Shown: piece by piece, positions 1-64,000 of the stretch
Layout: each line of letters opens with the position of its first letter
Position numbering within the stretch: position 1 is the first letter of the stretch
Source: a virus
Virus record (IMG/VR): IMGVR_UViG_3300032236_001613
Span: 248,001 to 312,000 of that record
Length of the DNA stretch: 64,000 bases
Direction: 5' to 3' (one strand)
Position numbers and translations under genes: made by a program
The notes under the pieces: model-generated
Database searches by the model: none
What the model was told of the DNA's origin: nothing
The model's input: the letters and a program-made list of their open reading frames with translations, nothing else

Positions 1-1929
1 TATGAAGAACGCCATAGCTGGAAGCTTGATTCAGTTGCTGAAGATGAACTTGGTGAGCGTAAAACACAGTACGAAGGTACACTTGACCAATTGTATAACA
101 ATGATTTTAAAACATTTATTGAGTACAATAGACAAGACTGCGCAATCTTAGAAAAACTCGATAAAAAATTAAAGTTTATTGACTTAGCTAACACAATTGC
201 ACATGAAAATACTGTGCTACTTCAAACTACAATGGGCGCCGTTGCTGTTACCGAACAAGCTATTATTAATGAGGCACATAGTTTAGGGTTGATTGTTCCT
301 AGTCGTACTAAACAAGATGACAAGGACATTACCGACGACGATGATGGTCCATCAGATACACAAGCAGCAGGTGCTTATGTAGCATATCCTAAAAAAGGAT
401 TACATGATTGGATTGGATCAATGGACATTAACAGTCTGTATCCATCTGTTATTCGTGCTTTAAATATGGGTCCCGAGACAATTATCGGTCAGCTAAGACA
501 AGAATATACTAAGGCAGAAATTTCTGCTAAAATGGCAAAAGGATCTAGTTTTGCTGCTTCTTGGGAAGGCAAGTTTGGAAGTAATGAGTTCGAACTTGTT
601 ATGTCTAAAGACATTGCACAAGACATAACTGTCGATTGGGAAGATGGCAAAAGCGATGTACTAACCGGTGCACAGATTTATTCTTTAATCTACGAAAATA
701 ATAATCCTTGGCTGTTAAGTGCAAATGGTACTATTTTTACTGTAGAGAAGGAAGGAATTATTCCTGGCTTGCTAGCACGTTGGTATAAAGAGCGTAAAGA
801 ACTTCAAAAGAAATTAAAAGCAGCAATTGAAGCAGGAAATAAAGTCGAAGAAGAGTACTGGGATAAAAGACAGCTAGTTAAGAAAATTAACTTAAACAGT
901 CTTTACGGTGCAATTCTTAATCCTGGTTGCAGATTTTTTGATAATCGAATTGGGCAGTCAACAACATTAACTGGTCGTCGAATTGCTAGACATATGGCAT
1001 CAAAAATTAATGAAATTATTACCGGCGAATATAATCATGTCGGTAAAGCTATCATTTACGGCGATACTGACTCTGCATACTTTAGTGCTTACAGTACGTT
1101 AAGAAATGAAATCAATAAAGGAGTTATTCCTTGGGATAAGGATACTGTAATTCAACTTTATAATACTGTAGCTGAAGAAGTTAACAACACATTTCCTCAA
1201 TTCATGTTAGATGACTTTCATTGCCCTAAGAAGCGTGGTGAAGTTATTAAAGCAGGACGAGAAATCGTTGCTATTAAAGGACTGTTTATTACTAAAAAAC
1301 GATACGCTGTTCTTTATTATGATAAAGATGGTAAACGTCAAGACCTTGGTGGAAAGCCTGGTAAAATTAAAGCCATGGGCCTAGATCTTAAAAGAAGCGA
1401 CACACCAGAATTCATGCAAGAGTTCCTTAGCGAAATTCTAAATAAAGTACTCAACGGTGCAGGTGAGGATGAGATTTTAGAAAGGATTTCTGTCTTTAGA
1501 ACTGAATTTAAATCACGTCCAGGTTGGGAAAAAGGCAGCCCTAAAAGAGCAAATAACATTACCGATTATCAATCGAGAGAAGAAAAAGCCGGTAAAATTA
1601 ATATGCCAGGACATGTTAGAGCAAGTATTAATTGGAATACATTACGTAGAATGAACGATGACAAATATTCATTACAAATCGTTGATGGTATGAAAGTTAT
1701 TGTTTGCAAACTCATTGATAATCCAATGGGGTTTACTAGCGTGGCGTATCCAACGGACGAACAAAGACTACCAAAATGGTTTCAAGAGCTACCTTTCGCT
1801 CATTCAGAGATGGAAGGTGTCATTATTAACAATAAGCTAGAAAATCTTATCGGAGTTCTTGAATGGGATTTGAACTCAACTAAACAGGACTCAACATTTG
1901 GAAGTTTATTTTCGTTTGGATCAGAATAA
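1..1929 (+). CDS. 43: DNA polymerase gp43, family B (5' end outside window)
   Basis: Replicative DNA polymerase with 3'-5' proofreading. The frame is open from base 1, so the N-terminus (roughly 200-250 residues by comparison with T4 gp43, 898 aa) lies outside the window; 642 codons are present. Visible motifs in order: exonuclease motif III YNRQD (codons 41-46), polymerase motif A DINSLYPS (from codon 142), motif B KINLNSLYG (about nt 880-910) and motif C YGDTDS (nt 1057-1074). All catalytic aspartates (D of motif A, both D of motif C) are intact. It is followed by the sliding clamp gene, its processivity partner. Identification is firm; only the true start is unseen. Confidence 0.97.
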   Translation, partial: YEERHSWKLDSVAEDELGERKTQYEGTLDQLYNNDFKTFIEYNRQDCAILEKLDKKLKFIDLANTIAHENTVLLQTTMGAVAVTEQAIINEAHSLGLIVPSRTKQDDKDITDDDDGPSDTQAAGAYVAYPKKGLHDWIGSMDINSLYPSVIRALNMGPETIIGQLRQEYTKAEISAKMAKGSSFAASWEGKFGSNEFELVMSKDIAQDITVDWEDGKSDVLTGAQIYSLIYENNNPWLLSANGTIFTVEKEGIIPGLLARWYKERKELQKKLKAAIEAGNKVEEEYWDKRQLVKKINLNSLYGAILNPGCRFFDNRIGQSTTLTGRRIARHMASKINEIITGEYNHVGKAIIYGDTDSAYFSAYSTLRNEINKGVIPWDKDTVIQLYNTVAEEVNNTFPQFMLDDFHCPKKRGEVIKAGREIVAIKGLFITKKRYAVLYYDKDGKRQDLGGKPGKIKAMGLDLKRSDTPEFMQEFLSEILNKVLNGAGEDEILERISVFRTEFKSRPGWEKGSPKRANNITDYQSREEKAGKINMPGHVRASINWNTLRRMNDDKYSLQIVDGMKVIVCKLIDNPMGFTSVAYPTDEQRLPKWFQELPFAHSEMEGVIINNKLENLIGVLEWDLNSTKQDSTFGSLFSFGSE

Positions 1930-1937
1930 ATTAGACA

Positions 1938-1966
1938 TTGACTTTTTTTCGTTTTCTAAATACAAT
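1938..1966 (+). promoter_or_regulatory. sigma70-like promoter before gp45
   Basis: TTGACT (1938-1943), a 17-nt spacer and TACAAT (1961-1966) form a near-consensus host promoter in the short gap between gp43 and gp45. A CTAAATA string at 1956-1962, similar to a late box, overlaps it. A good Shine-Dalgarno (aaaagga) follows before the gp45 ATG. Expected to drive early/middle transcription of the clamp and the overlapping modification genes behind it. Sequence pattern only. Confidence 0.7.
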
Positions 1967-1984
1967 TAACAAAAGGAAATTATT

Positions 1985-2716
1985 ATGAAATCATATTTGC
2001 AAGATATTGTAAAACACACACATAGTTTAGGTATTGATTTGGCAAAGATTACAGGCACTGACGAAAGTACTGTTATTATGGCTGTTGCATCCGACAATTC
2101 GGTTATTGTCGAAGGTAAGTTTAAAGAAGTAGTTCCAGAATTTTCCGGAACATTCGGAATGCCAAACTTAGATAAGTTGAATACCATTCTTAATATTCCC
2201 GAATACGAAAAGGATGCTAAGATTACATTGTCTCATAGAACAGACGAAGAAGGTACAACTATTCCTGCTGGTATCCGCTTTGAGAATACTAACAGCGACT
2301 TTGTTAACGAATATCGTTTTATGACAACTAAGTTGATTAATGAAAAGCTAAAGCCCCTTAAGTTTAAGGGAGTTAAGTGGAACGTAGATTTTAGTCCAGG
2401 ACTTGTTAGCTTACAAAGACTAAAGTTCCAGTCTCAAGCGAACCGCGACAAGACTACTTTTGTTGCTAAAACTGACAAAGGTGCACTAAAGTTTTATTTT
2501 GGCGACCCTTCAACTCATGCCGGCGACTTTGTGTTTGAACCTACTGTAACTGGTTCTATTGCTCGCGCATGGCAATGGCCTGTAAGTGCAGTTATTAGCA
2601 TTTTAGATCTTCCTGGTGATAAAACCTATAAGATCAGTGACGAAGGTGCAACAATGATTACTGTTGATTCTGGTATTATTGAGTATAGCTACATTATTCC
2701 TGCTCAGACTAAGTAA
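1985..2716 (+). CDS. 45: Sliding clamp gp45
   Basis: DNA polymerase processivity clamp; in T4 the trimeric ring also acts as the mobile activator of late transcription with gp33 and gp55. The 243-residue length is close to T4 gp45 (228 aa), and the sequence fits the family (clamp-like beta/alpha pattern, FGMPNLDKLNTIL segment around residue 57). It starts at ATG with an AAAGGA ribosome site. Position directly after gp43 and behind a strong sigma70-like promoter supports the call. The stop overlaps the next start (TAATG), so it is translationally coupled to the DpdA-like gene. Clamp-loader genes 44/62 are not in the window. Confidence 0.85.
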   Translation: MKSYLQDIVKHTHSLGIDLAKITGTDESTVIMAVASDNSVIVEGKFKEVVPEFSGTFGMPNLDKLNTILNIPEYEKDAKITLSHRTDEEGTTIPAGIRFENTNSDFVNEYRFMTTKLINEKLKPLKFKGVKWNVDFSPGLVSLQRLKFQSQANRDKTTFVAKTDKGALKFYFGDPSTHAGDFVFEPTVTGSIARAWQWPVSAVISILDLPGDKTYKISDEGATMITVDSGIIEYSYIIPAQTK

Positions 2717-4194
2717 TGGAACAAGATAATTTAACTGTTAAACAGAAAGATTATGCTGTATTTTTACCGGCAATATCTGGATTTTACGCTACCTTTATAG
2801 GAAAGCAGCGTATTAATAATGATTATGTTGACCCTGCAAGATTTCCTGCAGGGTTAACTGATATGGAACAACTTAATTGGTTAAATCCTACAAAAGCATT
2901 ATTTCCTTATAAATGGTCATTGTATTCAGGCGGTCATGCAAACTTAGATCTTTCTAAAAAAGATCCAAATGAAGATATGGTTCGCAACAGAGATCCAGGT
3001 AGCCTAATATTGGGCGACTCAGGTGGATTCCAGATTGCTAAAGGTCTTTGGGAGGGCGATTGGCATGCTAATTCAGGATGTCCAAAAGCACAGCAAAAAC
3101 GTGAAGCAGTTCTTAAATGGCTCGATGGTATAGCCGATTATGGAATGATCCTCGATATCCCAACATGGGTTATTCATGATAAGGTAGCTAATTCTAAAAT
3201 CGGTAATTTTGCAAATTCACAAGAACTTGTAGATGCTACAAAATTTAATAACGATTATTTCATTAATAATCGTAAAGGTGTTAAAGAAGGTGGCGCAAAA
3301 TTACTAAACGTATTGCAAGGCGATAATCACACTGCTGCCGATACTTGGTATCAGACAATGAAAGTCTATTGCGATCCTAATGTCTATCCTAATCGTCACT
3401 TCGACGGATGGGCAATGGGTGGACAAAATATGTGTGATGTTCACTTAGTGCTAAAGCGTTTAGTTGAGTTAAGATACGATAATTTGCTACAACAAGGTGT
3501 TCATGACTGGATGCACTTTTTAGGAACTAGTAAACTAGAATGGGCTGTACTACTTACAGTTATACAAAGAGCTGTTAGAAAATATGTTAATCCTAATTTT
3601 ACTATTAGTTTTGACTGCGCAAGTCCTTTCTTAGCAACTGCAAATGGGCAAGTATATCATCATATTGATTTACCTAATAAAAAGAAATGGTGCTATCGAA
3701 TGAGTCCAATTGCTGACGATAAAAAGTATTCAACGGATACTAGAAACTATAGAGATGCAGTTCTACAAGATGGATTAATTTATCATTTCGATGAGAGTCC
3801 AGTAAGTAAAATTTTACAAATGAAAGATATATGCTATTATAAACCCGGAGACCTAAATAAAGTAGGTAAAGAAGGAAAGACTAGTTGGGATAGCTTTAGT
3901 TATGCTCTATTGATGAGTCATAATGTTTGGATGCATCTTACTGCGGTACAGGAAGCTAACAGAAAATTCGATGCTGGTGATCATCCTGCAATGATGCGAC
4001 GTAGTACTGGCGACGAAGAATATTTTGAAGATATTGTTGAAGCTATCTTTGCTGCACCTGACAAGGAAACTAGTTTAGAAATTATTGAAACATATAGCGA
4101 TTACTGGATGGAAATTGTTGGTACAAGGGGATTTAAAGGTAAAAAAACCGTAAATTCAAACACAATGAAAAATGCATTATTTGAGGAAGTTTAA
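2716..4194 (+). CDS. dpdA: DpdA-like DNA guanine transglycosylase (7-deazaguanine insertion)
   Basis: Member of the tRNA-guanine transglycosylase superfamily, 492 aa. Phage DpdA proteins exchange guanine in DNA for a 7-deazaguanine base, blocking many restriction enzymes. Visible TGT-type active-site blocks: GDSGGFQ with D101 (cf. general-base Asp), ILDIPTW with D147, LQGDN with Q201, GWAMGGQ at 231-237, and SFDCASP with D300 in the position of the nucleophilic Asp. Spacing of these five blocks follows bacterial TGT closely. The C-terminal cysteine-rich zinc site of tRNA TGTs is not obvious, as expected for a DNA-acting branch. FolE, a QueD-like protein and QueE follow in the same overlapping gene run, which argues for DNA modification rather than tRNA queuosine. 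DNA versus tRNA substrate is inferred from context. Confidence 0.82.
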   Translation: MEQDNLTVKQKDYAVFLPAISGFYATFIGKQRINNDYVDPARFPAGLTDMEQLNWLNPTKALFPYKWSLYSGGHANLDLSKKDPNEDMVRNRDPGSLILGDSGGFQIAKGLWEGDWHANSGCPKAQQKREAVLKWLDGIADYGMILDIPTWVIHDKVANSKIGNFANSQELVDATKFNNDYFINNRKGVKEGGAKLLNVLQGDNHTAADTWYQTMKVYCDPNVYPNRHFDGWAMGGQNMCDVHLVLKRLVELRYDNLLQQGVHDWMHFLGTSKLEWAVLLTVIQRAVRKYVNPNFTISFDCASPFLATANGQVYHHIDLPNKKKWCYRMSPIADDKKYSTDTRNYRDAVLQDGLIYHFDESPVSKILQMKDICYYKPGDLNKVGKEGKTSWDSFSYALLMSHNVWMHLTAVQEANRKFDAGDHPAMMRRSTGDEEYFEDIVEAIFAAPDKETSLEIIETYSDYWMEIVGTRGFKGKKTVNSNTMKNALFEEV

Positions 4195-4736
4195 TGAAAA
4201 GAGATTACACAACTGGCGTAGCCGAAAACATTACATTTTTCCTAGGCACAGAAGTTGAAAAGACTCCTGCTTATGGAATGAAAACTCTGTTTGTAACTGG
4301 ATTGCAAACTATAGAAGAAATTGAAAAAATACTTAACGATCCGTTTACTAGTATTAAGGAACCTGTTAAGCACATTTTCTTTGGAGCTAATCATAGCTTT
4401 AATCCTAATTTTAATGACTACAAGAACTGGGCAGCATGGGAAAACATGATCACACACTTTCTTGAAAAAGATTATTGGTGTAGTTTAGATATTCCTTTGT
4501 CAGCTGTTGAAGAATTTAATGATGGTGGATTAAACGATTACGCTAATTTTATTCCACAAATTATGGTTACAATTCCTTATATTAAGTTGTGGAATTACAA
4601 CACTATGATTAAGATTGACGATAAGGATTTTAAAGCAACTAATCCCGGTGTTTGGACACATAGTTTGCACGAACTTAAGGACAGGAATAAGTTTACAGAT
4701 TGGTCAGAATACAAAAACGATCAGGTGATTAAATGA
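4194..4736 (+). CDS. Uncharacterised protein in the deazaguanine cluster
   Basis: 180 aa, no family recognised. The sequence has alternating hydrophobic strands and aromatic-rich segments (HIFFGANHSFNP near residue 61; DYWCSLDIPLSAVE near 94; IPQIMVTIPYIKLWNY near 122), which looks like a compact alpha/beta enzyme-like fold rather than a structural protein. No signal peptide or membrane segment. The start overlaps the DpdA stop (TAATG) and its stop overlaps the next start (ATGA), so it is co-translated with the modification genes. Placement between DpdA and the QueD-like gene suggests a role in making or attaching the modified base, but this is inference only. Confidence 0.75.
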   Translation: MKRDYTTGVAENITFFLGTEVEKTPAYGMKTLFVTGLQTIEEIEKILNDPFTSIKEPVKHIFFGANHSFNPNFNDYKNWAAWENMITHFLEKDYWCSLDIPLSAVEEFNDGGLNDYANFIPQIMVTIPYIKLWNYNTMIKIDDKDFKATNPGVWTHSLHELKDRNKFTDWSEYKNDQVIK

Positions 4737-5104
4737 ATAAACAAGACATGATGATTTGGGTAACTTTCCAAAAAGAAGGAATTCATTGTTATCCTGCGGC
4801 AGCAACTGATCCAAAACTAGAAGATGTTAGTTTTTTGGGATTTCCGCATAGGCATATTTTCCATTTTAAGATATGGATTGAAGTTTTTGATGACGATCGA
4901 GAAATCGAATTTATTCAATTTAAACGTTGGTTGCAAAACTTATATAAAGATAGTACACTAAGTTTAGATCATAAGAGTTGTGAAATGATTGCTAAGGATT
5001 TACATCAAGTAATTCACAACAAATATGGCGCCAGAAATATCTGGATTGAGGTAAGTGAAGACAACGAAAATGGTTGCTTCATTAAATTTAACAATAGATG
5101 GTGA
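4733..5104 (+). CDS. QueD/PTPS-like protein (6-carboxytetrahydropterin synthase-like)
   Basis: 123 aa, the usual length of QueD. Features matching the T-fold QueD/PTPS family: candidate zinc ligands H18, H39 and H41 (PHRHIFHFKIWIEV resembling the HGHNYxVxV strand), EFIQFKRWL (59-67) in place of the DFxxLK helix start, LDH (78-80) like the catalytic Asp-His pair, SCEMIA (82-87) like the TxEN(L/I)A helix, and VSE (E109) like the terminal Glu. The catalytic Cys normally found a few residues before HxH is absent; the only nearby Cys is C19. It sits between DpdA and FolE/QueE, exactly where a QueD is needed. The call rests on motif order and context, not on a database match. Confidence 0.55.
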   Translation: MNKQDMMIWVTFQKEGIHCYPAAATDPKLEDVSFLGFPHRHIFHFKIWIEVFDDDREIEFIQFKRWLQNLYKDSTLSLDHKSCEMIAKDLHQVIHNKYGARNIWIEVSEDNENGCFIKFNNRW

Positions 5105-5115
5105 GGAAATATCAA

Positions 5116-5352
5116 ATGGCACGAGATTGGAATAACAAGCACTTGCGTATGAAGCCCGAAGTTTCACAAATTTTCGAGGATCTAGAAGAATATCTAGATT
5201 TTTGTAAGTACTTTGGACACGTTTACAACGAAGCCGATCTTTATAATGATCGAGGCCCGTGGGGAGAACTGCAGCGAGCCAAGAATGGTAAGCATGTTAG
5301 AAACAATTGGTCACAGTTTCTCAAGAGAAATTCTGCACCACGTTACAACTAA
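5116..5352 (+). CDS. Small conserved phage protein, unknown
   Basis: 78 aa, acidic N-terminal half and basic C-terminus, several aromatic residues (DLEEYLDFCKYFGHVYNEADLY), no membrane segment. I start it at ATG 5116 because GAGGA lies 8-9 nt upstream; an in-frame ATG at 5098 has no ribosome site and would overlap the preceding gene by 7 nt. The sequence style (MARDWNNKHLRMKPEV) recalls small unknown proteins of marine T4-like phages. No function can be assigned. Confidence 0.7.
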   Translation: MARDWNNKHLRMKPEVSQIFEDLEEYLDFCKYFGHVYNEADLYNDRGPWGELQRAKNGKHVRNNWSQFLKRNSAPRYN

Positions 5353-5355
5353 TCT

Positions 5356-6519
5356 ATGAGAAAGTTATTTTATATGGGCCTTGAACCTTACAAGGCCCGC
5401 TATACTTTGCAGTTGCAGGAATGGAACCGTGCTGTTTTCGAACAGCGCGGTATTAACTATGTTATAGTACCCGGCGAAACACTTAGTAACGATCAAGCAA
5501 TTGTTACCGGTCAGGTACTGGATGCACATGGTCGTAGCTACTTTGGCATGAGCCAACTAATGAATCTTGTGCGTATGATGAAAGCAGGAGAAGTTACAAA
5601 TGAAGATGTTGTCTACTTTGAAGACATGTTTCAACCAGGCATCGAAAGTTTGCCTTACATTCTGGATCAAGTACCCAACGAACTTCGTCCAAGAATCTTT
5701 GTTCGTTGTTTGGCTCAGTCTATCGATCCTGATGACTTTGTACATGTTTGGGGCATGAACCTTTGGATGGGTCTATATGAAAAAATGGTAGACTCATTTG
5801 TTGACGGTGTACTTGCTTCTAACGAAGAAATGGTTGCACATTTAAAAATTGCCGGTTGGACTGCTCCAATGTATAATATTTCAGGACTTGCGTTCGGTAA
5901 GGAAGAAGTACGCAATAGAGTTAAAGCAATTAAGCCATTTAGCGAACGTAGGATGCGTGTAGCTTTTTCGGCTCGTTGGGATCAAGAAAAACAGCCCGAC
6001 TTTTACATGGACTTAATTGAGAAGTTTAATAATCCATCAGTAGAGTTTGCTGTGTTTAGCGGCAGTAAACTAAAGAGCAATAACAATAGCTACATGCAGC
6101 GCACTAGAGACTTAGAATCTCGTGGTTTACTTAAGATTTATGAAGATCTTGAGAAGAACGAATACTACGAATTGCTAAATGATACTAGAGTATTGTTTAA
6201 TTGTGCACTACAAGATTGGGTTAGCAACACAGTAAGCGAAGCAGATGCATTAGAATGTAACGTTCTATTTCCAGCGTATCGCAGTTTTCCAGAAACATTT
6301 GCAAATGATCATACAAGAATGTATATTCCATGGTCTATAGATGATGCATTAATTAAGCTGGATCGACTTTTAAGATTTAAAGACCCTAAAGTTGGAGTTA
6401 TTAGTGATTGGACCAATGGTACAATTGGACGTATCTGTGATATCATCAGCGGCAACGGCGAAGAATGGCGGCGAGACAGTGTAGATTACAGAAAGCATCT
6501 AAGAGATAAAAAATATTAA
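5356..6519 (+). CDS. GT-B family glycosyltransferase
   Basis: 387 aa, soluble. The C-terminal half carries the hallmarks of GT4-type retaining transferases: a strand-loop RMRVAFSARWDQEKQPDFYMDLI (about 196-218) equivalent to the 'GRL..EKG.d.LI' start of the nucleotide-sugar domain, and YYELLNDTRVLFNCALQDW followed by SEADALECNVLFP, equivalent to the ExxG/EAxAxGxPV donor-binding region. The N-terminal Rossmann half starts at MRKLFYMGLEPYKARYTLQL. The gene is inside the modification cluster, 3 nt after the preceding stop. It might glycosylate a modified base, a virion protein or host surface sugars; acceptor and donor are unknown. Confidence 0.72.
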   Translation: MRKLFYMGLEPYKARYTLQLQEWNRAVFEQRGINYVIVPGETLSNDQAIVTGQVLDAHGRSYFGMSQLMNLVRMMKAGEVTNEDVVYFEDMFQPGIESLPYILDQVPNELRPRIFVRCLAQSIDPDDFVHVWGMNLWMGLYEKMVDSFVDGVLASNEEMVAHLKIAGWTAPMYNISGLAFGKEEVRNRVKAIKPFSERRMRVAFSARWDQEKQPDFYMDLIEKFNNPSVEFAVFSGSKLKSNNNSYMQRTRDLESRGLLKIYEDLEKNEYYELLNDTRVLFNCALQDWVSNTVSEADALECNVLFPAYRSFPETFANDHTRMYIPWSIDDALIKLDRLLRFKDPKVGVISDWTNGTIGRICDIISGNGEEWRRDSVDYRKHLRDKKY

Positions 6520-6530
6520 AAGGATAACAA

Positions 6531-7223
6531 ATGTCTGATGTAGGTAAAAATATAAGCGAAGTAATCCGTGATCGTATTGAACGTGCTGGTGAAAGATTTC
6601 ACAGTAACGACAACATTTCTAAATTCATTTATAATGATAAAGAAATTGATCAACTTGTTGACGAAGTTACTGAACGTTTTCAAGGTGTATTAGAAAGTTT
6701 AATTATTGATACTAAACACGATCATAATACAAATGATACTGCACGTCGTGTAGCTAAAATGTTTGTTAGAGAAACTTTTAGTGGACGTTATCGACCAGTA
6801 CCTAAGGTAACAGCTTTTCCTAACATGGGGTACAAGAGTTTGTATACTACAGGTCCTATTAGTATTCGTAGCACTTGTGCACATCATTTCCAAAATATTG
6901 TTGGTAAGTGTTGGGTAGGCATTGTGCCTGAGGATGAAGTAATTGGTCTTAGCAAGTTTAATCGAATTGTTCATCATATTTGCGAAAGGCCGCAGATTCA
7001 AGAAGAAATGACTACACAAATTGCCGAAGCTCTCAAAGAATATGCTAAAACTGAGAATATTGCTGTTGTAGTTAAAGCAGAGCACCACTGTATGACACAA
7101 AGAGGCGTTCGCGAACACGAAAGCGATATGACTACAGCAATTATGTTAGGCGCTTTTTGGTGCGATCCTGCACTAAAGAAAGAATTTTATGATATTTGTC
7201 TAAGTATGAAAGGACATGGATAA
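6531..7223 (+). CDS. folE: GTP cyclohydrolase I
   Basis: 230 aa enzyme converting GTP to dihydroneopterin triphosphate, the first step of both folate and 7-deazaguanine synthesis. The zinc ligands are visible: C116 and H118/H119 in STCAHHF, and C187 in EHHCMTQRGV. The core GKCWVGIVPEDEVIGLSKFNRIVHH and the helix QIQEEMTTQIAEAL match the family. ATG follows AAAGGATAACAA. It feeds the QueD-like and QueE proteins encoded either side; since DHFR and ThyA are also present downstream, a contribution to folate is also possible. Confidence 0.95.
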   Translation: MSDVGKNISEVIRDRIERAGERFHSNDNISKFIYNDKEIDQLVDEVTERFQGVLESLIIDTKHDHNTNDTARRVAKMFVRETFSGRYRPVPKVTAFPNMGYKSLYTTGPISIRSTCAHHFQNIVGKCWVGIVPEDEVIGLSKFNRIVHHICERPQIQEEMTTQIAEALKEYAKTENIAVVVKAEHHCMTQRGVREHESDMTTAIMLGAFWCDPALKKEFYDICLSMKGHG

Positions 7224-7780
7224 TGAATAAACTTTTTGTCGACTACAATGAATATAAATTTCTAATTGCGAAACTCTGTCGTGATATTATGATGTCAGGT
7301 TGGAAACCTGATTATGTTGTAGGGATTACTCGAGGAGGATTACTTCCCGCAGTAATGATTAGTCATTATTTTGATGTTCCGTGCCACACTCTTAAAGTTA
7401 GCCTTCGAGACAGCGGCGATAATGATACAGAATCTAATTGTTGGATGGCTGACCATGCAATTGGGTATAAATTGAGAGACAAGAATGATAAAACTTCAGG
7501 ATTTAGTGATCTCGAAAGTAGAAAAAACATTCTTATCGTTGATGATATTAATGATACAGGTGCTACGTTTAACTGGATATTAAAAGATTGGCCTTCGAGC
7601 TGTTTAGGAGATAATCCTGCGTGGAACGAAGTTTGGAACAATAATGTAAAGTTTTCAGTTCTTGTTGATAACCTCTCAAGCATTGCACAAGTTAAAATGG
7701 ATTATTCAGGAATCGAAATTAACAAAGCAAACAACGATCTTTGGGTAGTTTTTCCTTGGGAAAATTGGTGGTTAAAATGA
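7223..7780 (+). CDS. Purine-type phosphoribosyltransferase
   Basis: 185 aa PRTase type I fold. The PRPP loop ILIVDDINDTGATF (about residues 95-108) is intact, with the two acidic residues and DTG. The upstream strand YVVGITRGGLLPAVMISHYF (about 29-48) matches the hypoxanthine/xanthine/guanine PRTase pattern. ATG 7223 overlaps the folE stop (TAATG); an upstream in-frame start at 7196 would sit inside folE. Likely salvages a purine or purine-like base to the nucleotide. In this cluster it could act on a deazaguanine base or simply rebalance purine pools; the substrate cannot be read from sequence. Confidence 0.8.
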   Translation: MNKLFVDYNEYKFLIAKLCRDIMMSGWKPDYVVGITRGGLLPAVMISHYFDVPCHTLKVSLRDSGDNDTESNCWMADHAIGYKLRDKNDKTSGFSDLESRKNILIVDDINDTGATFNWILKDWPSSCLGDNPAWNEVWNNNVKFSVLVDNLSSIAQVKMDYSGIEINKANNDLWVVFPWENWWLK

Positions 7781-8193
7781 ATGATCATATTTTTCCTAGG
7801 TCTTCGAATGATAATATTTTTGCCGGACCTTTTTCTATTAAAGATGCAAATGTTCCATGGACCGATGTATTACAGGAAGATTTTTACGTTGTAGTATACC
7901 GAGACAAATATCCAGTAACCGAAGGACACTTGCTTTTCGTACCTAAATATAATACACTAGTTGCATTGGGATTTGCATTTGATCAGGCTATTCGTTATGG
8001 AAAGTTTATGGTTTCGCAAGAAACATGCTCCGCATTTAACATCGGATTAAATGCTGGTGAAGCAGCAGGTCAAACTATCATGTGGCCACATATACACCTT
8101 ATTCCTCGCAGAGTAGGTGATGTTGATGATCCTGTAGGTGGTGTACGTAACACTATCCCAGGTAAAGGAAATTATAAAAATGAGCAAAATTAA
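7777..8193 (+). CDS. HIT-family nucleotide-binding protein
   Basis: 138 aa. The HIT fold signature is near the C-terminus: GQTIMWPHIHLIPRR followed by GD. The first His of the canonical HxHxHxx is replaced by Trp (WPHIHLI), while the second and third positions, including the expected nucleophile, remain. Upstream VTEGHLLFVPKYN corresponds to the strand 'GH.Lv.PK.H'. The family hydrolyses or transfers nucleoside phosphates. The start (7777) overlaps the PRTase stop as ATGA and the 3' end overlaps queE by 14 nt, so it is co-translated with the modification genes. Its role there is unknown. Confidence 0.82.
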   Translation: MNDHIFPRSSNDNIFAGPFSIKDANVPWTDVLQEDFYVVVYRDKYPVTEGHLLFVPKYNTLVALGFAFDQAIRYGKFMVSQETCSAFNIGLNAGEAAGQTIMWPHIHLIPRRVGDVDDPVGGVRNTIPGKGNYKNEQN

Positions 8194-9034
8194 AGTAGCA
8201 GAATTATTTTACAGTATTCAAGGAGAAGGAAGGTACATGGGAGTACCTTCTATCTTCTTACGTACATTTGGATGCAATTTTCAATGTTCGGGTTTTGGAA
8301 TGCCTAAAGGCGAACGCAGTACAGAAGCTGTTAACATAGATCCTAGTAAATATAAGTCTTATGGCGAGTTGCCATTGGTTAGTACAGGCTGCGACAGTTA
8401 TGCTAGCTGGGATACAAGATTCAAAAACCTTAGTCCTATGCTGACTACAGATAGCATTGCTGAACAAATTGTTGAACTATTACCATATGGTGAATGGCGA
8501 GACGAGCATTTGGTTATTACTGGTGGAGAACCTTTACTAGGATGGCAACGTGCTTATCCAGATTTGTTGAATCATCCTAAGATGAAAAATTTGAAAGAAA
8601 TCACTTTTGAAACAAATGGTACACAAGAACTACATCCAGATTTTAAACAATATCTTAAAGAATGGAATCAGGCTCAATGGCCTCATGGCGGATCTGGAGA
8701 GATTACATTTAGCGTTAGTGCAAAATTAAGTTGCAGCGGTGAATCAAGAGCAGAAGCAATTAAACCAGAAATCGTTTGCGTGTACGAAGAATTTGGTTAT
8801 ACCTATCTTAAATTTGTTGTTGCGACCGATGATGATGCCGAAGAAGCAATTAATACAACAAAGATATATCGAGATGCAGGATTCAAAGGTCCAGTATATC
8901 TAATGCCTGTAGGCGGAGTAGAGAGTGTATACTCACTAAATAATCGCCGTGTTGCTGAATTAGCAATGCGCAATGGTCTAAGGTACAGCGATAGACTTCA
9001 AGTGCCGTTGTTTAAAAATGCATGGGGAACATGA
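8180..9034 (+). CDS. queE: 7-carboxy-7-deazaguanine synthase QueE (radical SAM, split Cys motif)
   Basis: 284 aa, converts 6-carboxytetrahydropterin to 7-carboxy-7-deazaguanine with SAM and a 4Fe-4S cluster. The N-terminus (ELFYSIQGEGRYMGVPSIFLRTFGCN) is typical of QueE. Instead of CxxxCxxCD, C32 and C36 are followed by SGFGMPKG and about 34 inserted residues before C71 in TGCDSYASWD, which matches the third-Cys context WCDS..W of normal QueE. The glycine-rich SAM motif VITGGEPLLGW lies near residue 111. ATG 8180 is preceded by a GGTAAAGGAAATT ribosome site inside the HIT gene. No QueC is visible in the window. Confidence 0.88.
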   Translation: MSKIKVAELFYSIQGEGRYMGVPSIFLRTFGCNFQCSGFGMPKGERSTEAVNIDPSKYKSYGELPLVSTGCDSYASWDTRFKNLSPMLTTDSIAEQIVELLPYGEWRDEHLVITGGEPLLGWQRAYPDLLNHPKMKNLKEITFETNGTQELHPDFKQYLKEWNQAQWPHGGSGEITFSVSAKLSCSGESRAEAIKPEIVCVYEEFGYTYLKFVVATDDDAEEAINTTKIYRDAGFKGPVYLMPVGGVESVYSLNNRRVAELAMRNGLRYSDRLQVPLFKNAWGT

Positions 9035-9513
9035 TGAATAAATTTATTAAAAAAGTTTTAGGCATTGACAAGCTAGAAGCTGCTACTTTAGAAGCGGCTA
9101 GGCTTGCAGCTGAAGCAGAAAGTAAAGCTCAAGAACTTGTTGCTAAAGCAGAAGCTGCTAAAATTGCAGCCGATGCAGCAGAAAATGAAAGAAAAGAACA
9201 GCAGCGTTTGGCCAAATTAACTCCTAAAGAAACTGCTACAGAAAAGAAAGAACCTTATTTTGAAGTAGTAGGATTTCATACTAATCCAGAAAATCCACGT
9301 TTTGGCTTTTGGGAACTTGACTGGAACGACTATAAAGTAGTAGAATTAAAGTCGTTAGGATATTACGGTGAAACAGACGAAGAAGTAGTTGATCAATGGT
9401 TCACCGAAATATGTAGAGAATCAGGAGCAGCAGTCGGAGCCAATATGGAACGACGTGCTATGGGTTTTATTGACGTTAAAAATATCGGCAACGGTCGATC
9501 AGAGGTAAGTTAA
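9031..9513 (+). CDS. Conserved phage protein with Ala-rich coiled coil, unknown
   Basis: 160 aa. Residues about 10-70 form an alanine/glutamate-rich helix (repeats such as LEAARLAAEAESKAQ), a likely coiled coil. Residues about 80-160 form a separate tryptophan- and aromatic-rich domain (FEVVGFHTNPENPRFGFWELDW; EEVVDQWFTEICRE). This second domain looks like one I associate with unknown proteins of marine T4-like phages. The start overlaps the queE stop (ATGA) and the stop overlaps the RNase H start. No function can be stated; it may be an oligomeric accessory protein. Confidence 0.75.
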   Translation: MMNKFIKKVLGIDKLEAATLEAARLAAEAESKAQELVAKAEAAKIAADAAENERKEQQRLAKLTPKETATEKKEPYFEVVGFHTNPENPRFGFWELDWNDYKVVELKSLGYYGETDEEVVDQWFTEICRESGAAVGANMERRAMGFIDVKNIGNGRSEVS

Positions 9514-10511
9514 TGACGTACATTTTAGTTGATACTGCAAATACTTTTTTTCGTGCAAGACATGTTGTACGTGGAAATCTCGAAGAAAAAGTAGGTCTCA
9601 GTCTCCATACAATCTTAACTAGTATTAAGAAAGCGTGGAAGGACTTTGACGGAAAACATGTTGTATTTTGCCTTGAAGGACGCAGTTGGCGTAAGGATTT
9701 TTACGAACCTTACAAACGTCAGCGGGCAGAGGCAAAAGCAGCATTATCTCCTGCTGAAGTAGAGGAAGATCGTGTTTTTTGGGAAACGTTTGATCAGTTT
9801 AAAGAATTCGTGCGAGATATGACAAACTGTACTGTGTTACAGCATCCTCAGCTTGAAGCCGATGATTTGATTGCAGGTTGGATACAAAATCATCCTAACG
9901 ACCAGCATGTTATTATTTCGACCGACGGAGATTTTGCACAACTAATTTCTCCAACTGTGCGCCAGTATAATGGAGTGACTGGCGTGACCATTACGCATGA
10001 AGGTTACTTTGATGAATTAGGTCGCCGGGTAGTCGACAAGAAAACTCAACAAGTTAAGCCTGCTCCTGATCCTCAGTGGCTCTTATTTGAAAAGTGCATG
10101 CGCGGAGATACTAGTGACAATGTCTTTAGTGCGTATCCAGGAGTGCGTACTAAGGGTACTAAAACTAAAGTCGGCTTACAGGAAGCATACGAAGATCGTA
10201 AGAGTAAAGGATATAACTGGAATAATCTTATGCTACAGCGTTGGTTAGATCATAATGGAGTTGAACACAAAGTTATTGATGATTATCAACGTAATGTAAC
10301 ACTCTGTGATTTAACTGCACAACCAGTTAATATTAAAGAGATAATTAATCAAACTATTAACGAAGCTAAAACATCTAACAAAGATATTAATCAAGTTGGC
10401 ATTCGTTTAATGAAGTTTTGTGGACGTTTTGAACTAAACAAGATTTCCGAACAGATTCAAGGATATGCTGCTCCATTAAATGCAAGGTACGTATATGACA
10501 ACAACGGCTAA
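9513..10511 (+). CDS. rnh: RNase H / 5'-3' exonuclease (FEN family)
   Basis: 332 aa, removes RNA primers and flaps on the lagging strand. FEN-family acidic motifs are visible: ILVDTAN at the N-terminus (D7), FCLEGRSWRKDFYEPYKRQR (about 50-70), LEADDLIAGW (about 114-123), ISTDGDFAQLI (about 131-141) and the helix-hairpin-helix-like CMRGDTSDNVFSAYPGVRTKG (about 193-213). Length matches T4 Rnh (305 aa). It belongs to the same overlapping run as the polymerase and clamp, consistent with a replication role. Confidence 0.9.
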   Translation: MTYILVDTANTFFRARHVVRGNLEEKVGLSLHTILTSIKKAWKDFDGKHVVFCLEGRSWRKDFYEPYKRQRAEAKAALSPAEVEEDRVFWETFDQFKEFVRDMTNCTVLQHPQLEADDLIAGWIQNHPNDQHVIISTDGDFAQLISPTVRQYNGVTGVTITHEGYFDELGRRVVDKKTQQVKPAPDPQWLLFEKCMRGDTSDNVFSAYPGVRTKGTKTKVGLQEAYEDRKSKGYNWNNLMLQRWLDHNGVEHKVIDDYQRNVTLCDLTAQPVNIKEIINQTINEAKTSNKDINQVGIRLMKFCGRFELNKISEQIQGYAAPLNARYVYDNNG

Positions 10512-10974
10512 GGTATTAGTTCCAAATAAAACGTGGATTTTACAAAATCAAGGTACTAAAATTGGAACTTTGAATAAAGAAAAGAAAGGGTATGCTTTTT
10601 TCAAAAAAGGCGAAAAAATCGAGTTAGGTAATCTAAACGAAGTTAAAGAAACGTTTGGTACTGATGTAGTAAAAGATGCTATTAATAATCTTAAGAATAC
10701 ATCGTTTATTGATCCAAAAGTAATTTATGATTACCCTTGCAAAACTAAACCTTATAATCCGGTTTTTAACATAAGAAAGCGATTACCAATTTATGCAAAA
10801 AGCTCCAAGAGTAAAAGTTTATATTGCGCTGGTTATTATCTAATTAAATTTAGAAAAGGGTGGACAAAAGCATTTTGTCCAAAACTTATTACATTAGAAA
10901 GATATCCATTTTTAGGTCCATTTAAAACTGAAGACGAGATGAAAAATATGCTTGCTACGGTGAATAAAGAATGA
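10495..10974 (+). CDS. Uncharacterised basic phage protein
   Basis: 159 aa, lysine-rich. Starts at ATG 10495 inside the end of rnh (17-nt overlap); a further upstream ATG at 10480 is possible but lacks a ribosome site. The N-terminus (VLVPNKTWILQNQGTKIGTLNKEKKGYAFF) suggests a small beta domain; the second half has a block with basic and Cys residues (KSLYCAGYYLIKFRKGWTKAFCPKL). No recognised family. Could be nucleic-acid binding by its charge, but that is weak evidence. Confidence 0.7.
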   Translation: MTTTAKVLVPNKTWILQNQGTKIGTLNKEKKGYAFFKKGEKIELGNLNEVKETFGTDVVKDAINNLKNTSFIDPKVIYDYPCKTKPYNPVFNIRKRLPIYAKSSKSKSLYCAGYYLIKFRKGWTKAFCPKLITLERYPFLGPFKTEDEMKNMLATVNKE

Positions 10975-11195
10975 AACCTTTAAACACTCTTCCTATAGAA
11001 AATTTCTTAGATAAGGCAAAAGTAGCACTTAAAACTAATCAAAAAACCTTCAATATGGACATTAAAGATGTACAATCTTTATACGATAGCCTAGCTATTG
11101 TTATGACTAGAATCGCAGGTACTTTAGATGAGAGATCCCAAACTCAACAGGTAGAAACTATTTCTATTAAAATGGACGGTGGTGGTTTTAGGTAA
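10971..11195 (+). CDS. Small uncharacterised protein
   Basis: 74 aa, mostly helical by composition (IENFLDKAKVALKTNQKTFNMDIKDVQSLYDSLAIVMTRIAG in pieces), ending in a Gly-rich tail. ATG overlaps the preceding stop (ATGA), which supports it as a real, co-translated gene. No family recognised. Confidence 0.6.
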   Translation: MKPLNTLPIENFLDKAKVALKTNQKTFNMDIKDVQSLYDSLAIVMTRIAGTLDERSQTQQVETISIKMDGGGFR

Positions 11196-11202
11196 ATTTT
11201 AA

Positions 11203-11210
11203 GATAAATA
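11203..11210 (+). promoter_or_regulatory. Late-type box GATAAATA, 5 nt before a start codon
   Basis: GATAAATA resembles the T4 late promoter element TATAAATA. It ends 5 nt before the ATG at 11216. In T4 the box covers about -13 to -6, so the predicted transcript would begin at the ATG itself. No Shine-Dalgarno sequence is present in this gap. Confidence 0.5.
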
Positions 11211-11215
11211 ATTAT

Positions 11216-11542
11216 ATGTCGACATATTCGGCATATAATTATATGAGTCGCCCAAAACCTAATGTTTTATTAGAAATTACAAATAAAAAAACTTATAAAA
11301 CCGAACAAGTTTTAGAAGCAGAGGCTATTTGGGCAGTCTTTTATAAAGATAAACCTGTTAATCTTAAAACCAGTTCGATTGTAGCCCAACAACTAGGTCC
11401 AAAGTATAAAAAAGTATCTTTTTCTAATGCCGGTCATGCACATAATCTTGCAGAAAAACTAAACAAGTTGTATAATTGCGAAGATTTTTCAGTATACAAA
11501 CTAACTACAGGTCAAAAGATTTCGGATGGATATAAAACATAA
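11216..11542 (+). CDS. Small uncharacterised protein
   Basis: 108 aa, basic, no membrane segment. ATG 11216 follows a GATAAATA box by 5 nt; a second ATG at 11243 (MSRPKPN) is an alternative. The body (VLEAEAIWAVFYKDKPVNLKT ... AGHAHNLAEKLNKLYN) looks like a small globular alpha/beta protein. It overlaps the next gene by 17 nt. No family recognised. Confidence 0.6.
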   Translation: MSTYSAYNYMSRPKPNVLLEITNKKTYKTEQVLEAEAIWAVFYKDKPVNLKTSSIVAQQLGPKYKKVSFSNAGHAHNLAEKLNKLYNCEDFSVYKLTTGQKISDGYKT

Positions 11543-11933
11543 GTTAACCGTAGAATTTTTAACCAATTGGCTCGGATATGAGCCAACTGCTTTGGTTATC
11601 GAAAAATATTATCAAAAATGGTGGAAAAACATTAGAGAAAATGGCGAGCGTAGTCTTCGGTTAACATACGATGGTTTTACTTTTTTAAAAAACAACAACC
11701 TTTTAAAATTTTATCAAATTGACGTACTAGATGTTGTTTATACTAGCAAAGTAATGCTTCAACTAGACAAGTATCTAGTTTGTCCTTGGTATTTGTCTAG
11801 TAATAGCACAATATGGGTAAGCAGAGAAAAAACGGCTGTAGAATTAATTTTGTTCGGCGGCGATTTAGTAAAATACGGAAACTCAAAATATCAATCAGAA
11901 CTTATGTCCAAAGAAAATTCATTGACTTTGTAG
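11526..11933 (+). CDS. Uncharacterised protein
   Basis: 135 aa, rich in aromatic residues and Leu (EKYYQKWWKNIRENGERSLRLTYDGFTFLK; VCPWYLSSNSTIWVS). No membrane segment or known motif. It starts within the end of the preceding gene and its last codons contain the -35 box of the promoter for the MoxR gene. No function can be assigned. Confidence 0.65.
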   Translation: MDIKHKLTVEFLTNWLGYEPTALVIEKYYQKWWKNIRENGERSLRLTYDGFTFLKNNNLLKFYQIDVLDVVYTSKVMLQLDKYLVCPWYLSSNSTIWVSREKTAVELILFGGDLVKYGNSKYQSELMSKENSLTL

Positions 11934-11949
11934 CATAAGAGCGTATAAT
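11922..11949 (+). promoter_or_regulatory. Strong sigma70-like promoter before the MoxR gene
   Basis: TTGACT (11922-11927), 16-nt spacer, TATAAT (11944-11949). The -10 is a perfect consensus. The leader to the ATG at 11993 is about 37 nt. It should give the MoxR/VWA pair its own host-polymerase transcription early in infection. Confidence 0.75.
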
Positions 11950-11992
11950 AATCTAGGTAAAGTTGTTACACTAACCATACAGGTATTTTTAT

Positions 11993-13081
11993 ATGGCAGA
12001 AAAAATTTCAGCGAATCGTACCGTTACACCAAACGAAGCCAAAAAGAGCATTCGTAAATGTATTAAAATTAAACGTCCTGTTTTTTTATGGGGCCCGCCA
12101 GGCATCGGCAAGAGCGATATTGTTAAACAAATTGGCAACGAACAGAATCGTGACGTTATTGACGTTCGACTAAGTCTTTGGGAACCTACCGATATTAAAG
12201 GTATTCCTTATTACAATTCTCAACTTAATACTATGAGTTGGGCACCTCCAGCAGAACTTCCAACTGATCCAAATAGTACTGCTATTTTATTCTTAGATGA
12301 GCTTAATTCAGCGGCACCTGCAACGCAAGCTGCAGCTTATCAGTTGGTGTTGAATCGTCGTGTTGGCACTTACCGTTTGCCTGATGGTGTCAGTATCGTG
12401 GCTGCAGGCAACCGTGAAACAGATAAAGGTGTTACTTATCGTATGCCAGCTCCGTTGGCGAATCGTTTCCTTCATCTTGAACTTTCAACTGATTTTGAAG
12501 ATTGGCTCAAATGGGCAACTGACAATATGATCCACGAACAAGTTGTTGGCTATGTTAGCTTTGCTAAACAGGATCTTTACAACTTTGATCCTAAGAGCCC
12601 GAGCCGTAGTTTTGCAACTCCTCGCTCATGGAGCTTTGTAAGCGATTTGCTTACCGATGACGACCTTGAAGATGATACACTAATGGATCTTGTATCAGGA
12701 GCTATTGGAGAAGGACTTGCACACAAATTTATGGCGCATCGTAAAGTTGCTAAACAAATGCCTAACCCAGAAGATATTCTTTCTGGTAAGATTACAAAAT
12801 GCTCAATTAAAGAAATTAGTGCAATGTATTCATTAGGTATTAGTCTCTGCTACGAGCTCAAAGGAGCTGCAGATAAAAAAGCTAAAAATTGGGATGCACT
12901 TGCTGATAATTACTTCCGCTTTTTGATGGATAACTTTCCTACGGAACTTACAGTTATGTCAGCTAAGATTGCATTGACTAATTACAATCTTCCATTTGAT
13001 ACTAGTAAACTTAAAAACTTTGACGAATTCCATGAAAAATACGGTAAGTATATTCTTACTGCAATGGACCAAGCGTTTTGA
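11993..13081 (+). CDS. MoxR-type AAA+ ATPase
   Basis: 362 aa. Walker A GPPGIGKS at 34-41 (K40), Walker B AILFLDEL at about 95-102, sensor-1 region VAAGNRETD near 136, and the NRF motif (LANRFLHLEL) near 154 carrying the probable Arg finger. MoxR ATPases act with VWA-domain partners to remodel or activate protein targets. The next gene encodes such a partner. It has its own near-consensus sigma70-like promoter. T4 itself has no equivalent that I recognise. The target complex is unknown. Confidence 0.9.
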   Translation: MAEKISANRTVTPNEAKKSIRKCIKIKRPVFLWGPPGIGKSDIVKQIGNEQNRDVIDVRLSLWEPTDIKGIPYYNSQLNTMSWAPPAELPTDPNSTAILFLDELNSAAPATQAAAYQLVLNRRVGTYRLPDGVSIVAAGNRETDKGVTYRMPAPLANRFLHLELSTDFEDWLKWATDNMIHEQVVGYVSFAKQDLYNFDPKSPSRSFATPRSWSFVSDLLTDDDLEDDTLMDLVSGAIGEGLAHKFMAHRKVAKQMPNPEDILSGKITKCSIKEISAMYSLGISLCYELKGAADKKAKNWDALADNYFRFLMDNFPTELTVMSAKIALTNYNLPFDTSKLKNFDEFHEKYGKYILTAMDQAF

Positions 13082-13085
13082 TTTG

Positions 13086-13103
13086 TGGGCCCGCAAGGGC
13101 CCA
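13086..13103 (+). other. GC-rich hairpin between MoxR and VWA genes
   Basis: A perfect 7-bp stem (TGGGCCC/GGGCCCA) closed by a GCAA tetraloop lies 4 nt after the MoxR stop. It is not followed by a T-run, so it is more likely an mRNA-stabilising or processing hairpin, or a weak attenuator, than a full terminator. Confidence 0.6.
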
Positions 13104-13124
13104 TCTTAATTAAGGAAAAATGTA

Positions 13125-14387
13125 ATGTCAAGTACCGTTATTAAAGATAAAAAAAATAAAAAACCTATTAAAGTTAAAGAATATTCACAGGCTGAAAAAA
13201 ATAAAATAGTCGAAAAACTTGTTGGGGCACGTATTGCATTGTTGCTTAAACATCCGTTTTTTGGCAATATGGCCACACGTCTCACTCTTATCGATGCTAG
13301 CGAATGGTGTCCGACTTTAGCAACCGATGGCCGTAACTTTTATTATAATAACGATTTTGTAAATAAACTCAAACCCAAAGAAGCTGAGTTCGGGTTTGCT
13401 CACGAAGTATTACATAATGTGTTCGACCACATCGGACGTCGTGGTGATCGAGATCCTGAATTATCAAATATTGCTGCCGACTTTGCTGTTAATCAAATAC
13501 TTAAAGATGAAAAAATCGGCGAAGTTCCTAATTTTATTAAAATCTTTCAGGATAACAAATATCGTAGTTGGAGCTACGAAGAAATCTATGAAGATCTAAA
13601 AAAACGCTGCAAAACTATTAATTTGTCTGATCTTGGTGAATTACTTGACGAACACCTTGACGGTGAAGGTGATTCCGAATCCGACGATGATGGCGAAAAA
13701 ATTGACGGCAACGGCAAAGGACGCCCGCGATTTACTGCTGAAGAACGCAAAAAAATCAGAGATGAAATTAAAGAAGCTATGCTTGCTGCTGCACAAGCTG
13801 CAGGCGCAGATAACACACCAGCAGGCATTCAACGAATGATCGGTGATTTTACTGCTCCTAAAATGGATTGGAGAGAATTGCTTCGTTTAAACATTCAAAG
13901 CATTATTAAAAATAATTTTAGTTTTGCTCGTCCTAATCGTAAAAGCCAACAGTGTGGTGCTGTACTTCCTGGTCTTCTTAACGAAGAAACAGTTGATGTG
14001 TGCGTTGCAATTGATATGAGCGGTAGTATTACTAATGCTCAAGCAAAAGATATGCTTAGTGAAGTTAAAGGTATTATGGATGAATATGTTGATTTTAAAT
14101 TAACTGTTTGGACTTTTGATACTAAAGTTTACAACATGCAAATTTTTACTAACGATAATGCTGACGATATTGCATCATACGTTCCTATGGGCGGTGGCGG
14201 CACGTCTTTTGAGTGCAATTGGGATTTTATGAAGGATAACGAAATCGAGCCTAAACGTTTTGTTATGTTTACCGACGGATATCCTTGCGGTGGTTGGGGA
14301 GATGAAGATTATTGTGAAACTTTGTTTATCATTCACGGTACCGAAAGTATTACTGCTCCGTTTGGACAAACTGCTTATTATAAATAA
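13125..14387 (+). CDS. VWA protein with metallopeptidase-like domain, MoxR partner
   Basis: 420 aa with two parts. The N-terminal domain has FAHEVLHNVFDH (HExxH-like at about 92-96, with a further His at +5) followed by IAADFAVNQIL, matching the putative metallopeptidase domain that precedes VWA-like domains in bacterial MoxR partners. A charged Asp/Glu-Gly linker spans about 165-205. The C-terminal VWA-like domain has an intact MIDAS start DMSGS (297-301) and FTDGYP near 383. It pairs with the upstream AAA+ ATPase, as in RavA-ViaA-like systems. Whether it is proteolytically active is not known. The end overlaps a late-type box. Confidence 0.85.
   Translation: MSSTVIKDKKNKKPIKVKEYSQAEKNKIVEKLVGARIALLLKHPFFGNMATRLTLIDASEWCPTLATDGRNFYYNNDFVNKLKPKEAEFGFAHEVLHNVFDHIGRRGDRDPELSNIAADFAVNQILKDEKIGEVPNFIKIFQDNKYRSWSYEEIYEDLKKRCKTINLSDLGELLDEHLDGEGDSESDDDGEKIDGNGKGRPRFTAEERKKIRDEIKEAMLAAAQAAGADNTPAGIQRMIGDFTAPKMDWRELLRLNIQSIIKNNFSFARPNRKSQQCGAVLPGLLNEETVDVCVAIDMSGSITNAQAKDMLSEVKGIMDEYVDFKLTVWTFDTKVYNMQIFTNDNADDIASYVPMGGGGTSFECNWDFMKDNEIEPKRFVMFTDGYPCGGWGDEDYCETLFIIHGTESITAPFGQTAYYK
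14379..14386 (+). promoter_or_regulatory. Late-type box TATAAATA
   Basis: Exact match to the T4 late consensus, overlapping the stop codon of the VWA gene and 12 nt before the next ATG (14399). Predicted start of transcription about 6 nt after the box, leaving a very short leader. Confidence 0.55.
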
Positions 14388-14398
14388 GTAGGTACAAA

Positions 14399-14680
14399 AT
14401 GGCACTAGCTAACGGAAAAATAAATCCACTCAATCTACTTGGCATGAGGAGATTGAGTTATATTCCGCCTCATTTTGAATCTATTATTATAGAAAATAAA
14501 GGAATCAATATTATAGACCAGTGGATCTACTTTAACTTAAATAGTAGGTATTGCATTAAAACTACTTCTGTATTAAATTCAGAAAGAAAAATAGTAACTG
14601 GTTTAGAGATCGGAATGGAGGATCATAAAGAACTTACTATGTTTAGTTTAGCATGTCCATTTTTACATAAAAATAATTAG
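14399..14680 (+). CDS. Small uncharacterised protein
   Basis: 93 aa, mixed hydrophobic and polar (MRRLSYIPPHFESIIIENKGINIIDQWIYFNLNSRY in pieces), no clear membrane span. It lies behind a TATAAATA box and 8 nt before the next gene. The start is at ATG 14399; an internal ATG (MRRLSYIP) is an alternative. No recognised family. Confidence 0.6.
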   Translation: MALANGKINPLNLLGMRRLSYIPPHFESIIIENKGINIIDQWIYFNLNSRYCIKTTSVLNSERKIVTGLEIGMEDHKELTMFSLACPFLHKNN

Positions 14681-14688
14681 GAGATAAT

Positions 14689-14904
14689 ATGGAAAATACT
14701 ACAGATACAAATCTATCAGTTTTAGATTTAGCTAACATTCGAGATATTCTCGATCTTGCTGCACGACGTGGTGCTTTTGCTGCCGGTGAAATGGTAGCAG
14801 TAGGAACAGTCTTTAATAAGCTTCATGCATTCGTTACTGCAGCGATGCCTCAACAGACTCCGGATGCTGCACCTGCAACAACGGATCAACCTTCGGCAGA
14901 ATAA
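14689..14904 (+). CDS. Small conserved phage protein
   Basis: 71 aa with the helical pattern LSVLDLANIRDILDLAARRGAF then AGEMVAVGTVFNKLHAF and a Pro/Ala/Thr-rich tail. The pattern resembles a short protein common in marine T4-like phages that has no assigned function. AGGAGA ribosome site 6 nt before ATG. Confidence 0.7.
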   Translation: MENTTDTNLSVLDLANIRDILDLAARRGAFAAGEMVAVGTVFNKLHAFVTAAMPQQTPDAAPATTDQPSAE

Positions 14905-14913
14905 GGAAAATTT

Positions 14914-15519
14914 ATGAAACATGTTGGTAAAATGAAAAATAATTCTGCAAGACTAGCAGTAGTCTACAGAACATTACCCGGTGATCCATACAGTGCGCTA
15001 GTTGTCGGAACGCAAGGGTTAGGTGATAGTTATCATGACACATTAATGAATCTTATAGAAAGTCCGGCAGGGCAACAAGCAAATGAACTTGCTGATGTAC
15101 TAGCTACCAGACGTTTTCCAGACGGATCAGTTATGTTAGGATTCTTACATCAAAACAGTCATTTAAAGAAAGTTCCTACTAGCATGGTTCTTATGACTCC
15201 TGACACGCAAACACAAATTCCGCTCGATGAGTTGAATCGCATCATTGCCGAACAAAAAGGTGTTCGTCTAGAGGATCTTGCTGTTAACGACGGTAGTGAA
15301 AAACCTAAAAATACAGCTAAAACTGTAGTAAAAGAAACTACAGATCATACTACTGCTGCTACTGTTCAGGCACCATCACAAGGATTTGATTTGTCGCCAA
15401 CAGAAAAGCGTAGCCGAGCTGATGCTTTATACAAGGAAGCAGCACGGTTACGCAAAGAGGCGGATGCAGAAGATCCACCGAAGAGTAAAAAGAAAGTAGC
15501 TAAAGTCGAGATCGAATGA
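14914..15519 (+). CDS. Conserved phage protein, unknown
   Basis: 201 aa. Residues about 1-115 form a conserved globular domain (MKHVGKMKNNSARLAVVYRTLPGDP; ALVVGTQGLGDSYHDTLMNLIESPAGQQANELADVLATRRFPDG in pieces), typical of an unknown protein family in marine T4-like phages. Residues about 125-201 are a disordered, Thr/Ala/Lys-rich tail. The domain order (folded head, charged tail) would suit a protein-interaction role. Its stop overlaps the DHFR start (ATGA). Confidence 0.72.
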   Translation: MKHVGKMKNNSARLAVVYRTLPGDPYSALVVGTQGLGDSYHDTLMNLIESPAGQQANELADVLATRRFPDGSVMLGFLHQNSHLKKVPTSMVLMTPDTQTQIPLDELNRIIAEQKGVRLEDLAVNDGSEKPKNTAKTVVKETTDHTTAATVQAPSQGFDLSPTEKRSRADALYKEAARLRKEADAEDPPKSKKKVAKVEIE

Positions 15520-16001
15520 TCAAATGTATTGTTGCAGTTGATCAAAATCAAGGCATAGGTTTTAACGGATCTATGCCTTGGCCTACTTTAAAAGAAGATC
15601 TAAGTTGGTTTAAAGAAAAAACATTAGATCACATAGTATTAATGGGGTCGAATACTTACCGTAGTTTAGGTAAAAGTTTACCTAATCGTATTAATGTAGT
15701 AATTAGTTCTCAACTACATCCAAAAGCAGATTTTACATTTACAGATCCTATTGATGCAATCGAAACACTAAAAGAAAGATATAATAAAGATATTTACGTC
15801 ATAGGCGGCCAAAAAATCTATGATAGTTTAAAACATTTAATAGAAGTATTTTATGTTACTGAAATTGATTATCAATACAAATGCGATACTTTTTTTAATT
15901 TAAAGTTTGTAAAAGAAAACTTTAATAATATCGAAGAAATTAAAAAAATTGATAGTACAGAAACAACACCATCTTACACCATAAAAGAATACACAAAATG
16001 A
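15516..16001 (+). CDS. frd: Dihydrofolate reductase
   Basis: 161 aa, reduces dihydrofolate with NADPH. Visible motifs: IVAVDQNQGIGFNGSMPWPTLKEDL with the conserved W and acidic residue, VLMGSNTYRSLGKSLPNRINVVIS (NADPH-binding GxxT-like segment), and YVIGGQKIYDSL near residue 105. It is overlapped end to start with thymidylate synthase, the usual phage pairing, and together they regenerate tetrahydrofolate consumed in dTMP synthesis. Confidence 0.95.
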   Translation: MIKCIVAVDQNQGIGFNGSMPWPTLKEDLSWFKEKTLDHIVLMGSNTYRSLGKSLPNRINVVISSQLHPKADFTFTDPIDAIETLKERYNKDIYVIGGQKIYDSLKHLIEVFYVTEIDYQYKCDTFFNLKFVKENFNNIEEIKKIDSTETTPSYTIKEYTK

Positions 16002-16870
16002 AACAATATTTAAAAGTACTTAAAGAAGTACTCGAAACTGGAGACGAAAGACCTGATAGAACCGGAGTAGGCACTCTTAGTAAATTTGGCATGCAAATGA
16101 AGTTTGATCTATCTAAAGGATTTCCTGCAGTAACTACAAAAAAACTTGCATGGCGTGCTGTTGTTAGCGAACTACTTTGGTTTATTGAAGGTAGTGGCGA
16201 CGAGCTAAGGCTAAGAGAAATTCTACACGGTGATAGACATAGTAATCAAAAAACTATCTGGACTGATAATGCTAGTGCACCATATTGGGTTAAAAGAAAT
16301 CATCAACGACATCCTGGTGATTTAGGACGTATATACGGAGTACAATGGCGTAGATGGCGTAAACCTGTTATTAGAATTAATAAAGTTGTTTTACATAATC
16401 ACGATCAACTATTAGAATTAATCAACGGTATTAAAGACGATCCTTATAGTAGACGCCATATTTTATCTGCGTGGAATCCTGGTGAAATAGAGCTCATGGC
16501 TCTTCCACCGTGCCATGTAATGTGTCAATTTTATGTTAATAACGGAAAACTTAGTTGTCAAATGTACCAGCGATCAGGTGATTTATTTTTAGGCGTTCCT
16601 TTTAATATTGCCAGTTATTCATTACTAACACATATGATTGCTCAAGTTTGTCATTTAGAGGTAGGAGAATTGATAATTGTTCTAGGTGATGCACACATTT
16701 ACAATAATCATATTGAGCAGGTTAAAGAACAGCTGAATAGAGTACCTTTTCCATTGCCCAAATTAATGCTTAATCCAGATATTGATGTTATAACAGACTT
16801 TGAAATGGACGACATCTCATTAGTTGATTATCAGTGTCACGATACGATTAAAGCTGATATGCTGATTTAA
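15998..16870 (+). CDS. td: Thymidylate synthase
   Basis: 290 aa ThyA-type enzyme making dTMP from dUMP. Catalytic Cys is C172 in ALPPCHVMCQFYV, followed by SCQMYQRSGDLFLGVPFNIASYSLLT, and the N-terminal PDRTGVGTLSKFG with the phosphate-binding Arg. The reading frame is continuous, so the group I intron known from T4 td is absent. The stop codon overlaps the stop codon of the convergent fibre gene on the other strand (16867-16870). Confidence 0.97.
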   Translation: MKQYLKVLKEVLETGDERPDRTGVGTLSKFGMQMKFDLSKGFPAVTTKKLAWRAVVSELLWFIEGSGDELRLREILHGDRHSNQKTIWTDNASAPYWVKRNHQRHPGDLGRIYGVQWRRWRKPVIRINKVVLHNHDQLLELINGIKDDPYSRRHILSAWNPGEIELMALPPCHVMCQFYVNNGKLSCQMYQRSGDLFLGVPFNIASYSLLTHMIAQVCHLEVGELIIVLGDAHIYNNHIEQVKEQLNRVPFPLPKLMLNPDIDVITDFEMDDISLVDYQCHDTIKADMLI

Positions 16871-18291
16871 TAGCCAATTGCCATCCAATGGAAGCCGGTA
16901 TAATAATTACCGGCTGTACCACTACTTTGTATATAGATAGAACATCCGGATGTAGTTATCGTAGTATGTAAAATTTGTGTCCACCAATCTGCACCAGTAT
17001 TAGATAAGTTTCCTAATCCTAATGTTGCATTAACGCAACTCGGCGGAGTAGTGAAAGGTGCTCCACCAAAAGAAAGAGCAACGCTTCCCTGGCCTACTGT
17101 TCCGTCATTTAATGACGAGTAAGTAACTGTTTGGTAACCCCAAGCAATAATCATTCCTCCGGGCATCTTTTGCCAGCCAGATGTCGTGGTTAATTTTTGA
17201 TTACTTGCACCGGTAAACGATGCTAATCCAATAGCACCGACTGAATTAAAACTTACAATTTGACTTGTTGCAGCATTAACAACTGTACCGGGAGTTACAC
17301 CGGCACCGCTACTGTTAAATGTTATTCCGTTAGATAACGATCCTGCACTAGATGCAAATGTTGCACTACTAACTCCGCCGATAAAATTAGCAGCACGTAA
17401 ATTACCTGAGCTATCTCTAGCCGCGATGGTATTTGCAGTGCTCGACGTGACTGCTGTTTGATAAGTAGAATTATTTACTAATAAAGCATTAGCTGATGTA
17501 GCAACTCCATATAGTGTTTGTGCATAAATGTTTCCATAAGGATCTCTTGCTACTATTGTGCTAGGAACCGACCCGTCTGATGCAGAATAATAACTAACAC
17601 CTTCCAGTGTGTTTACAAAAGTTGATAAACTGTCTGCCCTTAATGCGTCAGATGCGCTGCCAAAAAATAAATATCCATCGTTAATAGTAGTTGCTGTTTT
17701 ACCGTTAGCATCTGCACCAGGAAGACTAATTCCTTTGCCAATGTACGAAAAGCTTGAATATATCGTATCACTAATATTTACAGAATATGGAGTATCTACA
17801 GAACTTAAATATACAGTATTAGTATTAATATTTGATTTTAGAACTAGATGACTAACGTTACTATTATCTTTAACTGTAGCTAATACCGACGACGATCCGC
17901 CTGACGAACCCGATCCACTTACATTTATAAAAGTTCCGCCATAGTTTATTGATAATTGATTTGTATTTGGGTTGAACCAAAAATCTCCGGTAGTCGAATT
18001 ATTTGGTTGTGTTTTTGCTGTGGATGTGAATGACAATGGTTTAAAAGTCAATCCATCATAGACATTTAATTTTAAGTTTGTTGAATCAAACCATAATTGC
18101 CCTTGTACTGGATTTTTAGGACTTGATGATTTAGAAAAATTTTCTAATAGATAAAATAAATTTTGATCTAAAATTGCACCGTACCCGGCATAGTTTCTAC
18201 CTACAAATGTTAATGACGTAGAATTATCAATAGACCCATCGGCTACTGTTGTAAGAGTTTTTCCGTTTGATTTTGTTATAATATAAGGCAT
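16867..18291 (-). CDS. Tail fibre-like protein 1 (shared N-terminal module)
   Basis: 474 aa. The N-terminal ~100 residues (IITKSNGKTLTTVADGSIDN ... SLTFVGRNYAGYGAILDQN ... LLENFSKSSSPKNPVQGQLWFDS) are shared with the next three minus-strand genes and probably attach the fibre to the baseplate or to each other. The middle is a Ser/Ala/Asn-rich beta-repeat region (ARDSSGNLRAANFIGGVSSAT). The C-terminal ~110 residues start at WQKMPGGMIIAWGYQTV and resemble compact fibre-tip domains. Probably a receptor-contacting tail protein. It ends convergently on thymidylate synthase with overlapping stops. Confidence 0.82.
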   Translation of the reverse strand: MPYIITKSNGKTLTTVADGSIDNSTSLTFVGRNYAGYGAILDQNLFYLLENFSKSSSPKNPVQGQLWFDSTNLKLNVYDGLTFKPLSFTSTAKTQPNNSTTGDFWFNPNTNQLSINYGGTFINVSGSGSSGGSSSVLATVKDNSNVSHLVLKSNINTNTVYLSSVDTPYSVNISDTIYSSFSYIGKGISLPGADANGKTATTINDGYLFFGSASDALRADSLSTFVNTLEGVSYYSASDGSVPSTIVARDPYGNIYAQTLYGVATSANALLVNNSTYQTAVTSSTANTIAARDSSGNLRAANFIGGVSSATFASSAGSLSNGITFNSSGAGVTPGTVVNAATSQIVSFNSVGAIGLASFTGASNQKLTTTSGWQKMPGGMIIAWGYQTVTYSSLNDGTVGQGSVALSFGGAPFTTPPSCVNATLGLGNLSNTGADWWTQILHTTITTSGCSIYIQSSGTAGNYYTGFHWMAIGY

Positions 18292-18315
18292 TGTTTTTAA
18301 TCCACTCTATTTAAT

Positions 18316-19914
18316 TTAAGCATAGTATCCGATTAATCTAATTGCTACAGCTTCCATACCGCCACCGTTTTGTGGCCTTGCAGGTATAGAGTAATCAAAG
18401 CTTCCGGCAGGGTAAGTATTAGATCCGTTTACCTCCGTAGTCTGTCTTACAGGTACAGTTACCTGAACCATGTTTACTGTTTGATTCCAATATTTGTATT
18501 CTGAAGTTGCAGCTCTAGCTAATAATAAGCAATCGCTCCATGGCCAACTTGGATAAGTAGTTCCTAATCCTGTAGTAGATAAATTTCTACCTAAAACAAC
18601 GGCAGTATTATAATTATTTGACGGTGTTCCGTCACCTATCCAATGAGCAGTATAATGTATTTCGAGTATTACTGATTTAACATTTGCTGGCAATCCTGAG
18701 GAAGATATAGTGTTGAATGTTGTCCATGGAACATTTAATACTGTAGTATTTGCACCTAAATTTTGAGATCCAGAAAGAAAAGGTACTCCATCTCCTGTTA
18801 AATCAAAAATAGTATACGGATTTATAAATCCAAAGCTTGGTGCTAACCCTGCTACTTGTGTTAACACACCAGATACTGCAGTATCAACATAGGTTTTAAC
18901 AGCTCGTTGTGATGCTAAGTAATCGTTACGATTTGATGCTAGTGTTGCATCTGTATCAAATTTAGAAACAACTGTTGAAAAAGGATCAACTAATTGTGCA
19001 TTAAAATTAACTACAGCTGCATTAGAAGTTCCTACATTAACATTCTGAGAATATAGATTATTCCATTTATATGAAGAAGACCCTAGATTAGAACCTAAAT
19101 TTGAATAAGGTAATAAATCAGAATTTACTGACCAGTTTCCAGATAATAACCCATTTGTGCTATATATTGCCGGAGTTTGTACAGAACTAGCACTAATTGC
19201 TCCAGTACCATCACGTTGTACTAAAGTTTCAGCATTGCTAGATGTTGATGCACTTATAAAATTTGTATTTTCAGCGTTTCTTAAAGCGTAAGAATTTTGA
19301 GAGCTATAACTGTTACCAAACAATGTAGCATCATTCGATGCTCCGTTTTTAAGAGTTATTCCTCTAACCACTGATGGAAATCCACTAACAGCATTTGAAC
19401 TATTAATACTAAATGCTGTGCTGCTTATTATTGCAACAACTTCATTATCAACATAACATTCAATTACTGGATGATAGGTATTTGTTAAATCTGCTAATTT
19501 AGTTGACACCATTCTAGTTGTGCCAAATCCAGATACTCCTTCGGGACCAATAAGACTCAAACTGGTACCATTATAAACACTAAGTTGGTTGTTTGTTGTA
19601 TCGAAATATAAATTTCCTAATGTATTTGCATTTGCAGAATTAGTTGTTAATAAAGTTAAAGTTTCCCAAGCAGACCCATTATAAACTTTTAATCCTTGCC
19701 CCGAAGTATCAAACCAAAGTTGACCTTTAACAGGTAAAGCTGGTGCAGTAGTCTTAGCAAAATTTTCTAGCAAATAAACAAAATTTTCATTTTGCAATGT
19801 TCCAAAATTGTAAAGATTTTTTCCAGGAAGAGTAAGGCTAGTACTATTATCATAAGTACCATCAGCTATAGTTGCTAATATTGTTCCATCGCTTTTTCTA
19901 ATCGTATATGCCAT
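18316..19914 (-). CDS. Tail fibre-like protein 2 (shared N-terminal module)
   Basis: 532 aa. Same N-terminal module (YTIRKSDGTILATIADGTYDNSTSL ... LLENFAKTTAPALPVKGQLWFDT). The middle contains a beta-repeat region ending in a SNRNDYLASQRAVKTYVDTAVSG segment typical of fibre trimerisation regions before the tip. The C-terminal ~170 residues (NPYTIFDLTGDGVPFLSGSQ onward) differ from the neighbours and may be a separate receptor-binding tip. The paralogous N-terminus with different tips suggests several fibres attached at equivalent sites. Confidence 0.82.
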   Translation of the reverse strand: MAYTIRKSDGTILATIADGTYDNSTSLTLPGKNLYNFGTLQNENFVYLLENFAKTTAPALPVKGQLWFDTSGQGLKVYNGSAWETLTLLTTNSANANTLGNLYFDTTNNQLSVYNGTSLSLIGPEGVSGFGTTRMVSTKLADLTNTYHPVIECYVDNEVVAIISSTAFSINSSNAVSGFPSVVRGITLKNGASNDATLFGNSYSSQNSYALRNAENTNFISASTSSNAETLVQRDGTGAISASSVQTPAIYSTNGLLSGNWSVNSDLLPYSNLGSNLGSSSYKWNNLYSQNVNVGTSNAAVVNFNAQLVDPFSTVVSKFDTDATLASNRNDYLASQRAVKTYVDTAVSGVLTQVAGLAPSFGFINPYTIFDLTGDGVPFLSGSQNLGANTTVLNVPWTTFNTISSSGLPANVKSVILEIHYTAHWIGDGTPSNNYNTAVVLGRNLSTTGLGTTYPSWPWSDCLLLARAATSEYKYWNQTVNMVQVTVPVRQTTEVNGSNTYPAGSFDYSIPARPQNGGGMEAVAIRLIGYYA

Positions 19915-19924
19915 TCTCTATTCC

Positions 19925-21841
19925 TTATAACGTTATATCTGCGTTATTCCATGTCCATGCACCGAAAGTTACTACATATTCTTTAATTTTTACGTAAGTA
20001 ATACTAATACTTTGATTTACAACAGTAAAACTACCTGCAACGTCAGTAACAACTTGTTGTGAATTTGGTACTCCACCTTTATCAACTGTGGTTTTTGCAG
20101 TACTAACATTAACAAATGTAGTTGGGATAGTAACTGCTGAAGTAAAGCAAATTATTCTTGCTCTCGCTCCATCAGGTAGATCATAATATGGTTGTCCAGG
20201 ATTAGTAACAGGATATAGTTGTCCTAAATATGCTGCAATTATTGAGTTTTCGTTTGGACCCATTCCGGTTATATCTAAACTTAATGCAAAGCCTCTTGTT
20301 CCAACTAAATGATAAAGGTTGTCTACATATTTTTTATTAGCAGCATCAAAGTCACTTGTACATGTCGAAACGCTAGTTATTCTTGCATTTCCTACATCAA
20401 CTACTCCAGTTCCGGCAGCGTGTATATTAAGATCTACATTAGAGCCAACGAAAGGAGGAACAACTGAGATCGCTCCAGATGTTATACTAATATTAGTTAC
20501 AGTTAGATAATCTAATACTCCGAGTTCTGTTACGCCCGGTGCTTTTGTTATTGTTAACCCTAAACTTGTTGAGTTAATAACAGAAACACCACCAATTAAA
20601 TAAGAAGAAGTTGAATTAACTAAATTAAAATTATCATCAACTTGCCACGATTTTAATGAATTGCTCCAATTTAAATTATGATCTCTAGAGCCAATTAATG
20701 TAATACCTCCACCATCGGCAAACGTATCACTAGGTGATGCTTGTCCGTATGCTAATTGAATATTCTTATCTTTAACTTCTAAATTACTAGTTTGAACATT
20801 AGTTGTAGTTCCGTATACTGTTAAATTCCCTGATATCGAAATATCTTTAGCAACTGATAGTGATCCAGTTAATGTTACATCACTATTAATCTTTACAAAT
20901 GTAGGTATTGAAAGATCTGGAAATAGTGAAATACTGGGCTTAGAATAAGTTAAATCATTAGGATTAATTCTTACCGCAGTATAATAACCAGGAACTAATG
21001 TACTATTTGATCTAATATCAAAAGGTGCATTACTAATATTACTTGTAAGTACACTTGAATTGTTTGTTGAAGTTAACGATATATTATTATTTGCACCAAC
21101 AATTATTCCATTATCTGATAAAATATCAAGTCTTTTTGTCGTGTATTGAGAACTAGTTGTTGGATTAATTTGTAAGAAATTATCAGTTAAATAATTTGTA
21201 ATCGAACTAACAGAGTCCGCCATTGTAGCTGTTCCTACAAATCTTATATTAGGTATGGATGTATTAAGATTTATACCAGGCTGTACGGATGTCATTCCAT
21301 TGAACGAAGTTGCAAATGTAAACGAACCGGTAGATGCAATAGCTACTAATTGGTTATTGCTATATAAGCTAGCAACAATATTAGTGTTACTGTTTGTATC
21401 AATGATATAATCTGTTTGTACTCTTGATGATGCAGTAGTGACCGGAGCCGGAGGTCCTGCTAATGTAAAATTTCTACCGTCGGTTGTAAAGTATAATAAC
21501 TTATTAACTGTATCAATCCACAAATCACCAGCATTAGTAGTAGTCGGTTCGGTTGGAGATAATTGTGCCGACGATACAGATTTGAAAACATTGTCGAGAC
21601 TGTAGACATATAGTCTTCCGTCTTGTCTGTTATACCACAACTGCCCGTATAAAGGCGATCTTGGTTCTACTCCGTCAGAAGAAAAATTCTCCAACATTGC
21701 AACAAGATTATCATTGTAATACTGCCCATAAGCATTTACATTTTTACCTATTAAAGTTAAACTTGTGGCTAATTGGTCAACTGTACCATCGGCTAAAGTA
21801 AGTAAAACTGTTCCATCTGAATTTTTTATTGTATATGCCAT
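19925..21841 (-). CDS. Tail fibre-like protein 3 (shared N-terminal module)
   Basis: 638 aa, the largest of the four paralogues. N-terminal module: YTIKNSDGTVLLTLADGTVDQ ... MLENFSSDGVEPRSPLYGQLWYN. Central part contains LEVKDKNIQLAYGQASPSD with DGGGITLIGSRDHNLNW, a motif set common in long phage fibres, then an AANKKYVDNLYHL segment before a ~110-residue unique C-terminus. Structural tail protein of the same family as its neighbours. It follows the preceding (upstream) gene by only 5 nt. Confidence 0.82.
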   Translation of the reverse strand: MAYTIKNSDGTVLLTLADGTVDQLATSLTLIGKNVNAYGQYYNDNLVAMLENFSSDGVEPRSPLYGQLWYNRQDGRLYVYSLDNVFKSVSSAQLSPTEPTTTNAGDLWIDTVNKLLYFTTDGRNFTLAGPPAPVTTASSRVQTDYIIDTNSNTNIVASLYSNNQLVAIASTGSFTFATSFNGMTSVQPGINLNTSIPNIRFVGTATMADSVSSITNYLTDNFLQINPTTSSQYTTKRLDILSDNGIIVGANNNISLTSTNNSSVLTSNISNAPFDIRSNSTLVPGYYTAVRINPNDLTYSKPSISLFPDLSIPTFVKINSDVTLTGSLSVAKDISISGNLTVYGTTTNVQTSNLEVKDKNIQLAYGQASPSDTFADGGGITLIGSRDHNLNWSNSLKSWQVDDNFNLVNSTSSYLIGGVSVINSTSLGLTITKAPGVTELGVLDYLTVTNISITSGAISVVPPFVGSNVDLNIHAAGTGVVDVGNARITSVSTCTSDFDAANKKYVDNLYHLVGTRGFALSLDITGMGPNENSIIAAYLGQLYPVTNPGQPYYDLPDGARARIICFTSAVTIPTTFVNVSTAKTTVDKGGVPNSQQVVTDVAGSFTVVNQSISITYVKIKEYVVTFGAWTWNNADITL

Positions 21842-21846
21842 AATTT

Positions 21847-22476
21847 TTAAGTCTTAATTATATAGGTTAACGCAGTCGAAGTATTTGAAGCAAATAATGT
21901 TTCGGTTAAATTTGGAACATTAAAATAGTCGGTTGCAGCTGAACCAAATTTTTCACCGATGATATTATGTAAATCAGGATAAGAATATCTATAATAAGAT
22001 GCTCCATTGCAAAATAACCATCCTCCTGGAGGAGATATATCAGCTGCTGGCCACGATAAAATCATTCCTGGTTGAGGAGTGACTACGTCGGATAAAAAAT
22101 TAGATTTTGTAATATTATACGCTTGCCCGTTATCTGATACAGGCATTAATGCATTTTGGCTAACAGAATTAGTGTTTGGTAAAGAAGTAATAGAATCCGT
22201 ATTTAGAGAAACAATCGGATTCCACTTTAACCCGTCAAAATAATTTAAAACACTATTTCCTGAATCATACCATAACTGCCCAGTAGTTGGGTTATTAGGT
22301 GACGTTGGACTAGAAAAATTTTCTAATAGATGCAGAAAATTACTAGCAAAAGTCTGTCCATAATTAGGATAATTCCTTCCTATTAAAGATAAACTAGTGT
22401 CTGTAACATTTACACTTCCCTCGGGTATTGTTACACTTGGTTGTGTAGGATCTGATCTATTAACTATATAATCCAT
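21847..22476 (-). CDS. Short tail collar-domain protein (shared N-terminal module)
   Basis: 209 aa. The N-terminal ~90 residues are the same module (VNRSDPTQPSVTIPEGSVNVTDTSLSLIGRNY in pieces; LLENFSSPTSPNNPTTGQLWYD). The C-terminal half is a phage tail-collar domain: PGMILSWPAADISPPGGWLFCNGASY and YPDLHNIIGEKFG ending in FNVPNL. Collar domains occur in short fibres such as T4 gp12. This is the shortest of the four tandem paralogues and lacks the long repeat shaft. Confidence 0.85.
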   Translation of the reverse strand: MDYIVNRSDPTQPSVTIPEGSVNVTDTSLSLIGRNYPNYGQTFASNFLHLLENFSSPTSPNNPTTGQLWYDSGNSVLNYFDGLKWNPIVSLNTDSITSLPNTNSVSQNALMPVSDNGQAYNITKSNFLSDVVTPQPGMILSWPAADISPPGGWLFCNGASYYRYSYPDLHNIIGEKFGSAATDYFNVPNLTETLFASNTSTALTYIIKT

Positions 22477-22478
22477 AA

Positions 22479-23147
22479 TTAGCTTCCATTAGTTAAACTT
22501 TGTATTCTAACTGTATAATCAATCTGTATTAGTCTGTTTAATGCCTTTTGAACCGGATGAAAAATCACATGCGTTAATAACGGTCCAGTATTTTCACCTG
22601 CAGGATTATATCCTTTGAGTCCTAATTCATCAAAAACAAAATTGTTTGTATTACTTACACTAGCATCAAATGCAGGTTGCCCTGCTGGTTCGCCGTAATC
22701 TAACAGACAACTTACTAACACATCAGAGTAATACGTGCCTGGTACGTGCCTTACTTCCATAAAATTCCTTGAAGGATCTAAATCATAAGGATTATTAGCG
22801 TCAACAACTTTATAATACGTTTGATTATAAAGAGCTGCATTTGAACCTACATTGTTAGGTGTTAGATAGGTAATAATACCTGTAGGGTCTATTCTACTAC
22901 CACCATTACCAAATGCCATTTCTGAAATAAAATTTTGACCCAAATTAGCTACACTATTAGCTAAAGAAATAGAAAAGTTTTCGTAATGAATTGCGTTTCT
23001 TTTATCTACGAAAATTTCTTTAGTAGTCGGATCGTAAATTTTTATGTGGCCCTGAATACGTAATGCTCCTGTTTCATTAGGTTTTTCATTAGTTGGCGTT
23101 GGTGTTTGCATAAATTTCTTCATATTTTTGTTATTAGAATTGTCCAT
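22479..23147 (-). CDS. Structural protein, unknown (tail region)
   Basis: 222 aa, beta-rich by composition, no membrane segment. N-terminal ~25 residues are polar and disordered (MDNSNNKNMKKFMQTPTPTN); the core begins at GALRIQGHIKIYDPTTKEIFVDKRNAIH. It overlaps the end of the giant gene by 14 nt and has its own late-type box GATAAATA inside that gene, 5 nt before its ATG. Its place between the fibres and the giant protein suggests a tail component; I cannot name it further. Confidence 0.75.
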   Translation of the reverse strand: MDNSNNKNMKKFMQTPTPTNEKPNETGALRIQGHIKIYDPTTKEIFVDKRNAIHYENFSISLANSVANLGQNFISEMAFGNGGSRIDPTGIITYLTPNNVGSNAALYNQTYYKVVDANNPYDLDPSRNFMEVRHVPGTYYSDVLVSCLLDYGEPAGQPAFDASVSNTNNFVFDELGLKGYNPAGENTGPLLTHVIFHPVQKALNRLIQIDYTVRIQSLTNGS

Positions 23148-26100
23148 AGTAATATTTATCAGGGAATGTACTTGGGTTATCCTGCAAGAATGTAGAGAAT
23201 AAACTATTGTCGTTAAGTACAGAAGTTCCGGTATTTCTATACATATTATTGATTGCTAACCTTTGAACTAACATAATTTCTGTACCTGTTTTAATATTAG
23301 GCAAATTAAGAGTCAATGTTGCAGTGCTTATACTTCCATTAGAAACAATACCTGAAATAGTGAATTCTTCTGGATAGTAATCTAATCCGCTGTAAATATA
23401 TCCATTTACTGCATTTGTAAGCTTAGAATTAGTATATACCCAGACCTGATTAGTCGAAGTTACTAAGTAAGCATCGTTTACAAATTTTGTTAAAACTAAT
23501 GTACTAGTAGTACTCGTCGTTCCTAACAGATTAATATCTCCGCTATCATAACTTATATCAGTATTTTGTTTATAAATTCCGGCTTTTCTTAACAACTTTC
23601 CGCCATAATATACTAACAATTGATCTGCTGCAGTTGCAGTAGTTAACAGTGTTCCGTTTATTACATAAGAAATGGCATTAGTAGCAGTTAATTTTTGTTT
23701 TACAAATGTCTCTTGATACGGAGCATTTTGCTTATAACTTTGGTCTATAACTGCTGTTCCTACAAGATATGCATCTTTTGGCCCAGTACCGAGCGAACCG
23801 CGACGTAAATCGCTTAATTCATTACCGTTAATTGTCAAATATTCAATCCATTCGCCATCAATTAACACAGCTCCGGGTATTTTTTTAGCTAAATTTGGTT
23901 CAGCTAACACGCTGCCGTCTTGTACAACAATTTTTGTAGATGTCGAATATAAAGTCTCAGCTAGATAAGTTGTATTACCTTTGCTAATTCGTTTAAATTG
24001 ATTACGTCCTAATAAATCAGTAAAAACTCTATAACCTACACTATTTTTTTCTATAGTATTATCAGACATACTCATAATCGATACTAACTGATTTGGTATA
24101 TATGGATAATCTTCTCTGAGAACAACCATAGTTCCTGTATCATCGAGATAAAAATCAACAGTATTAATTAATGGACTATTACCGATAGTTACCCAAATGT
24201 ATCTCGAATTTAATAGTTTTCTAGTAAGAGGATATTTTCCTGAAGGTCTTGAAAGGTAAGTTTCTTCTCTAATTAAACTAGTATCACCGTCAGTAAAATC
24301 GATAACTTTGAGTAAATCATTAACTTGATAATTCGCAGTTGGTTTGATGTAAACATATCCATTAGCAAAATAATAATCGCTAAAAGTATGATTAGTGATT
24401 GCCATTGCATCGCCTGTTTGTAAGAACCCAGGTTTAAACAATATTTGATTGCTATCTTGGTCTAACACAAAATCTATACCGTTTCTTAACTTGATTCCGT
24501 TTACATAAACCTCTAAATGTGCAAGATCAAATGTTCCTGGAGGATAATTATTAGCCGGATCAATTAAAAATGCAGTTTCTCCGGCAGATACTGAATAATA
24601 TACAGTGCTAGGAGACATTAATCGTCTATTATTAATTTCTACAATAGCTTGCGAGTTAGCTGATCCGTGTTTTCCTGGATAAATTGTTAACAGATAACTT
24701 GTTGTAACACCATCGCCAACAAATGTCTGTTCATTTACCGTACTAAATTTATTTCCTCCACTAGTGAAGGACCAAGCTTGCAATGTATAATTTCCAAGAG
24801 CTAAGTTACTTACATATAAGCGTCCTCTTGATAAAGTATATTCCGTAGTTGATAATCTTCTACCATTTAATGTTGCATAAATGCTGCCAATTTCGTTAAT
24901 TGTGCCAACATGCACACTTAATGCTGTTACATTAGAACCATTAGCGTAGTCATAGTAATTAAACTGATACCCTCCGACTCCAATCACAGAAACGCCCAAT
25001 ATACCAGTAATTGGTTGAGGATTGACTATTACATCTTGATTGATAAAGTCAATAGTATAATCTCGCCCATAAGTTAAAACTGTATCGTTATAATACACCA
25101 TTGTCGATGCTGTATTTGGAGGCAACATCGGTAACGCAACTATTGTATTTGTAACAGTTTGATTAATTTGAATAACTGATTGGGTGATCATCGGACTACC
25201 ACTTTCGGCTCTAGTGTAAACACTAATTCCAACACTTTCGTACATTTCACCTTTAATTTGCTCTTCTGGAGCATAGCTAGTGTATATTGATACAAATTTA
25301 TCAGCATCAATGATAGTGTCGCTAGGGTTAACTCCGGCAGCAGTCGTATATGATAAATTACCACCATCTAAAATAGTATCTAATACACCCGGAGTAGTAT
25401 TGTATTCCCAAAATTCTAATCTAACTGTATTTGATATTATCTGATCTGCGGTAGATGTACTAAAAATAACACTGTTAGATAGTGTGTTAATACCTGTTAC
25501 AACTACGTTTGATGATAAAAACTTATTATTATTTGTAGTTAACGTAGTTAGTGCTACGGTAGTTACACGTAACCCTGCGGTAATTCCTTGCAATGTGTTT
25601 ACAACTAATGTATCTGTACCTGTTGCTGCAGTTGTTATTACAGTTGCTGTAGTATAGAAATTTGAATCATCGCCATATAATGACTTACCAAATGGTGCCA
25701 TATCCCAGTTTGTGGTATAATCAAACTCCAATCCTTGAATTTGAGATCCAGGAAACTCAACACCGCTCATCAATTGAGCAAGATCGTTACCAGGCATACC
25801 TACTGTCGGAGAATAATAATTCTGTATTCGATCTACTGCATGGAATAATTCAATATTTTTATTATAGGAAATTACTAATGTCGTTCCAGTTGAAGGAATT
25901 GAATTTAAAACAATGTTAGAGAATAACTTATGATACCCGTTGACAACTTTTTTATATGTATCAATTGAATACTCTGTAGCTAATATTCTGTGTCCTGTAC
26001 TAGTTGTATTATATAATGTAACTTCTATATTTGCTTTTTTATTTTCAGCTGCCCAACTTAAAGGAAAATTGTAAGTACGATTGTCGCCTTTGAAACTTTC

Positions 26101-29100
26101 TGTTACTCTTTGATTGCTGATTTCGTTATTAACAGTAATTCTATCAAATTTTAATCCAATAGTATTAGTTCTTACTTTTCCGTTAGCCATTCTTGCATAC
26201 GCAGTTGCTGGAACTAACAAGGTCGACCCTCCGCCGAGGATAACAATACTTGGTGTTTTAGTATAACCACTACCAGAATTAGTAATTTTTATTGAAGTAA
26301 CTTTTCCTAAAGATATTAAAGCTTCAGCAGTAGCACCAGAACCTGTGTCACCGGGTGCAGTAATAATTTCAACTGTAGGTACAGATGTATACCCGCTACC
26401 ATGAGAAGATACTACAGCACTTTCGACAAATAATTTATAATTATCATACCATGATTTCCATGGATATGTGCTTAGTAATGCATCGCCTTCGACTACTGAT
26501 ATAAAAGAGTTAGAGCCTTTATCGTAGTAACTAGGAGAATCGAAGTCAGTAATATACGAATTAGTAGATTCTACAACATCGTAATTAACTTGATAATTTC
26601 TTATTTTTGTATGATAAGGTTTAACTTCCTTTATATAATTCTCGTAGTATTCACTATTTTGGAATTTATAAACATGTCGCTGATCTAAACTGCCTGCTAA
26701 GTTCTTAACATTAATAAAGGTAGTTTTAAACGCCCAATCTAAGAATTTTTGTTCACTGAGAGCATACTTAACTGCTTTGAAGAAGAAATAATTCCAGTAA
26801 ATCTTAAGAGACCCTACAAATATATCGTCTTTGAGAGCTGTTAAAATATTTAAAAGTGGTCTTTCTGGGGTTTGATCGTATAAAGTTTGATCATAGGTGT
26901 AATGGTAATCAAAATTATACCAATTATCCTTAGTATTCCATAAACTACTACTTAACTGTATTGTTCCTTTTTCGCTTAGTACTAAATCGTAATCGTTATC
27001 GTAGGTTCCATTACCATTGACTCTTTGTAAAATAATGTATCTACCATTACCTTGATTGAGAACTTTTACATAATCACCTAAACTTACTGTAACTGTTTCT
27101 AGTGCGTACGGTTCAGGAACTGTAATTAGCGGCTTCAAAGGATCGTAGTTAGTGCTAGTCCAATCAACATACGACCAATATTGTGTGGTGTCATAATCTT
27201 GTGTATGTCTTTTAATCCATTTTTTATTAGATAGCTCGTACTTGGCCCACAAATTATTACTATTAATATCAGATTCTACAATAACTGTATAAGGTCTTAC
27301 TAAAAGAGTAGGTGCTACTGTAAACACACTACCAGGATTTTCAATTTCAACAGAAATAATTTCCCCATTTTGATTTATTAATGTTTTAATACTTGCATTT
27401 GAAACTAAATCATTATTTCCTGGAATTATTTCTACGTTTGGCCCGGCCCACGAAATTGCATTTCCGTAAATATCTAGCCCGACTGGTAATAATGCACCAA
27501 ACCCGTACCCTGGATTATCAATATTAATTGATGTTATCTTTCCATTAGTAATCGAGCATGATAAGGCAGCATCTTTTTTATCTACAACAACTAAACTTGT
27601 TAAACTATCGTAATCAGATAGTAATAAATCATATTCTCTAGAATAGACATCTGGAATTTCTTCTTTAGAATTTAAATTTCTAAAATTAGCTGAATAAGAA
27701 ATTAAATATTTTGAAAATACTCCGTTAACATATTCAATAGCATTTCTTAATGCTTCAGTTCTATTAACAAACATACCCTGTTTTGGTCTAATTTCTATAC
27801 CATACTTTTGTCTATCGCTCAAAGATGGGTCAGGAATTAAATTTCCAAGACTATCTACTCCTACTAAACTATCAATTAGTTTCTTATTAAGCATAGTTGT
27901 AGGCATACTATTAGCATCGCCTTCGCTTAATAACATCCATTCTGTATGTTTATTGATAGAACGATTATAGTAATCTTTTGAAATATTCAGATAGATATTA
28001 TTAGAAACTAAATCATTCTTTATATTAGTTACTGATAAAGAATTCGACGAAAGTATTGATAAAAATTTATTACCGATGCTTGACGGATTAAAAATTATGC
28101 TAGCTACATCGCTTGCTGATATTTTTCTTCCTAACAAGTTTGGAACAATAACAGTATTCTTAACCCAATAGAAATAAACATCTGTAGTTACTCCAGTTTC
28201 GGCATTATAATATTGTTTAACACTTATAATACTATTGTCTGGATACTTAGGTTGACCACTTACTCCTCGGTATAATCCTTCTGTAGTATCAGCTAAAGAA
28301 CTCCATTGGCTAGGAAGATATTCAGTTTTAACCCATTCATATACATCAATGCTTGCCCCTGGGAATATGGATCCCCATGCGTTCTTTCTATATTCTATTT
28401 CGCCCTGTTCGTACCAAACATACTTAACAGTACTTAGATCCCACCATAATTCGCCCACATGGTCTTCAATCCAGCTAGTGTTAGTGTCTACTACTACTCC
28501 CTGGTTTCCGATGCTATATACCGCAGGATCAAAAGCTGTTTTGTATCTAATTTCTTGATCCGCAATTCCGATTATTTTTCCTTTAACTGGATCAATAATA
28601 TCAATATAATCTACAATTTTTTCCGAGAAACTATCAATAGTGATTGCTCTCTTAATTTTATCAAGATCCACTAGTTCATCTTGATATCTATGAACACTCC
28701 AGTTATTTGATGTTAAATCTAATTTATCAAATTCATAAACCACACCGTAGTTTGGTGTAGTTGTTGGAGCTCCGACAAAAATACTTCCATTTGTTATAGC
28801 TAAACTATGTCCATATCCGGACCCACTAACCAATGAAGCAGTATCTTGAAATTCATTTGCTAGTATAAAATTAACATTCTTTCTCTCATAAGAATATACA
28901 CTACCAGAATTTACAATATACTCGATAAACTCTGTAGTTTCATTGTCAAACAATGTTAATCCATTATCAAATGTTGTTGTTAGAGCTTGCTTACCAATAG
29001 TTGATACCAATAATAAATCACCGTGAGTATTAGTTTTAACAGTTGATCCAAAATACATATCAGTATCATCGGTAGGATTGAAAATATAATCTGTTAAATT

Positions 29101-32100
29101 ATATTGTGTTCCATTCCACATATATACAAATACTATTCCGGGACTATGAGTTAGATCTTTAGCAGTTATAGATGAAGCAAAAAGATAAACTCCATTGTCA
29201 GACATTGCAATACTTTGACCAAATTTGTCATTAACAGTACATAAACTAGGGGCATTGATTGTTTGCAGTAATGTATCAGCAGAATATACATAAACTGTCG
29301 AATTGTCCGCATAAGCAATCGCTGTTCTGTCACCTGCAATATTTCCTACTATTTGATAATCTGTGCTAGTTGATGAACTAATTGATAAACTATAACTTGG
29401 AATAATAGTTGCAGTTAATGTTGCAGTTGTTGAGACGTTAATGATATCTAACAATAAATCATAAGCATACACTGTACCGGTACCTGGGGCCCCGACTAAT
29501 AATGTTTTATTTCCGTTAACTGCCTGCTGCGAAAGATAGATAGTGCTGCCGTATCTAGCATTCGAACCAGGATAAACTTCATTATCTAAAATAAAGGTTC
29601 CATCTATACTGTTTATTTGAATTAGATTGGCTGATGGAGCTCCGGCTACAATTACGCTGTAATCCATGTCATAAGATACTGAATACCCAAAGTTAGTTAC
29701 TGTAGAACTAAGTGTACTATTAACTGTTATAAGCCCTATAGGAGTTAAATTTTGTGTTTTGACTCCGTTATAGGCAAACACTGCTCCATAACCTGTTGCT
29801 GGAGTATAATATCCTGGAGCACCTATTATTAATACATCAGCAGTTTCTCTTGATGCAAGACTTTGCCCAAATAGCTGATGTATATGCTGATACCCATTAA
29901 AGATTTCTTTTAATTTTGAATAATTATTCTGTTTTTTATATACAGTCCACTTATCGCTAATTCCATCGCCATTGTCTGCCCAAATAGTATCACCGAATTT
30001 AAATTTGATCTTTTCTTGTAAATCTCTGATAGTATCAAAAGAATTAACTCGGACACTTTCGAATTTAAAGAGTAAAGCTACTGTTGTTGGTAGCGAAGCT
30101 GATGTTAAAGTAGTAGAGACACTAAAACTACTTAAAGACGGTATTCTGGTTATCTCATAAATCCCATCAGTTTCATTATCTAACCCATAAACAGAAACTA
30201 TATCTCCAACAGATAAATTATGCTTATGACTTGTTGTAAAAGTTAACTCCGATGATGGCAATGTTACTGAAGAGCTTAGTACTCGAGTGTTTTGTACAGT
30301 ATACCTATAGACATCCCAACTACCATTATCTTTAAACCCAAGCCAGAATGTATCACCTTCGTTCAAACTACCTATATTGGCAATATCAAATAAACTTGTT
30401 TTATTATAGATTGTTGAAGTTACATCATCTAATCTTACATATCCAGCAACTGGTAATATAATATTATTGTTTCTATAAGTAGAAGAAGTAGTGGTTTCAA
30501 AAACCATTTCGCTATTATAATTTTGACTCTTAATACTTAGATCACTAGGAGTAATATAAGAATTAATGTCGTCAGGAACGGCAGGAGCAGTGTCAACAAA
30601 CTTCACAATTTGACTATTTTCTCTAAAATCAGATTCTCTTAATGGAAATTCGATCTCATTATAAGAATTAAAATTACCATATGATCCGATTCTAAATGCC
30701 CATTCTTCTGTAAACTCAATCTGTCCCTGAAGATTGTGCATGCTAGCTTTAGCCAATTTTTGTATCGAATTTGCTGTGCCTTTCTCCTTAATAAATCCTT
30801 GATAGAATTTATATTGAGCAATAGGATCAACAAAGATATTTGTTAAGTAAAGACGAGGAGTATACCCAGTTAAATGCTGAGCCATCTTTTGTTGGCTTTG
30901 ATCAAAGTTATCAATGTCTAAGCTATAAAAATCTTCAAATTGATTTATTTTGTATTCAAAGTTTGGAAGAAGCTGAGCTACAGGAGCGGATCCTAATAAT
31001 GACCATTGAGTGTAATCAAAATTTAAAGATCCGATAATATTTTGAGTAGCTGAATAATATTTTCCATAGTACTTAACTATGTCGCCTACTGAATAATCAG
31101 TATAATTTGTCCAGTCACTAATTATTGCTTCATCATATATAAATCCAGGACTTAAAAAATCACCATTCCAGTCACTGGTAATAAATCCAGCAAGTTTCAT
31201 TCTGCTTTGTCTATATCCTGTTTTAATATCGTACACAATATCACCGAACATACTTTTGTTATTCATAACAATAACATGTTCTTTTTGTATAAGATTTAAT
31301 CTAGCAAAATAAATTCCTTCCGGTGAATTAAATGATTTAATAGTGCAAACTTGATTTTCTCTACTAAGAGTAAAATTCTTTATAGGGTACGGCGATCCGT
31401 CAGATTTTAACAATGAGTAATCATAAAAACTGTCAAGTACATTATCGACTACAGCATCGGTAAATTGATATTCAATTGTATCCGCAAAAGGACTTAATGT
31501 AATGACAGAACCTGCTGCCCATCCTTGAGTGGTCCAATATAAAAATTCTTTACCACTGAATTTCCAATCAATAACTGCTCCTAAATCTGAGTTAAACTGA
31601 TTAAAAATAAATCCTTGATTAGTTAACCATTGCCCATACCCAACAATAAGATCATAAACTTCTTGTAAAGTTTTATATTGAGTACCGTACGGCACTGAAG
31701 TTACTTCGGAATTAAAATCTAAAGTAGAGAGTACTGTAGCTCCGCCAACTGTTGGTAATCTCGATAACTTAATATAATTTGATGTATTAAAACTAGTGCC
31801 AGAGTTAGCACTGTTTACTACAGTATAAAATACTCCTGAATATTTTACAATTTGTCCTGATTGATAATATGTATTTTCTGTCCATGTTAGATAAGCTGAG
31901 GATTTTCCACCAACGTTAACAACACTATCATTATTTCTATGTCTAGGAGCGTTGATATTAAAGAAAGCATTTTGTCTATCGTATCCTTTAACAGTAAAAT
32001 ACCCATCACCTTTTTCAATTATTATTCCAGATATTGAAACAGATTTAATAGGATTACTAGTGTTAAACAATAATGTATAATCTTCATTAGGTAGAAGTAC

Positions 32101-35100
32101 ACCAGGATTTATAGAAGCTGGGTTAACCGAATCAATTATAATTTCTAATTTATCTTTACTTAAAAATCCTCCAGCTTTATAACTTAAATTAAAGTTTACT
32201 GTAGACAGATCCTGTTTAAGTTCAGATAGATACTTTTTATTTCTCTTTAATCCATTTTCGATTACCCAAACACTGTAACCAGAGGAAGGAACAGATGATC
32301 CTAAATTGTCAATATCAGAATACAACATAACAGTAGCTGGATCAAGGAATAACTTATCGCTGCCGTATCTATATTGGCCAGTTGCATTTTTAGACAATCT
32401 TATAGGATCAAACATTTTAGCAGCATAATCTGCTGGTTTAGCAAGAGCACAAATTATTTGTACTGCGAAAGGCCACAGACTGCTACGTCTCCAAGCAGTT
32501 TCAACCGGACCGTGATCGCCGTAGACCCAATCGGCATCAGGCGACGGTATGTATCCGTTTTGAGCGATTCCTGCCCACTCTCTAACATCAACTACATTAC
32601 CGCTAGCATCAACAGGAATTACTTGACTTAGCCCCAGACGAATATAAACTGGATCTATTCCTGCTCGATCTCCTTGTCTAATTAAGCCTGCTTCGAGATC
32701 TTGCCATAAGTTTAAATTTCCTGCGGTGTAAGGAGCCGGCCCATATTCTGATTCCCACCATGATGGTTTAACACTAAATCCGAGCATTTCCCAAGGATGA
32801 GTATTTGGACGGTCAGTATCGAAATAATACTTATAGATACCTCTCCAGTTTCCAGCAGGAAGACTATCTGCAAAGGTATAATCATATGCTTGCTTAAAGT
32901 TATAAGTTTTATGATTATTAACATTATAGTATAAATTTTTTGTAAAATCTAGACCGTAAATAGAACTCCATTGAGTAAAATCACCTTGAACTAACTTATA
33001 AATTTCACTATAAGAATATTCTGATTTTCTAAATACCGAAGGTAGAATTTTATTAATATTAAAAATTTCTGGATTATAGTTTGCTTTTATGTTGTTGTAA
33101 ACACGTTTCTCAAATTCAAGCAATGCAATATCTCTATAATCATAATTTCCTTGATCTGCATCCTTTACTAATGTATATGCTACAGTTAAACTTCCGTCGT
33201 GTCCTTGTATTATCATTACAGGATCGTTAGCATAACTATAATCTTTATATATCTCAGGAACATACTTAGGATATAATCCTAATTTAGTAGGTGTCGGCGG
33301 TACATATGATCCTATTGTTGAAAAATAATCAACAATAGTGATTACATCTTGCACATTTAAAGTAGTAATAATTTTTACATTAGGGTTAACAGTATCAAAT
33401 GTATAATCTCTTCCATATATTAATTGAGTACCGTTAAGATATATTAGTATAGATCTATTCGATGGAGCTGTAATATCAAATATACTTGTAAGAGGGTAGA
33501 TAACATTGCGAGAATCAGTCACTGTGTAGGATTTTGAAGTTGAATTGTTACCAAACCCAATCATATCGCTTTGACTATAAGGAAATGAAGAATTTTTACT
33601 GTAGTTTATTAAGTTGATTGCCTGATCTAAAATTTGATCTGTAGTAAGACTCATATCAATCTGAGAGATCGAATCAATAAGTTTTAACTTAAATCCATAG
33701 TAATCATTAGCTGATGCACGAGTTGCATTAATTAAACTATTTTTTACATCAGTTATAAAAAGTTGAGCAAAAGATAAAGGATTATTATTGGTAATTAATC
33801 TTGTTCCGTATTTTGAAATATCTGGAAGACTCTTTAAATTACTTACACCAGGAAAATAACCAACGAAATTAGGTTCTCTCTGCACCATTGTTTGCACATG
33901 ATCTGAGATTTCACTTAATGTAAACTGATTTATCTCACCGTTTAGTGGATTGTTTGTTAAATTCAATGGTGTCTCGTAAACCCCTGTACTGTTAGGTGCA
34001 GCACTTGAATAGCAATTTAACAATAGATTAGTTGTTGTGCTAAAAGATTTATTAAGTTTTACATTTAAAACATTTTGCGTTGATGTAAAAACATAATCAG
34101 TTGATTCAATTAATTTTATATTATTAGCAAATACTGATACAGTAAGATCACTAATTAATCCGCTGTTATCGTAAACTGTTATTGGTACAATAGTAGTATT
34201 TGTATCTAAAACTTGGAACTGCTGTACTGCAAGTTTATAAGATTCTCCTTTGACCCATATATTAACAAGTGCATTATTCTGTTTTAAGTAAGTACTTGAT
34301 GTCGGAACTGCTGTTACCTGGTTCGTGCTTAATAAAGAGATTGTATCACTACTAAAAAAGTTTTGAAACAAGTAAGATCCTTCAACTCCTACATTCATAT
34401 AGCTTAAAGGAAATCCTAGTACAGGATCGTTTGCACCAGTACCTATTACATAACCAAATAGCTTATTTCCATTAAAAATAGAATCATAATAATTTTTATT
34501 ACTATAGCTGTTGCCATCGGCATCAAACAAATCAAAAAGAGGAGCTTGATTTAACTTAGTTCGTTGTTGAGCTAATACCCATTCCAATCCATTAAACCAC
34601 AACTCAGTGCCTTGACCTAATGTTCCAGTCGTTATTACAGTAGTGTTTCCAAAAACAGGTTCAACAGATTCAACAAGATTTATTTTATAAAATCCGTTGA
34701 TTGAACTAAATGTAACTTCGAATACTTTTGATTTTACTAAAGGATCTTTATCAGCAGTAAAAATTATTTTTTGACCCGCAGAAAGTGCAACACCGTCAAC
34801 AGTATACGAACTCGAGCCTTCGATAGTCTGAAAAACATTGGTAGTTGTTCGATCGATTAAATCGACCGTCGAAATACTGTTATTTCCAAAATTATATAGT
34901 TGTAAATCAGCTTCGAACTCAACGATCGGTCGGCTAGCTCTCATATTAATTGGTAAAACTGGTACAACACCATTTGCTGCGGCTGATACATTAACTACAT
35001 CAATATGAAACCATCTGTTATATCTAGACCATGGATTTAAATCTCGGCTAGCACGATTAATTGTAACATACTCAGGAGTTAACGGAAGATTTTTAAAATT

Positions 35101-36156
35101 ATCAAACGGATAATCATCAAAAGGAGTTGCATCAAAATCGGCATCATACTGTGTTGCTAAATTTTCAGGAGTTTGCAATAAATTAAAGTCAATTAACTTA
35201 ATTGCACTACCTACTCCTTCGACTATAAACTCTTTATTTTGATAATATGACGGTGAAACATTACCTGCAAATACAATTTTTAATCCATTAATAAATTCTA
35301 TTCCAGCAGAAGTTTTGTACTGAGCTTTACCAACAATGTCTTCGTCAACATTAATGGATGAATTTTCAGTAATAACTTTTACTAAGATTGTTCCAGGAAC
35401 AACTAACCCATCGTCGGAAGTATAATAAATGACACTCGGAACAGTTTCATTAACTGTAAAAATAATCTGACCGTTACTAACACCTGCTCCGGTTAATGAG
35501 CCTAGATTATTTGGTTCGTTATTTGTTTTAATATAAAAATTATGTTTAGAGTTAATATTGAAAACATATGTAACTCCTCTATAAAAAGTTAAGATTGGAT
35601 CTTCGGTTACACCATCTGGAGTAAAAATAAAATAACTGCCATCGGCAGAATCTGTCACAGTATATGTGCTTACTGTATTTCTTTGTGTGCCGGTAACTGT
35701 TATTGAATCTGGACCTAATGGTAACCAATAATACTCTCTAAAATTAACAAACTTATCCCAATCAATATGCGGATTGTAGCTATTAACATCAGGCGATAGT
35801 AATCTATTATAATCATTTACCGTTGACCCGTAATAACCTAATTGATTGACGAGATCATCGAATCCAAATGCGTTCTTAATCGTACCTTCGGTATCGGCTA
35901 AAGTTAAAGACGGTTGAAATGGATACTTATTTCGTAATTCCGAAGCATTAATAGTTGAATTTGATATGTATACATCTGAATTTGAATTATAGTTAGGAGT
36001 TAATTTACTTCCAACGAATCCGTTGATTCTTGTTAGCGAGGGTGTTTTATATAATTGGTCAAGAGTACTAGATAAAAACTTATTATTTTTTTCAGTTTGA
36101 AAATAAGTTGGTAATAGGTTTATTGATTTTCTAGTGTTTTTTGATGATTTATCCAT
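23134..36156 (-). CDS. Giant structural protein, 4340 residues
   Basis: One continuous 13-kb gene. N-terminus: INLLPTYFQTEKNNKFLSS and YYWLPLGPDSITVTG. Two modules with the pattern YxxGxIVKYxGxYYxxxxN at about 1430-1465 and 1687-1725 resemble small carbohydrate-binding (chitinase-type) domains. Residues about 2100-2475 contain repeated IIGAPG/VAGAP/LVGAPG/FVGAP segments with aromatic and YG/FG residues, matching an FG-GAP beta-propeller. Residues about 2870-2960 and 3250-3310 hold beta modules with GSGYT..P(T/S). The C-terminal part has EWIEYLTING.DLRRGSLGT. It lies between gp6 and the fibres, so it is probably a baseplate-attached fibre or adhesin. Marine T4-like phages often carry a very large protein here, sometimes labelled VrlC; I cannot confirm that name. 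Confidence 0.85.
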   Translation of the reverse strand: MDKSSKNTRKSINLLPTYFQTEKNNKFLSSTLDQLYKTPSLTRINGFVGSKLTPNYNSNSDVYISNSTINASELRNKYPFQPSLTLADTEGTIKNAFGFDDLVNQLGYYGSTVNDYNRLLSPDVNSYNPHIDWDKFVNFREYYWLPLGPDSITVTGTQRNTVSTYTVTDSADGSYFIFTPDGVTEDPILTFYRGVTYVFNINSKHNFYIKTNNEPNNLGSLTGAGVSNGQIIFTVNETVPSVIYYTSDDGLVVPGTILVKVITENSSINVDEDIVGKAQYKTSAGIEFINGLKIVFAGNVSPSYYQNKEFIVEGVGSAIKLIDFNLLQTPENLATQYDADFDATPFDDYPFDNFKNLPLTPEYVTINRASRDLNPWSRYNRWFHIDVVNVSAAANGVVPVLPINMRASRPIVEFEADLQLYNFGNNSISTVDLIDRTTTNVFQTIEGSSSYTVDGVALSAGQKIIFTADKDPLVKSKVFEVTFSSINGFYKINLVESVEPVFGNTTVITTGTLGQGTELWFNGLEWVLAQQRTKLNQAPLFDLFDADGNSYSNKNYYDSIFNGNKLFGYVIGTGANDPVLGFPLSYMNVGVEGSYLFQNFFSSDTISLLSTNQVTAVPTSSTYLKQNNALVNIWVKGESYKLAVQQFQVLDTNTTIVPITVYDNSGLISDLTVSVFANNIKLIESTDYVFTSTQNVLNVKLNKSFSTTTNLLLNCYSSAAPNSTGVYETPLNLTNNPLNGEINQFTLSEISDHVQTMVQREPNFVGYFPGVSNLKSLPDISKYGTRLITNNNPLSFAQLFITDVKNSLINATRASANDYYGFKLKLIDSISQIDMSLTTDQILDQAINLINYSKNSSFPYSQSDMIGFGNNSTSKSYTVTDSRNVIYPLTSIFDITAPSNRSILIYLNGTQLIYGRDYTFDTVNPNVKIITTLNVQDVITIVDYFSTIGSYVPPTPTKLGLYPKYVPEIYKDYSYANDPVMIIQGHDGSLTVAYTLVKDADQGNYDYRDIALLEFEKRVYNNIKANYNPEIFNINKILPSVFRKSEYSYSEIYKLVQGDFTQWSSIYGLDFTKNLYYNVNNHKTYNFKQAYDYTFADSLPAGNWRGIYKYYFDTDRPNTHPWEMLGFSVKPSWWESEYGPAPYTAGNLNLWQDLEAGLIRQGDRAGIDPVYIRLGLSQVIPVDASGNVVDVREWAGIAQNGYIPSPDADWVYGDHGPVETAWRRSSLWPFAVQIICALAKPADYAAKMFDPIRLSKNATGQYRYGSDKLFLDPATVMLYSDIDNLGSSVPSSGYSVWVIENGLKRNKKYLSELKQDLSTVNFNLSYKAGGFLSKDKLEIIIDSVNPASINPGVLLPNEDYTLLFNTSNPIKSVSISGIIIEKGDGYFTVKGYDRQNAFFNINAPRHRNNDSVVNVGGKSSAYLTWTENTYYQSGQIVKYSGVFYTVVNSANSGTSFNTSNYIKLSRLPTVGGATVLSTLDFNSEVTSVPYGTQYKTLQEVYDLIVGYGQWLTNQGFIFNQFNSDLGAVIDWKFSGKEFLYWTTQGWAAGSVITLSPFADTIEYQFTDAVVDNVLDSFYDYSLLKSDGSPYPIKNFTLSRENQVCTIKSFNSPEGIYFARLNLIQKEHVIVMNNKSMFGDIVYDIKTGYRQSRMKLAGFITSDWNGDFLSPGFIYDEAIISDWTNYTDYSVGDIVKYYGKYYSATQNIIGSLNFDYTQWSLLGSAPVAQLLPNFEYKINQFEDFYSLDIDNFDQSQQKMAQHLTGYTPRLYLTNIFVDPIAQYKFYQGFIKEKGTANSIQKLAKASMHNLQGQIEFTEEWAFRIGSYGNFNSYNEIEFPLRESDFRENSQIVKFVDTAPAVPDDINSYITPSDLSIKSQNYNSEMVFETTTSSTYRNNNIILPVAGYVRLDDVTSTIYNKTSLFDIANIGSLNEGDTFWLGFKDNGSWDVYRYTVQNTRVLSSSVTLPSSELTFTTSHKHNLSVGDIVSVYGLDNETDGIYEITRIPSLSSFSVSTTLTSASLPTTVALLFKFESVRVNSFDTIRDLQEKIKFKFGDTIWADNGDGISDKWTVYKKQNNYSKLKEIFNGYQHIHQLFGQSLASRETADVLIIGAPGYYTPATGYGAVFAYNGVKTQNLTPIGLITVNSTLSSTVTNFGYSVSYDMDYSVIVAGAPSANLIQINSIDGTFILDNEVYPGSNARYGSTIYLSQQAVNGNKTLLVGAPGTGTVYAYDLLLDIINVSTTATLTATIIPSYSLSISSSTSTDYQIVGNIAGDRTAIAYADNSTVYVYSADTLLQTINAPSLCTVNDKFGQSIAMSDNGVYLFASSITAKDLTHSPGIVFVYMWNGTQYNLTDYIFNPTDDTDMYFGSTVKTNTHGDLLLVSTIGKQALTTTFDNGLTLFDNETTEFIEYIVNSGSVYSYERKNVNFILANEFQDTASLVSGSGYGHSLAITNGSIFVGAPTTTPNYGVVYEFDKLDLTSNNWSVHRYQDELVDLDKIKRAITIDSFSEKIVDYIDIIDPVKGKIIGIADQEIRYKTAFDPAVYSIGNQGVVVDTNTSWIEDHVGELWWDLSTVKYVWYEQGEIEYRKNAWGSIFPGASIDVYEWVKTEYLPSQWSSLADTTEGLYRGVSGQPKYPDNSIISVKQYYNAETGVTTDVYFYWVKNTVIVPNLLGRKISASDVASIIFNPSSIGNKFLSILSSNSLSVTNIKNDLVSNNIYLNISKDYYNRSINKHTEWMLLSEGDANSMPTTMLNKKLIDSLVGVDSLGNLIPDPSLSDRQKYGIEIRPKQGMFVNRTEALRNAIEYVNGVFSKYLISYSANFRNLNSKEEIPDVYSREYDLLLSDYDSLTSLVVVDKKDAALSCSITNGKITSINIDNPGYGFGALLPVGLDIYGNAISWAGPNVEIIPGNNDLVSNASIKTLINQNGEIISVEIENPGSVFTVAPTLLVRPYTVIVESDINSNNLWAKYELSNKKWIKRHTQDYDTTQYWSYVDWTSTNYDPLKPLITVPEPYALETVTVSLGDYVKVLNQGNGRYIILQRVNGNGTYDNDYDLVLSEKGTIQLSSSLWNTKDNWYNFDYHYTYDQTLYDQTPERPLLNILTALKDDIFVGSLKIYWNYFFFKAVKYALSEQKFLDWAFKTTFINVKNLAGSLDQRHVYKFQNSEYYENYIKEVKPYHTKIRNYQVNYDVVESTNSYITDFDSPSYYDKGSNSFISVVEGDALLSTYPWKSWYDNYKLFVESAVVSSHGSGYTSVPTVEIITAPGDTGSGATAEALISLGKVTSIKITNSGSGYTKTPSIVILGGGSTLLVPATAYARMANGKVRTNTIGLKFDRITVNNEISNQRVTESFKGDNRTYNFPLSWAAENKKANIEVTLYNTTSTGHRILATEYSIDTYKKVVNGYHKLFSNIVLNSIPSTGTTLVISYNKNIELFHAVDRIQNYYSPTVGMPGNDLAQLMSGVEFPGSQIQGLEFDYTTNWDMAPFGKSLYGDDSNFYTTATVITTAATGTDTLVVNTLQGITAGLRVTTVALTTLTTNNNKFLSSNVVVTGINTLSNSVIFSTSTADQIISNTVRLEFWEYNTTPGVLDTILDGGNLSYTTAAGVNPSDTIIDADKFVSIYTSYAPEEQIKGEMYESVGISVYTRAESGSPMITQSVIQINQTVTNTIVALPMLPPNTASTMVYYNDTVLTYGRDYTIDFINQDVIVNPQPITGILGVSVIGVGGYQFNYYDYANGSNVTALSVHVGTINEIGSIYATLNGRRLSTTEYTLSRGRLYVSNLALGNYTLQAWSFTSGGNKFSTVNEQTFVGDGVTTSYLLTIYPGKHGSANSQAIVEINNRRLMSPSTVYYSVSAGETAFLIDPANNYPPGTFDLAHLEVYVNGIKLRNGIDFVLDQDSNQILFKPGFLQTGDAMAITNHTFSDYYFANGYVYIKPTANYQVNDLLKVIDFTDGDTSLIREETYLSRPSGKYPLTRKLLNSRYIWVTIGNSPLINTVDFYLDDTGTMVVLREDYPYIPNQLVSIMSMSDNTIEKNSVGYRVFTDLLGRNQFKRISKGNTTYLAETLYSTSTKIVVQDGSVLAEPNLAKKIPGAVLIDGEWIEYLTINGNELSDLRRGSLGTGPKDAYLVGTAVIDQSYKQNAPYQETFVKQKLTATNAISYVINGTLLTTATAADQLLVYYGGKLLRKAGIYKQNTDISYDSGDINLLGTTSTTSTLVLTKFVNDAYLVTSTNQVWVYTNSKLTNAVNGYIYSGLDYYPEEFTISGIVSNGSISTATLTLNLPNIKTGTEIMLVQRLAINNMYRNTGTSVLNDNSLFSTFLQDNPSTFPDKYYYGQF
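23153..23160 (-). promoter_or_regulatory. Late-type box GATAAATA, 5 nt before a start codon
   Basis: On the minus strand GATAAATA is followed by TTACT and then the ATG at 23147. It lies inside the coding end of the giant gene, so the small structural gene can be transcribed separately. No Shine-Dalgarno sequence is seen. Confidence 0.55.
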
Positions 36157-36169
36157 TATTCATTAATCC

Positions 36170-39100
36170 TTAACTACTGGTCACTATTGATGTTGAATTT
36201 AATTCTGATGCTGTTAAACTATTAATAATCTGTATGTCGCTAACTGTTGCTCCGCTAACAAAGATTTCATTGCTTTGGCAAGTTATTTGAAATAAACTGC
36301 CAAACCCACTGTTAGTAGACTTTGGAACAATAACAAAGTTAGTTATGTCAGGAGTCATAATATTCATAACGTAAGCTACCAATTCTCCAAAATTAAATGT
36401 TTGTCCGAAATCCCAGTTATCAATAGCAAAAAAATTATCAATAGCAGACAGAATTCTTGTTTGTAAACTAGTTATGCTAGCTGTACTTGAAGGACTTTGC
36501 ACAGCTTTGAATGTTGCTTGTAAAGGCAAAGGAGCCTGGCTACCAAACAATACTTTATATCTTGCAGGATGATATACAATCTCATCACTAATGCTCTTAA
36601 TAGGTTCCAAAGTCTGAGAATAATTATTTTCTAAACTTTGTGTTGTCGGTGGTAGTGGTTCGTTACCAGTACCACTAAGTAACCAATTTCGATATTCAAG
36701 GTCATAACTTTTACTCAATAAGTAAACGTCTATGATATTCATCTTGCTTGGATCGAGTCTTCTTTCGTTACCGCTATTATGTAAATAGTGAAATTTTAAA
36801 TTAGCTCTACCTGCTCGAGCATAATACAATGGTTCAACATTATAAGAATTTGATACTGCAGAATAACTTTGTATAACATCAGTGTTATAAAAATAATATA
36901 AATTTCCGTCAACAGGATTAGATACGCCCGATTGACTTGCATAAGCTAACACGTTTCCTGTATAAAGAGAATATCTTGTTCCATCAGCCGATTTTTGAAA
37001 ATAAACAAACTTGCTTCTAGCATTTGTTTGTGGGCTAATATAAGATGGATTTACAATATTATTAAATGCATCTGGATCGTCAATTTGACCATCATCACTG
37101 TGATCATAGAAACTAACATATACTTTTTTAGGCTCTATATATCCGTCCGGTTCGACTACTCCGCTATTAATCTGCCATGAGTAATCAATACCTAGTGCTT
37201 GAGAGGTGCTAGGTTGTTTATTAATCGAAAGCACATCAATACGATCTTTAATAACTGTGTCTGTTACAAAATCGTAATTCTTTTTCGAATCATCAACATA
37301 AAAAGCTGTTTGTGCTTGACTTTCGAAAACATATTCTAATCCTCGAGAACGAACAGTGTATTCTTTACCCGACCATTGAAACGCTAGTAACCAACTAGCA
37401 TCTCTATTAGAGTTAGTTAAATCGCCTTGGTAAGTAAGACTAAATGAATTAATTAAATCAATGTTAGTATCTAAAACTATATTCCATGATACTGTATTAG
37501 CGTTATAACTTAGCCCAAAATTTCGCTTAGACTGAGCTAAATTTACAATTTCTGTTTGTAAACTATAAGATAAAGTTGTTACAAATGGTGGAATAATAGA
37601 CTGTAATACAGCACTATTTGGTATTATAAAAGTATAAGGATTAACAATACCATCGCCGGGTATAGTTCCTGTTAAAATAACCGGACCTGTGCCGTCACTT
37701 AAATTACCGATACCACTATTTGATCCGTCACCAACTACATTTACAACTTTAGTCCACAAGTATGATACAGTTGTATCATCAGCAATTGACGTTAATGTTC
37801 CATTAGGTAAGAAATATTGATTTGGTGGTGGAATTAATTTTAATAATGCTCCGGGTATAACAGATGACAGAGAGCCTGACCCAAAATATCCTAATGTTAC
37901 TGGGCCACTGGCACTACTAAAATAACCTCTAGTTTGGTTGGTAGTTATGTTGGACTGATGCCATGCAATATATGATGCATCTAAAACAACTCTCGGGTAA
38001 GAATCTAAATAAAATGATTTTAGTCTCGGCGAGTTAATTATAGGTGCAACGCTATTTTGTACAACCGAAAATATTTCGTTTCGTGTAGTAAAACTAAATT
38101 GGAAACTGTTTTCTAAATAATCTTTATATAAAATTCCATCAGTAGCAAAAATATCAGTAGAGCTGTAAGCGCCGCTGATATCACTTAATTCATAATATTT
38201 GCTTATTCCGCTACTAATTCTATTGATACTTTTAATTTTAATAACGTCAGGGTTGACATTAAGAGGAGCAATATTATAATCCTCTCCAGTAATCATACGA
38301 TTCTGTGTATAATAAGTCTGTGGCGCTTTTAATTTAATATCGCTGTTAGATTCGCTAGCCGAAGAATTATTAACAGTATATTGTAAACTTACAATTATTG
38401 TTAATGTTTGAGTTTGCCCAGAAGCGTTATAATAAGGAATCTGAAGAGTAATATTACTCATTTGATTTGGTTTTATTGATAACGTTGCGCCGTCACTTTG
38501 TCTGTAGTAAAGTGTAAAGTTGCCGTTAGGTAAATTTCCAAAACTACCATCCGCAAATGATAAATCAATCTGATCGTTAATTCTAGTTAACACAGTATAA
38601 AGATTTCTGTCGTTTAAACTATTGCTGTTGTAAATGACATTATTACCAGACAAACTACTAACTTTAGTCCATAGAGTCTGTGGCGAATTAGTTGAATCTA
38701 GCTGCCATAACCATACATCAGAATCATTAACATTAGGAGTATTAACAGATATTAATTCGTTAGGCACCGGGCTTGTAACAGAAAAATTAACATTTGATAA
38801 AGATCCTTGTCGAAAATGTACAAAAAATCCTGTATTATTACTACCGCTGCCTTGATTATCATTTTGGAACAATAAAGCAAAGCTATTGCCCGGAGCAGGC
38901 GGTTCTTCGTAAATGAAGGTTTGACCTGCAAATGTTGACGAGACTATCTCAAAATTTAACTGAGTTCCGCCAATACTTTTTGTAAATCCGTAAACAGGAA
39001 CATTTGAGTTAGTGCTATTAATTCTATATTGCTCAGTTACAATGTTATTAATAACAGTGCTTAAATTTGGTTTTCCAAATTGTTGCGGCGCAATCATGGC

Positions 39101-39583
39101 AGAATTCATTATGGAAATAAACTGATCGTACCAATTTAAATTTGTCGGATCATTCCAACTTACTATAGAGTTGGAAAGATTAACTCCGTTTGAATCGTAG
39201 ATACTATCTGAAGTTGATACCGAAACAATTTTTAACAATCCCGACGAAGGAACATTTCTTTTTGGATTGTAACTGATTAACTGCGCTAATCGTAGAATAC
39301 TATCTCTTCTTTCAGCAGTTTCTAAAAAGTTTTCTCTAGCATTTAAGTCTATTCTAAAACTTAAATTTTGACCTAAAAATGCAATAAGATCAACTAGTGC
39401 TATAAATTCACTACTATCGATATAATCATTGAATTCTTCAGGATAACTTTCTTTTAAGTAAGTTATTAATGTGCGACGTAGAGTTTCAAAGTCATAGCTT
39501 GTGAAATCAGCATTTTTAAAACTTTGATATATTTTTTTCCAATCTTCAGCGACTAGCAATTGATTAGTTGTTGATGGTATCAT
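36170..39583 (-). CDS. 6: Baseplate wedge protein gp6
   Basis: 1137 aa, longer than T4 gp6 (660 aa). The N-terminal ~120 residues are diagnostic: LRRTLITYLKESYPEEFNDYIDSSEFIALVDLIAFLGQNLSFRIDLNARENFLETAERRDSILRLA (read in pieces), the conserved dimer-forming part of the wedge. The centre (about 330-380) has DQIDLSFADGSFGNLPNG, a baseplate J-like strand pattern. gp6 forms the iris ring of the baseplate with gp7 and gp53. It lies directly upstream of the giant gene and downstream of gp25 on the same strand. Confidence 0.92.
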   Translation of the reverse strand: MIPSTTNQLLVAEDWKKIYQSFKNADFTSYDFETLRRTLITYLKESYPEEFNDYIDSSEFIALVDLIAFLGQNLSFRIDLNARENFLETAERRDSILRLAQLISYNPKRNVPSSGLLKIVSVSTSDSIYDSNGVNLSNSIVSWNDPTNLNWYDQFISIMNSAMIAPQQFGKPNLSTVINNIVTEQYRINSTNSNVPVYGFTKSIGGTQLNFEIVSSTFAGQTFIYEEPPAPGNSFALLFQNDNQGSGSNNTGFFVHFRQGSLSNVNFSVTSPVPNELISVNTPNVNDSDVWLWQLDSTNSPQTLWTKVSSLSGNNVIYNSNSLNDRNLYTVLTRINDQIDLSFADGSFGNLPNGNFTLYYRQSDGATLSIKPNQMSNITLQIPYYNASGQTQTLTIIVSLQYTVNNSSASESNSDIKLKAPQTYYTQNRMITGEDYNIAPLNVNPDVIKIKSINRISSGISKYYELSDISGAYSSTDIFATDGILYKDYLENSFQFSFTTRNEIFSVVQNSVAPIINSPRLKSFYLDSYPRVVLDASYIAWHQSNITTNQTRGYFSSASGPVTLGYFGSGSLSSVIPGALLKLIPPPNQYFLPNGTLTSIADDTTVSYLWTKVVNVVGDGSNSGIGNLSDGTGPVILTGTIPGDGIVNPYTFIIPNSAVLQSIIPPFVTTLSYSLQTEIVNLAQSKRNFGLSYNANTVSWNIVLDTNIDLINSFSLTYQGDLTNSNRDASWLLAFQWSGKEYTVRSRGLEYVFESQAQTAFYVDDSKKNYDFVTDTVIKDRIDVLSINKQPSTSQALGIDYSWQINSGVVEPDGYIEPKKVYVSFYDHSDDGQIDDPDAFNNIVNPSYISPQTNARSKFVYFQKSADGTRYSLYTGNVLAYASQSGVSNPVDGNLYYFYNTDVIQSYSAVSNSYNVEPLYYARAGRANLKFHYLHNSGNERRLDPSKMNIIDVYLLSKSYDLEYRNWLLSGTGNEPLPPTTQSLENNYSQTLEPIKSISDEIVYHPARYKVLFGSQAPLPLQATFKAVQSPSSTASITSLQTRILSAIDNFFAIDNWDFGQTFNFGELVAYVMNIMTPDITNFVIVPKSTNSGFGSLFQITCQSNEIFVSGATVSDIQIINSLTASELNSTSIVTSS

Positions 39584-39636
39584 AATAACAATTTCTCATA
39601 GATACCTATATTTATTGATGTTATTAAATACGTATA

Positions 39637-40077
39637 TTATTGGAGAATTAACCCAAGCTCTTTGTTAAAAGCTAAGGATAAATTCTCTGTTTGATCAGAA
39701 CCTACAACCTGAAGTGTAAGTTCAAGTAGAATTCCGTATTCTTGTTCGTCGATAATTATTTGTACTGGAACAACTCTAGGATCTGCATTAACAATTCTGT
39801 TAATATCATCAGAAATTACTTGCTTGATACTATCTGTAAATGGTTCAAATATTGTTTCCCATATTATAGTACCAAACTCCGGCAGCATAACACGCTCGCC
39901 TTGTCTAGTATTAAACTGATTTATAAGATCTTGCTTAATTAAATCATAATCATAAAGTCTAGTATCACCTAATGTACCAACATTTACTGAACTATACCCG
40001 ACATAAAACTGACTTGTTTTCTGTGGATTTGTTGAACTGTACTGGGTTGGATTAAGTTCTAGATTTTTATAAGGCAT
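39637..40077 (-). CDS. 25: Baseplate wedge protein gp25
   Basis: 146 aa (T4 gp25 132 aa). The GPW/gp25 signature is clear: DLINQFNTRQGERVMLPEFGTIIWETIFEP (in pieces), in which the ER..LPEFG corresponds to the sheath-nucleating core seen across contractile systems, followed by a conserved ISDDINRIVNADPRV segment. Acts as the wedge component that starts sheath assembly. Its ATG is 5 nt after an AATAAATA box and lacks a Shine-Dalgarno sequence. Confidence 0.93.
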   Translation of the reverse strand: MPYKNLELNPTQYSSTNPQKTSQFYVGYSSVNVGTLGDTRLYDYDLIKQDLINQFNTRQGERVMLPEFGTIIWETIFEPFTDSIKQVISDDINRIVNADPRVVPVQIIIDEQEYGILLELTLQVVGSDQTENLSLAFNKELGLILQ

Positions 40078-40082
40078 ACGTT

Positions 40083-40090
40083 TATTTATT
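40083..40090 (-). promoter_or_regulatory. Late-type box AATAAATA before gp25
   Basis: Minus-strand AATAAATA, then AACGT, then the gp25 ATG at 40077. The box overlaps the gp5 stop region. The 5-nt spacing predicts a transcript that starts at the start codon. Confidence 0.55.
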
Positions 40091-42395
40091 AAGTACCTAA
40101 TCCAACAGTTGTAGCGACAGTATTAGTTGTTAGAGGGTCACCTGCACTATTAGTAAGAGTTGTTTGTGGTCCTGTAGTAGTTGATTTATTCTGTAACTGC
40201 ATTAAGAAACATTGATAAAATCCTAATTTTGTATTGTATATATCAGGAGTACAATATCCCACTGCTCTAACAGCAGCATTAAAATATGCAGGATCTTCTT
40301 GATCTAAAGATACTCTATCTAACAAATAAGCAACAGCAATAGCAGCACCTATATTAACGTCAAGAGCTAATAAAGGATTATCTACTAGATCTGTTTCATT
40401 TTTTAGAATACCTTTTTGGAAAAGTATTTTACTATATCTTGTATAGTTACTTCTTCCAGTTAATTGTATATAACCCCTATCAACAAAAGAATTACCGTCA
40501 CCAGGTTGAGTATTTCCTAAAATTTTTGATTTATTACCAGGAGCACCTGCTGGAGGAGGATCGTATATAAAAGGTACTAGTGCCGATGAATTATAAGCAT
40601 ATTGGTTGGCTAACTCTTGATCTCCTCTAAAAATACTAGGGAATACTTGAAGTAGTCGATCCGCAGAGTAATTATAACTGGCTTGTAAAGGTCTCCAAAG
40701 GCTTTCGCCGCCACAAACACCTAATAAACTTGCTAACGCTTGCTTTCCTGTTAATCCTAATGTAGCTGCTGCCGATTTAAGAGCATTGATTCCGTTTTGA
40801 CTTACAGGATCCGCAATCTTGCTAGCAAATTTCGGGTCGCAAGTACCTTCAACAACAGCAGGATAGTTAGTAGAAGCGAATCCAGATAATTCAATGTTTG
40901 ATGGGATTCCACTAGACGATCTTGACTGTTGCGTTACATCGGTATTTGATGGTGTAAATGTATCAGGACTAATACTTTCGTGCTGATCCCAGGGTTCGTG
41001 TGTTGGTGCTCTTTGCATAATAGAGGTTAAGGGAGCAGCCTTATAAAATTTACCGTTTGCCCAACCAGATGCAACTTGTCTATTTGGTAAAGAATAAAGA
41101 GGTAATTGCGTAGGAATCAATGCCGAATCTGCTTTTTGCGCTGGAGTAGCATTTTGATTTATTTGTATAGCAGTTGCATAATAGTTTGCCGATGCATAAT
41201 TATGAATATTGGCGCCGGCTGTTTGTTTAATATCACCTGTTTTAGTTTTTAAATGCATATTATTATCAACTGTTATTTTTAAGTCGCCGCCAACTGACTC
41301 ATCCTTGTTATTTTTAATTGAAATTTTTGCATAATCATCGACCAATAAATTATAAAATCCTGCAACATTAGTTTCCATATTCCCAACAGCACGAACGTTA
41401 AAATTTCTACCTGCTTCGAGATTTATATCTCTCTCAGCTTTAAAATTAAAATCGTTTTCCGTATGAATGCTTACGCTATCATGCGCATAGATATCAATTT
41501 TTCCATTACTAGTAAGCTCAATCCATGCAGTTCCTTTACTGTTTGCAATATATATTAGATCGTTTGTATTATGCATCAGTATTTGATGCCCTGTACGTGT
41601 TCTAATTCTTACTAATTCGTTCTGTCCGTTTTCGTCGCCGTCGTCCATAACAAATTGAGAACCGCCTAATCTAGTAACAGGCACAGAAACTTTCTGCTCA
41701 TTATTACCTACTGTACCTTTCCTGCCTTTAGGATCAAGCGGGCCTGGTGTACTAATTCCAAAGATTTTGCTAGGAATTTCTCTTCTAGCCGAGCTAGATG
41801 TTACACCTCTTATTAAATCTTTTAATAGACCTTGCTCTAACAACCTATCGGCAAAAGGATGTACAGGTCTTTGTTGTGAGGATGGAACAATATTATCGTG
41901 TGCAACAGTTCTAGAAAATTCTGCAACAGGCAAATAGTTTACATCACCATACTTTGCACGTTGTTCTTGATTTAAATAAACTTTATCGCTAGCTGCTATT
42001 CCTGGGATCATATGGTTTTGATATGTCTCAGGAACACACCCTATCCAATATCCTTGTTTAATATCGCCTTCGACAAAGATTACTAATACCTTGGTTCCAA
42101 TTTCGGGAGTAACCATCCACATACCATGGCTTTTTTGTACATCTTCAAATTTTCTAGGATCGCCGCCGTTATAAGAAGCATCTGATACACCATAAAAAGG
42201 ATTTAAATATCTTGCATGAATCGCATTAGATGGTAGATCAGAATTACTTGTTCCATCTTTTTTAATTAATGTAACGTGCAATCCTCCCATATATGTAGTA
42301 TCATTGTTGTTAACAACTTTAGCAAGATAAGGGCCATTCGATAGAGGAATATTTGTACTGTCTAATGGGTCTCCGTTTCTTTGTGTAATTGGCAT
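40089..42395 (-). CDS. 5: Baseplate hub/spike protein gp5 with C-terminal GH19-like domain
   Basis: 768 aa. Order of domains: OB-fold (about 20-130, KVVNNNDTTYMGGLHVTLI and PEIGTKVLVIFVEGDIKQGYWIG), a VgrG/gp5-type beta-helix (about 240-400, with IELTSNGKIDIYAHDSVSIH and ERDINLEAGRNFNVRA), a low-complexity linker, then a GH19-type lysozyme/chitinase domain (about 530-720) with LLGVCGGESLW (probable catalytic Glu near 562) and RGYIQLTGRSNYTRY near 643. In T4 gp5 a GH24 lysozyme lies before the beta-helix. The protein punctures the outer membrane and locally degrades peptidoglycan. Confidence 0.88.
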   Translation of the reverse strand: MPITQRNGDPLDSTNIPLSNGPYLAKVVNNNDTTYMGGLHVTLIKKDGTSNSDLPSNAIHARYLNPFYGVSDASYNGGDPRKFEDVQKSHGMWMVTPEIGTKVLVIFVEGDIKQGYWIGCVPETYQNHMIPGIAASDKVYLNQEQRAKYGDVNYLPVAEFSRTVAHDNIVPSSQQRPVHPFADRLLEQGLLKDLIRGVTSSSARREIPSKIFGISTPGPLDPKGRKGTVGNNEQKVSVPVTRLGGSQFVMDDGDENGQNELVRIRTRTGHQILMHNTNDLIYIANSKGTAWIELTSNGKIDIYAHDSVSIHTENDFNFKAERDINLEAGRNFNVRAVGNMETNVAGFYNLLVDDYAKISIKNNKDESVGGDLKITVDNNMHLKTKTGDIKQTAGANIHNYASANYYATAIQINQNATPAQKADSALIPTQLPLYSLPNRQVASGWANGKFYKAAPLTSIMQRAPTHEPWDQHESISPDTFTPSNTDVTQQSRSSSGIPSNIELSGFASTNYPAVVEGTCDPKFASKIADPVSQNGINALKSAAATLGLTGKQALASLLGVCGGESLWRPLQASYNYSADRLLQVFPSIFRGDQELANQYAYNSSALVPFIYDPPPAGAPGNKSKILGNTQPGDGNSFVDRGYIQLTGRSNYTRYSKILFQKGILKNETDLVDNPLLALDVNIGAAIAVAYLLDRVSLDQEDPAYFNAAVRAVGYCTPDIYNTKLGFYQCFLMQLQNKSTTTGPQTTLTNSAGDPLTTNTVATTVGLGT

Positions 42396-42398
42396 AGT

Positions 42399-45300
42399 TT
42401 AATAGTTTTGAGTAGCTTTAATTAATGCTGTTAGTATAGCCGAGCTACCTCCTTTACTTCCGTATTTACTAACCGCCGATTTCGAAAGGTCGCCGGTATT
42501 GGGCACATCTTTACCAGTAAGATTAGAGACATTATTAATTTCTGTTTCTCTACTTACTGTTGTATTTGTTATACGTCTTAACCCTGCTTGTATAGTAGAT
42601 AATTTATCAGCTACTACTTGAGGTTTAGCTCCTACACTTGAAATATTCGATAATTTAACATTAGATAATATTTGATCTAAATTAGAAATATCCGATACTC
42701 CAGATATATTATTTAGATTGCCTCCTCTATTAACAATATATCTTAAATCGCTAGAATTAATCCTTGGTTCTGGAGCAATAGCTTTAGGTTGTGTCGGAGG
42801 AATATTACCTAATCCATCAATAGGTAGATTATTAATATTCAACCCATTTTGTATTTCAGCATTAATATCAACATTGCTAGGTATTTTATTAGCAGCATCT
42901 GTAATAGTCTTTAAAATTCTTGACTTTAGATTCGGGCTAAGTCCTGATATTACACTTGAATTAATTCCTAACTGTCCTTCAAGTGCAGCAAAATTTCCAT
43001 TAAGATTATTAACATTTGAACTTACATTTGAAACTAAGCCAGCAGCTTGAGAAGAAAGATTTGTAACTTTAGCTATCTGGCTCGAACCTAAACTATTAAC
43101 TAAATTATTATTATTTGCTAATAATGTCTTAGATAAATTCGCTGGTGTAACTTTTGATAGCCCTAAAGATTGTGCAGTATTGCTTATTTCATTTACAGAA
43201 CCGCCGACTTGATTTACATTGTTTGATAATGCAGATAATCCTGCATTTGCTAGTCTTATAGAACTACCAACATTTGAAAGTCCTGCCGACGGTAACCCAC
43301 TTACTCTATTAACTAACGAACCTACATTGTTTGAGGCACCGGATTTTAAAGAATTTATAATGCTAGCAACTGTTAGCCCGGCTGCTGCTGCTCCGGCCAA
43401 GCTGTTTATTCCTCCAGGAACTAAATTTGATAAAGCACCAGGCAATCCTTTTACTGAATTTGATGTTTTCAAAAGCTTTTGTGTAGTGCTAGCTAAGGTA
43501 TTATCTGTTGCTCGCATCGATGACACTTCGGCAGGCGGGGCCGGAGAAGGAGTTCTTTCCGCTACAGGTGATGTACCAACTGTTTCTGGAGTGGAAGGAG
43601 TGGAACTAGTGTCTTCGAGTTGACCTGGGATTCTCACAAGTTGCAAAATTTGCTTGAAAACTCCGTCATTAAATGTGCTGTTTACTTGAATAACTCTAAA
43701 CACTCCGCTGTAAGATGCTACTTTAGTATTTGTTTTACCCAGTGTTTCGTAATAAACAAATCCAGTCTTTTCATTAATATCAGTAGGAGTATTGAACCTA
43801 ATCACAATATTAGTGTCTTGGTAAGTGTACGGAACTTCTCCGTTGCTAATCATTCCTGTTGTTTGATCAAATGTTAATCTTTGATTACCGATAGAATCGG
43901 TAAGAAGATAACACGGATCACCTATAATTTCTAATTCTCCTGTAGCAAGATCAACATTTTCTAAAATTCCTTGATGCATACTTTTTGCTAAGTCGTAAAA
44001 GGGATCAATTTGTCCTTCCACTGCACCAATATTAGTTGTAGATCTGTCAGCTAATGTAGAGATTGATGCTTTTCCATGTATATCTTTTTGAACTTCTTTT
44101 TTTGTTACCTTTGGTAATTTTACATCTGGAGTTGTTTGCCCTTCGACACTATCCATAGGAACAGTTACATTAGGTTTATTTCCTAGATTAGACGGCACAG
44201 CTTGATAGTAAAGTGTGTTAAACTTTAATCTAAACTTTTCAATATCAACATTCTGTCCTGTATAAAGGTAATTGTAGCTTCTCTGCGCATATGCTGCTGC
44301 TACCGTAGTATCAATGGCCACAGAAGATAATGGTTGAATTCTAGAATAGTGTATCTTATAAGGTTGCACAATATATCGATAATTTCTAAAAGGCTTACGA
44401 AGATATTCGTTATAATCTTCTCGATCTTCAACTTCAACTAAAACAATAAAATAATCTATATATCCTAACTTATCAGGAGTAGGATTATGTAATATTCTTC
44501 TTACATAGGAACTATCTCTTATAATTGATGCAATAATTTCTGTAATATCACAACCTTTACCAAACTGTGCAGCAATTGATCTAGGGGTTGGGTCGTATAT
44601 CTTTTGTCCTTTTTCGTTAACACCTAAATAAGTTAAATGAAGCTTAGACGGCGACTCAGTTATAAACTTTAGTTTATCTTCTTCCGAAACAAAATCAAAA
44701 TGTTGTTGTTGTGTTAAAAAATTTACAGTCGATGCGTCGCTAATTAAATTATTATCATCATTTCTTATTATAATCTCATAGTGATCTGATTTAACATTGG
44801 AATCTTTGGTAATAAGTTCCATTTCATCTTGTTTTTGTTGGTTGATACGTATCGCTAAACTACCTAATAAATCTTTAACAGTGTTACCTGTACACAATAC
44901 ATTATCTAATAACTTTCCAGAGTTATTACTAAATCCTAACTCGTTAGTTGGAACTCCGGCACAGCGATATCTTGTGCCTGTTTCGTTAATATCAATTTCA
45001 ACTTGAGTAAATCTAAAGACGAAATATCTAGAGAACGGAATATTTTCAATTTTATTATTATCGTCCCTATATCCGATAAACTCTAACTTTAATAGGAAAG
45101 GACAATTTAAATAGCTGTCATGATCTGCAGAAACTGCTGCCACATGCAATGCTTCGATAAATCCTGTCATACTGTAAGGCTCAAATAAATCAAATTCTAT
45201 TTGAGTAGCAATTGACATATTTGTTGACAAACTTCCGCCACAAACTGTGTTAATTCTTACATTATTGATAAAAAAATCAAATCTTCCTGGGCTATTTTTA

Positions 45301-45686
45301 TTGAATCCTTGCACTAGGTCGTCATATTCAGGACTTGCAGTTGGTGTACTTGCATCTGCAGTTTTGCCGCCTGACTTAGCAATAACGAAAATATTTTTAT
45401 CATTTTTATAATCAAACGTGCTATCGTAAAGCGCCTTCTTAGGCAACGATGCTAAAGTAAATTTGTAATTATACGAGGTATAATTATTTAAAATGTTTGT
45501 CTTTTTACTTTCTGTGACTATACCTTTAGTTTTATCCCTAGTAATATAATCTTTAGCATATGGTGATACTGCCATATTTTCTGCGATACTAGATTGTCTA
45601 ACAATTGTACCTCTTCGAGGACCTGTAGGTGTAAGTTTATCTTTTACACCGGACCACTTGTCTGGAGGCAAATAACCAACTGCCAT
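42399..45686 (-). CDS. Probable baseplate hub protein with long low-complexity tail
   Basis: 1095 aa. The N-terminal ~690 residues are folded and carry FEPYSMTGFIEALHVAA (about 165-185), YFVFRFTQVEIDINETGTRYRC (about 220-245) and repeated beta segments, as in hub proteins that interact with gp5. The last ~390 residues are Asn/Ser/Leu-rich and repetitive (SLVNRVSGLPSAGLSNVGSS; LSNNVNQVGGSVNEISNT), probably a helical or extended tail. It lies 3 nt upstream of gp5 in transcription order. A gp27-like role is suggested by position; I see no convincing gp27 motif. Confidence 0.68.
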   Translation of the reverse strand: MAVGYLPPDKWSGVKDKLTPTGPRRGTIVRQSSIAENMAVSPYAKDYITRDKTKGIVTESKKTNILNNYTSYNYKFTLASLPKKALYDSTFDYKNDKNIFVIAKSGGKTADASTPTASPEYDDLVQGFNKNSPGRFDFFINNVRINTVCGGSLSTNMSIATQIEFDLFEPYSMTGFIEALHVAAVSADHDSYLNCPFLLKLEFIGYRDDNNKIENIPFSRYFVFRFTQVEIDINETGTRYRCAGVPTNELGFSNNSGKLLDNVLCTGNTVKDLLGSLAIRINQQKQDEMELITKDSNVKSDHYEIIIRNDDNNLISDASTVNFLTQQQHFDFVSEEDKLKFITESPSKLHLTYLGVNEKGQKIYDPTPRSIAAQFGKGCDITEIIASIIRDSSYVRRILHNPTPDKLGYIDYFIVLVEVEDREDYNEYLRKPFRNYRYIVQPYKIHYSRIQPLSSVAIDTTVAAAYAQRSYNYLYTGQNVDIEKFRLKFNTLYYQAVPSNLGNKPNVTVPMDSVEGQTTPDVKLPKVTKKEVQKDIHGKASISTLADRSTTNIGAVEGQIDPFYDLAKSMHQGILENVDLATGELEIIGDPCYLLTDSIGNQRLTFDQTTGMISNGEVPYTYQDTNIVIRFNTPTDINEKTGFVYYETLGKTNTKVASYSGVFRVIQVNSTFNDGVFKQILQLVRIPGQLEDTSSTPSTPETVGTSPVAERTPSPAPPAEVSSMRATDNTLASTTQKLLKTSNSVKGLPGALSNLVPGGINSLAGAAAAGLTVASIINSLKSGASNNVGSLVNRVSGLPSAGLSNVGSSIRLANAGLSALSNNVNQVGGSVNEISNTAQSLGLSKVTPANLSKTLLANNNNLVNSLGSSQIAKVTNLSSQAAGLVSNVSSNVNNLNGNFAALEGQLGINSSVISGLSPNLKSRILKTITDAANKIPSNVDINAEIQNGLNINNLPIDGLGNIPPTQPKAIAPEPRINSSDLRYIVNRGGNLNNISGVSDISNLDQILSNVKLSNISSVGAKPQVVADKLSTIQAGLRRITNTTVSRETEINNVSNLTGKDVPNTGDLSKSAVSKYGSKGGSSAILTALIKATQNY

Positions 45687-45687
45687 A

Positions 45688-45990
45688 TTATAGTCCTAAT
45701 ACCGAATTTAAAGTAGTCATTTGAGGAAGATAAATTGTTTGTCCTGCATATAAGTCATATATAGGATCTTTGATTACGTCCTTATTTCTCACAGAAAATA
45801 CCCACCATAAATTTACATCACCATATAAATCATATGCTAATAAATCTGGTCTATATTCGTATTGAGTAGTTACGGTGTATTGTACATCATCGGCAACCAC
45901 AGGTATATTTCTAAACGTTGCTACGTCTAAATAAAAACTACTAATATTAGTTTTATAATAAGGACTTGAATTAGAGTACATTGCTGACAT
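45688..45990 (-). CDS. 53: Baseplate wedge protein gp53-like
   Basis: 100 aa, shorter than T4 gp53 (196 aa). The core VTTQYEYRPDLLAYDLYGDVNLWWVF and PIYDLYAGQTIYLP matches the gp53/LysM-like pattern in which the protein clamps two gp6-gp7 wedge edges together. It overlaps the preceding gene by 1 nt (ATG at 45990) and is followed by the hub protein. Confidence 0.82.
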   Translation of the reverse strand: MSAMYSNSSPYYKTNISSFYLDVATFRNIPVVADDVQYTVTTQYEYRPDLLAYDLYGDVNLWWVFSVRNKDVIKDPIYDLYAGQTIYLPQMTTLNSVLGL

Positions 45991-47072
45991 TATAGATATC
46001 CCTCAGATCTCTTGCCACCAGAATTCTCATTTAACCATCCATTAACAGTACCATTTAATAGTTGTTGTCTGCTGAATAGCGGTATTAACGTTAATTTGAT
46101 TGTAGTAATAACCGGCACAGAAGTGATTCCAACCGAGGTAAAACTTTTATATATAGCATTACTTGGATCAACTGTGTAATAGTCAACGTTGTCAGGAAAT
46201 TCTACAGAAAAGTTTTTAACAACTACCGGAGTATTGTTAAACATATAGTCGCCATGTGCAAATAATCTACAAACCGGCGGTGGTGCACCGGCATTATCAT
46301 CACTTCCAAATTTCATCTTAACTAAACTACGCCCTAAATGTATTGTTGAAATTACATATGCAGCATCTTGTTCATTTTGTACAACAAATTTACCAGTAAT
46401 GCTAATCTCACTCACTGCACTATTTTTATAAAAATATTGAGTATAATTTGAATGCATTGCATTTAATGACGAATAATTTGCAGTGTGCTCTATGGTTATT
46501 TGAGGTGTAAAAGGAAATAATATTCCTTCAAGACTACTTAAATTCTTTGCAGGTCCGAAATTATTAACATATTCTGTTGGAACTTTTAATCTAACTCTTT
46601 GAGTATCATCACCTTTAAATTTTGGTTGTGCAGCAGTAGGCCTTGACATGGCGGGATTAGCTGAGGGTTTTTTCTTTTTAGATAGCTTATCTAAAGCAGA
46701 ACCTAGACTACCGACTAATCCGCCGATTGCTGCACCTTTTTTTCCACCAATAAGTGCACCAAGTACGATACCACCAGTTAAATTTCTTGATGCTCTAGTT
46801 AGATCAGATTGACTTGCATTTGTTGTGTTGTCTAAAACAGGTTGATCAACTGTAGTTTGAGTACCGTCGGCATTTGTTGTTGTAGTAGTACCATCGGCAT
46901 TTTGCTGTGCTGATCCACCGGTCGGTGCCGGAACTGGATCTGGAAAATTATTACCCGATATTAATACACTAACAGGAACGTCTTGTTGCGCTGCTGATTC
47001 GCGGAGTTGACGAGCGACATCAGCCTTCTGATCTGGAGTTAAAGTTTTAATATATTCAAGAAATGTCGCCAT
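45990..47072 (-). CDS. Baseplate/tail-tube-like structural protein with glycine zipper
   Basis: 360 aa. N-terminal ~35 residues are helical, 50-90 are a Thr/Asn/Asp-rich linker, and about 95-130 is a glycine zipper (GGIVLGALIGGKKGAAIGG) followed by basic SKKKKPS. The C-terminal ~200 residues form a beta domain (RVRLKVPTEYV; GILFPFTPQITIEH; ITGKFVVQNEQDAAYV; NTPVVVKNFSVEFPDNVDYY) of the kind found in tube-initiator or baseplate proteins. It is the first gene of the minus-strand tail block. Length equals T4 gp48, but I cannot confirm that identity. Confidence 0.7.
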   Translation of the reverse strand: MATFLEYIKTLTPDQKADVARQLRESAAQQDVPVSVLISGNNFPDPVPAPTGGSAQQNADGTTTTTNADGTQTTVDQPVLDNTTNASQSDLTRASRNLTGGIVLGALIGGKKGAAIGGLVGSLGSALDKLSKKKKPSANPAMSRPTAAQPKFKGDDTQRVRLKVPTEYVNNFGPAKNLSSLEGILFPFTPQITIEHTANYSSLNAMHSNYTQYFYKNSAVSEISITGKFVVQNEQDAAYVISTIHLGRSLVKMKFGSDDNAGAPPPVCRLFAHGDYMFNNTPVVVKNFSVEFPDNVDYYTVDPSNAIYKSFTSVGITSVPVITTIKLTLIPLFSRQQLLNGTVNGWLNENSGGKRSEGYL

Positions 47073-47129
47073 TAGTAAAAATCCTTTATCATGTGTATTT
47101 AACCAATAAATAATCTACCTACATAATGG

Positions 47130-47158
47130 TTGACCTACTGTTGTTTTTATGCTACAGT
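47130..47158 (+). promoter_or_regulatory. sigma70-like promoter before gp55
   Basis: TTGACC (47130-47135), 17-nt spacer, TACAGT (47153-47158). It lies in the divergent gap between the tail block and gp55, with the gp55 ATG about 27 nt downstream and a TTAGGAG ribosome site. A TTAAATA-type box on the opposite strand (about 47097) is a possible late signal for the tail block. Confidence 0.6.
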
Positions 47159-47184
47159 AACGAAATTAGGAGATTCCGAGAAGA

Positions 47185-48102
47185 ATGACAATAACAATAA
47201 CACCCACCGGAAGAAAGGTAAAATATTTAAACAATAGAGACTTATTAGCAGAAATCCATAGAAGTAAATGTAGTTATTCTAGCTTTTCTAGCCCCGAATA
47301 TAATCAATACGACATCATATTAACTAGCCTCGATAAGATTAATATAAGAACAATAGCCGAAGCAAAACGTAATAGAGCTAAAAGATTAGGTCTTGAAGCA
47401 TTTAATTTAGCAAGGATTGGCGGAGATAAAAAGATTAAACTTACAGACTGCACTCCTGATTATAAAACCATTGCTAAAAATGATATTATTATTAGAATAA
47501 TGACTTTTGATCACATTCCACTTTCCCCAAATCGTAAAAAGACTGCTAAAACTACTGCAGATCGTCATGAGAAGGTAAATTTTCCTCCTTTTCAACACTG
47601 GAAGTTTAATGATAACGACGAATTAGAGTGCGTAGGTAAAAGTCATTGGAAAGGCACATTAGATAACGGCAAGTTTAGTAAAGATCACGGAAGAATTACA
47701 GAAAATCTAGGCAGAATGTATATCAAATTAAGCGAGAGATATGCACAACGTAGTAACTGGAGAGGTTATACTTACGTTGACGAAATGCGTGGCCAAGCAA
47801 TTCTGCAGTTAAGCCAAATTGGATTACAGTTTGACGAATCAAAAAGCGAAAACCCATTCGCATATTACACAGCAGCAGTAACTAATTCGTTTACTCGTGT
47901 ACTTAATCTAGAGAAAAAGAGCCAAAATATTAGAGACGATTTACTCGAAGTTAACGGACTGACCCCAAGCCTAACTCGTCAAACACGGGATGAATTTGCT
48001 GACGAAACTGCAAAGCAAGCAGAAATTTACAAAAATACTCGCATGCCAAAAAGTAACGAAAGCGATTTTGCTTCAGAGGACGACTCATCAGAAAACGATT
48101 GA
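47185..48102 (+). CDS. 55: Late transcription sigma factor gp55
   Basis: 305 aa (T4 gp55 185 aa). Sigma region 2 is visible: WRGYTYVDEMRGQAILQLSQIGLQFDESKSENPFAYYTAAVTNSFTRVLNLEKKSQNIRDDLL (about 193-255, read in pieces), with the conserved NPFAYYT that matches T4 gp55 NPFAYFT. It redirects host RNA polymerase to the TATAAATA-type boxes listed here. The N-terminal ~150 residues are an extension of unknown role, and the C-terminus is acidic. It has its own sigma70-like promoter, as needed for a gene acting before the late phase. Confidence 0.92.
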   Translation: MTITITPTGRKVKYLNNRDLLAEIHRSKCSYSSFSSPEYNQYDIILTSLDKINIRTIAEAKRNRAKRLGLEAFNLARIGGDKKIKLTDCTPDYKTIAKNDIIIRIMTFDHIPLSPNRKKTAKTTADRHEKVNFPPFQHWKFNDNDELECVGKSHWKGTLDNGKFSKDHGRITENLGRMYIKLSERYAQRSNWRGYTYVDEMRGQAILQLSQIGLQFDESKSENPFAYYTAAVTNSFTRVLNLEKKSQNIRDDLLEVNGLTPSLTRQTRDEFADETAKQAEIYKNTRMPKSNESDFASEDDSSEND

Positions 48103-48127
48103 TTTATTCTTTAAAGTTAGCTAAAAT
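48099..48127 (+). promoter_or_regulatory. sigma70-like promoter before gp47
   Basis: TTGATT (48099-48104), 17-nt spacer, TAAAAT (48122-48127), starting at the gp55 stop codon. The gp47 ATG at 48146 has an AAGGAG ribosome site. Confidence 0.5.
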
Positions 48128-48145
48128 TACTCAAGGAGAATATTA

Positions 48146-49159
48146 ATGTCGTTGTTTAAGAAAGTTGCAGCTTTTACAGATCTGCATGTTGGCCTAAAAG
48201 GCAATAGTCTAACTCATCTACAAGACTGTGAAGAATTTGTAGACTGGTTTATTAAGCAAGCTAAAGATGCTGGTTGTGATACCGGCATCTTTCTAGGCGA
48301 CTGGCATCACCAGAGAAATTCCATTAATCTTGTTACTCTCGACACTAGTGTGCGTCTTTTGGAAAAACTTGGAAAAGCTTTTGACCAATTTATTTGGTTT
48401 CCTGGTAATCACGATTTATTTTTTAGAGATAAACGCGATGTGCACAGTTCATCTTTTGGACGACATATTCCTGGTGTTACAGTAGTAGACTCTGTAACCA
48501 CTATTAACGACGTTACTCTAGTTCCTTGGTTAGTTAAGGAAGAATGGAAGGCTATTTCGAAATCTAAAAGTAGATATATTTTTGGACATCTTGAGTTACC
48601 TACGTTCATGATGAATGCTATGGTTGCTGCTCCAGATCACGGATTATTGCAACCTAACCATTTTCAAAATCAAGAACTAGTTTTTAGTGGTCACTTTCAT
48701 AAAAGACAGAATAAAGGTAAAATTTGGTACATCGGCAACGCATTTCCGCATGACTTTGCAGATTCTTGGGATGATGAAAGAGGAATGATGATTATGGAAT
48801 GGGGAGGAACTCCTGAATTCCATTCATGGAAAGACGCTCCTAAGTATCGTTCCGTTAAACTTAGTCAATTAATTGAGGATAAAGATAATATTTTAAAATC
48901 TAAAATGTATCTTAAAGTTACAGCCGATGTAGAATTAAATTATGAAGAAGCTATTTTCTTAAAAGAAAGCTTTATGTCTGAAGAAACTGTGAGAGAATTT
49001 AGTATGATTAGAGATCGTGTTACATTAGACGGAGTTGAAGAAGCTCCAACAGAAGCTGCAATACAAAGTGTTGACCAAATCGTAACACAAGAATTACTTA
49101 ATATTTCAAGCGAACAGTTTAGTTCTGCAACATTATTGGATATATGGCAACGTCTATGA
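48146..49159 (+). CDS. 47: Recombination nuclease subunit gp47 (Mre11/SbcD family)
   Basis: 337 aa. All Mre11 phosphoesterase motifs are visible: TDLHVG near residue 12-17, GIFLGDWHH near 47-55, WFPGNHDLFF near 84-93, FGHLELP near 150 and VFSGHFHKRQ near 178-187. With gp46 it processes DNA ends and drives recombination-dependent replication and host DNA breakdown. The stop overlaps the gp46 start (ATGA). Confidence 0.96.
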   Translation: MSLFKKVAAFTDLHVGLKGNSLTHLQDCEEFVDWFIKQAKDAGCDTGIFLGDWHHQRNSINLVTLDTSVRLLEKLGKAFDQFIWFPGNHDLFFRDKRDVHSSSFGRHIPGVTVVDSVTTINDVTLVPWLVKEEWKAISKSKSRYIFGHLELPTFMMNAMVAAPDHGLLQPNHFQNQELVFSGHFHKRQNKGKIWYIGNAFPHDFADSWDDERGMMIMEWGGTPEFHSWKDAPKYRSVKLSQLIEDKDNILKSKMYLKVTADVELNYEEAIFLKESFMSEETVREFSMIRDRVTLDGVEEAPTEAAIQSVDQIVTQELLNISSEQFSSATLLDIWQRL

Positions 49160-50946
49160 CAAACATTGAACTTGAAAGTATGACACTTAAGAATTTCATG
49201 AGCGTAGGTAATCAAACGCAATCCATAAATTTCAAAAGTGACTTCTTAACTTTGGTTTTAGGTACTAACCTCGATCTTGGTGGAGAAGATACCGGTAGCC
49301 GTAACGGAACAGGTAAAACTACAATGGTTAATGGATTAAGTTACTTGTTCTACGGCGAAGCATTATCGAGAATTAAGAAAGAAAATTTAATTAATAAAAC
49401 TAACGGTAAGAATATGCTGCTTACCGGATCGTTTCGAGTAAACGGCGTAAGACATCGTATTGAAAGAGGAAGAAAACCTACTTTTCTTAAACTTTATATC
49501 GACGATAAAGAACATGTTGGTAAAGATGAAGAAGAATCTCAAGGCGATAGTCGAGAAACTCAAAAATATATCGAAAATGTAATCGGTATGAGCCACACAA
49601 TGTTTAAACACATTGTGGCTCTCAACACTTATACAGAACCATTCCTTAGTTTAAAGGCTGCTGACCAACGAGAAGTTATTGAAGAACTTATCGGAAGCAC
49701 AATGTTAAGCACTAAGGCAGAATCTCTAAGACTACTAATTAAAGAAAATAAAGATGCGATTGCTGCTGAACAGATAAAAATTGATAGCATTAAAAATGCT
49801 AACGAAGGTATTCAACGTAGTATTAATTCTTTAATTCTTAAAAAAGACACGTGGGATAAGAAAAAAGATACAGACTTAATGGAGCTAGCTAATGCAATTT
49901 CCGAACTAGAAAGTTTAGATATTAATGCCGAACTTGAAGCACATAAAAATCTAAAAGTATGGAAAGATAATAATACTCAACTGCAAAATCTAAAAAAGCA
50001 AAAAGCTAGTGCGGATTTATCTTTAGTACAAGCTGATAGAAATGTTAAAAAATATACTGCAGAATTGGAAAAGTTAGCAGACAATAAGTGTCCTCAGTGT
50101 GAGCAAGACTTGCACAATGACACACATATTAACTTACTTGCTAATGCTGAAAAGAATTTGTCCGATGCTGTCGATTATTACAATACCGTAAAGAATAATA
50201 TTGATGAGCTAAACACTCAAATTAATACTATTGGAGATATCGGTACATGTCCTACGACATTCTATGCAACTGAAGCAGAGGCGTTGGGGCATCAAAATCA
50301 ATTAACAAATTTAGAACAAGCATTAATCGACCGTAACTCACAAATTAATCCCTATACAGATCAGATTGAGGAGTTGGAAAAAACTGCCTTGCAAACTATA
50401 TCTTGGGATAAGATTAATGAGTTGACAAAATTAAAAGAGCATCAAGACTTTTTACTTAAACTATTAACTAACAAAGATAGTTTTATTCGTAAAAAGATCA
50501 TTGATCAAAATCTCGCGCATTTAAATCATAGACTTAGTTACTATTTGGATAAGCTAAAACTTCCGCATCTAGTTAAATTTAAAAATGATTTAGAAGTAGA
50601 GATTACAGATTTTGGTAAAGACCTAGACTTTGACAACCTTTCTAGAGGTGAACGCAACAGACTTATCTTAAGTATGAGCTTCGCTTTCAGAGATGTTTGG
50701 GAAAGTTTATACCAAAGTGTTAACTTGTTGTTTGTTGACGAGTTAATGGACTCAGGTATGGACTCTGCTGGAGTCGAAGCAGGGTTAAGATTATTAAAAG
50801 AAATGGCTCGTGAAGGCGGTAAAAACATTTACTTGATTTCTCATAAAGATGAATTAGTCAGTAGAGTTGACAGTATCTTGAGAGTAGTTAAAGAAAATGG
50901 TTTTACCTCGTATTCAAATTCGACCGAGCCGGTGGGATTAGTATGA
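49156..50946 (+). CDS. 46: Recombination nuclease ATPase gp46 (Rad50/SbcC family)
   Basis: 596 aa (T4 gp46 560 aa). Walker A GSRNGTGKTT near 47-56, a long coiled coil broken by the zinc hook CPQC near 312, signature LSRGERNRLILSMSF near 500, Walker B LLFVDELMDSGMD near 530 and the H-loop LISHKDEL. I start it at ATG 49156 because it overlaps the gp47 stop; an upstream ATG at 49144 would overlap gp47 by 16 nt. Works with gp47. Confidence 0.95.
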   Translation: MTNIELESMTLKNFMSVGNQTQSINFKSDFLTLVLGTNLDLGGEDTGSRNGTGKTTMVNGLSYLFYGEALSRIKKENLINKTNGKNMLLTGSFRVNGVRHRIERGRKPTFLKLYIDDKEHVGKDEEESQGDSRETQKYIENVIGMSHTMFKHIVALNTYTEPFLSLKAADQREVIEELIGSTMLSTKAESLRLLIKENKDAIAAEQIKIDSIKNANEGIQRSINSLILKKDTWDKKKDTDLMELANAISELESLDINAELEAHKNLKVWKDNNTQLQNLKKQKASADLSLVQADRNVKKYTAELEKLADNKCPQCEQDLHNDTHINLLANAEKNLSDAVDYYNTVKNNIDELNTQINTIGDIGTCPTTFYATEAEALGHQNQLTNLEQALIDRNSQINPYTDQIEELEKTALQTISWDKINELTKLKEHQDFLLKLLTNKDSFIRKKIIDQNLAHLNHRLSYYLDKLKLPHLVKFKNDLEVEITDFGKDLDFDNLSRGERNRLILSMSFAFRDVWESLYQSVNLLFVDELMDSGMDSAGVEAGLRLLKEMAREGGKNIYLISHKDELVSRVDSILRVVKENGFTSYSNSTEPVGLV

Positions 50947-51227
50947 TAAACAAGTATATAGAATTACATAATGAACTTATTGATCTTTTAGTAACTTATC
51001 ATAATGCTCATCTAAACTTTATTAAACGACCTTCTGCTTACAGTATGGATCCTGTAATTAGAACAACAGCAAAGATATCTAGAGCATTAAGAGAAATAAA
51101 ACGTTACAATAGAATATTGAGACCAGTTTTATTAGATCAAAAAAGAAAGCATGTAGAAAATAAAAGAGCCAAAAAGGAGGCAAGAAAAAATGAGCGACTC
51201 AACAGAACAAATGAAAACCGCACTTAA
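50943..51227 (+). CDS. Small basic helical protein, unknown
   Basis: 94 aa, very basic (about one quarter Lys/Arg), predicted helical throughout, with the C-terminus KRAKKEARKNERLNR. Starts by overlapping the gp46 stop (ATGA) and overlaps the next gene by 38 nt. Charge suggests nucleic-acid or phosphate-rich partner binding. No family recognised. Confidence 0.65.
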   Translation: MINKYIELHNELIDLLVTYHNAHLNFIKRPSAYSMDPVIRTTAKISRALREIKRYNRILRPVLLDQKRKHVENKRAKKEARKNERLNRTNENRT

Positions 51228-51387
51228 CAGTTACCTAGCCGAGAATGACAAGTTTGTCGGTGGAAATTCAGCAGCAGGAACTCGTGCTCGCAAGGCATTA
51301 GCTGAACTCGGTAAGTTAGTTAAGGCACGTCGTAATGAAATTACAGCAGAAAAGAATGCTCGCAAGGCGTCTAAGTCTGCATCGTAA
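51190..51387 (+). CDS. Histone H1-like (Hc1-type) small basic protein
   Basis: 65 aa, Ala/Lys/Arg-rich. The pattern ENDKFVGGNSAAGTRARKALAELGKLVKARRNEI resembles bacterial Hc1/H1-like proteins (AEKGNKAAAQRVR..SIKLEKVAKVYRKESI type, from memory), read in pieces. An AAGGAGG Shine-Dalgarno sits 9 nt before ATG 51190. Likely binds DNA non-specifically; possible roles are phage DNA condensation or host nucleoid effects. The family link is by pattern and composition only. Confidence 0.55.
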   Translation: MSDSTEQMKTALNSYLAENDKFVGGNSAAGTRARKALAELGKLVKARRNEITAEKNARKASKSAS

Positions 51388-51390
51388 ACA

Positions 51391-51816
51391 GTGACTTGGT
51401 TCTATCAAGAACAAATTGTTACTGAACTGCCCGAAGATTGTGTTGGATTTATATATCTTATTACTAATACAATCTCGGGCCGTATGTACGTCGGAAAAAA
51501 ATTGGCTAAGTTTAGTAAAACCAAATATAAAACAGTAAAACTTAAAAACGGCAACAAGAAAAGAAAAAAAATTAAGAGCAAAATAGATTCAGATTGGCAA
51601 ACATATTATGGCTCCAGTGATGAACTATCAAAAGATATAGAAAAATTAGGCAAAGAAAACTTTCGAAGAGAAATATTACATTACTGTACTAGTAAGGCAC
51701 AAACATCATATCTCGAAGCAAAAGAACAATTCGACCGTCGTGTGTTAGAAACCAATGAATATTACAATGGTCACATACGTGTTAGAATCCATGGCTCACA
51801 TATAATCAAAAAATAG
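51391..51816 (+). CDS. GIY-YIG nuclease-like protein
   Basis: 141 aa. The core GFIYLITNTISGRMYVGKK (about 19-37) gives the two Tyr-containing strands of GIY-YIG, and SYLEAKEQF (about 107-115) supplies the conserved Glu. A basic insertion (KTVKLKNGNKKRKKIKSK) follows the first motif. The start is a GTG because the in-frame stop of the preceding region ends at 51387. The gene stands alone in one intact piece, so it is not obviously a homing endonuclease inside an intron, although it directly precedes a structured non-coding region. Confidence 0.78.
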   Translation: MTWFYQEQIVTELPEDCVGFIYLITNTISGRMYVGKKLAKFSKTKYKTVKLKNGNKKRKKIKSKIDSDWQTYYGSSDELSKDIEKLGKENFRREILHYCTSKAQTSYLEAKEQFDRRVLETNEYYNGHIRVRIHGSHIIKK

Positions 51817-51829
51817 GCAAATACACAGT

Positions 51830-52250
51830 TAAGGCTAGCATCGGCCAACCTCGGATGCCCATGATAACCACACGAAAGTGATGGGGACGGAAATTCTCTG
51901 CGCTGTACAGAGTGTTCAACTACTATCCTTTACAGGACGAAGATCGCAAACGCCGCGGTTTAGTTGTTTAAAAGAATTTAAAGGCACAAAGATGGGGAGC
52001 GAAACCCCGAACTATTATATAAGACTAGCGGGTATATAATAGTTACCGTCATAAAGAACGCTGCTCGAGGTACCGGATGACCGCCTCTGTAATGCAGTAA
52101 CGCTAGGGTTGTGATACTCAGATAATAATCACAGAAATCTTACCCATATGGTGGGTAAGTATGGCTGATTAATCTAGATAATCTTAAATCAGTTCTATCT
52201 TTTCTAGAAAATGGCTACGAGCGTGAGCGAAGTAGCGAGCTAGCGTAGCT
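51830..52250 (+). ncRNA. Candidate large structured RNA
   Basis: About 420-470 bases (51817-52293) have no convincing gene but at least eight hairpins. Perfect stems: 52010-52021 with 52033-52044 (12 bp, 11-nt loop); 52139-52146 with 52152-52159 (8 bp); 52110-52115 with 52128-52133; 52165-52170 with 52187-52192; 52214-52219 with 52244-52249; 51896-51900 with 51908-51912; GGGG/CCCC at 51994-52008; and CAC-GAAA-GTG at 51871-51880. GAAA tetraloop-like sequences read on the plus strand, which suggests the RNA has that sense. No tRNA T-loop, tmRNA tag frame, or group I/II core sequence was recognised. Strand and ends are inferred. Confidence 0.55.
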
Positions 52251-52261
52251 GGCTCTAATAA

Positions 52262-52269
52262 TATAAATA
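52262..52269 (+). promoter_or_regulatory. Late-type promoter box TATAAATA
   Basis: Exact T4 late consensus 24 nt before the ATG at 52294. The predicted start is about 52275, leaving a ~19-nt leader with a weak GTAGGAT ribosome site. It marks the following gene as late, as expected for a virion protein. Confidence 0.6.
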
Positions 52270-52293
52270 AATTTATTGCTGTAGGATATTAAA

Positions 52294-53007
52294 ATGAAAT
52301 TATCTGATGTGTTTTCCGAAAGTGCTCTTAATGAGTTAGGGATTATTAAATCTTTTAAAGCTGGATATCGAGCAGGTAAAAATAAAGTTCTAAATTTACC
52401 AACCGGATCACAAGTCGATAACGAACCAGCGCAAGCAACAACTAATCAAGCTGCACAACAGCAGCCTGCTCAACAGCCAAATGCTCAAAATACAACACAA
52501 CAACCTTCTCGCACAACGACACAAGCAGCAACTACTCCAGCGGAACCACCTACCGCTGCACAAAACATTGCATCTCAACAAGCACTTAATCAAAAATTAT
52601 CGGCAGGTAATCAAAACACTAACGATTATCTTAAAAGTATAGCTGCACAGATAAAGTCTGAGCCAGATACTAACAAGAAAATTGAATTAGGTAGAGAATT
52701 AATTAACTTTGTTGCAGATCGTCATAGTCAGCCTAACTGGGGGACTTTATCAGGCGTAGCTGGCAGTATAATTAAAAAGAATATACCGGATCCAAATTTT
52801 GTTAAGCCAGCATTAGAAAAAATTAAGGACGGTGGACATATCGGTACTGACGAATTAGAATCCATAAATTACATGCTTGAAACTGTAGGATTAAGCCTAT
52901 TAGACTTAGGATTAGAAGCTGTTCTAACAGAAAGCAAAGGTTCTTATATTTTAAGACGTGTAGTAGATACATCTATTTTAGATTTACGTAAGCTAGCAGG
53001 ACTATAA
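52294..53007 (+). CDS. Candidate internal head (capsid-targeted) protein
   Basis: 237 aa. N-terminal MKLSDVFSESALNE resembles short T4 capsid-targeting peptides and ends in LNE, a fit to the gp21 cleavage rule (L/I)xE. Residues about 40-95 are a Gln/Thr/Ala/Pro-rich linker (QPAQQPNAQNTTQQPSRT). About 100-235 is a folded helical domain. The last residues (SILDLRKLAGL) match the scaffold gp22 C-terminus (NILEIRKLAGLK). It has a TATAAATA late promoter and ends abutting the convergent gp51 gene. Internal head packaging is inferred from these peptide similarities. Confidence 0.6.
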   Translation: MKLSDVFSESALNELGIIKSFKAGYRAGKNKVLNLPTGSQVDNEPAQATTNQAAQQQPAQQPNAQNTTQQPSRTTTQAATTPAEPPTAAQNIASQQALNQKLSAGNQNTNDYLKSIAAQIKSEPDTNKKIELGRELINFVADRHSQPNWGTLSGVAGSIIKKNIPDPNFVKPALEKIKDGGHIGTDELESINYMLETVGLSLLDLGLEAVLTESKGSYILRRVVDTSILDLRKLAGL

Positions 53008-53226
53008 TTAGAAGAAAGGTAGTCCACTTTCCTTAGTAGTTTCTAAGTTGTTTTCGATGATCTTACTAATAACCGATCGATCCTGATAGTCTAGCTGATA
53101 TGCTTCGGTAATAGTTACACCACCACGCATAAACCAGCAAATTCTAAATAGTTCATCTTTAATGGCCTTTGTTTCTTTTTCTAAGTCTTGTGATAACTGG
53201 TCAATTTCATTAAGACTAAGAGACAA
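53008..53226 (-). CDS. 51: Baseplate hub assembly protein gp51-like
   Basis: 72 aa, much shorter than T4 gp51 (249 aa). RICWFMRGGVTITEAYQLDYQDRSVISKIIENNLETTKESGLPFF (in pieces) matches the short protein in marine T4-like phages labelled as hub assembly catalyst. N-terminal half is helical and acidic. It follows gp26 by 5 nt on the same strand, the expected neighbour. The stop abuts the convergent gene. Confidence 0.65.
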   Translation of the reverse strand: MSLSLNEIDQLSQDLEKETKAIKDELFRICWFMRGGVTITEAYQLDYQDRSVISKIIENNLETTKESGLPFF

Positions 53227-53231
53227 AAGCC

Positions 53232-54092
53232 TTACCCGAAAAAAGTTGCAGGATCGAATACAATAGGAATCTCAATATCAGCAGTTGATCCAAGTGCAAT
53301 CATTTCTTCAGATGCTTGAACTCGTAAAGGTTTGATAGAATTTTGTTCTCTTAGAAGATCTATATGATCTTTAATAATGTTAAACATACTTCTGTCACAG
53401 TTTTCTATAAATTCTTTTATAAATTCTTGATCAGTTACTACTCCTGATGTAGTTTCAATAGCTACTATAGAATCAGTAATTACATTTAGTGTAAGGTCAG
53501 TTAATTTATTAAAGCTCTTTTTAAATAATTCAGTTTTTTCTTCCTCGCTTAACTCATTATCGTTAACTAAATTAAAAATTCTTTGAGTTTCAAATGTTTG
53601 GCTAGCAGCTTGAGATAACTTTTTATAATTTAATGGGCGTACATGTACTTTTAAATTTGTAGATATTTCAATTAACTCGTTCCATTTAACATTAGAATAT
53701 AAGCTATCGATAATTTGTTTTAAATCTACAGAATATGCAGCTTCGATACCTTTAACTGTTACATTAGCATCCATTTTTTCGCCATAAGTAGCTAATCTTA
53801 TTGCTACTAAAATAATATCTAAATCAATTTGGGGACATTCCCATGCATTTATTACATTAGGTAAACAACTTTGTATAACATCAACTACAGCCTGTCCGTT
53901 TAATAGTGCATCAGGAGTTTTTAAAATTAACTCATCTTTAGCAGTCATGGAATAAACCGGGTATTCACCATTTGCGCTAACATTTAAAGATCCTTCAGGC
54001 CAATAATTTCCGTTACTTGGAAACCGAATATAAATCTTTGGTTGCCTCATCATGCCCATTAAGGGATTGATTTTTTGAGGGGAATTTTGCAT
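53232..54092 (-). CDS. 26: Baseplate hub protein gp26-like
   Basis: 286 aa (T4 gp26 208 aa). Typical early segment: IYIRFPSNGNYWPEGSL ... GEYPVYSMTAKDELILKTPDALLNGQAVVDVIQSCLP ... DLDIILVAIRLATYGEKMD (read in pieces), as in the T4-type gp26 baseplate family. The C-terminal half is helical. A minus-strand GATAAATA box at 54131-54138 gives a ~38-nt leader with CGGAG ribosome site. It belongs with gp51 in hub assembly. Confidence 0.82.
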   Translation of the reverse strand: MQNSPQKINPLMGMMRQPKIYIRFPSNGNYWPEGSLNVSANGEYPVYSMTAKDELILKTPDALLNGQAVVDVIQSCLPNVINAWECPQIDLDIILVAIRLATYGEKMDANVTVKGIEAAYSVDLKQIIDSLYSNVKWNELIEISTNLKVHVRPLNYKKLSQAASQTFETQRIFNLVNDNELSEEEKTELFKKSFNKLTDLTLNVITDSIVAIETTSGVVTDQEFIKEFIENCDRSMFNIIKDHIDLLREQNSIKPLRVQASEEMIALGSTADIEIPIVFDPATFFG

Positions 54093-54104
54093 ATGTTAGA
54101 CTCC

Positions 54105-54138
54105 GATAAATAATTGATGCTTTATAAAAATATTTATC
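54105..54138. promoter_or_regulatory. Divergent pair of late-type boxes
   Basis: GATAAATA on the plus strand (54105-54112) faces toward the tape measure gene and GATAAATA on the minus strand (54131-54138) toward gp26. Each box lies on the far side of the other, so predicted transcripts overlap for about 20 nt. A second TTTAAATA (54158-54165) abuts the tape measure ATG. Confidence 0.5.
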
Positions 54139-54166
54139 TACGCAGTTAACCTGGAATTTTAAATAC

Positions 54167-56284
54167 ATGGCACCAGTATCGGGTACATTCGGAGATCAAC
54201 AAGTAAATCTTGAAAATGCAGCTACAGAAGCTACATTACAAAAATTACTAGTTGCTATTACCGCAACTAGCAAAGAAGCTGCGGATGCTGTTGCTAAAAT
54301 GGCAAAAAATGCTGGATTAGATCCAGAAAAAGTTAAACTTACAACAGCGTCTTTAACTGAATTAGAAAAATCTGCTGCTATTTTAGGTGGTGCATATGCT
54401 GGGTTAGAATACGCCAGTGATCAGTTAAAAGCTAAATTAACAGCCGCTGCAGGTCTTGTTGGTACTTTTACTTCTGGTACTGGCAAAGCTAGTGATTTAT
54501 TTGGAGCTTTAGGAAAATTACCTGGACCTTTAGGCCTTGTCGGTACAGGATTTCAATTAGTATCTCAGTTTCAAGAACAACTTTTAAAAAGTTATCAAGA
54601 AATAAGTGCTTCGGGTGTTAATTTTAGCGGTAGTCTTATACAAATGCGAGTAGCTGCATCTAGCATGTACTTGTCAATGGACCAGTTTAGTACTTTAGTA
54701 AAAAAGAATTCTGAATCATTTATTAATCTCGGCGGTGGAGTTGATAAGGGATTTCAAACTTTTTCTAGATTAAGCAATAATTTGATTAATAGTCAACTAG
54801 GTGATCGTTTACTATCGTTAGGATATAGTTTTGAAGAAATAAATCAAGGATTAGCTAGCTATATCGGAATGAGTGGACCACGTAGGGCCATAGACTTAGC
54901 TGATGAAAAAACTAAAGCAGCAATACTTACATCGTCGTCTGAATACTTAGAAAATTTAAATGCATTATCTGAAATTACTGGTAAAAGTCGAGACAAACAG
55001 CAAGAAGAGCTAGATGCTGCTAGTAAAAATGCTGCTTTTCAAGCTAAACTAGCAACTATGTCGGAGGACGAACGTAAAAAAGCATTAGCAGGAATGGCAA
55101 ATGCATTAGCAATCGGTGGAAAAGGTGCTGTTGATGCGTTCCAATCTAAGTTAATGGGAATAGCACCAGATAAAGCCGGTGCCTTATTCCTTGCTACTGC
55201 AAGTAATGCAGCAAGAGTAGTTGAAGATTCTGTTGATATGGTTTATAATACTAGTATTGGTGTAAAACAAATGGCTAGTACTACATTAAGAGAAGGGCTC
55301 AAAGCTGCTGGTCTTGATTTTCAAAAATTTTCTAATCAAACATTATATGCAATTATAAGACAAGGCGGACCACTCGCTGATAGCTTACAGCAATTAGGGA
55401 TTACAGCAAACAAAGCATCTACTATGACTGAAGAGCAAATACAGCAGATAATTGATAAAGCTGATGCCGATAGTAATGCTGCTGCCGAAGCTAGAGAAGC
55501 AGCCGAAAATCAAAAAGAAATTATGAAGATGGGACAAGAGTTATTAAAAGATTTAATGCCTATTTTCCGTGATTTAAAACCTTTAATACCTGGATTTTTA
55601 AGAAGTGTTACAGATATGATAGGGTTAATTAATAAAATTCCTGGTGGTTTAACAACATTGCTCGAAGCTATCGTAGCATTTTCTATTGGATCGAATGTGC
55701 TTAAAGGAGCATCTGCAGTTAAAAGTCTTATAAACGCCGGAGGTGCTGCTGCTGCTATTGGAAAAGAAGTTCCGGTTCTTACCGAAGCAGTTACTGCCGG
55801 TAAGGTTGCAACTAGCGCCGCTACCGGTACCGGGTTATTGGCTAAAGGCTCTGCTAAGTTGGGCGGTAAAATGCTATCTAAATTCATACCTGGTATTGGA
55901 TTACTTGCTGGCGGAGCTGATGCCTATATGAGATTAGGAGAAGGAGATTATTTTGGAGCAGGACTAGCAGCAGCAGGAGGACTTGCCTCGTTAATACCCG
56001 GTGTTGGCGGAATAGTAGCAGCTGGATTTGACGTAGCAAATTTAGCAAGAGACTTGCATAAAAAGTCTGACGATAATAAAAAAGAAGAAAAATCCAAAAA
56101 AGATGATGCAAGCATACTTGATAATAAGGATGACGATATTAATAAAGAATTAATAACCGAATTAAAACGGTTAAATACAATATCCGAAAATATGCTGCAT
56201 ACAATGCAACTAGTATCAAACGATATGAAACGCAGTGTTAGTGCTATTAATGGGTTAAACAAAAATTTATATCCTGTGAGTTAA
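54167..56284 (+). CDS. 29: Tail tape measure protein gp29-like
   Basis: 705 aa (T4 gp29 590 aa). Ala/Leu/Lys-rich, largely helical, with two hydrophobic glycine-rich stretches (about 115-135, PGPLGLVGTGFQLVSQF, and about 490-625, including GLLAGGADAYMR and AGLAAAGGLASLIPGVGGIVAAG), typical of tape measure proteins that insert into the host membrane. The C-terminus is a charged helix. It lies next to gp26/gp51 and portal, matching the order in related phages. The call is by length, composition and position. Confidence 0.72.
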   Translation: MAPVSGTFGDQQVNLENAATEATLQKLLVAITATSKEAADAVAKMAKNAGLDPEKVKLTTASLTELEKSAAILGGAYAGLEYASDQLKAKLTAAAGLVGTFTSGTGKASDLFGALGKLPGPLGLVGTGFQLVSQFQEQLLKSYQEISASGVNFSGSLIQMRVAASSMYLSMDQFSTLVKKNSESFINLGGGVDKGFQTFSRLSNNLINSQLGDRLLSLGYSFEEINQGLASYIGMSGPRRAIDLADEKTKAAILTSSSEYLENLNALSEITGKSRDKQQEELDAASKNAAFQAKLATMSEDERKKALAGMANALAIGGKGAVDAFQSKLMGIAPDKAGALFLATASNAARVVEDSVDMVYNTSIGVKQMASTTLREGLKAAGLDFQKFSNQTLYAIIRQGGPLADSLQQLGITANKASTMTEEQIQQIIDKADADSNAAAEAREAAENQKEIMKMGQELLKDLMPIFRDLKPLIPGFLRSVTDMIGLINKIPGGLTTLLEAIVAFSIGSNVLKGASAVKSLINAGGAAAAIGKEVPVLTEAVTAGKVATSAATGTGLLAKGSAKLGGKMLSKFIPGIGLLAGGADAYMRLGEGDYFGAGLAAAGGLASLIPGVGGIVAAGFDVANLARDLHKKSDDNKKEEKSKKDDASILDNKDDDINKELITELKRLNTISENMLHTMQLVSNDMKRSVSAINGLNKNLYPVS

Positions 56285-56287
56285 AAT

Positions 56288-58030
56288 ATGTCATGGAAAC
56301 GTTACTTTACACCTGTTAATACCACAGGACAGATGAGTCCTGTAAGTCAATCAAGCCGTGCCAATCCTACTAGAACTAATTATAGTTCTTATTTGCCCGA
56401 TGTTTATAGCGGGCATCCTAATCGTTTAGAAAGATACGCACAGTATGATACTATGGACATGGATCCTGAAGTTAATGCTGCTTTTGACATTTTAGCTGAA
56501 TTTTGTACACAAATGAACGATGAGAATGGTACTCCATTCCAAGTATTCTTCAAAGATCAAGCTACTAGCACCGAAGTTAAGATTATTAAGAAGTATATGC
56601 AGCAATGGTCTAAACTAAACAAGTTTGGAACACGTATTTTTAAGATTGTACGCAATACTTTTAAGTATGGTGACTGCTTTTTTATTAGAGATCCCGAAAC
56701 ATTATCATGGTTTTACATAGATCCTAGTAAGGTTGATAAAGTTATTGTCAACGAAAGTGAAGGTAAAAAACCCGAACAGTATGTTATACGTGACATAAAT
56801 GTTAATTTTCAAAATTTAACAGTAACACAGATTAATCCTAGCAATCAAAATACTACTCCTGGCGGCACAGCATATGTTACAGGCGGTGCACAACAACGAG
56901 GAATGGTTGGTGCTTACCCACAAAGTGCTGGAAATCGTTTCCAAATCAATCAAAATCAATGGGCAATTGATGCAGAACATGTTATTCACCTTAGCTTAAG
57001 CGAAGGAATTGATAACAATTTTCCGTTTGGCAATAGTTTAATGGAAACAATCTTCAAAGTCTATAAACAAAAAGAACTTTTAGAAGACGCTATTATTATA
57101 TATCGTGTACAACGTGCACCAGAAAGACGTATATTCTACATTGATGTAGGTAACATGCCATCGCACTTAGCAATGAGCTTTGTAGAACGTGTTAAAAATG
57201 AAGTAAATCAACGACGTATTCCTAGTGTTACAGGTGGTGGACAAAGCGTTATAGACTCAGGTTTCAATCCTTTATCTATTAACGAAGACTATTTCTTCCC
57301 ACAAACTGCAGAAGGACGTGGAAGTAAGGTAACAACTTTACCTGGCGGCACAAATTTAGGTGAAATTAGCGATTTGCTATTCTTTACACAGAAATTAATG
57401 CGTGCATTGCGTATTCCTAGTAGCTATTTGCCTACAGGAACTAGCGATAGCGAAACTGTTTTTAGTGATGGCAGAGTAGGTACAGCTTATATTCAAGAAC
57501 TACGCTTTAACAATTACTGCGAGCGTTTACAAAGCTTAATGAATGAACAGTTTGATACTGAATTTAAGATGTATTTGTACAAAAAGGGTATGAATATTGA
57601 CCCTAACTTGTTCGAAGTTAAGTTTAATCCGCCACAAAACTTTGCTGCACATCGTCAAGTAGAAATGGATACTGCTAGAGTTTCGACCTACGGAGCAATA
57701 TCTGAAGTACCTCACTTAAGCAAACGTTTTGCTCTAAAGAGATTCTTAGGATTAACCGCAGAAGAAATTGCAGAAAACGAACAAATGTGGCGAGAAGAAA
57801 ATGTTGATGTTGATTCTAAAGGTGATGCACAAAGCGATTTACGCTCTGTTGGTATAACAAGTGCAGGGCTTGGTGGCGATTTAGATACATTAGGTGGCTC
57901 AGATTTGGGTCCAGAATCGTTGCAAAATGCAGACATGACCACACCTGGAGCATCTCCTGTAGGAACAACTGCACCTGCTGGCGGAGCAGCAGCACCCGCT
58001 GGTGGCGGAGCAGCACCTCCTGCACCATAA
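56288..58030 (+). CDS. 20: Portal vertex protein gp20
   Basis: 580 aa (T4 gp20 524 aa). Conserved portal segments: YAQYDTMDMDPEVNAAFDILAEF near 51-73, FGTRIFKIVRNTFKYGDCFFIRD near 112-134, LLEDAIIIYRVQRAPERRIFYIDVGNMP near 258-286, and PSSYLPTGTSDSETVFSDGRVGTAYIQELRF near 378-408 (each read in pieces). Forms the dodecameric DNA channel and starts prohead assembly. A Gly/Ala/Pro-rich tail ends the protein. It heads the head gene cluster. Confidence 0.95.
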   Translation: MSWKRYFTPVNTTGQMSPVSQSSRANPTRTNYSSYLPDVYSGHPNRLERYAQYDTMDMDPEVNAAFDILAEFCTQMNDENGTPFQVFFKDQATSTEVKIIKKYMQQWSKLNKFGTRIFKIVRNTFKYGDCFFIRDPETLSWFYIDPSKVDKVIVNESEGKKPEQYVIRDINVNFQNLTVTQINPSNQNTTPGGTAYVTGGAQQRGMVGAYPQSAGNRFQINQNQWAIDAEHVIHLSLSEGIDNNFPFGNSLMETIFKVYKQKELLEDAIIIYRVQRAPERRIFYIDVGNMPSHLAMSFVERVKNEVNQRRIPSVTGGGQSVIDSGFNPLSINEDYFFPQTAEGRGSKVTTLPGGTNLGEISDLLFFTQKLMRALRIPSSYLPTGTSDSETVFSDGRVGTAYIQELRFNNYCERLQSLMNEQFDTEFKMYLYKKGMNIDPNLFEVKFNPPQNFAAHRQVEMDTARVSTYGAISEVPHLSKRFALKRFLGLTAEEIAENEQMWREENVDVDSKGDAQSDLRSVGITSAGLGGDLDTLGGSDLGPESLQNADMTTPGASPVGTTAPAGGAAAPAGGGAAPPAP

Positions 58031-58032
58031 AA

Positions 58033-58040
58033 TATAAATA
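58033..58040 (+). promoter_or_regulatory. Late-type box TATAAATA, 5 nt before a start codon
   Basis: Exact T4 late consensus right after the portal stop, then AGAAT, then ATG (58046). No Shine-Dalgarno sequence. Predicted transcription start is the start codon itself. Confidence 0.6.
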
Positions 58041-58045
58041 AGAAT

Positions 58046-58291
58046 ATGCTATTAAGAGAATTTGTATACTTTGATGCAGACGAAGCCGGGATGAAAGAGA
58101 AGAATCGCTATGATTCCGATCATGATTTAAGCATCTTAAAGATGAGCGATCTTAGAAAAAGCCGTTTAACTCTACGCATGTTAAACGATTTACGTAAAGC
58201 AGGCGATGCTAAAGAGAAAGAACAAAAAGAAGATCTAGAGCTAGTAAGAAAAATGTACGCAGCACCTGCACCACAACAAGGTGCAATGTAA
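58046..58291 (+). CDS. Small prohead-cluster protein (gp68-like by position)
   Basis: 81 aa, strongly charged and helical (MKEKNRYDSDHDLSILKMSDLRKSRLTLRMLNDLRKAGDAKEKEQK in pieces), ending in an Ala/Pro/Gln tail. Between portal and the acidic core protein it occupies the position of T4 prohead core genes 67/68. Sequence similarity to gp68 is not evident to me. It begins right after a TATAAATA box. Confidence 0.6.
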   Translation: MLLREFVYFDADEAGMKEKNRYDSDHDLSILKMSDLRKSRLTLRMLNDLRKAGDAKEKEQKEDLELVRKMYAAPAPQQGAM

Positions 58292-58302
58292 AATTATAAA
58301 AA

Positions 58303-58346
58303 TTTGAGATTTTTCTATCTCAAAGACCAAAATCTTCAGTTTTTGG
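58303..58346 (+). terminator. Two adjacent hairpins, possible terminator
   Basis: TTTGAGAT/ATCTCAAA (58303-58310 with 58317-58324, 8 bp, TTTTCT loop) is followed by CCAAAA/TTTTGG (58327-58332 with 58341-58346). Neither is GC-rich and no T-run follows, so termination would be weak. The gap then holds a weak TTGGCC-N18-TACAAT pattern (58343-58372) and TGTAAATA (58376-58383), either of which could start the next transcript. Confidence 0.4.
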
Positions 58347-58429
58347 CCTATTTGGCATAAGTATTCTACAATGTCTGTAAATAATAAACGACAGCCTTGC
58401 TAGTTTTTAAAACATAAGGAGACCACGCA

Positions 58430-59446
58430 ATGTCTAATAAATTTGAAAAGTTACTAGACTATCTAGTCAACGAAGAGCATGAAAAAGCTAACGAGCTTTT
58501 CCATGAGATCGTTGTAGAAAAGTCAAGATCAATCTACGAAAATCTAATTTCTGAAGAAGCTGATGACGAGGAAATGGACGAGTCACGCGAAGAAGATGAC
58601 GAGGAAATGGACGAGTCACGCGAAGAAGATGACGAGGAAATGGACGAGTCACGCGAAGAAGATGACGAGGAAATGGACGAGTCAATGATGGACGACGAAG
58701 AAATGGATGAGTCAATGATGGACGACGAAAGCATGTACGAAATCGGCGGAGATGCATCCGACGATATGGTCGGTGACGTTTCAGATGATTCAATGGACGG
58801 CGGCATGGGCGGCATGGACGATATGCACGACCTAGGCGACGAACCAAGCCTTGGCACCGAATTAGGTAGCGAAGGTACAGAACAGAATTTACTTGATAAA
58901 CTCGATCAGCTAGAAGCCAAGCTTGATGCAATCATTGCTGGTGAAAAGCATGAAGAAGAGGAAAATCCAGATATTCACGGTCATGAAATGGACAGTCTAA
59001 CCACTAGCGACGAAGACGAATCGGACGATATGGATATGGATATGGACAGCGAAGAAGACAGTGAAGAAGAAGATGAAGAAGATATGGACGAACAGCTAGT
59101 ACGTGAGTACAGAGAAATCGTTCGTAAAGGCAAAGATTACACAGCCGGAAGTCCAAACGAGGAAGGTAGTGTACATAAGAAGAGTGCTATTAACACCAAT
59201 CTATCAAGTCTACCAAGTTCAAAAGCAAATGCTAAAAACATTGCTCAGAACGGTAAAGGTGATAGCGAAGACGGAAATAAGACCAATATGGGTCCTAATG
59301 CCAAGAGTCTTGCTGGTGGCGTAAAAGGTAAGTTTACTGACGGGTCGACATTAAATGTTGACGGAAAGCAAACTAAGGGTTACGACAAGAGCACTAAGAA
59401 GCCAGCTAAGGAAAAGAGCGTTAATAGTAAAGACGTTCTTCCATAA
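58430..59446 (+). CDS. 67: Acidic prohead core protein, gp67-like
   Basis: 338 aa, extremely acidic. N-terminal ~45 residues (LLDYLVNEEHEKANELFHEIVVEKSRSIYENL in pieces) resemble the helix of T4 gp67 (RKLFAEAMAARTIDLIKEE), followed by an acidic Asp/Glu region as in gp67. T4 gp67 is only 80 aa, so this is much longer. It contains tandem DDEEMDESREE repeats, a coiled segment (about 140-165), further acidic blocks and a basic, Gly/Asn-rich C-terminal ~100 residues. Next to the protease and scaffold genes, it should act in the prohead core. AAGGAG ribosome site. Confidence 0.65.
   Translation: MSNKFEKLLDYLVNEEHEKANELFHEIVVEKSRSIYENLISEEADDEEMDESREEDDEEMDESREEDDEEMDESREEDDEEMDESMMDDEEMDESMMDDESMYEIGGDASDDMVGDVSDDSMDGGMGGMDDMHDLGDEPSLGTELGSEGTEQNLLDKLDQLEAKLDAIIAGEKHEEEENPDIHGHEMDSLTTSDEDESDDMDMDMDSEEDSEEEDEEDMDEQLVREYREIVRKGKDYTAGSPNEEGSVHKKSAINTNLSSLPSSKANAKNIAQNGKGDSEDGNKTNMGPNAKSLAGGVKGKFTDGSTLNVDGKQTKGYDKSTKKPAKEKSVNSKDVLP
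58562..58684 (+). repeat. 33-nt in-frame tandem repeat
   Basis: Three identical 33-nt copies (58562-58594, 58595-58627, 58628-58660) plus a partial fourth (to 58684) encode DDEEMDESREE. They are followed by diverged MMDDEEMDES units. Identical DNA across copies points to recent slippage expansion. Confidence 0.9.
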
Positions 59447-59458
59447 TAAGGAACAGGG

Positions 59459-60088
59459 ATGAAATTATCTTACTTAAGAGAGCATCTAAGTTTCGATCAG
59501 GCAAGAGTTGTACTTGAGTCTGACGATAAGGATGGCAAGAATCTTTATCTTAAAGGTATTGCCATCCAAGGCGGAATACGTAATGCAAATCAACGTGTTT
59601 ATCCTGTCGAAGAAATTACCAATGCTGTCAAAACTCTAAATGATCAGATCCAAAATGGATACTCAGTATTAGGTGAGGTTGATCATCCTGATGACCTTAA
59701 AGTTAATTTGGACCGCGTCAGCCATATGATTACAGATATGTGGATGGACGGTCCTAACGGATATGGGAAGATGAAAATTCTTCCCACTCCTATGGGCAAT
59801 CTTATTCGTACCATGCTCGAAAGTGGTGTAAAACTAGGCGTCAGTAGCAGAGGCAGCGGCAACGTTGACGAACGCACCGGCCAAGTAGCTGATTTTGAGA
59901 TTATCACAGTCGATATAGTAGCTCAACCTTCTGCGCCAGGAGCTTATCCTACACCGGTTTATGAACACTTAATGAACGCAAGAGGTGGTCATAGAGCTTA
60001 TAGGGTCGCGCAAGAAAGTAAAGAAGATCCAAAAACTCAGCAGTATCTCCGTGAGGCGATGCTGAATATTATTAAAGGTTTGAAATAA
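59459..60088 (+). CDS. 21: Prohead maturation protease gp21
   Basis: 209 aa (T4 gp21 212 aa). Serine protease of the herpes-assemblin type fold. Catalytic His is H76 in GEVDHPDD and the Ser region is GVSSRGSG (S129/S130); ITVDIVAQPSAPGA follows near 155. It cleaves scaffold and capsid proteins after (L/I)xE. Its own N-terminus, MKLSYLRE, contains such a site. It is immediately upstream of scaffold gp22. Confidence 0.95.
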   Translation: MKLSYLREHLSFDQARVVLESDDKDGKNLYLKGIAIQGGIRNANQRVYPVEEITNAVKTLNDQIQNGYSVLGEVDHPDDLKVNLDRVSHMITDMWMDGPNGYGKMKILPTPMGNLIRTMLESGVKLGVSSRGSGNVDERTGQVADFEIITVDIVAQPSAPGAYPTPVYEHLMNARGGHRAYRVAQESKEDPKTQQYLREAMLNIIKGLK

Positions 60089-60105
60089 CCTTAAAGGGAG
60101 ATGTG

Positions 60106-61197
60106 ATGTTGGACGCATTCAAACAATTAGTAGAATCAGGCGTAATGACAGAAGAGACGAAATCAGTAGTCGAAGCTGCTTTTGCTGCTAAAATTCAAGA
60201 GAATCGCGATCAAATCACCGCTCAACTTCGTGAAGAATTTGCTCAAAAATATACACACGATAAGGGTGTTATGGTTGAAGCAATCGACAAGATGTTAAGC
60301 GAGAGATTGGCCGCCGAAATGGCTGAGCTTGTAGAAGATAAAAAGACACTAGTTCAGGCTAGTGTTGATTATCAAAACAAAATGACTGATGATGCTAAAG
60401 TATTAGAATCATTTGTTATGAGCCAGCTAGGAAAAGAATTAGTAGAATTCCAAAGCGATCGTAAGAAAGTTGCTGAGAATTTTTCTAAATTAGAACAATT
60501 TGTTGTACATGCATTAGCTAAAGAAATTTCAGAATTTGCTCAAGACAAGAAAGACCTTGCTGAAACCAAAGTTAAACTTGTTAGAGAAGCTAAAGCAAAG
60601 TTTGAACAGATTAAAAACGAGTTTATTGAACGTGGTGCTAAAGTCGTTGAAAACGCAGTAACTAAGAATCTTAATAGAGAGATCACTCAATTGAAAGAAG
60701 ATATCGATAGTGCTCGTAACAACGAATTTGGACGTCGTTTATTTGAAGCATTTGCTAACGAATATTCAACTTCTTATCTTAACGAAAAATCAGAAACAAG
60801 TAAATTGTTAAAGATTATCGAAAAGAAAGAACAAGAACTTTCCGAAGCAAAAACAGCTTTAAAAGAGAAAGAAACTATTGTTGAGTCAAAGGAACGCGAA
60901 ATTCGTGTTGCTAAAGACACAGCAGAGCGTAAGGCTCTATTAGGCGAAATGTTAGCTCCATTAGGTGCTGACAAAAGAGAGATTATGCGCAGTCTATTAG
61001 AAAACGTACAGACTTCTAAATTGAGTGTTGCATTTGACAAATACCTACCCGCAGTGATGGAAGGCGATAAGAAGAAAGTGGCGAAAGCTACTTTAACTGA
61101 GTCGACTGCTGTAACAGGCGATCGCGAAGTAAAGAGTCAGCCACAGGTAGGCTCAGATAACATTTTAGAGATCCGCAAGTTAGCGGGACTAAAGTAA
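60106..61197 (+). CDS. 22: Prohead scaffold protein gp22
   Basis: 363 aa (T4 gp22 269 aa). Almost entirely charged helix with long coiled-coil stretches (EKKEQELSEAKTALKEKETIVESKEREIRVAKDTAERKALLGEMLAPLG near 235-285, in pieces), as expected of the core scaffold later digested by gp21. The C-terminus NILEIRKLAGLK is shared with the protein at 52294. ATG 60106 is used because AAAGGGAG lies 6-7 nt upstream; the GTG at 60103 is an alternative. Confidence 0.92.
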   Translation: MLDAFKQLVESGVMTEETKSVVEAAFAAKIQENRDQITAQLREEFAQKYTHDKGVMVEAIDKMLSERLAAEMAELVEDKKTLVQASVDYQNKMTDDAKVLESFVMSQLGKELVEFQSDRKKVAENFSKLEQFVVHALAKEISEFAQDKKDLAETKVKLVREAKAKFEQIKNEFIERGAKVVENAVTKNLNREITQLKEDIDSARNNEFGRRLFEAFANEYSTSYLNEKSETSKLLKIIEKKEQELSEAKTALKEKETIVESKEREIRVAKDTAERKALLGEMLAPLGADKREIMRSLLENVQTSKLSVAFDKYLPAVMEGDKKKVAKATLTESTAVTGDREVKSQPQVGSDNILEIRKLAGLK

Positions 61198-61218
61198 CTA
61201 TTATTCAAGGAGACATTA

Positions 61219-62394
61219 ATGTCACAGTTATTAAATGAAAGATGGTCCGAGACAAAGGAAGCTCTGCTTGAAGGCCTATCGGGTAATCGTCGTGCTTCTA
61301 TGCAGGTTTGCTTAGAGAACACACGCAAGTACTTGGCAGAAGCCGCAACAGCAGGAGCAACAAGCTCTGGTAACGTAGCAACACTTAATCGTGTTATTCT
61401 ACCAGTTATCAGACGTGTAATGCCAACAGTTATTGCCAACGAAATCATCGGCGTACAGCCAATGACAGGCCCTGTTGGGCAGATCCACACACTACGTGTA
61501 CGTTACGCCGATGGCGACGGTACTGTAGTAGCTGGCGAAGAAGCACTAAGCCCATTCAAGATTGCTGCTGCTTACTCCGGTAACGGCGTTGACGGCACAC
61601 CAAAAGCCGCTCAAACAGCACAACTTGAAGGTCAACCGGGTAAGAGAATGAGCATCCAGATTCTCAAAGCTCCAGTAGAAGCCAAGAGCCGCAAGCTCTC
61701 AGCTCGTTGGACATTTGAAGCTGCACAAGATGCACAGGCTCAACAAGGTATTGATATTGAAGCAGAAATTATGGCAGCACTAGCTCAGGAAATCACTGTC
61801 GAAATCGACCAGGAAATCCTAACTTCACTACGTGGTTTAGCTTCAGTTGAACAGTCATATGACCAAAGTCTAGTTTCTGGTACAGCAACATTCGTCGGCG
61901 ACGAACATGCTGCACTAGCAATTCAGATCAATCGCGTAAGCAACCTAATTGCACAGCGTACACGTCGTGGCGCAGGCAACTGGGCAGTTGTTTCAAACCA
62001 GGCTCTAACAATTCTACAGTCTGCAACTACAAGCGCATTTGCTCGTACAACAGAAGGTACATTTGAAGCCCCAACTAACACTAAGTTTGTTGGTACACTA
62101 AACGGTGCTATGAAGATCTATGTTGACAGCTACAAGGCTGACAGCGATGACAACAACCAGGTTCTAATCGGATACAAAGGCACAAGCGAAGCTGACGCAC
62201 CAGCGTTCTATTGCCCATACATTCCGCTAATGAGTTCTGGTGTTGTACTAGATCCAGCAACCTTCGAACCAGTCGTAGGCTTCCTAACACGCTACGGTTA
62301 TGTTGAACTCAGCAACACCGCAAGCAGCTTAGGTAACGCAGCTGACTACCTCGGTAAGGTCGCTATCGTAAGCGCAACAGTAAGCTTCAAGTAA
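61219..62394 (+). CDS. 23: Major capsid protein gp23
   Basis: 391 aa, shorter than T4 gp23 (521 aa). N-terminal propeptide of about 41 residues ends in YLAE (E41), a gp21 site, followed by AATAGATSSGNVATLNRVILPVIRRVMPTVIANEIIGVQPMTGPVGQIHTLRVRYA (in pieces), the conserved gp23 region. The ELEGQPGKRMSIQILK and FYCPYIPLMSS segments are also typical. AAGGAG ribosome site; a strong terminator follows at 62421. Codons lean to G/C-ended forms more than in neighbours, as expected for a highly expressed gene. Confidence 0.97.
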   Translation: MSQLLNERWSETKEALLEGLSGNRRASMQVCLENTRKYLAEAATAGATSSGNVATLNRVILPVIRRVMPTVIANEIIGVQPMTGPVGQIHTLRVRYADGDGTVVAGEEALSPFKIAAAYSGNGVDGTPKAAQTAQLEGQPGKRMSIQILKAPVEAKSRKLSARWTFEAAQDAQAQQGIDIEAEIMAALAQEITVEIDQEILTSLRGLASVEQSYDQSLVSGTATFVGDEHAALAIQINRVSNLIAQRTRRGAGNWAVVSNQALTILQSATTSAFARTTEGTFEAPTNTKFVGTLNGAMKIYVDSYKADSDDNNQVLIGYKGTSEADAPAFYCPYIPLMSSGVVLDPATFEPVVGFLTRYGYVELSNTASSLGNAADYLGKVAIVSATVSFK

Positions 62395-62420
62395 TAAAAT
62401 TACTTGTAAATTTACACAGA

Positions 62421-62444
62421 AAGCCCGCCCTGTGCGGGCTTTTT
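62421..62444 (+). terminator. Rho-independent terminator after gp23
   Basis: AAGCCCGC/GCGGGCTT 8-bp stem with CCTGT loop, followed by TTT. Sits 27 nt after the capsid stop and should end the head transcript. Confidence 0.9.
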
Positions 62445-62467
62445 GCTGATTGTCGATTAAATACAAC

Positions 62468-62671
62468 ATGAGAATAAACGAACTTATATTTGAAATCGGT
62501 GTAGGACAACCAAAAACATTTAAAGGTTCTACATGTACAAAAGATTGCTCGGGTCATACTGCAGGGTATAATTGGGGTAAAAATAAAAATGTTAAAAATC
62601 CTAATAATTGCCCACCAGGCGGAAGCAAAAGTTTTAATAACGGCTGCAAAATTGCAGGTTCCGGTAAATAA
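62468..62671 (+). CDS. Small Cys-rich protein, candidate capsid-targeted
   Basis: 67 aa. N-terminal MRINELIFE ends in IFE, a gp21-type (L/I)xE site, and looks like a short capsid-targeting peptide. The rest holds four Cys in the order CTKDC, GHTAGYNWGKNKN, NNCPPG, NNGCKIAG; a compact metal-binding or disulfide domain is possible. An ATTAAATA box (62456-62463) ends 4 nt before ATG 62468. I recognise the CxxDCSGHxAGYxW style from marine phage proteins, but no function is known to me. Confidence 0.65.
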   Translation: MRINELIFEIGVGQPKTFKGSTCTKDCSGHTAGYNWGKNKNVKNPNNCPPGGSKSFNNGCKIAGSGK

Positions 62672-62752
62672 TAACAGTTCGCTCGAAAAGAGAGTTTATG
62701 CAGTACCCACTGCGTAGATCCTAGAACGATCTTATAAAATAAGGAGAAACAA

Positions 62753-63424
62753 ATGGGACGTCCGATTAAAAAGAGATTTTTTGCTGGCACAGCAGTTGTT
62801 GCTGACACTGCAGGTATGGGAGTTGTTGCACCAAACGGTGTTGCTATTCTTACAAGTGGTACTAATTTTACTATTGTACCGACAGTAACATTTAGCCAAC
62901 CAGATATTTTAGGTGGTACAGTTGCAACTGGACACGTTACAGTTAACGGAGCTGGTAATCTTGCTAGTTTTGTTGTTGATTCTAGCGGTTCTGGTTATAC
63001 ATTAGATCCTGATATTGTGTTAACAGGTTCAACAGGAACAGGTGCAACATTTAGTGTTACATTAGCAGGAGTTAGTAATACAGGAAAAATTACAACTTCC
63101 GCATACTTACCGAGAAAGTCGTCTGTTGCTAGAACATCAACAATTCTAAAGCAAGAATCGAGTCATCGTTATCTTGTGCAAAACAGAGACGGTGACGGCA
63201 TTTGTAAATTAACTGCATCTGGTAGTTTAACTGCTGGTCAAATGAGTATTACTGCAACTGATAGCGCAGGTGGTACATATTATGTAACAAAGTTAACATC
63301 TCGTAAAGCATTGTTAACTCCGATTAACGGAACACAGTTTCCTACTAACACTTATGCAAAATGGTTACGTTCTAGTGACGGCTCGCCAGTTGCAAATGTT
63401 AGTGTAACTATTCCTGTTGCTTAA
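62753..63424 (+). CDS. Head-associated structural protein with GSGYT modules
   Basis: 223 aa, beta-rich, Gly/Thr/Val-rich. Begins MGRPIKKRFF, has GSGYTLDPDIVLTG and TGTGATFSVTLAG (about 80-105), the same type of module as in the giant protein, then a Ser/Thr-rich C-terminal half (KLTSRKALLTPINGTQFPTNTYAKW in pieces). Position after gp23, with a strong AAGGAGAAAC ribosome site and its own terminator, suggests an abundant head protein such as a decoration protein. Function inferred. Confidence 0.7.
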   Translation: MGRPIKKRFFAGTAVVADTAGMGVVAPNGVAILTSGTNFTIVPTVTFSQPDILGGTVATGHVTVNGAGNLASFVVDSSGSGYTLDPDIVLTGSTGTGATFSVTLAGVSNTGKITTSAYLPRKSSVARTSTILKQESSHRYLVQNRDGDGICKLTASGSLTAGQMSITATDSAGGTYYVTKLTSRKALLTPINGTQFPTNTYAKWLRSSDGSPVANVSVTIPVA

Positions 63425-63444
63425 TACGTTATTTTAAATAACAT

Positions 63445-63475
63445 AAAAATAGCTGCCTTGTGCAGCTATTTTTTT
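63445..63475 (+). terminator. Rho-independent terminator
   Basis: AAAAATAGCTGC/GCAGCTATTTTT perfect 12-bp stem with CTTGT loop and a T-run (63445-63475). The A/T flanks make it possibly bidirectional. Confidence 0.92.
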
Positions 63476-63476
63476 G

Positions 63477-63484
63477 GTTAAATA
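63477..63484 (+). promoter_or_regulatory. Late-type box GTTAAATA, 5 nt before a start codon
   Basis: GTTAAATA directly follows the terminator, then AGAAT and ATG 63490. The same AGAAT spacer appears at 58041-58045. No Shine-Dalgarno sequence. Confidence 0.5.
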
Positions 63485-63489
63485 AGAAT

Positions 63490-64000
63490 ATGTCAACTGA
63501 TTGGTCATACTCAACTATAATAACTCAATATGCTGAAGTAGAGCAGCATATCCCGTGGAAAGATAACGGAACAAATTTTGTTGATGCAATGTATTGCGAT
63601 AATAGTTTTTTAGAAACTACCTCACCTTTATTGCATATTTCAAGAACTCCTAATAATGATTTAAAAATGAAAACCTGGTTTCTTAAGTTTACCGGGTTTT
63701 CATTTAATAATCTTCCATTATCAATTTCAGGTTTAGAAGCAGAATTAGGTATGAATAGGGAAGGTAGAATTACTGATGAAACTATTCAACTAACTTATAA
63801 TAATACGGACATTGGAAAAAATCAAGCAGATTTTCGATTGGATATGTTTAAATTATATGGCGGACCTAACGATCTTTGGGATTTTAGTTTAACTAGCACA
63901 GTAATAAATGATCCTAGTTTCGGTATTATTTTAAGATTTCAAAGTCATCCTAGTTGGCCTCATAAATCAACGCCGATGATCGACTACATACGGCTGAGAG
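63490..64000 (+). CDS. Structural protein, N-terminal part (runs off window)
   Basis: About 170 codons are present and the frame is open to the last base. Translated start: MSTDWSYSTIITQYAEVEQ. Later text reads MKTWFLKFTGFSFNNLPLS, ISGLEAELGMNREGRITDE, YGGPNDLWDFSLTST and DPSFGIILRFQSHPSWPH, the pattern of a beta-sandwich virion protein that I associate with tail or head fibre-like proteins in marine T4-like phages. The C-terminus lies outside the window. Confidence 0.7.
   Translation, partial: MSTDWSYSTIITQYAEVEQHIPWKDNGTNFVDAMYCDNSFLETTSPLLHISRTPNNDLKMKTWFLKFTGFSFNNLPLSISGLEAELGMNREGRITDETIQLTYNNTDIGKNQADFRLDMFKLYGGPNDLWDFSLTSTVINDPSFGIILRFQSHPSWPHKSTPMIDYIRLR

Follow-up and report, generated by a model that had tools for sequence, protein, structure and literature searches.

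HEARO and OMEGA RNAs are structured RNAs associated with nucleases (HNH/RuvC). Large RNAs are also carried by phages: GOLLD and ROOL are pseudoknotted and assemble into RNA-only nanocages (PMC12286853), and ICP1 produces an abundant non-coding transcript of ~800 nt (PMC7567579). The closest described relative of the locus studied here is Polynucleobacter-1, a motif of 141 nt reported by Weinberg et al. in 2010 and entered with a 'y' for cis-regulatory in the discovery table (PMC2864571). Besides that discovery paper, a bacterial genome paper was the only literature found to name Polynucleobacter-1 or its Rfam entry, RF01718. The current study examined a window of 64,000 nucleotides (the whole stretch of DNA analysed) from a 328-kb phage record, IMGVR_UViG_3300032236_001613. 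Comparison of related loci establishes a structured RNA in this window, together with its extent, strand, conserved place and a pair of coupled repeats, and indicates that positions 51825-52254 (+) are a structured non-coding RNA, neither a decayed gene nor an intron. The RNA and its previously described part are as follows:

51825..52254, + strand: full-length structured RNA (extended Polynucleobacter-1), ~430 nt, with 20 helices and 93 pairs in a 154-element alignment
51833..51969, + strand: 5' domain, RF01718 Polynucleobacter-1 (cmscan, 87.5 bits, model positions 1-141 of 141)

The RF01718 match is full length, lies well above the gathering cut-off of 37 and covers the 5' third (137 nt) of the RNA. 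The 3' ~285 nt have no Rfam match, yet they are continuous with the RF01718 part across copies and loci; since both parts recur together, once more within this phage and in more than 200 IMG/VR loci, they are considered one RNA. Conserved covarying structure does not stop at 141 nt but runs on to 52254. The locus resembles Polynucleobacter-1 in the above-threshold match of its 5' domain and in its freshwater setting, while it differs in being ~285 nt longer than the described motif, in occurring in T4-like phages and in not having the appearance of a leader. The preliminary description, made from the letters of the window, had called the RNA unknown. This holds for two thirds of it, while the 5' 137 nt, which went unrecognised, are RF01718. 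Only that third appears to have been known already; the remaining ~285 nt, which comprise the core with its pseudoknots, a pair of repeats (R1/R2) and the 3' domain, appear to be new. A 141-nt Rfam fragment of obscure role is extended in this way to a complete ~430-nt RNA with a wide distribution among T4-like freshwater phages, and a structure model of the full RNA is ready for probing.

No Rfam model besides RF01718 matched the region in cmscan, even at E <= 1. The earlier reading that the region holds no tRNA, tmRNA, RNase P or group I/II intron agrees with the Rfam search and with a tRNA search, while its suggestion of GOLLD or ROOL is not supported, because RF01718 is the sole Rfam match and the window contains no tRNAs. 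An ornate phage RNA forming an RNA-only oligomer, in the manner of GOLLD and ROOL, is highly improbable: the RNA is likewise phage-borne and large, with several pseudoknots and an obscure function (PMC12286853), but it is shorter, has neither sequence nor covariance-model similarity to them and lies in a different genomic setting, with no tRNA within 64 kb, whereas GOLLD and ROOL are often found near tRNA islands. The ICP1 transcript is likened to it by description, both occupying an orf-less phage gap and having an obscure role; however, that transcript was detected by RNA-seq, whereas the RNA here is predicted from sequence comparison.

The second copy in the 328-kb phage lies at position 160251 of the record (RF01718, 91.2 bits), and the two copies align across the entire element, beyond the Rfam part. 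IMG/VR loci were gathered with a core pattern taken in the 3' half, GTACNGGNTNACCGCNTCTG; more than 100 were recovered, and they align from ~51825 to 52254. The family now counts hundreds of freshwater virus sequences. A blastn search with the RNA against 50,697 phage records gave no matches. By this search no cultured phage in the collection carries the RNA, which may be why it has gone unnoticed. A stricter core pattern found one match in 84,980 prokaryote genomes (GTDB), which is attributed to chance because it lies in GC-rich DNA and is not matched by the RNA model.

The view that the gap holds no convincing gene was borne out, as the sole internal ORF of at least 40 aa is a 53-aa GTG ORF (51878-52039), in a stretch where insertions and deletions among homologues break the frame. 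A degraded gene or intron was rejected. Folded as a single sequence, the region stands out only slightly (-126 kcal/mol, z -2.24, with 3 of 100 shuffles equally good); the question of a structured RNA is settled by sequence comparison. Among 55 sequences of the 3' half, 91.8% of cells were paired over 41 named pairs (78.7% when shuffled), 26 of these pairs were altered on both sides, and the covariation score was 0.427 (0.166 shuffled; slid controls at most 0.096). Because that structure was drawn from the same sequences, the weight is carried by the tests that followed. A tree-aware null, run on 154 elements with our own R-scape-like procedure and 30 simulations, yielded 13 pairs at E <= 0.05, including two formed by the R1/R2 repeat columns, and 21 standard pairs at E <= 1, with significant pairs along the full length. 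Covariation, which the preliminary description had itself named as the test of a structured RNA, thus strongly supports one. Helices grown from seeds at E <= 10 gave 20 helices with ~93 pairs and three pseudoknots, those resting on one weak seed being less certain. In the paired cells of this alignment G-U (1245) far exceeds A-C (281), which identifies the + strand as the RNA. The main elements of the model are listed below:

51825-51828 with 51902-51906, + strand: outer 5' helix, ACAG with GCTGT (79-91% paired, each pair showing 3-4 pair types)
51834-51836 with 51843-51845, and 51838-51842 with 51854-51858, + strand: H-type pseudoknot, GCT/GGC crossing GCATC/GATGC (80-98% paired)
51917-51922 with 51961-51966, + strand: helix CAACTA/TAGTTG, enclosing the inner hairpin GATCGC/GCGGTT (51942-51947 with 51955-51960)
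52010..52044, + strand: long hairpin whose loop joins the long-range pseudoknot (compensatory change in 12 of 12 pairs)
52025-52031 with 52100-52106, + strand: long-range pseudoknot, CTAGCGG with ACGCTAG (compensatory change in 6 of 6 pairs; 98.8% paired cells)
52048-52052 with 52077-52081, + strand: loop-loop pseudoknot, GTCAT with ATGAC, within the most conserved core
52061-52064 with 52094-52097, and 52067-52071 with 52083-52087, + strand: conserved core, CTGC/GCAG around GAGG(T)/(G)CCTC
52139..52159, + strand: hairpin separating R1 from R2 (77-99% paired)
52216..52254, + strand: 3' domain, with a TAC/GTA and GC/GC hairpin (52216-52234) and a hairpin AGCTAGC/GCTGGCT (52238-52254)

The 5' strand of the outer helix (51825-51828) falls outside the Rfam model. 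Under the tree-aware null, the H-type pseudoknot has two pairs at E <= 1 and more at E <= 10. Pairs unequalled in 30 simulations number three in the CAACTA/TAGTTG helix with its inner hairpin, two in the long-range pseudoknot and one in the loop-loop pseudoknot, the last being C-G in 111 elements and U-A in 40. The sequence of the conserved core, GAGGTACCGGATGACCGCCTC, is almost invariant, and its outer helix is compensatory; in the last hairpin six of seven pairs reach E <= 10, four of them E <= 1. The hairpin-rich gap described earlier is therefore real, but the element extends over 51825-52254 with ~20 helices rather than eight. The individual stems are as it described them, namely the 12-bp hairpin AACTATTATATA/TATATAATAGTT (~52010-52044) and the 8-bp hairpin CTTACCCA/TGGGTAAG (52139-52146 with 52152-52159), and GAAA-type loops occur at 51869-51880 and 51994-52008. 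At 52054, with 52142 and 52156, there is a further case of coupling by identity (alignment columns 250 and 353; AA, GG or TT); column 353 base-pairs with column 339, and the arrangement looks like a base triple.

The strangest constraint, of a different kind, concerns two short repeats:

52116..52126, + strand: repeat R1, ACTC followed by the 7-mer AGATAAT (52120-52126)
52172..52182, + strand: repeat R2, ATCT followed by the 7-mer AGATAAT (52176-52182)

The 7-mers of R1 and R2 are identical to each other in 211 of 212 elements, among which 12 versions of the 7-mer occur. By a parsimony count, made on a tree from which the R1/R2 sites had been left out, each repeat underwent 56 changes, and 56 of 56 fell on the same branches for both; only one intermediate was seen in the 212 sequences. 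Read position by position, identity stays near 100% throughout the seven sites and falls to 8% one base further on, and the 7-mers are flanked by a fixed CTC (R1) or TCT (R2) and by a mostly G/A difference. The pattern used for extraction prescribed CTC/TCT and, within the 7-mer, T at position 4, A at position 6 and either A or G at position 5. Positions 4 and 6 therefore carry no evidence, whereas positions 1, 2, 3 and 7 were free and position 5 half free. In an alignment made without this pattern (A3), CTC is invariant in R1 and TCT almost so in R2, and when tested against the tree-aware null, the leading two 7-mer sites are among the strongest pairs of the entire RNA. Later loci found with a different search pattern, some of them also among the 212, had R1 equal to R2 in 63 of 66 cases (shuffled mean 15.6), and of the three exceptions, two are probably mis-extractions. 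Extraction failed for eleven core matches: a false core, a match interrupted by a long insertion, L091 and L159, which are identical at 6 of 7 positions, and seven members of a single divergent clade. In this clade another short word, [TC]GCAG, agrees by eye between both places.

Two RNA copies in one phage (G000) carry AGATAAT and AGGTAAT, respectively, each copy being internally identical, which indicates that the coupling acts within a copy and weakens the case for a common trans partner of all copies in a phage. No third strand complementary to the 7-mers was found: matches of a copy's own type were not enriched inside the element, nor up to 2 kb away. Mixed A/G states, which wobble would permit, are absent, which argues against a shared base-pairing partner, and the sharp borders of identity argue against plain gene conversion. 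A genome-wide promoter-like motif was rejected (six sites in the window, two of them R1 and R2, against 2.6 expected). A GTG or ATG lies 15 nt 5' of the R2 7-mer (window position 52161), in frame with a TAA/TGA inside it, in 203 of 212 elements; mini-ORF ends were nonetheless rejected, since about one fifth of these frames (38 of 203) have an earlier stop and R1 frequently lacks a start. Base pairing, as judged from these comparisons, does not explain joint change to the same letters. It is possible, although tentative, that two 7-nt strands in each molecule must match rather than complement each other, either through parallel like-with-like pairing or through a strand exchange that needs or restores identity. 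We know of no described RNA family with such a constraint, and methods that seek complementary covariation alone would overlook or misread the signal. With ~56 joint changes and one exception, the repeats pose a sharp puzzle.

Direct contact or a DNA-level process may either one account for R1 and R2. In the latter case, site-specific strand exchange or repeat-directed copying would keep the repeats identical, with an RNA gene around them. Strand-exchange sites need a core of identical sequence, as found here, and the sharply bordered seven positions with their differing flanks and the scarcity of intermediates relative to changes would suit such a process. However, no recombinase gene was found in the conserved gene order (below), the R1/R2 flanks are not inverted repeats, the spacer between the repeats varies in length (mostly 47-59) and is still in every element read, and the constraint around the repeats acts at the RNA level; a DNA-level origin is considered decidedly unlikely.

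The flanks of the RNA are as the preliminary description had them:

51391..51816, + strand: SegE-like GIY-YIG endonuclease gene directly 5' of the RNA (PF19835, E 1e-32)
52262..52269, + strand: the next gene's T4-type late promoter, TATAAATA, outside the RNA and followed by an ATG at 52294

The conserved order is gp47, gp46, histone-like, GIY-YIG, RNA, variable gene and baseplate hub, where gp46 was named from tblastn matches and the other gp names are ones we take to apply. A GIY-YIG gene lies directly upstream in 89 of 107 RNA loci. Conversely, 80 loci were selected by the GIY-YIG protein alone, and the RNA lies downstream in 68 of the 74 with enough sequence, a sample mostly of one clade because these are the closest protein relatives. 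This linkage might suggest a partner, regulator or guide RNA of the endonuclease, similar to HEARO and OMEGA RNAs in that a structured RNA adjoins a nuclease gene. The whole surrounding gene order is conserved, however, so the linkage may be vertical synteny, which could lead one to overrate or underrate the significance of neighbours. In addition, the nuclease is SegE_GIY-YIG rather than HNH/RuvC, the adjacent ORF is not HNH, and the HEARO model has no match in the region. The RNA also occurs without GIY-YIG, both elsewhere and in the same slot beside a Holliday-junction-resolvase-like gene (L123 and L156), and phage Melnitz has a GIY-YIG relative without an RNA match nearby. An endonuclease pair is considered very unlikely. 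The resolvase-like family (F17) was seen in or near the usual GIY-YIG slot in L122, L123, L138, L156 and L161.

A cis-regulatory leader of the downstream late gene would fit the 2010 paper, which gives Polynucleobacter-1 as possibly cis-regulatory, and the next ORF, whose strand agrees with that of the RNA in 94 of 105 loci; the RNA may have a leader role in some phages for the latter reason. However, a late promoter consensus stands between RNA and gene (ATAAATA occurs 3' of the RNA in 76 of 111 loci, against 14 of 111 shuffled), the downstream genes belong to several sequence families, and the next ORF (at least 60 aa) is convergent in 11 of 105 loci, ending ~60 nt past the RNA in L043, L048 and L127. 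The second copy in the 328-kb phage (L001) has other neighbouring genes, and the copies in G001 also lie in other contexts. The RNA is probably not a leader, a role we regard as unlikely. A search with the downstream 237-aa protein of the window found no relatives. The G001 record (327 kb) contains four RNA copies (L264, L268, L270 and L271), at least one of them beside a run of small paralogous ORFs (F9).

A stand-alone RNA is a better fit than a leader, since the RNA occurs without GIY-YIG, before convergent genes and 5' of a late promoter that belongs to the next gene itself. It is displaced from the GIY-YIG gene in 8 of 68 loci, seven by ~1 kb, with an unrelated ORF between in the five read; its retention here, beside a resolvase-like gene and in a second copy elsewhere marks it as an independent unit. 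Our preferred reading, ranked above both a next-gene leader and an endonuclease guide and considered somewhat better than an even prospect, is that T4-like freshwater phages carry a stand-alone non-coding RNA, which would act as a scaffold needing R1 and R2 to be equal within one molecule. We infer that it has its own transcript, made from the + strand either jointly with the gp47-gp46-histone-GIY-YIG genes or directly after them, and ending ahead of the next gene's late promoter. Comparison shows that three pseudoknots hold its body, with R1 and R2 flanking a hairpin and carrying the same 7-mer. Function would require the two repeats of a molecule, acting jointly, to share one sequence; the likeliest cause would be mutual strand contact or interchangeable use in one complex.

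Gaps of 1-1.5 kb without annotated genes occupy a similar location, following gp46 and a resolvase, in Pseudomonas phage MIJ3 (L171, 7014-8529) and Sinorhizobium phage Phosso (L170, 7407-8422). They were rejected as copies of this RNA, since neither Rfam nor the model of this RNA matches them, and are possibly other large RNAs. Within the window, Rfam RF02980 (freshwater-2 RNA) matches positions 62678-62755 on the + strand with 59.5 bits against a cut-off of 49.9; the match is flanked by a capsid-like gene (61219-62394) and an ORF at 62753. One phage contig with the extended Polynucleobacter-1 RNA has an alphaproteobacterial/permuted tmRNA match (L125, 3911-4304, 92.5 bits) and a tRNA.
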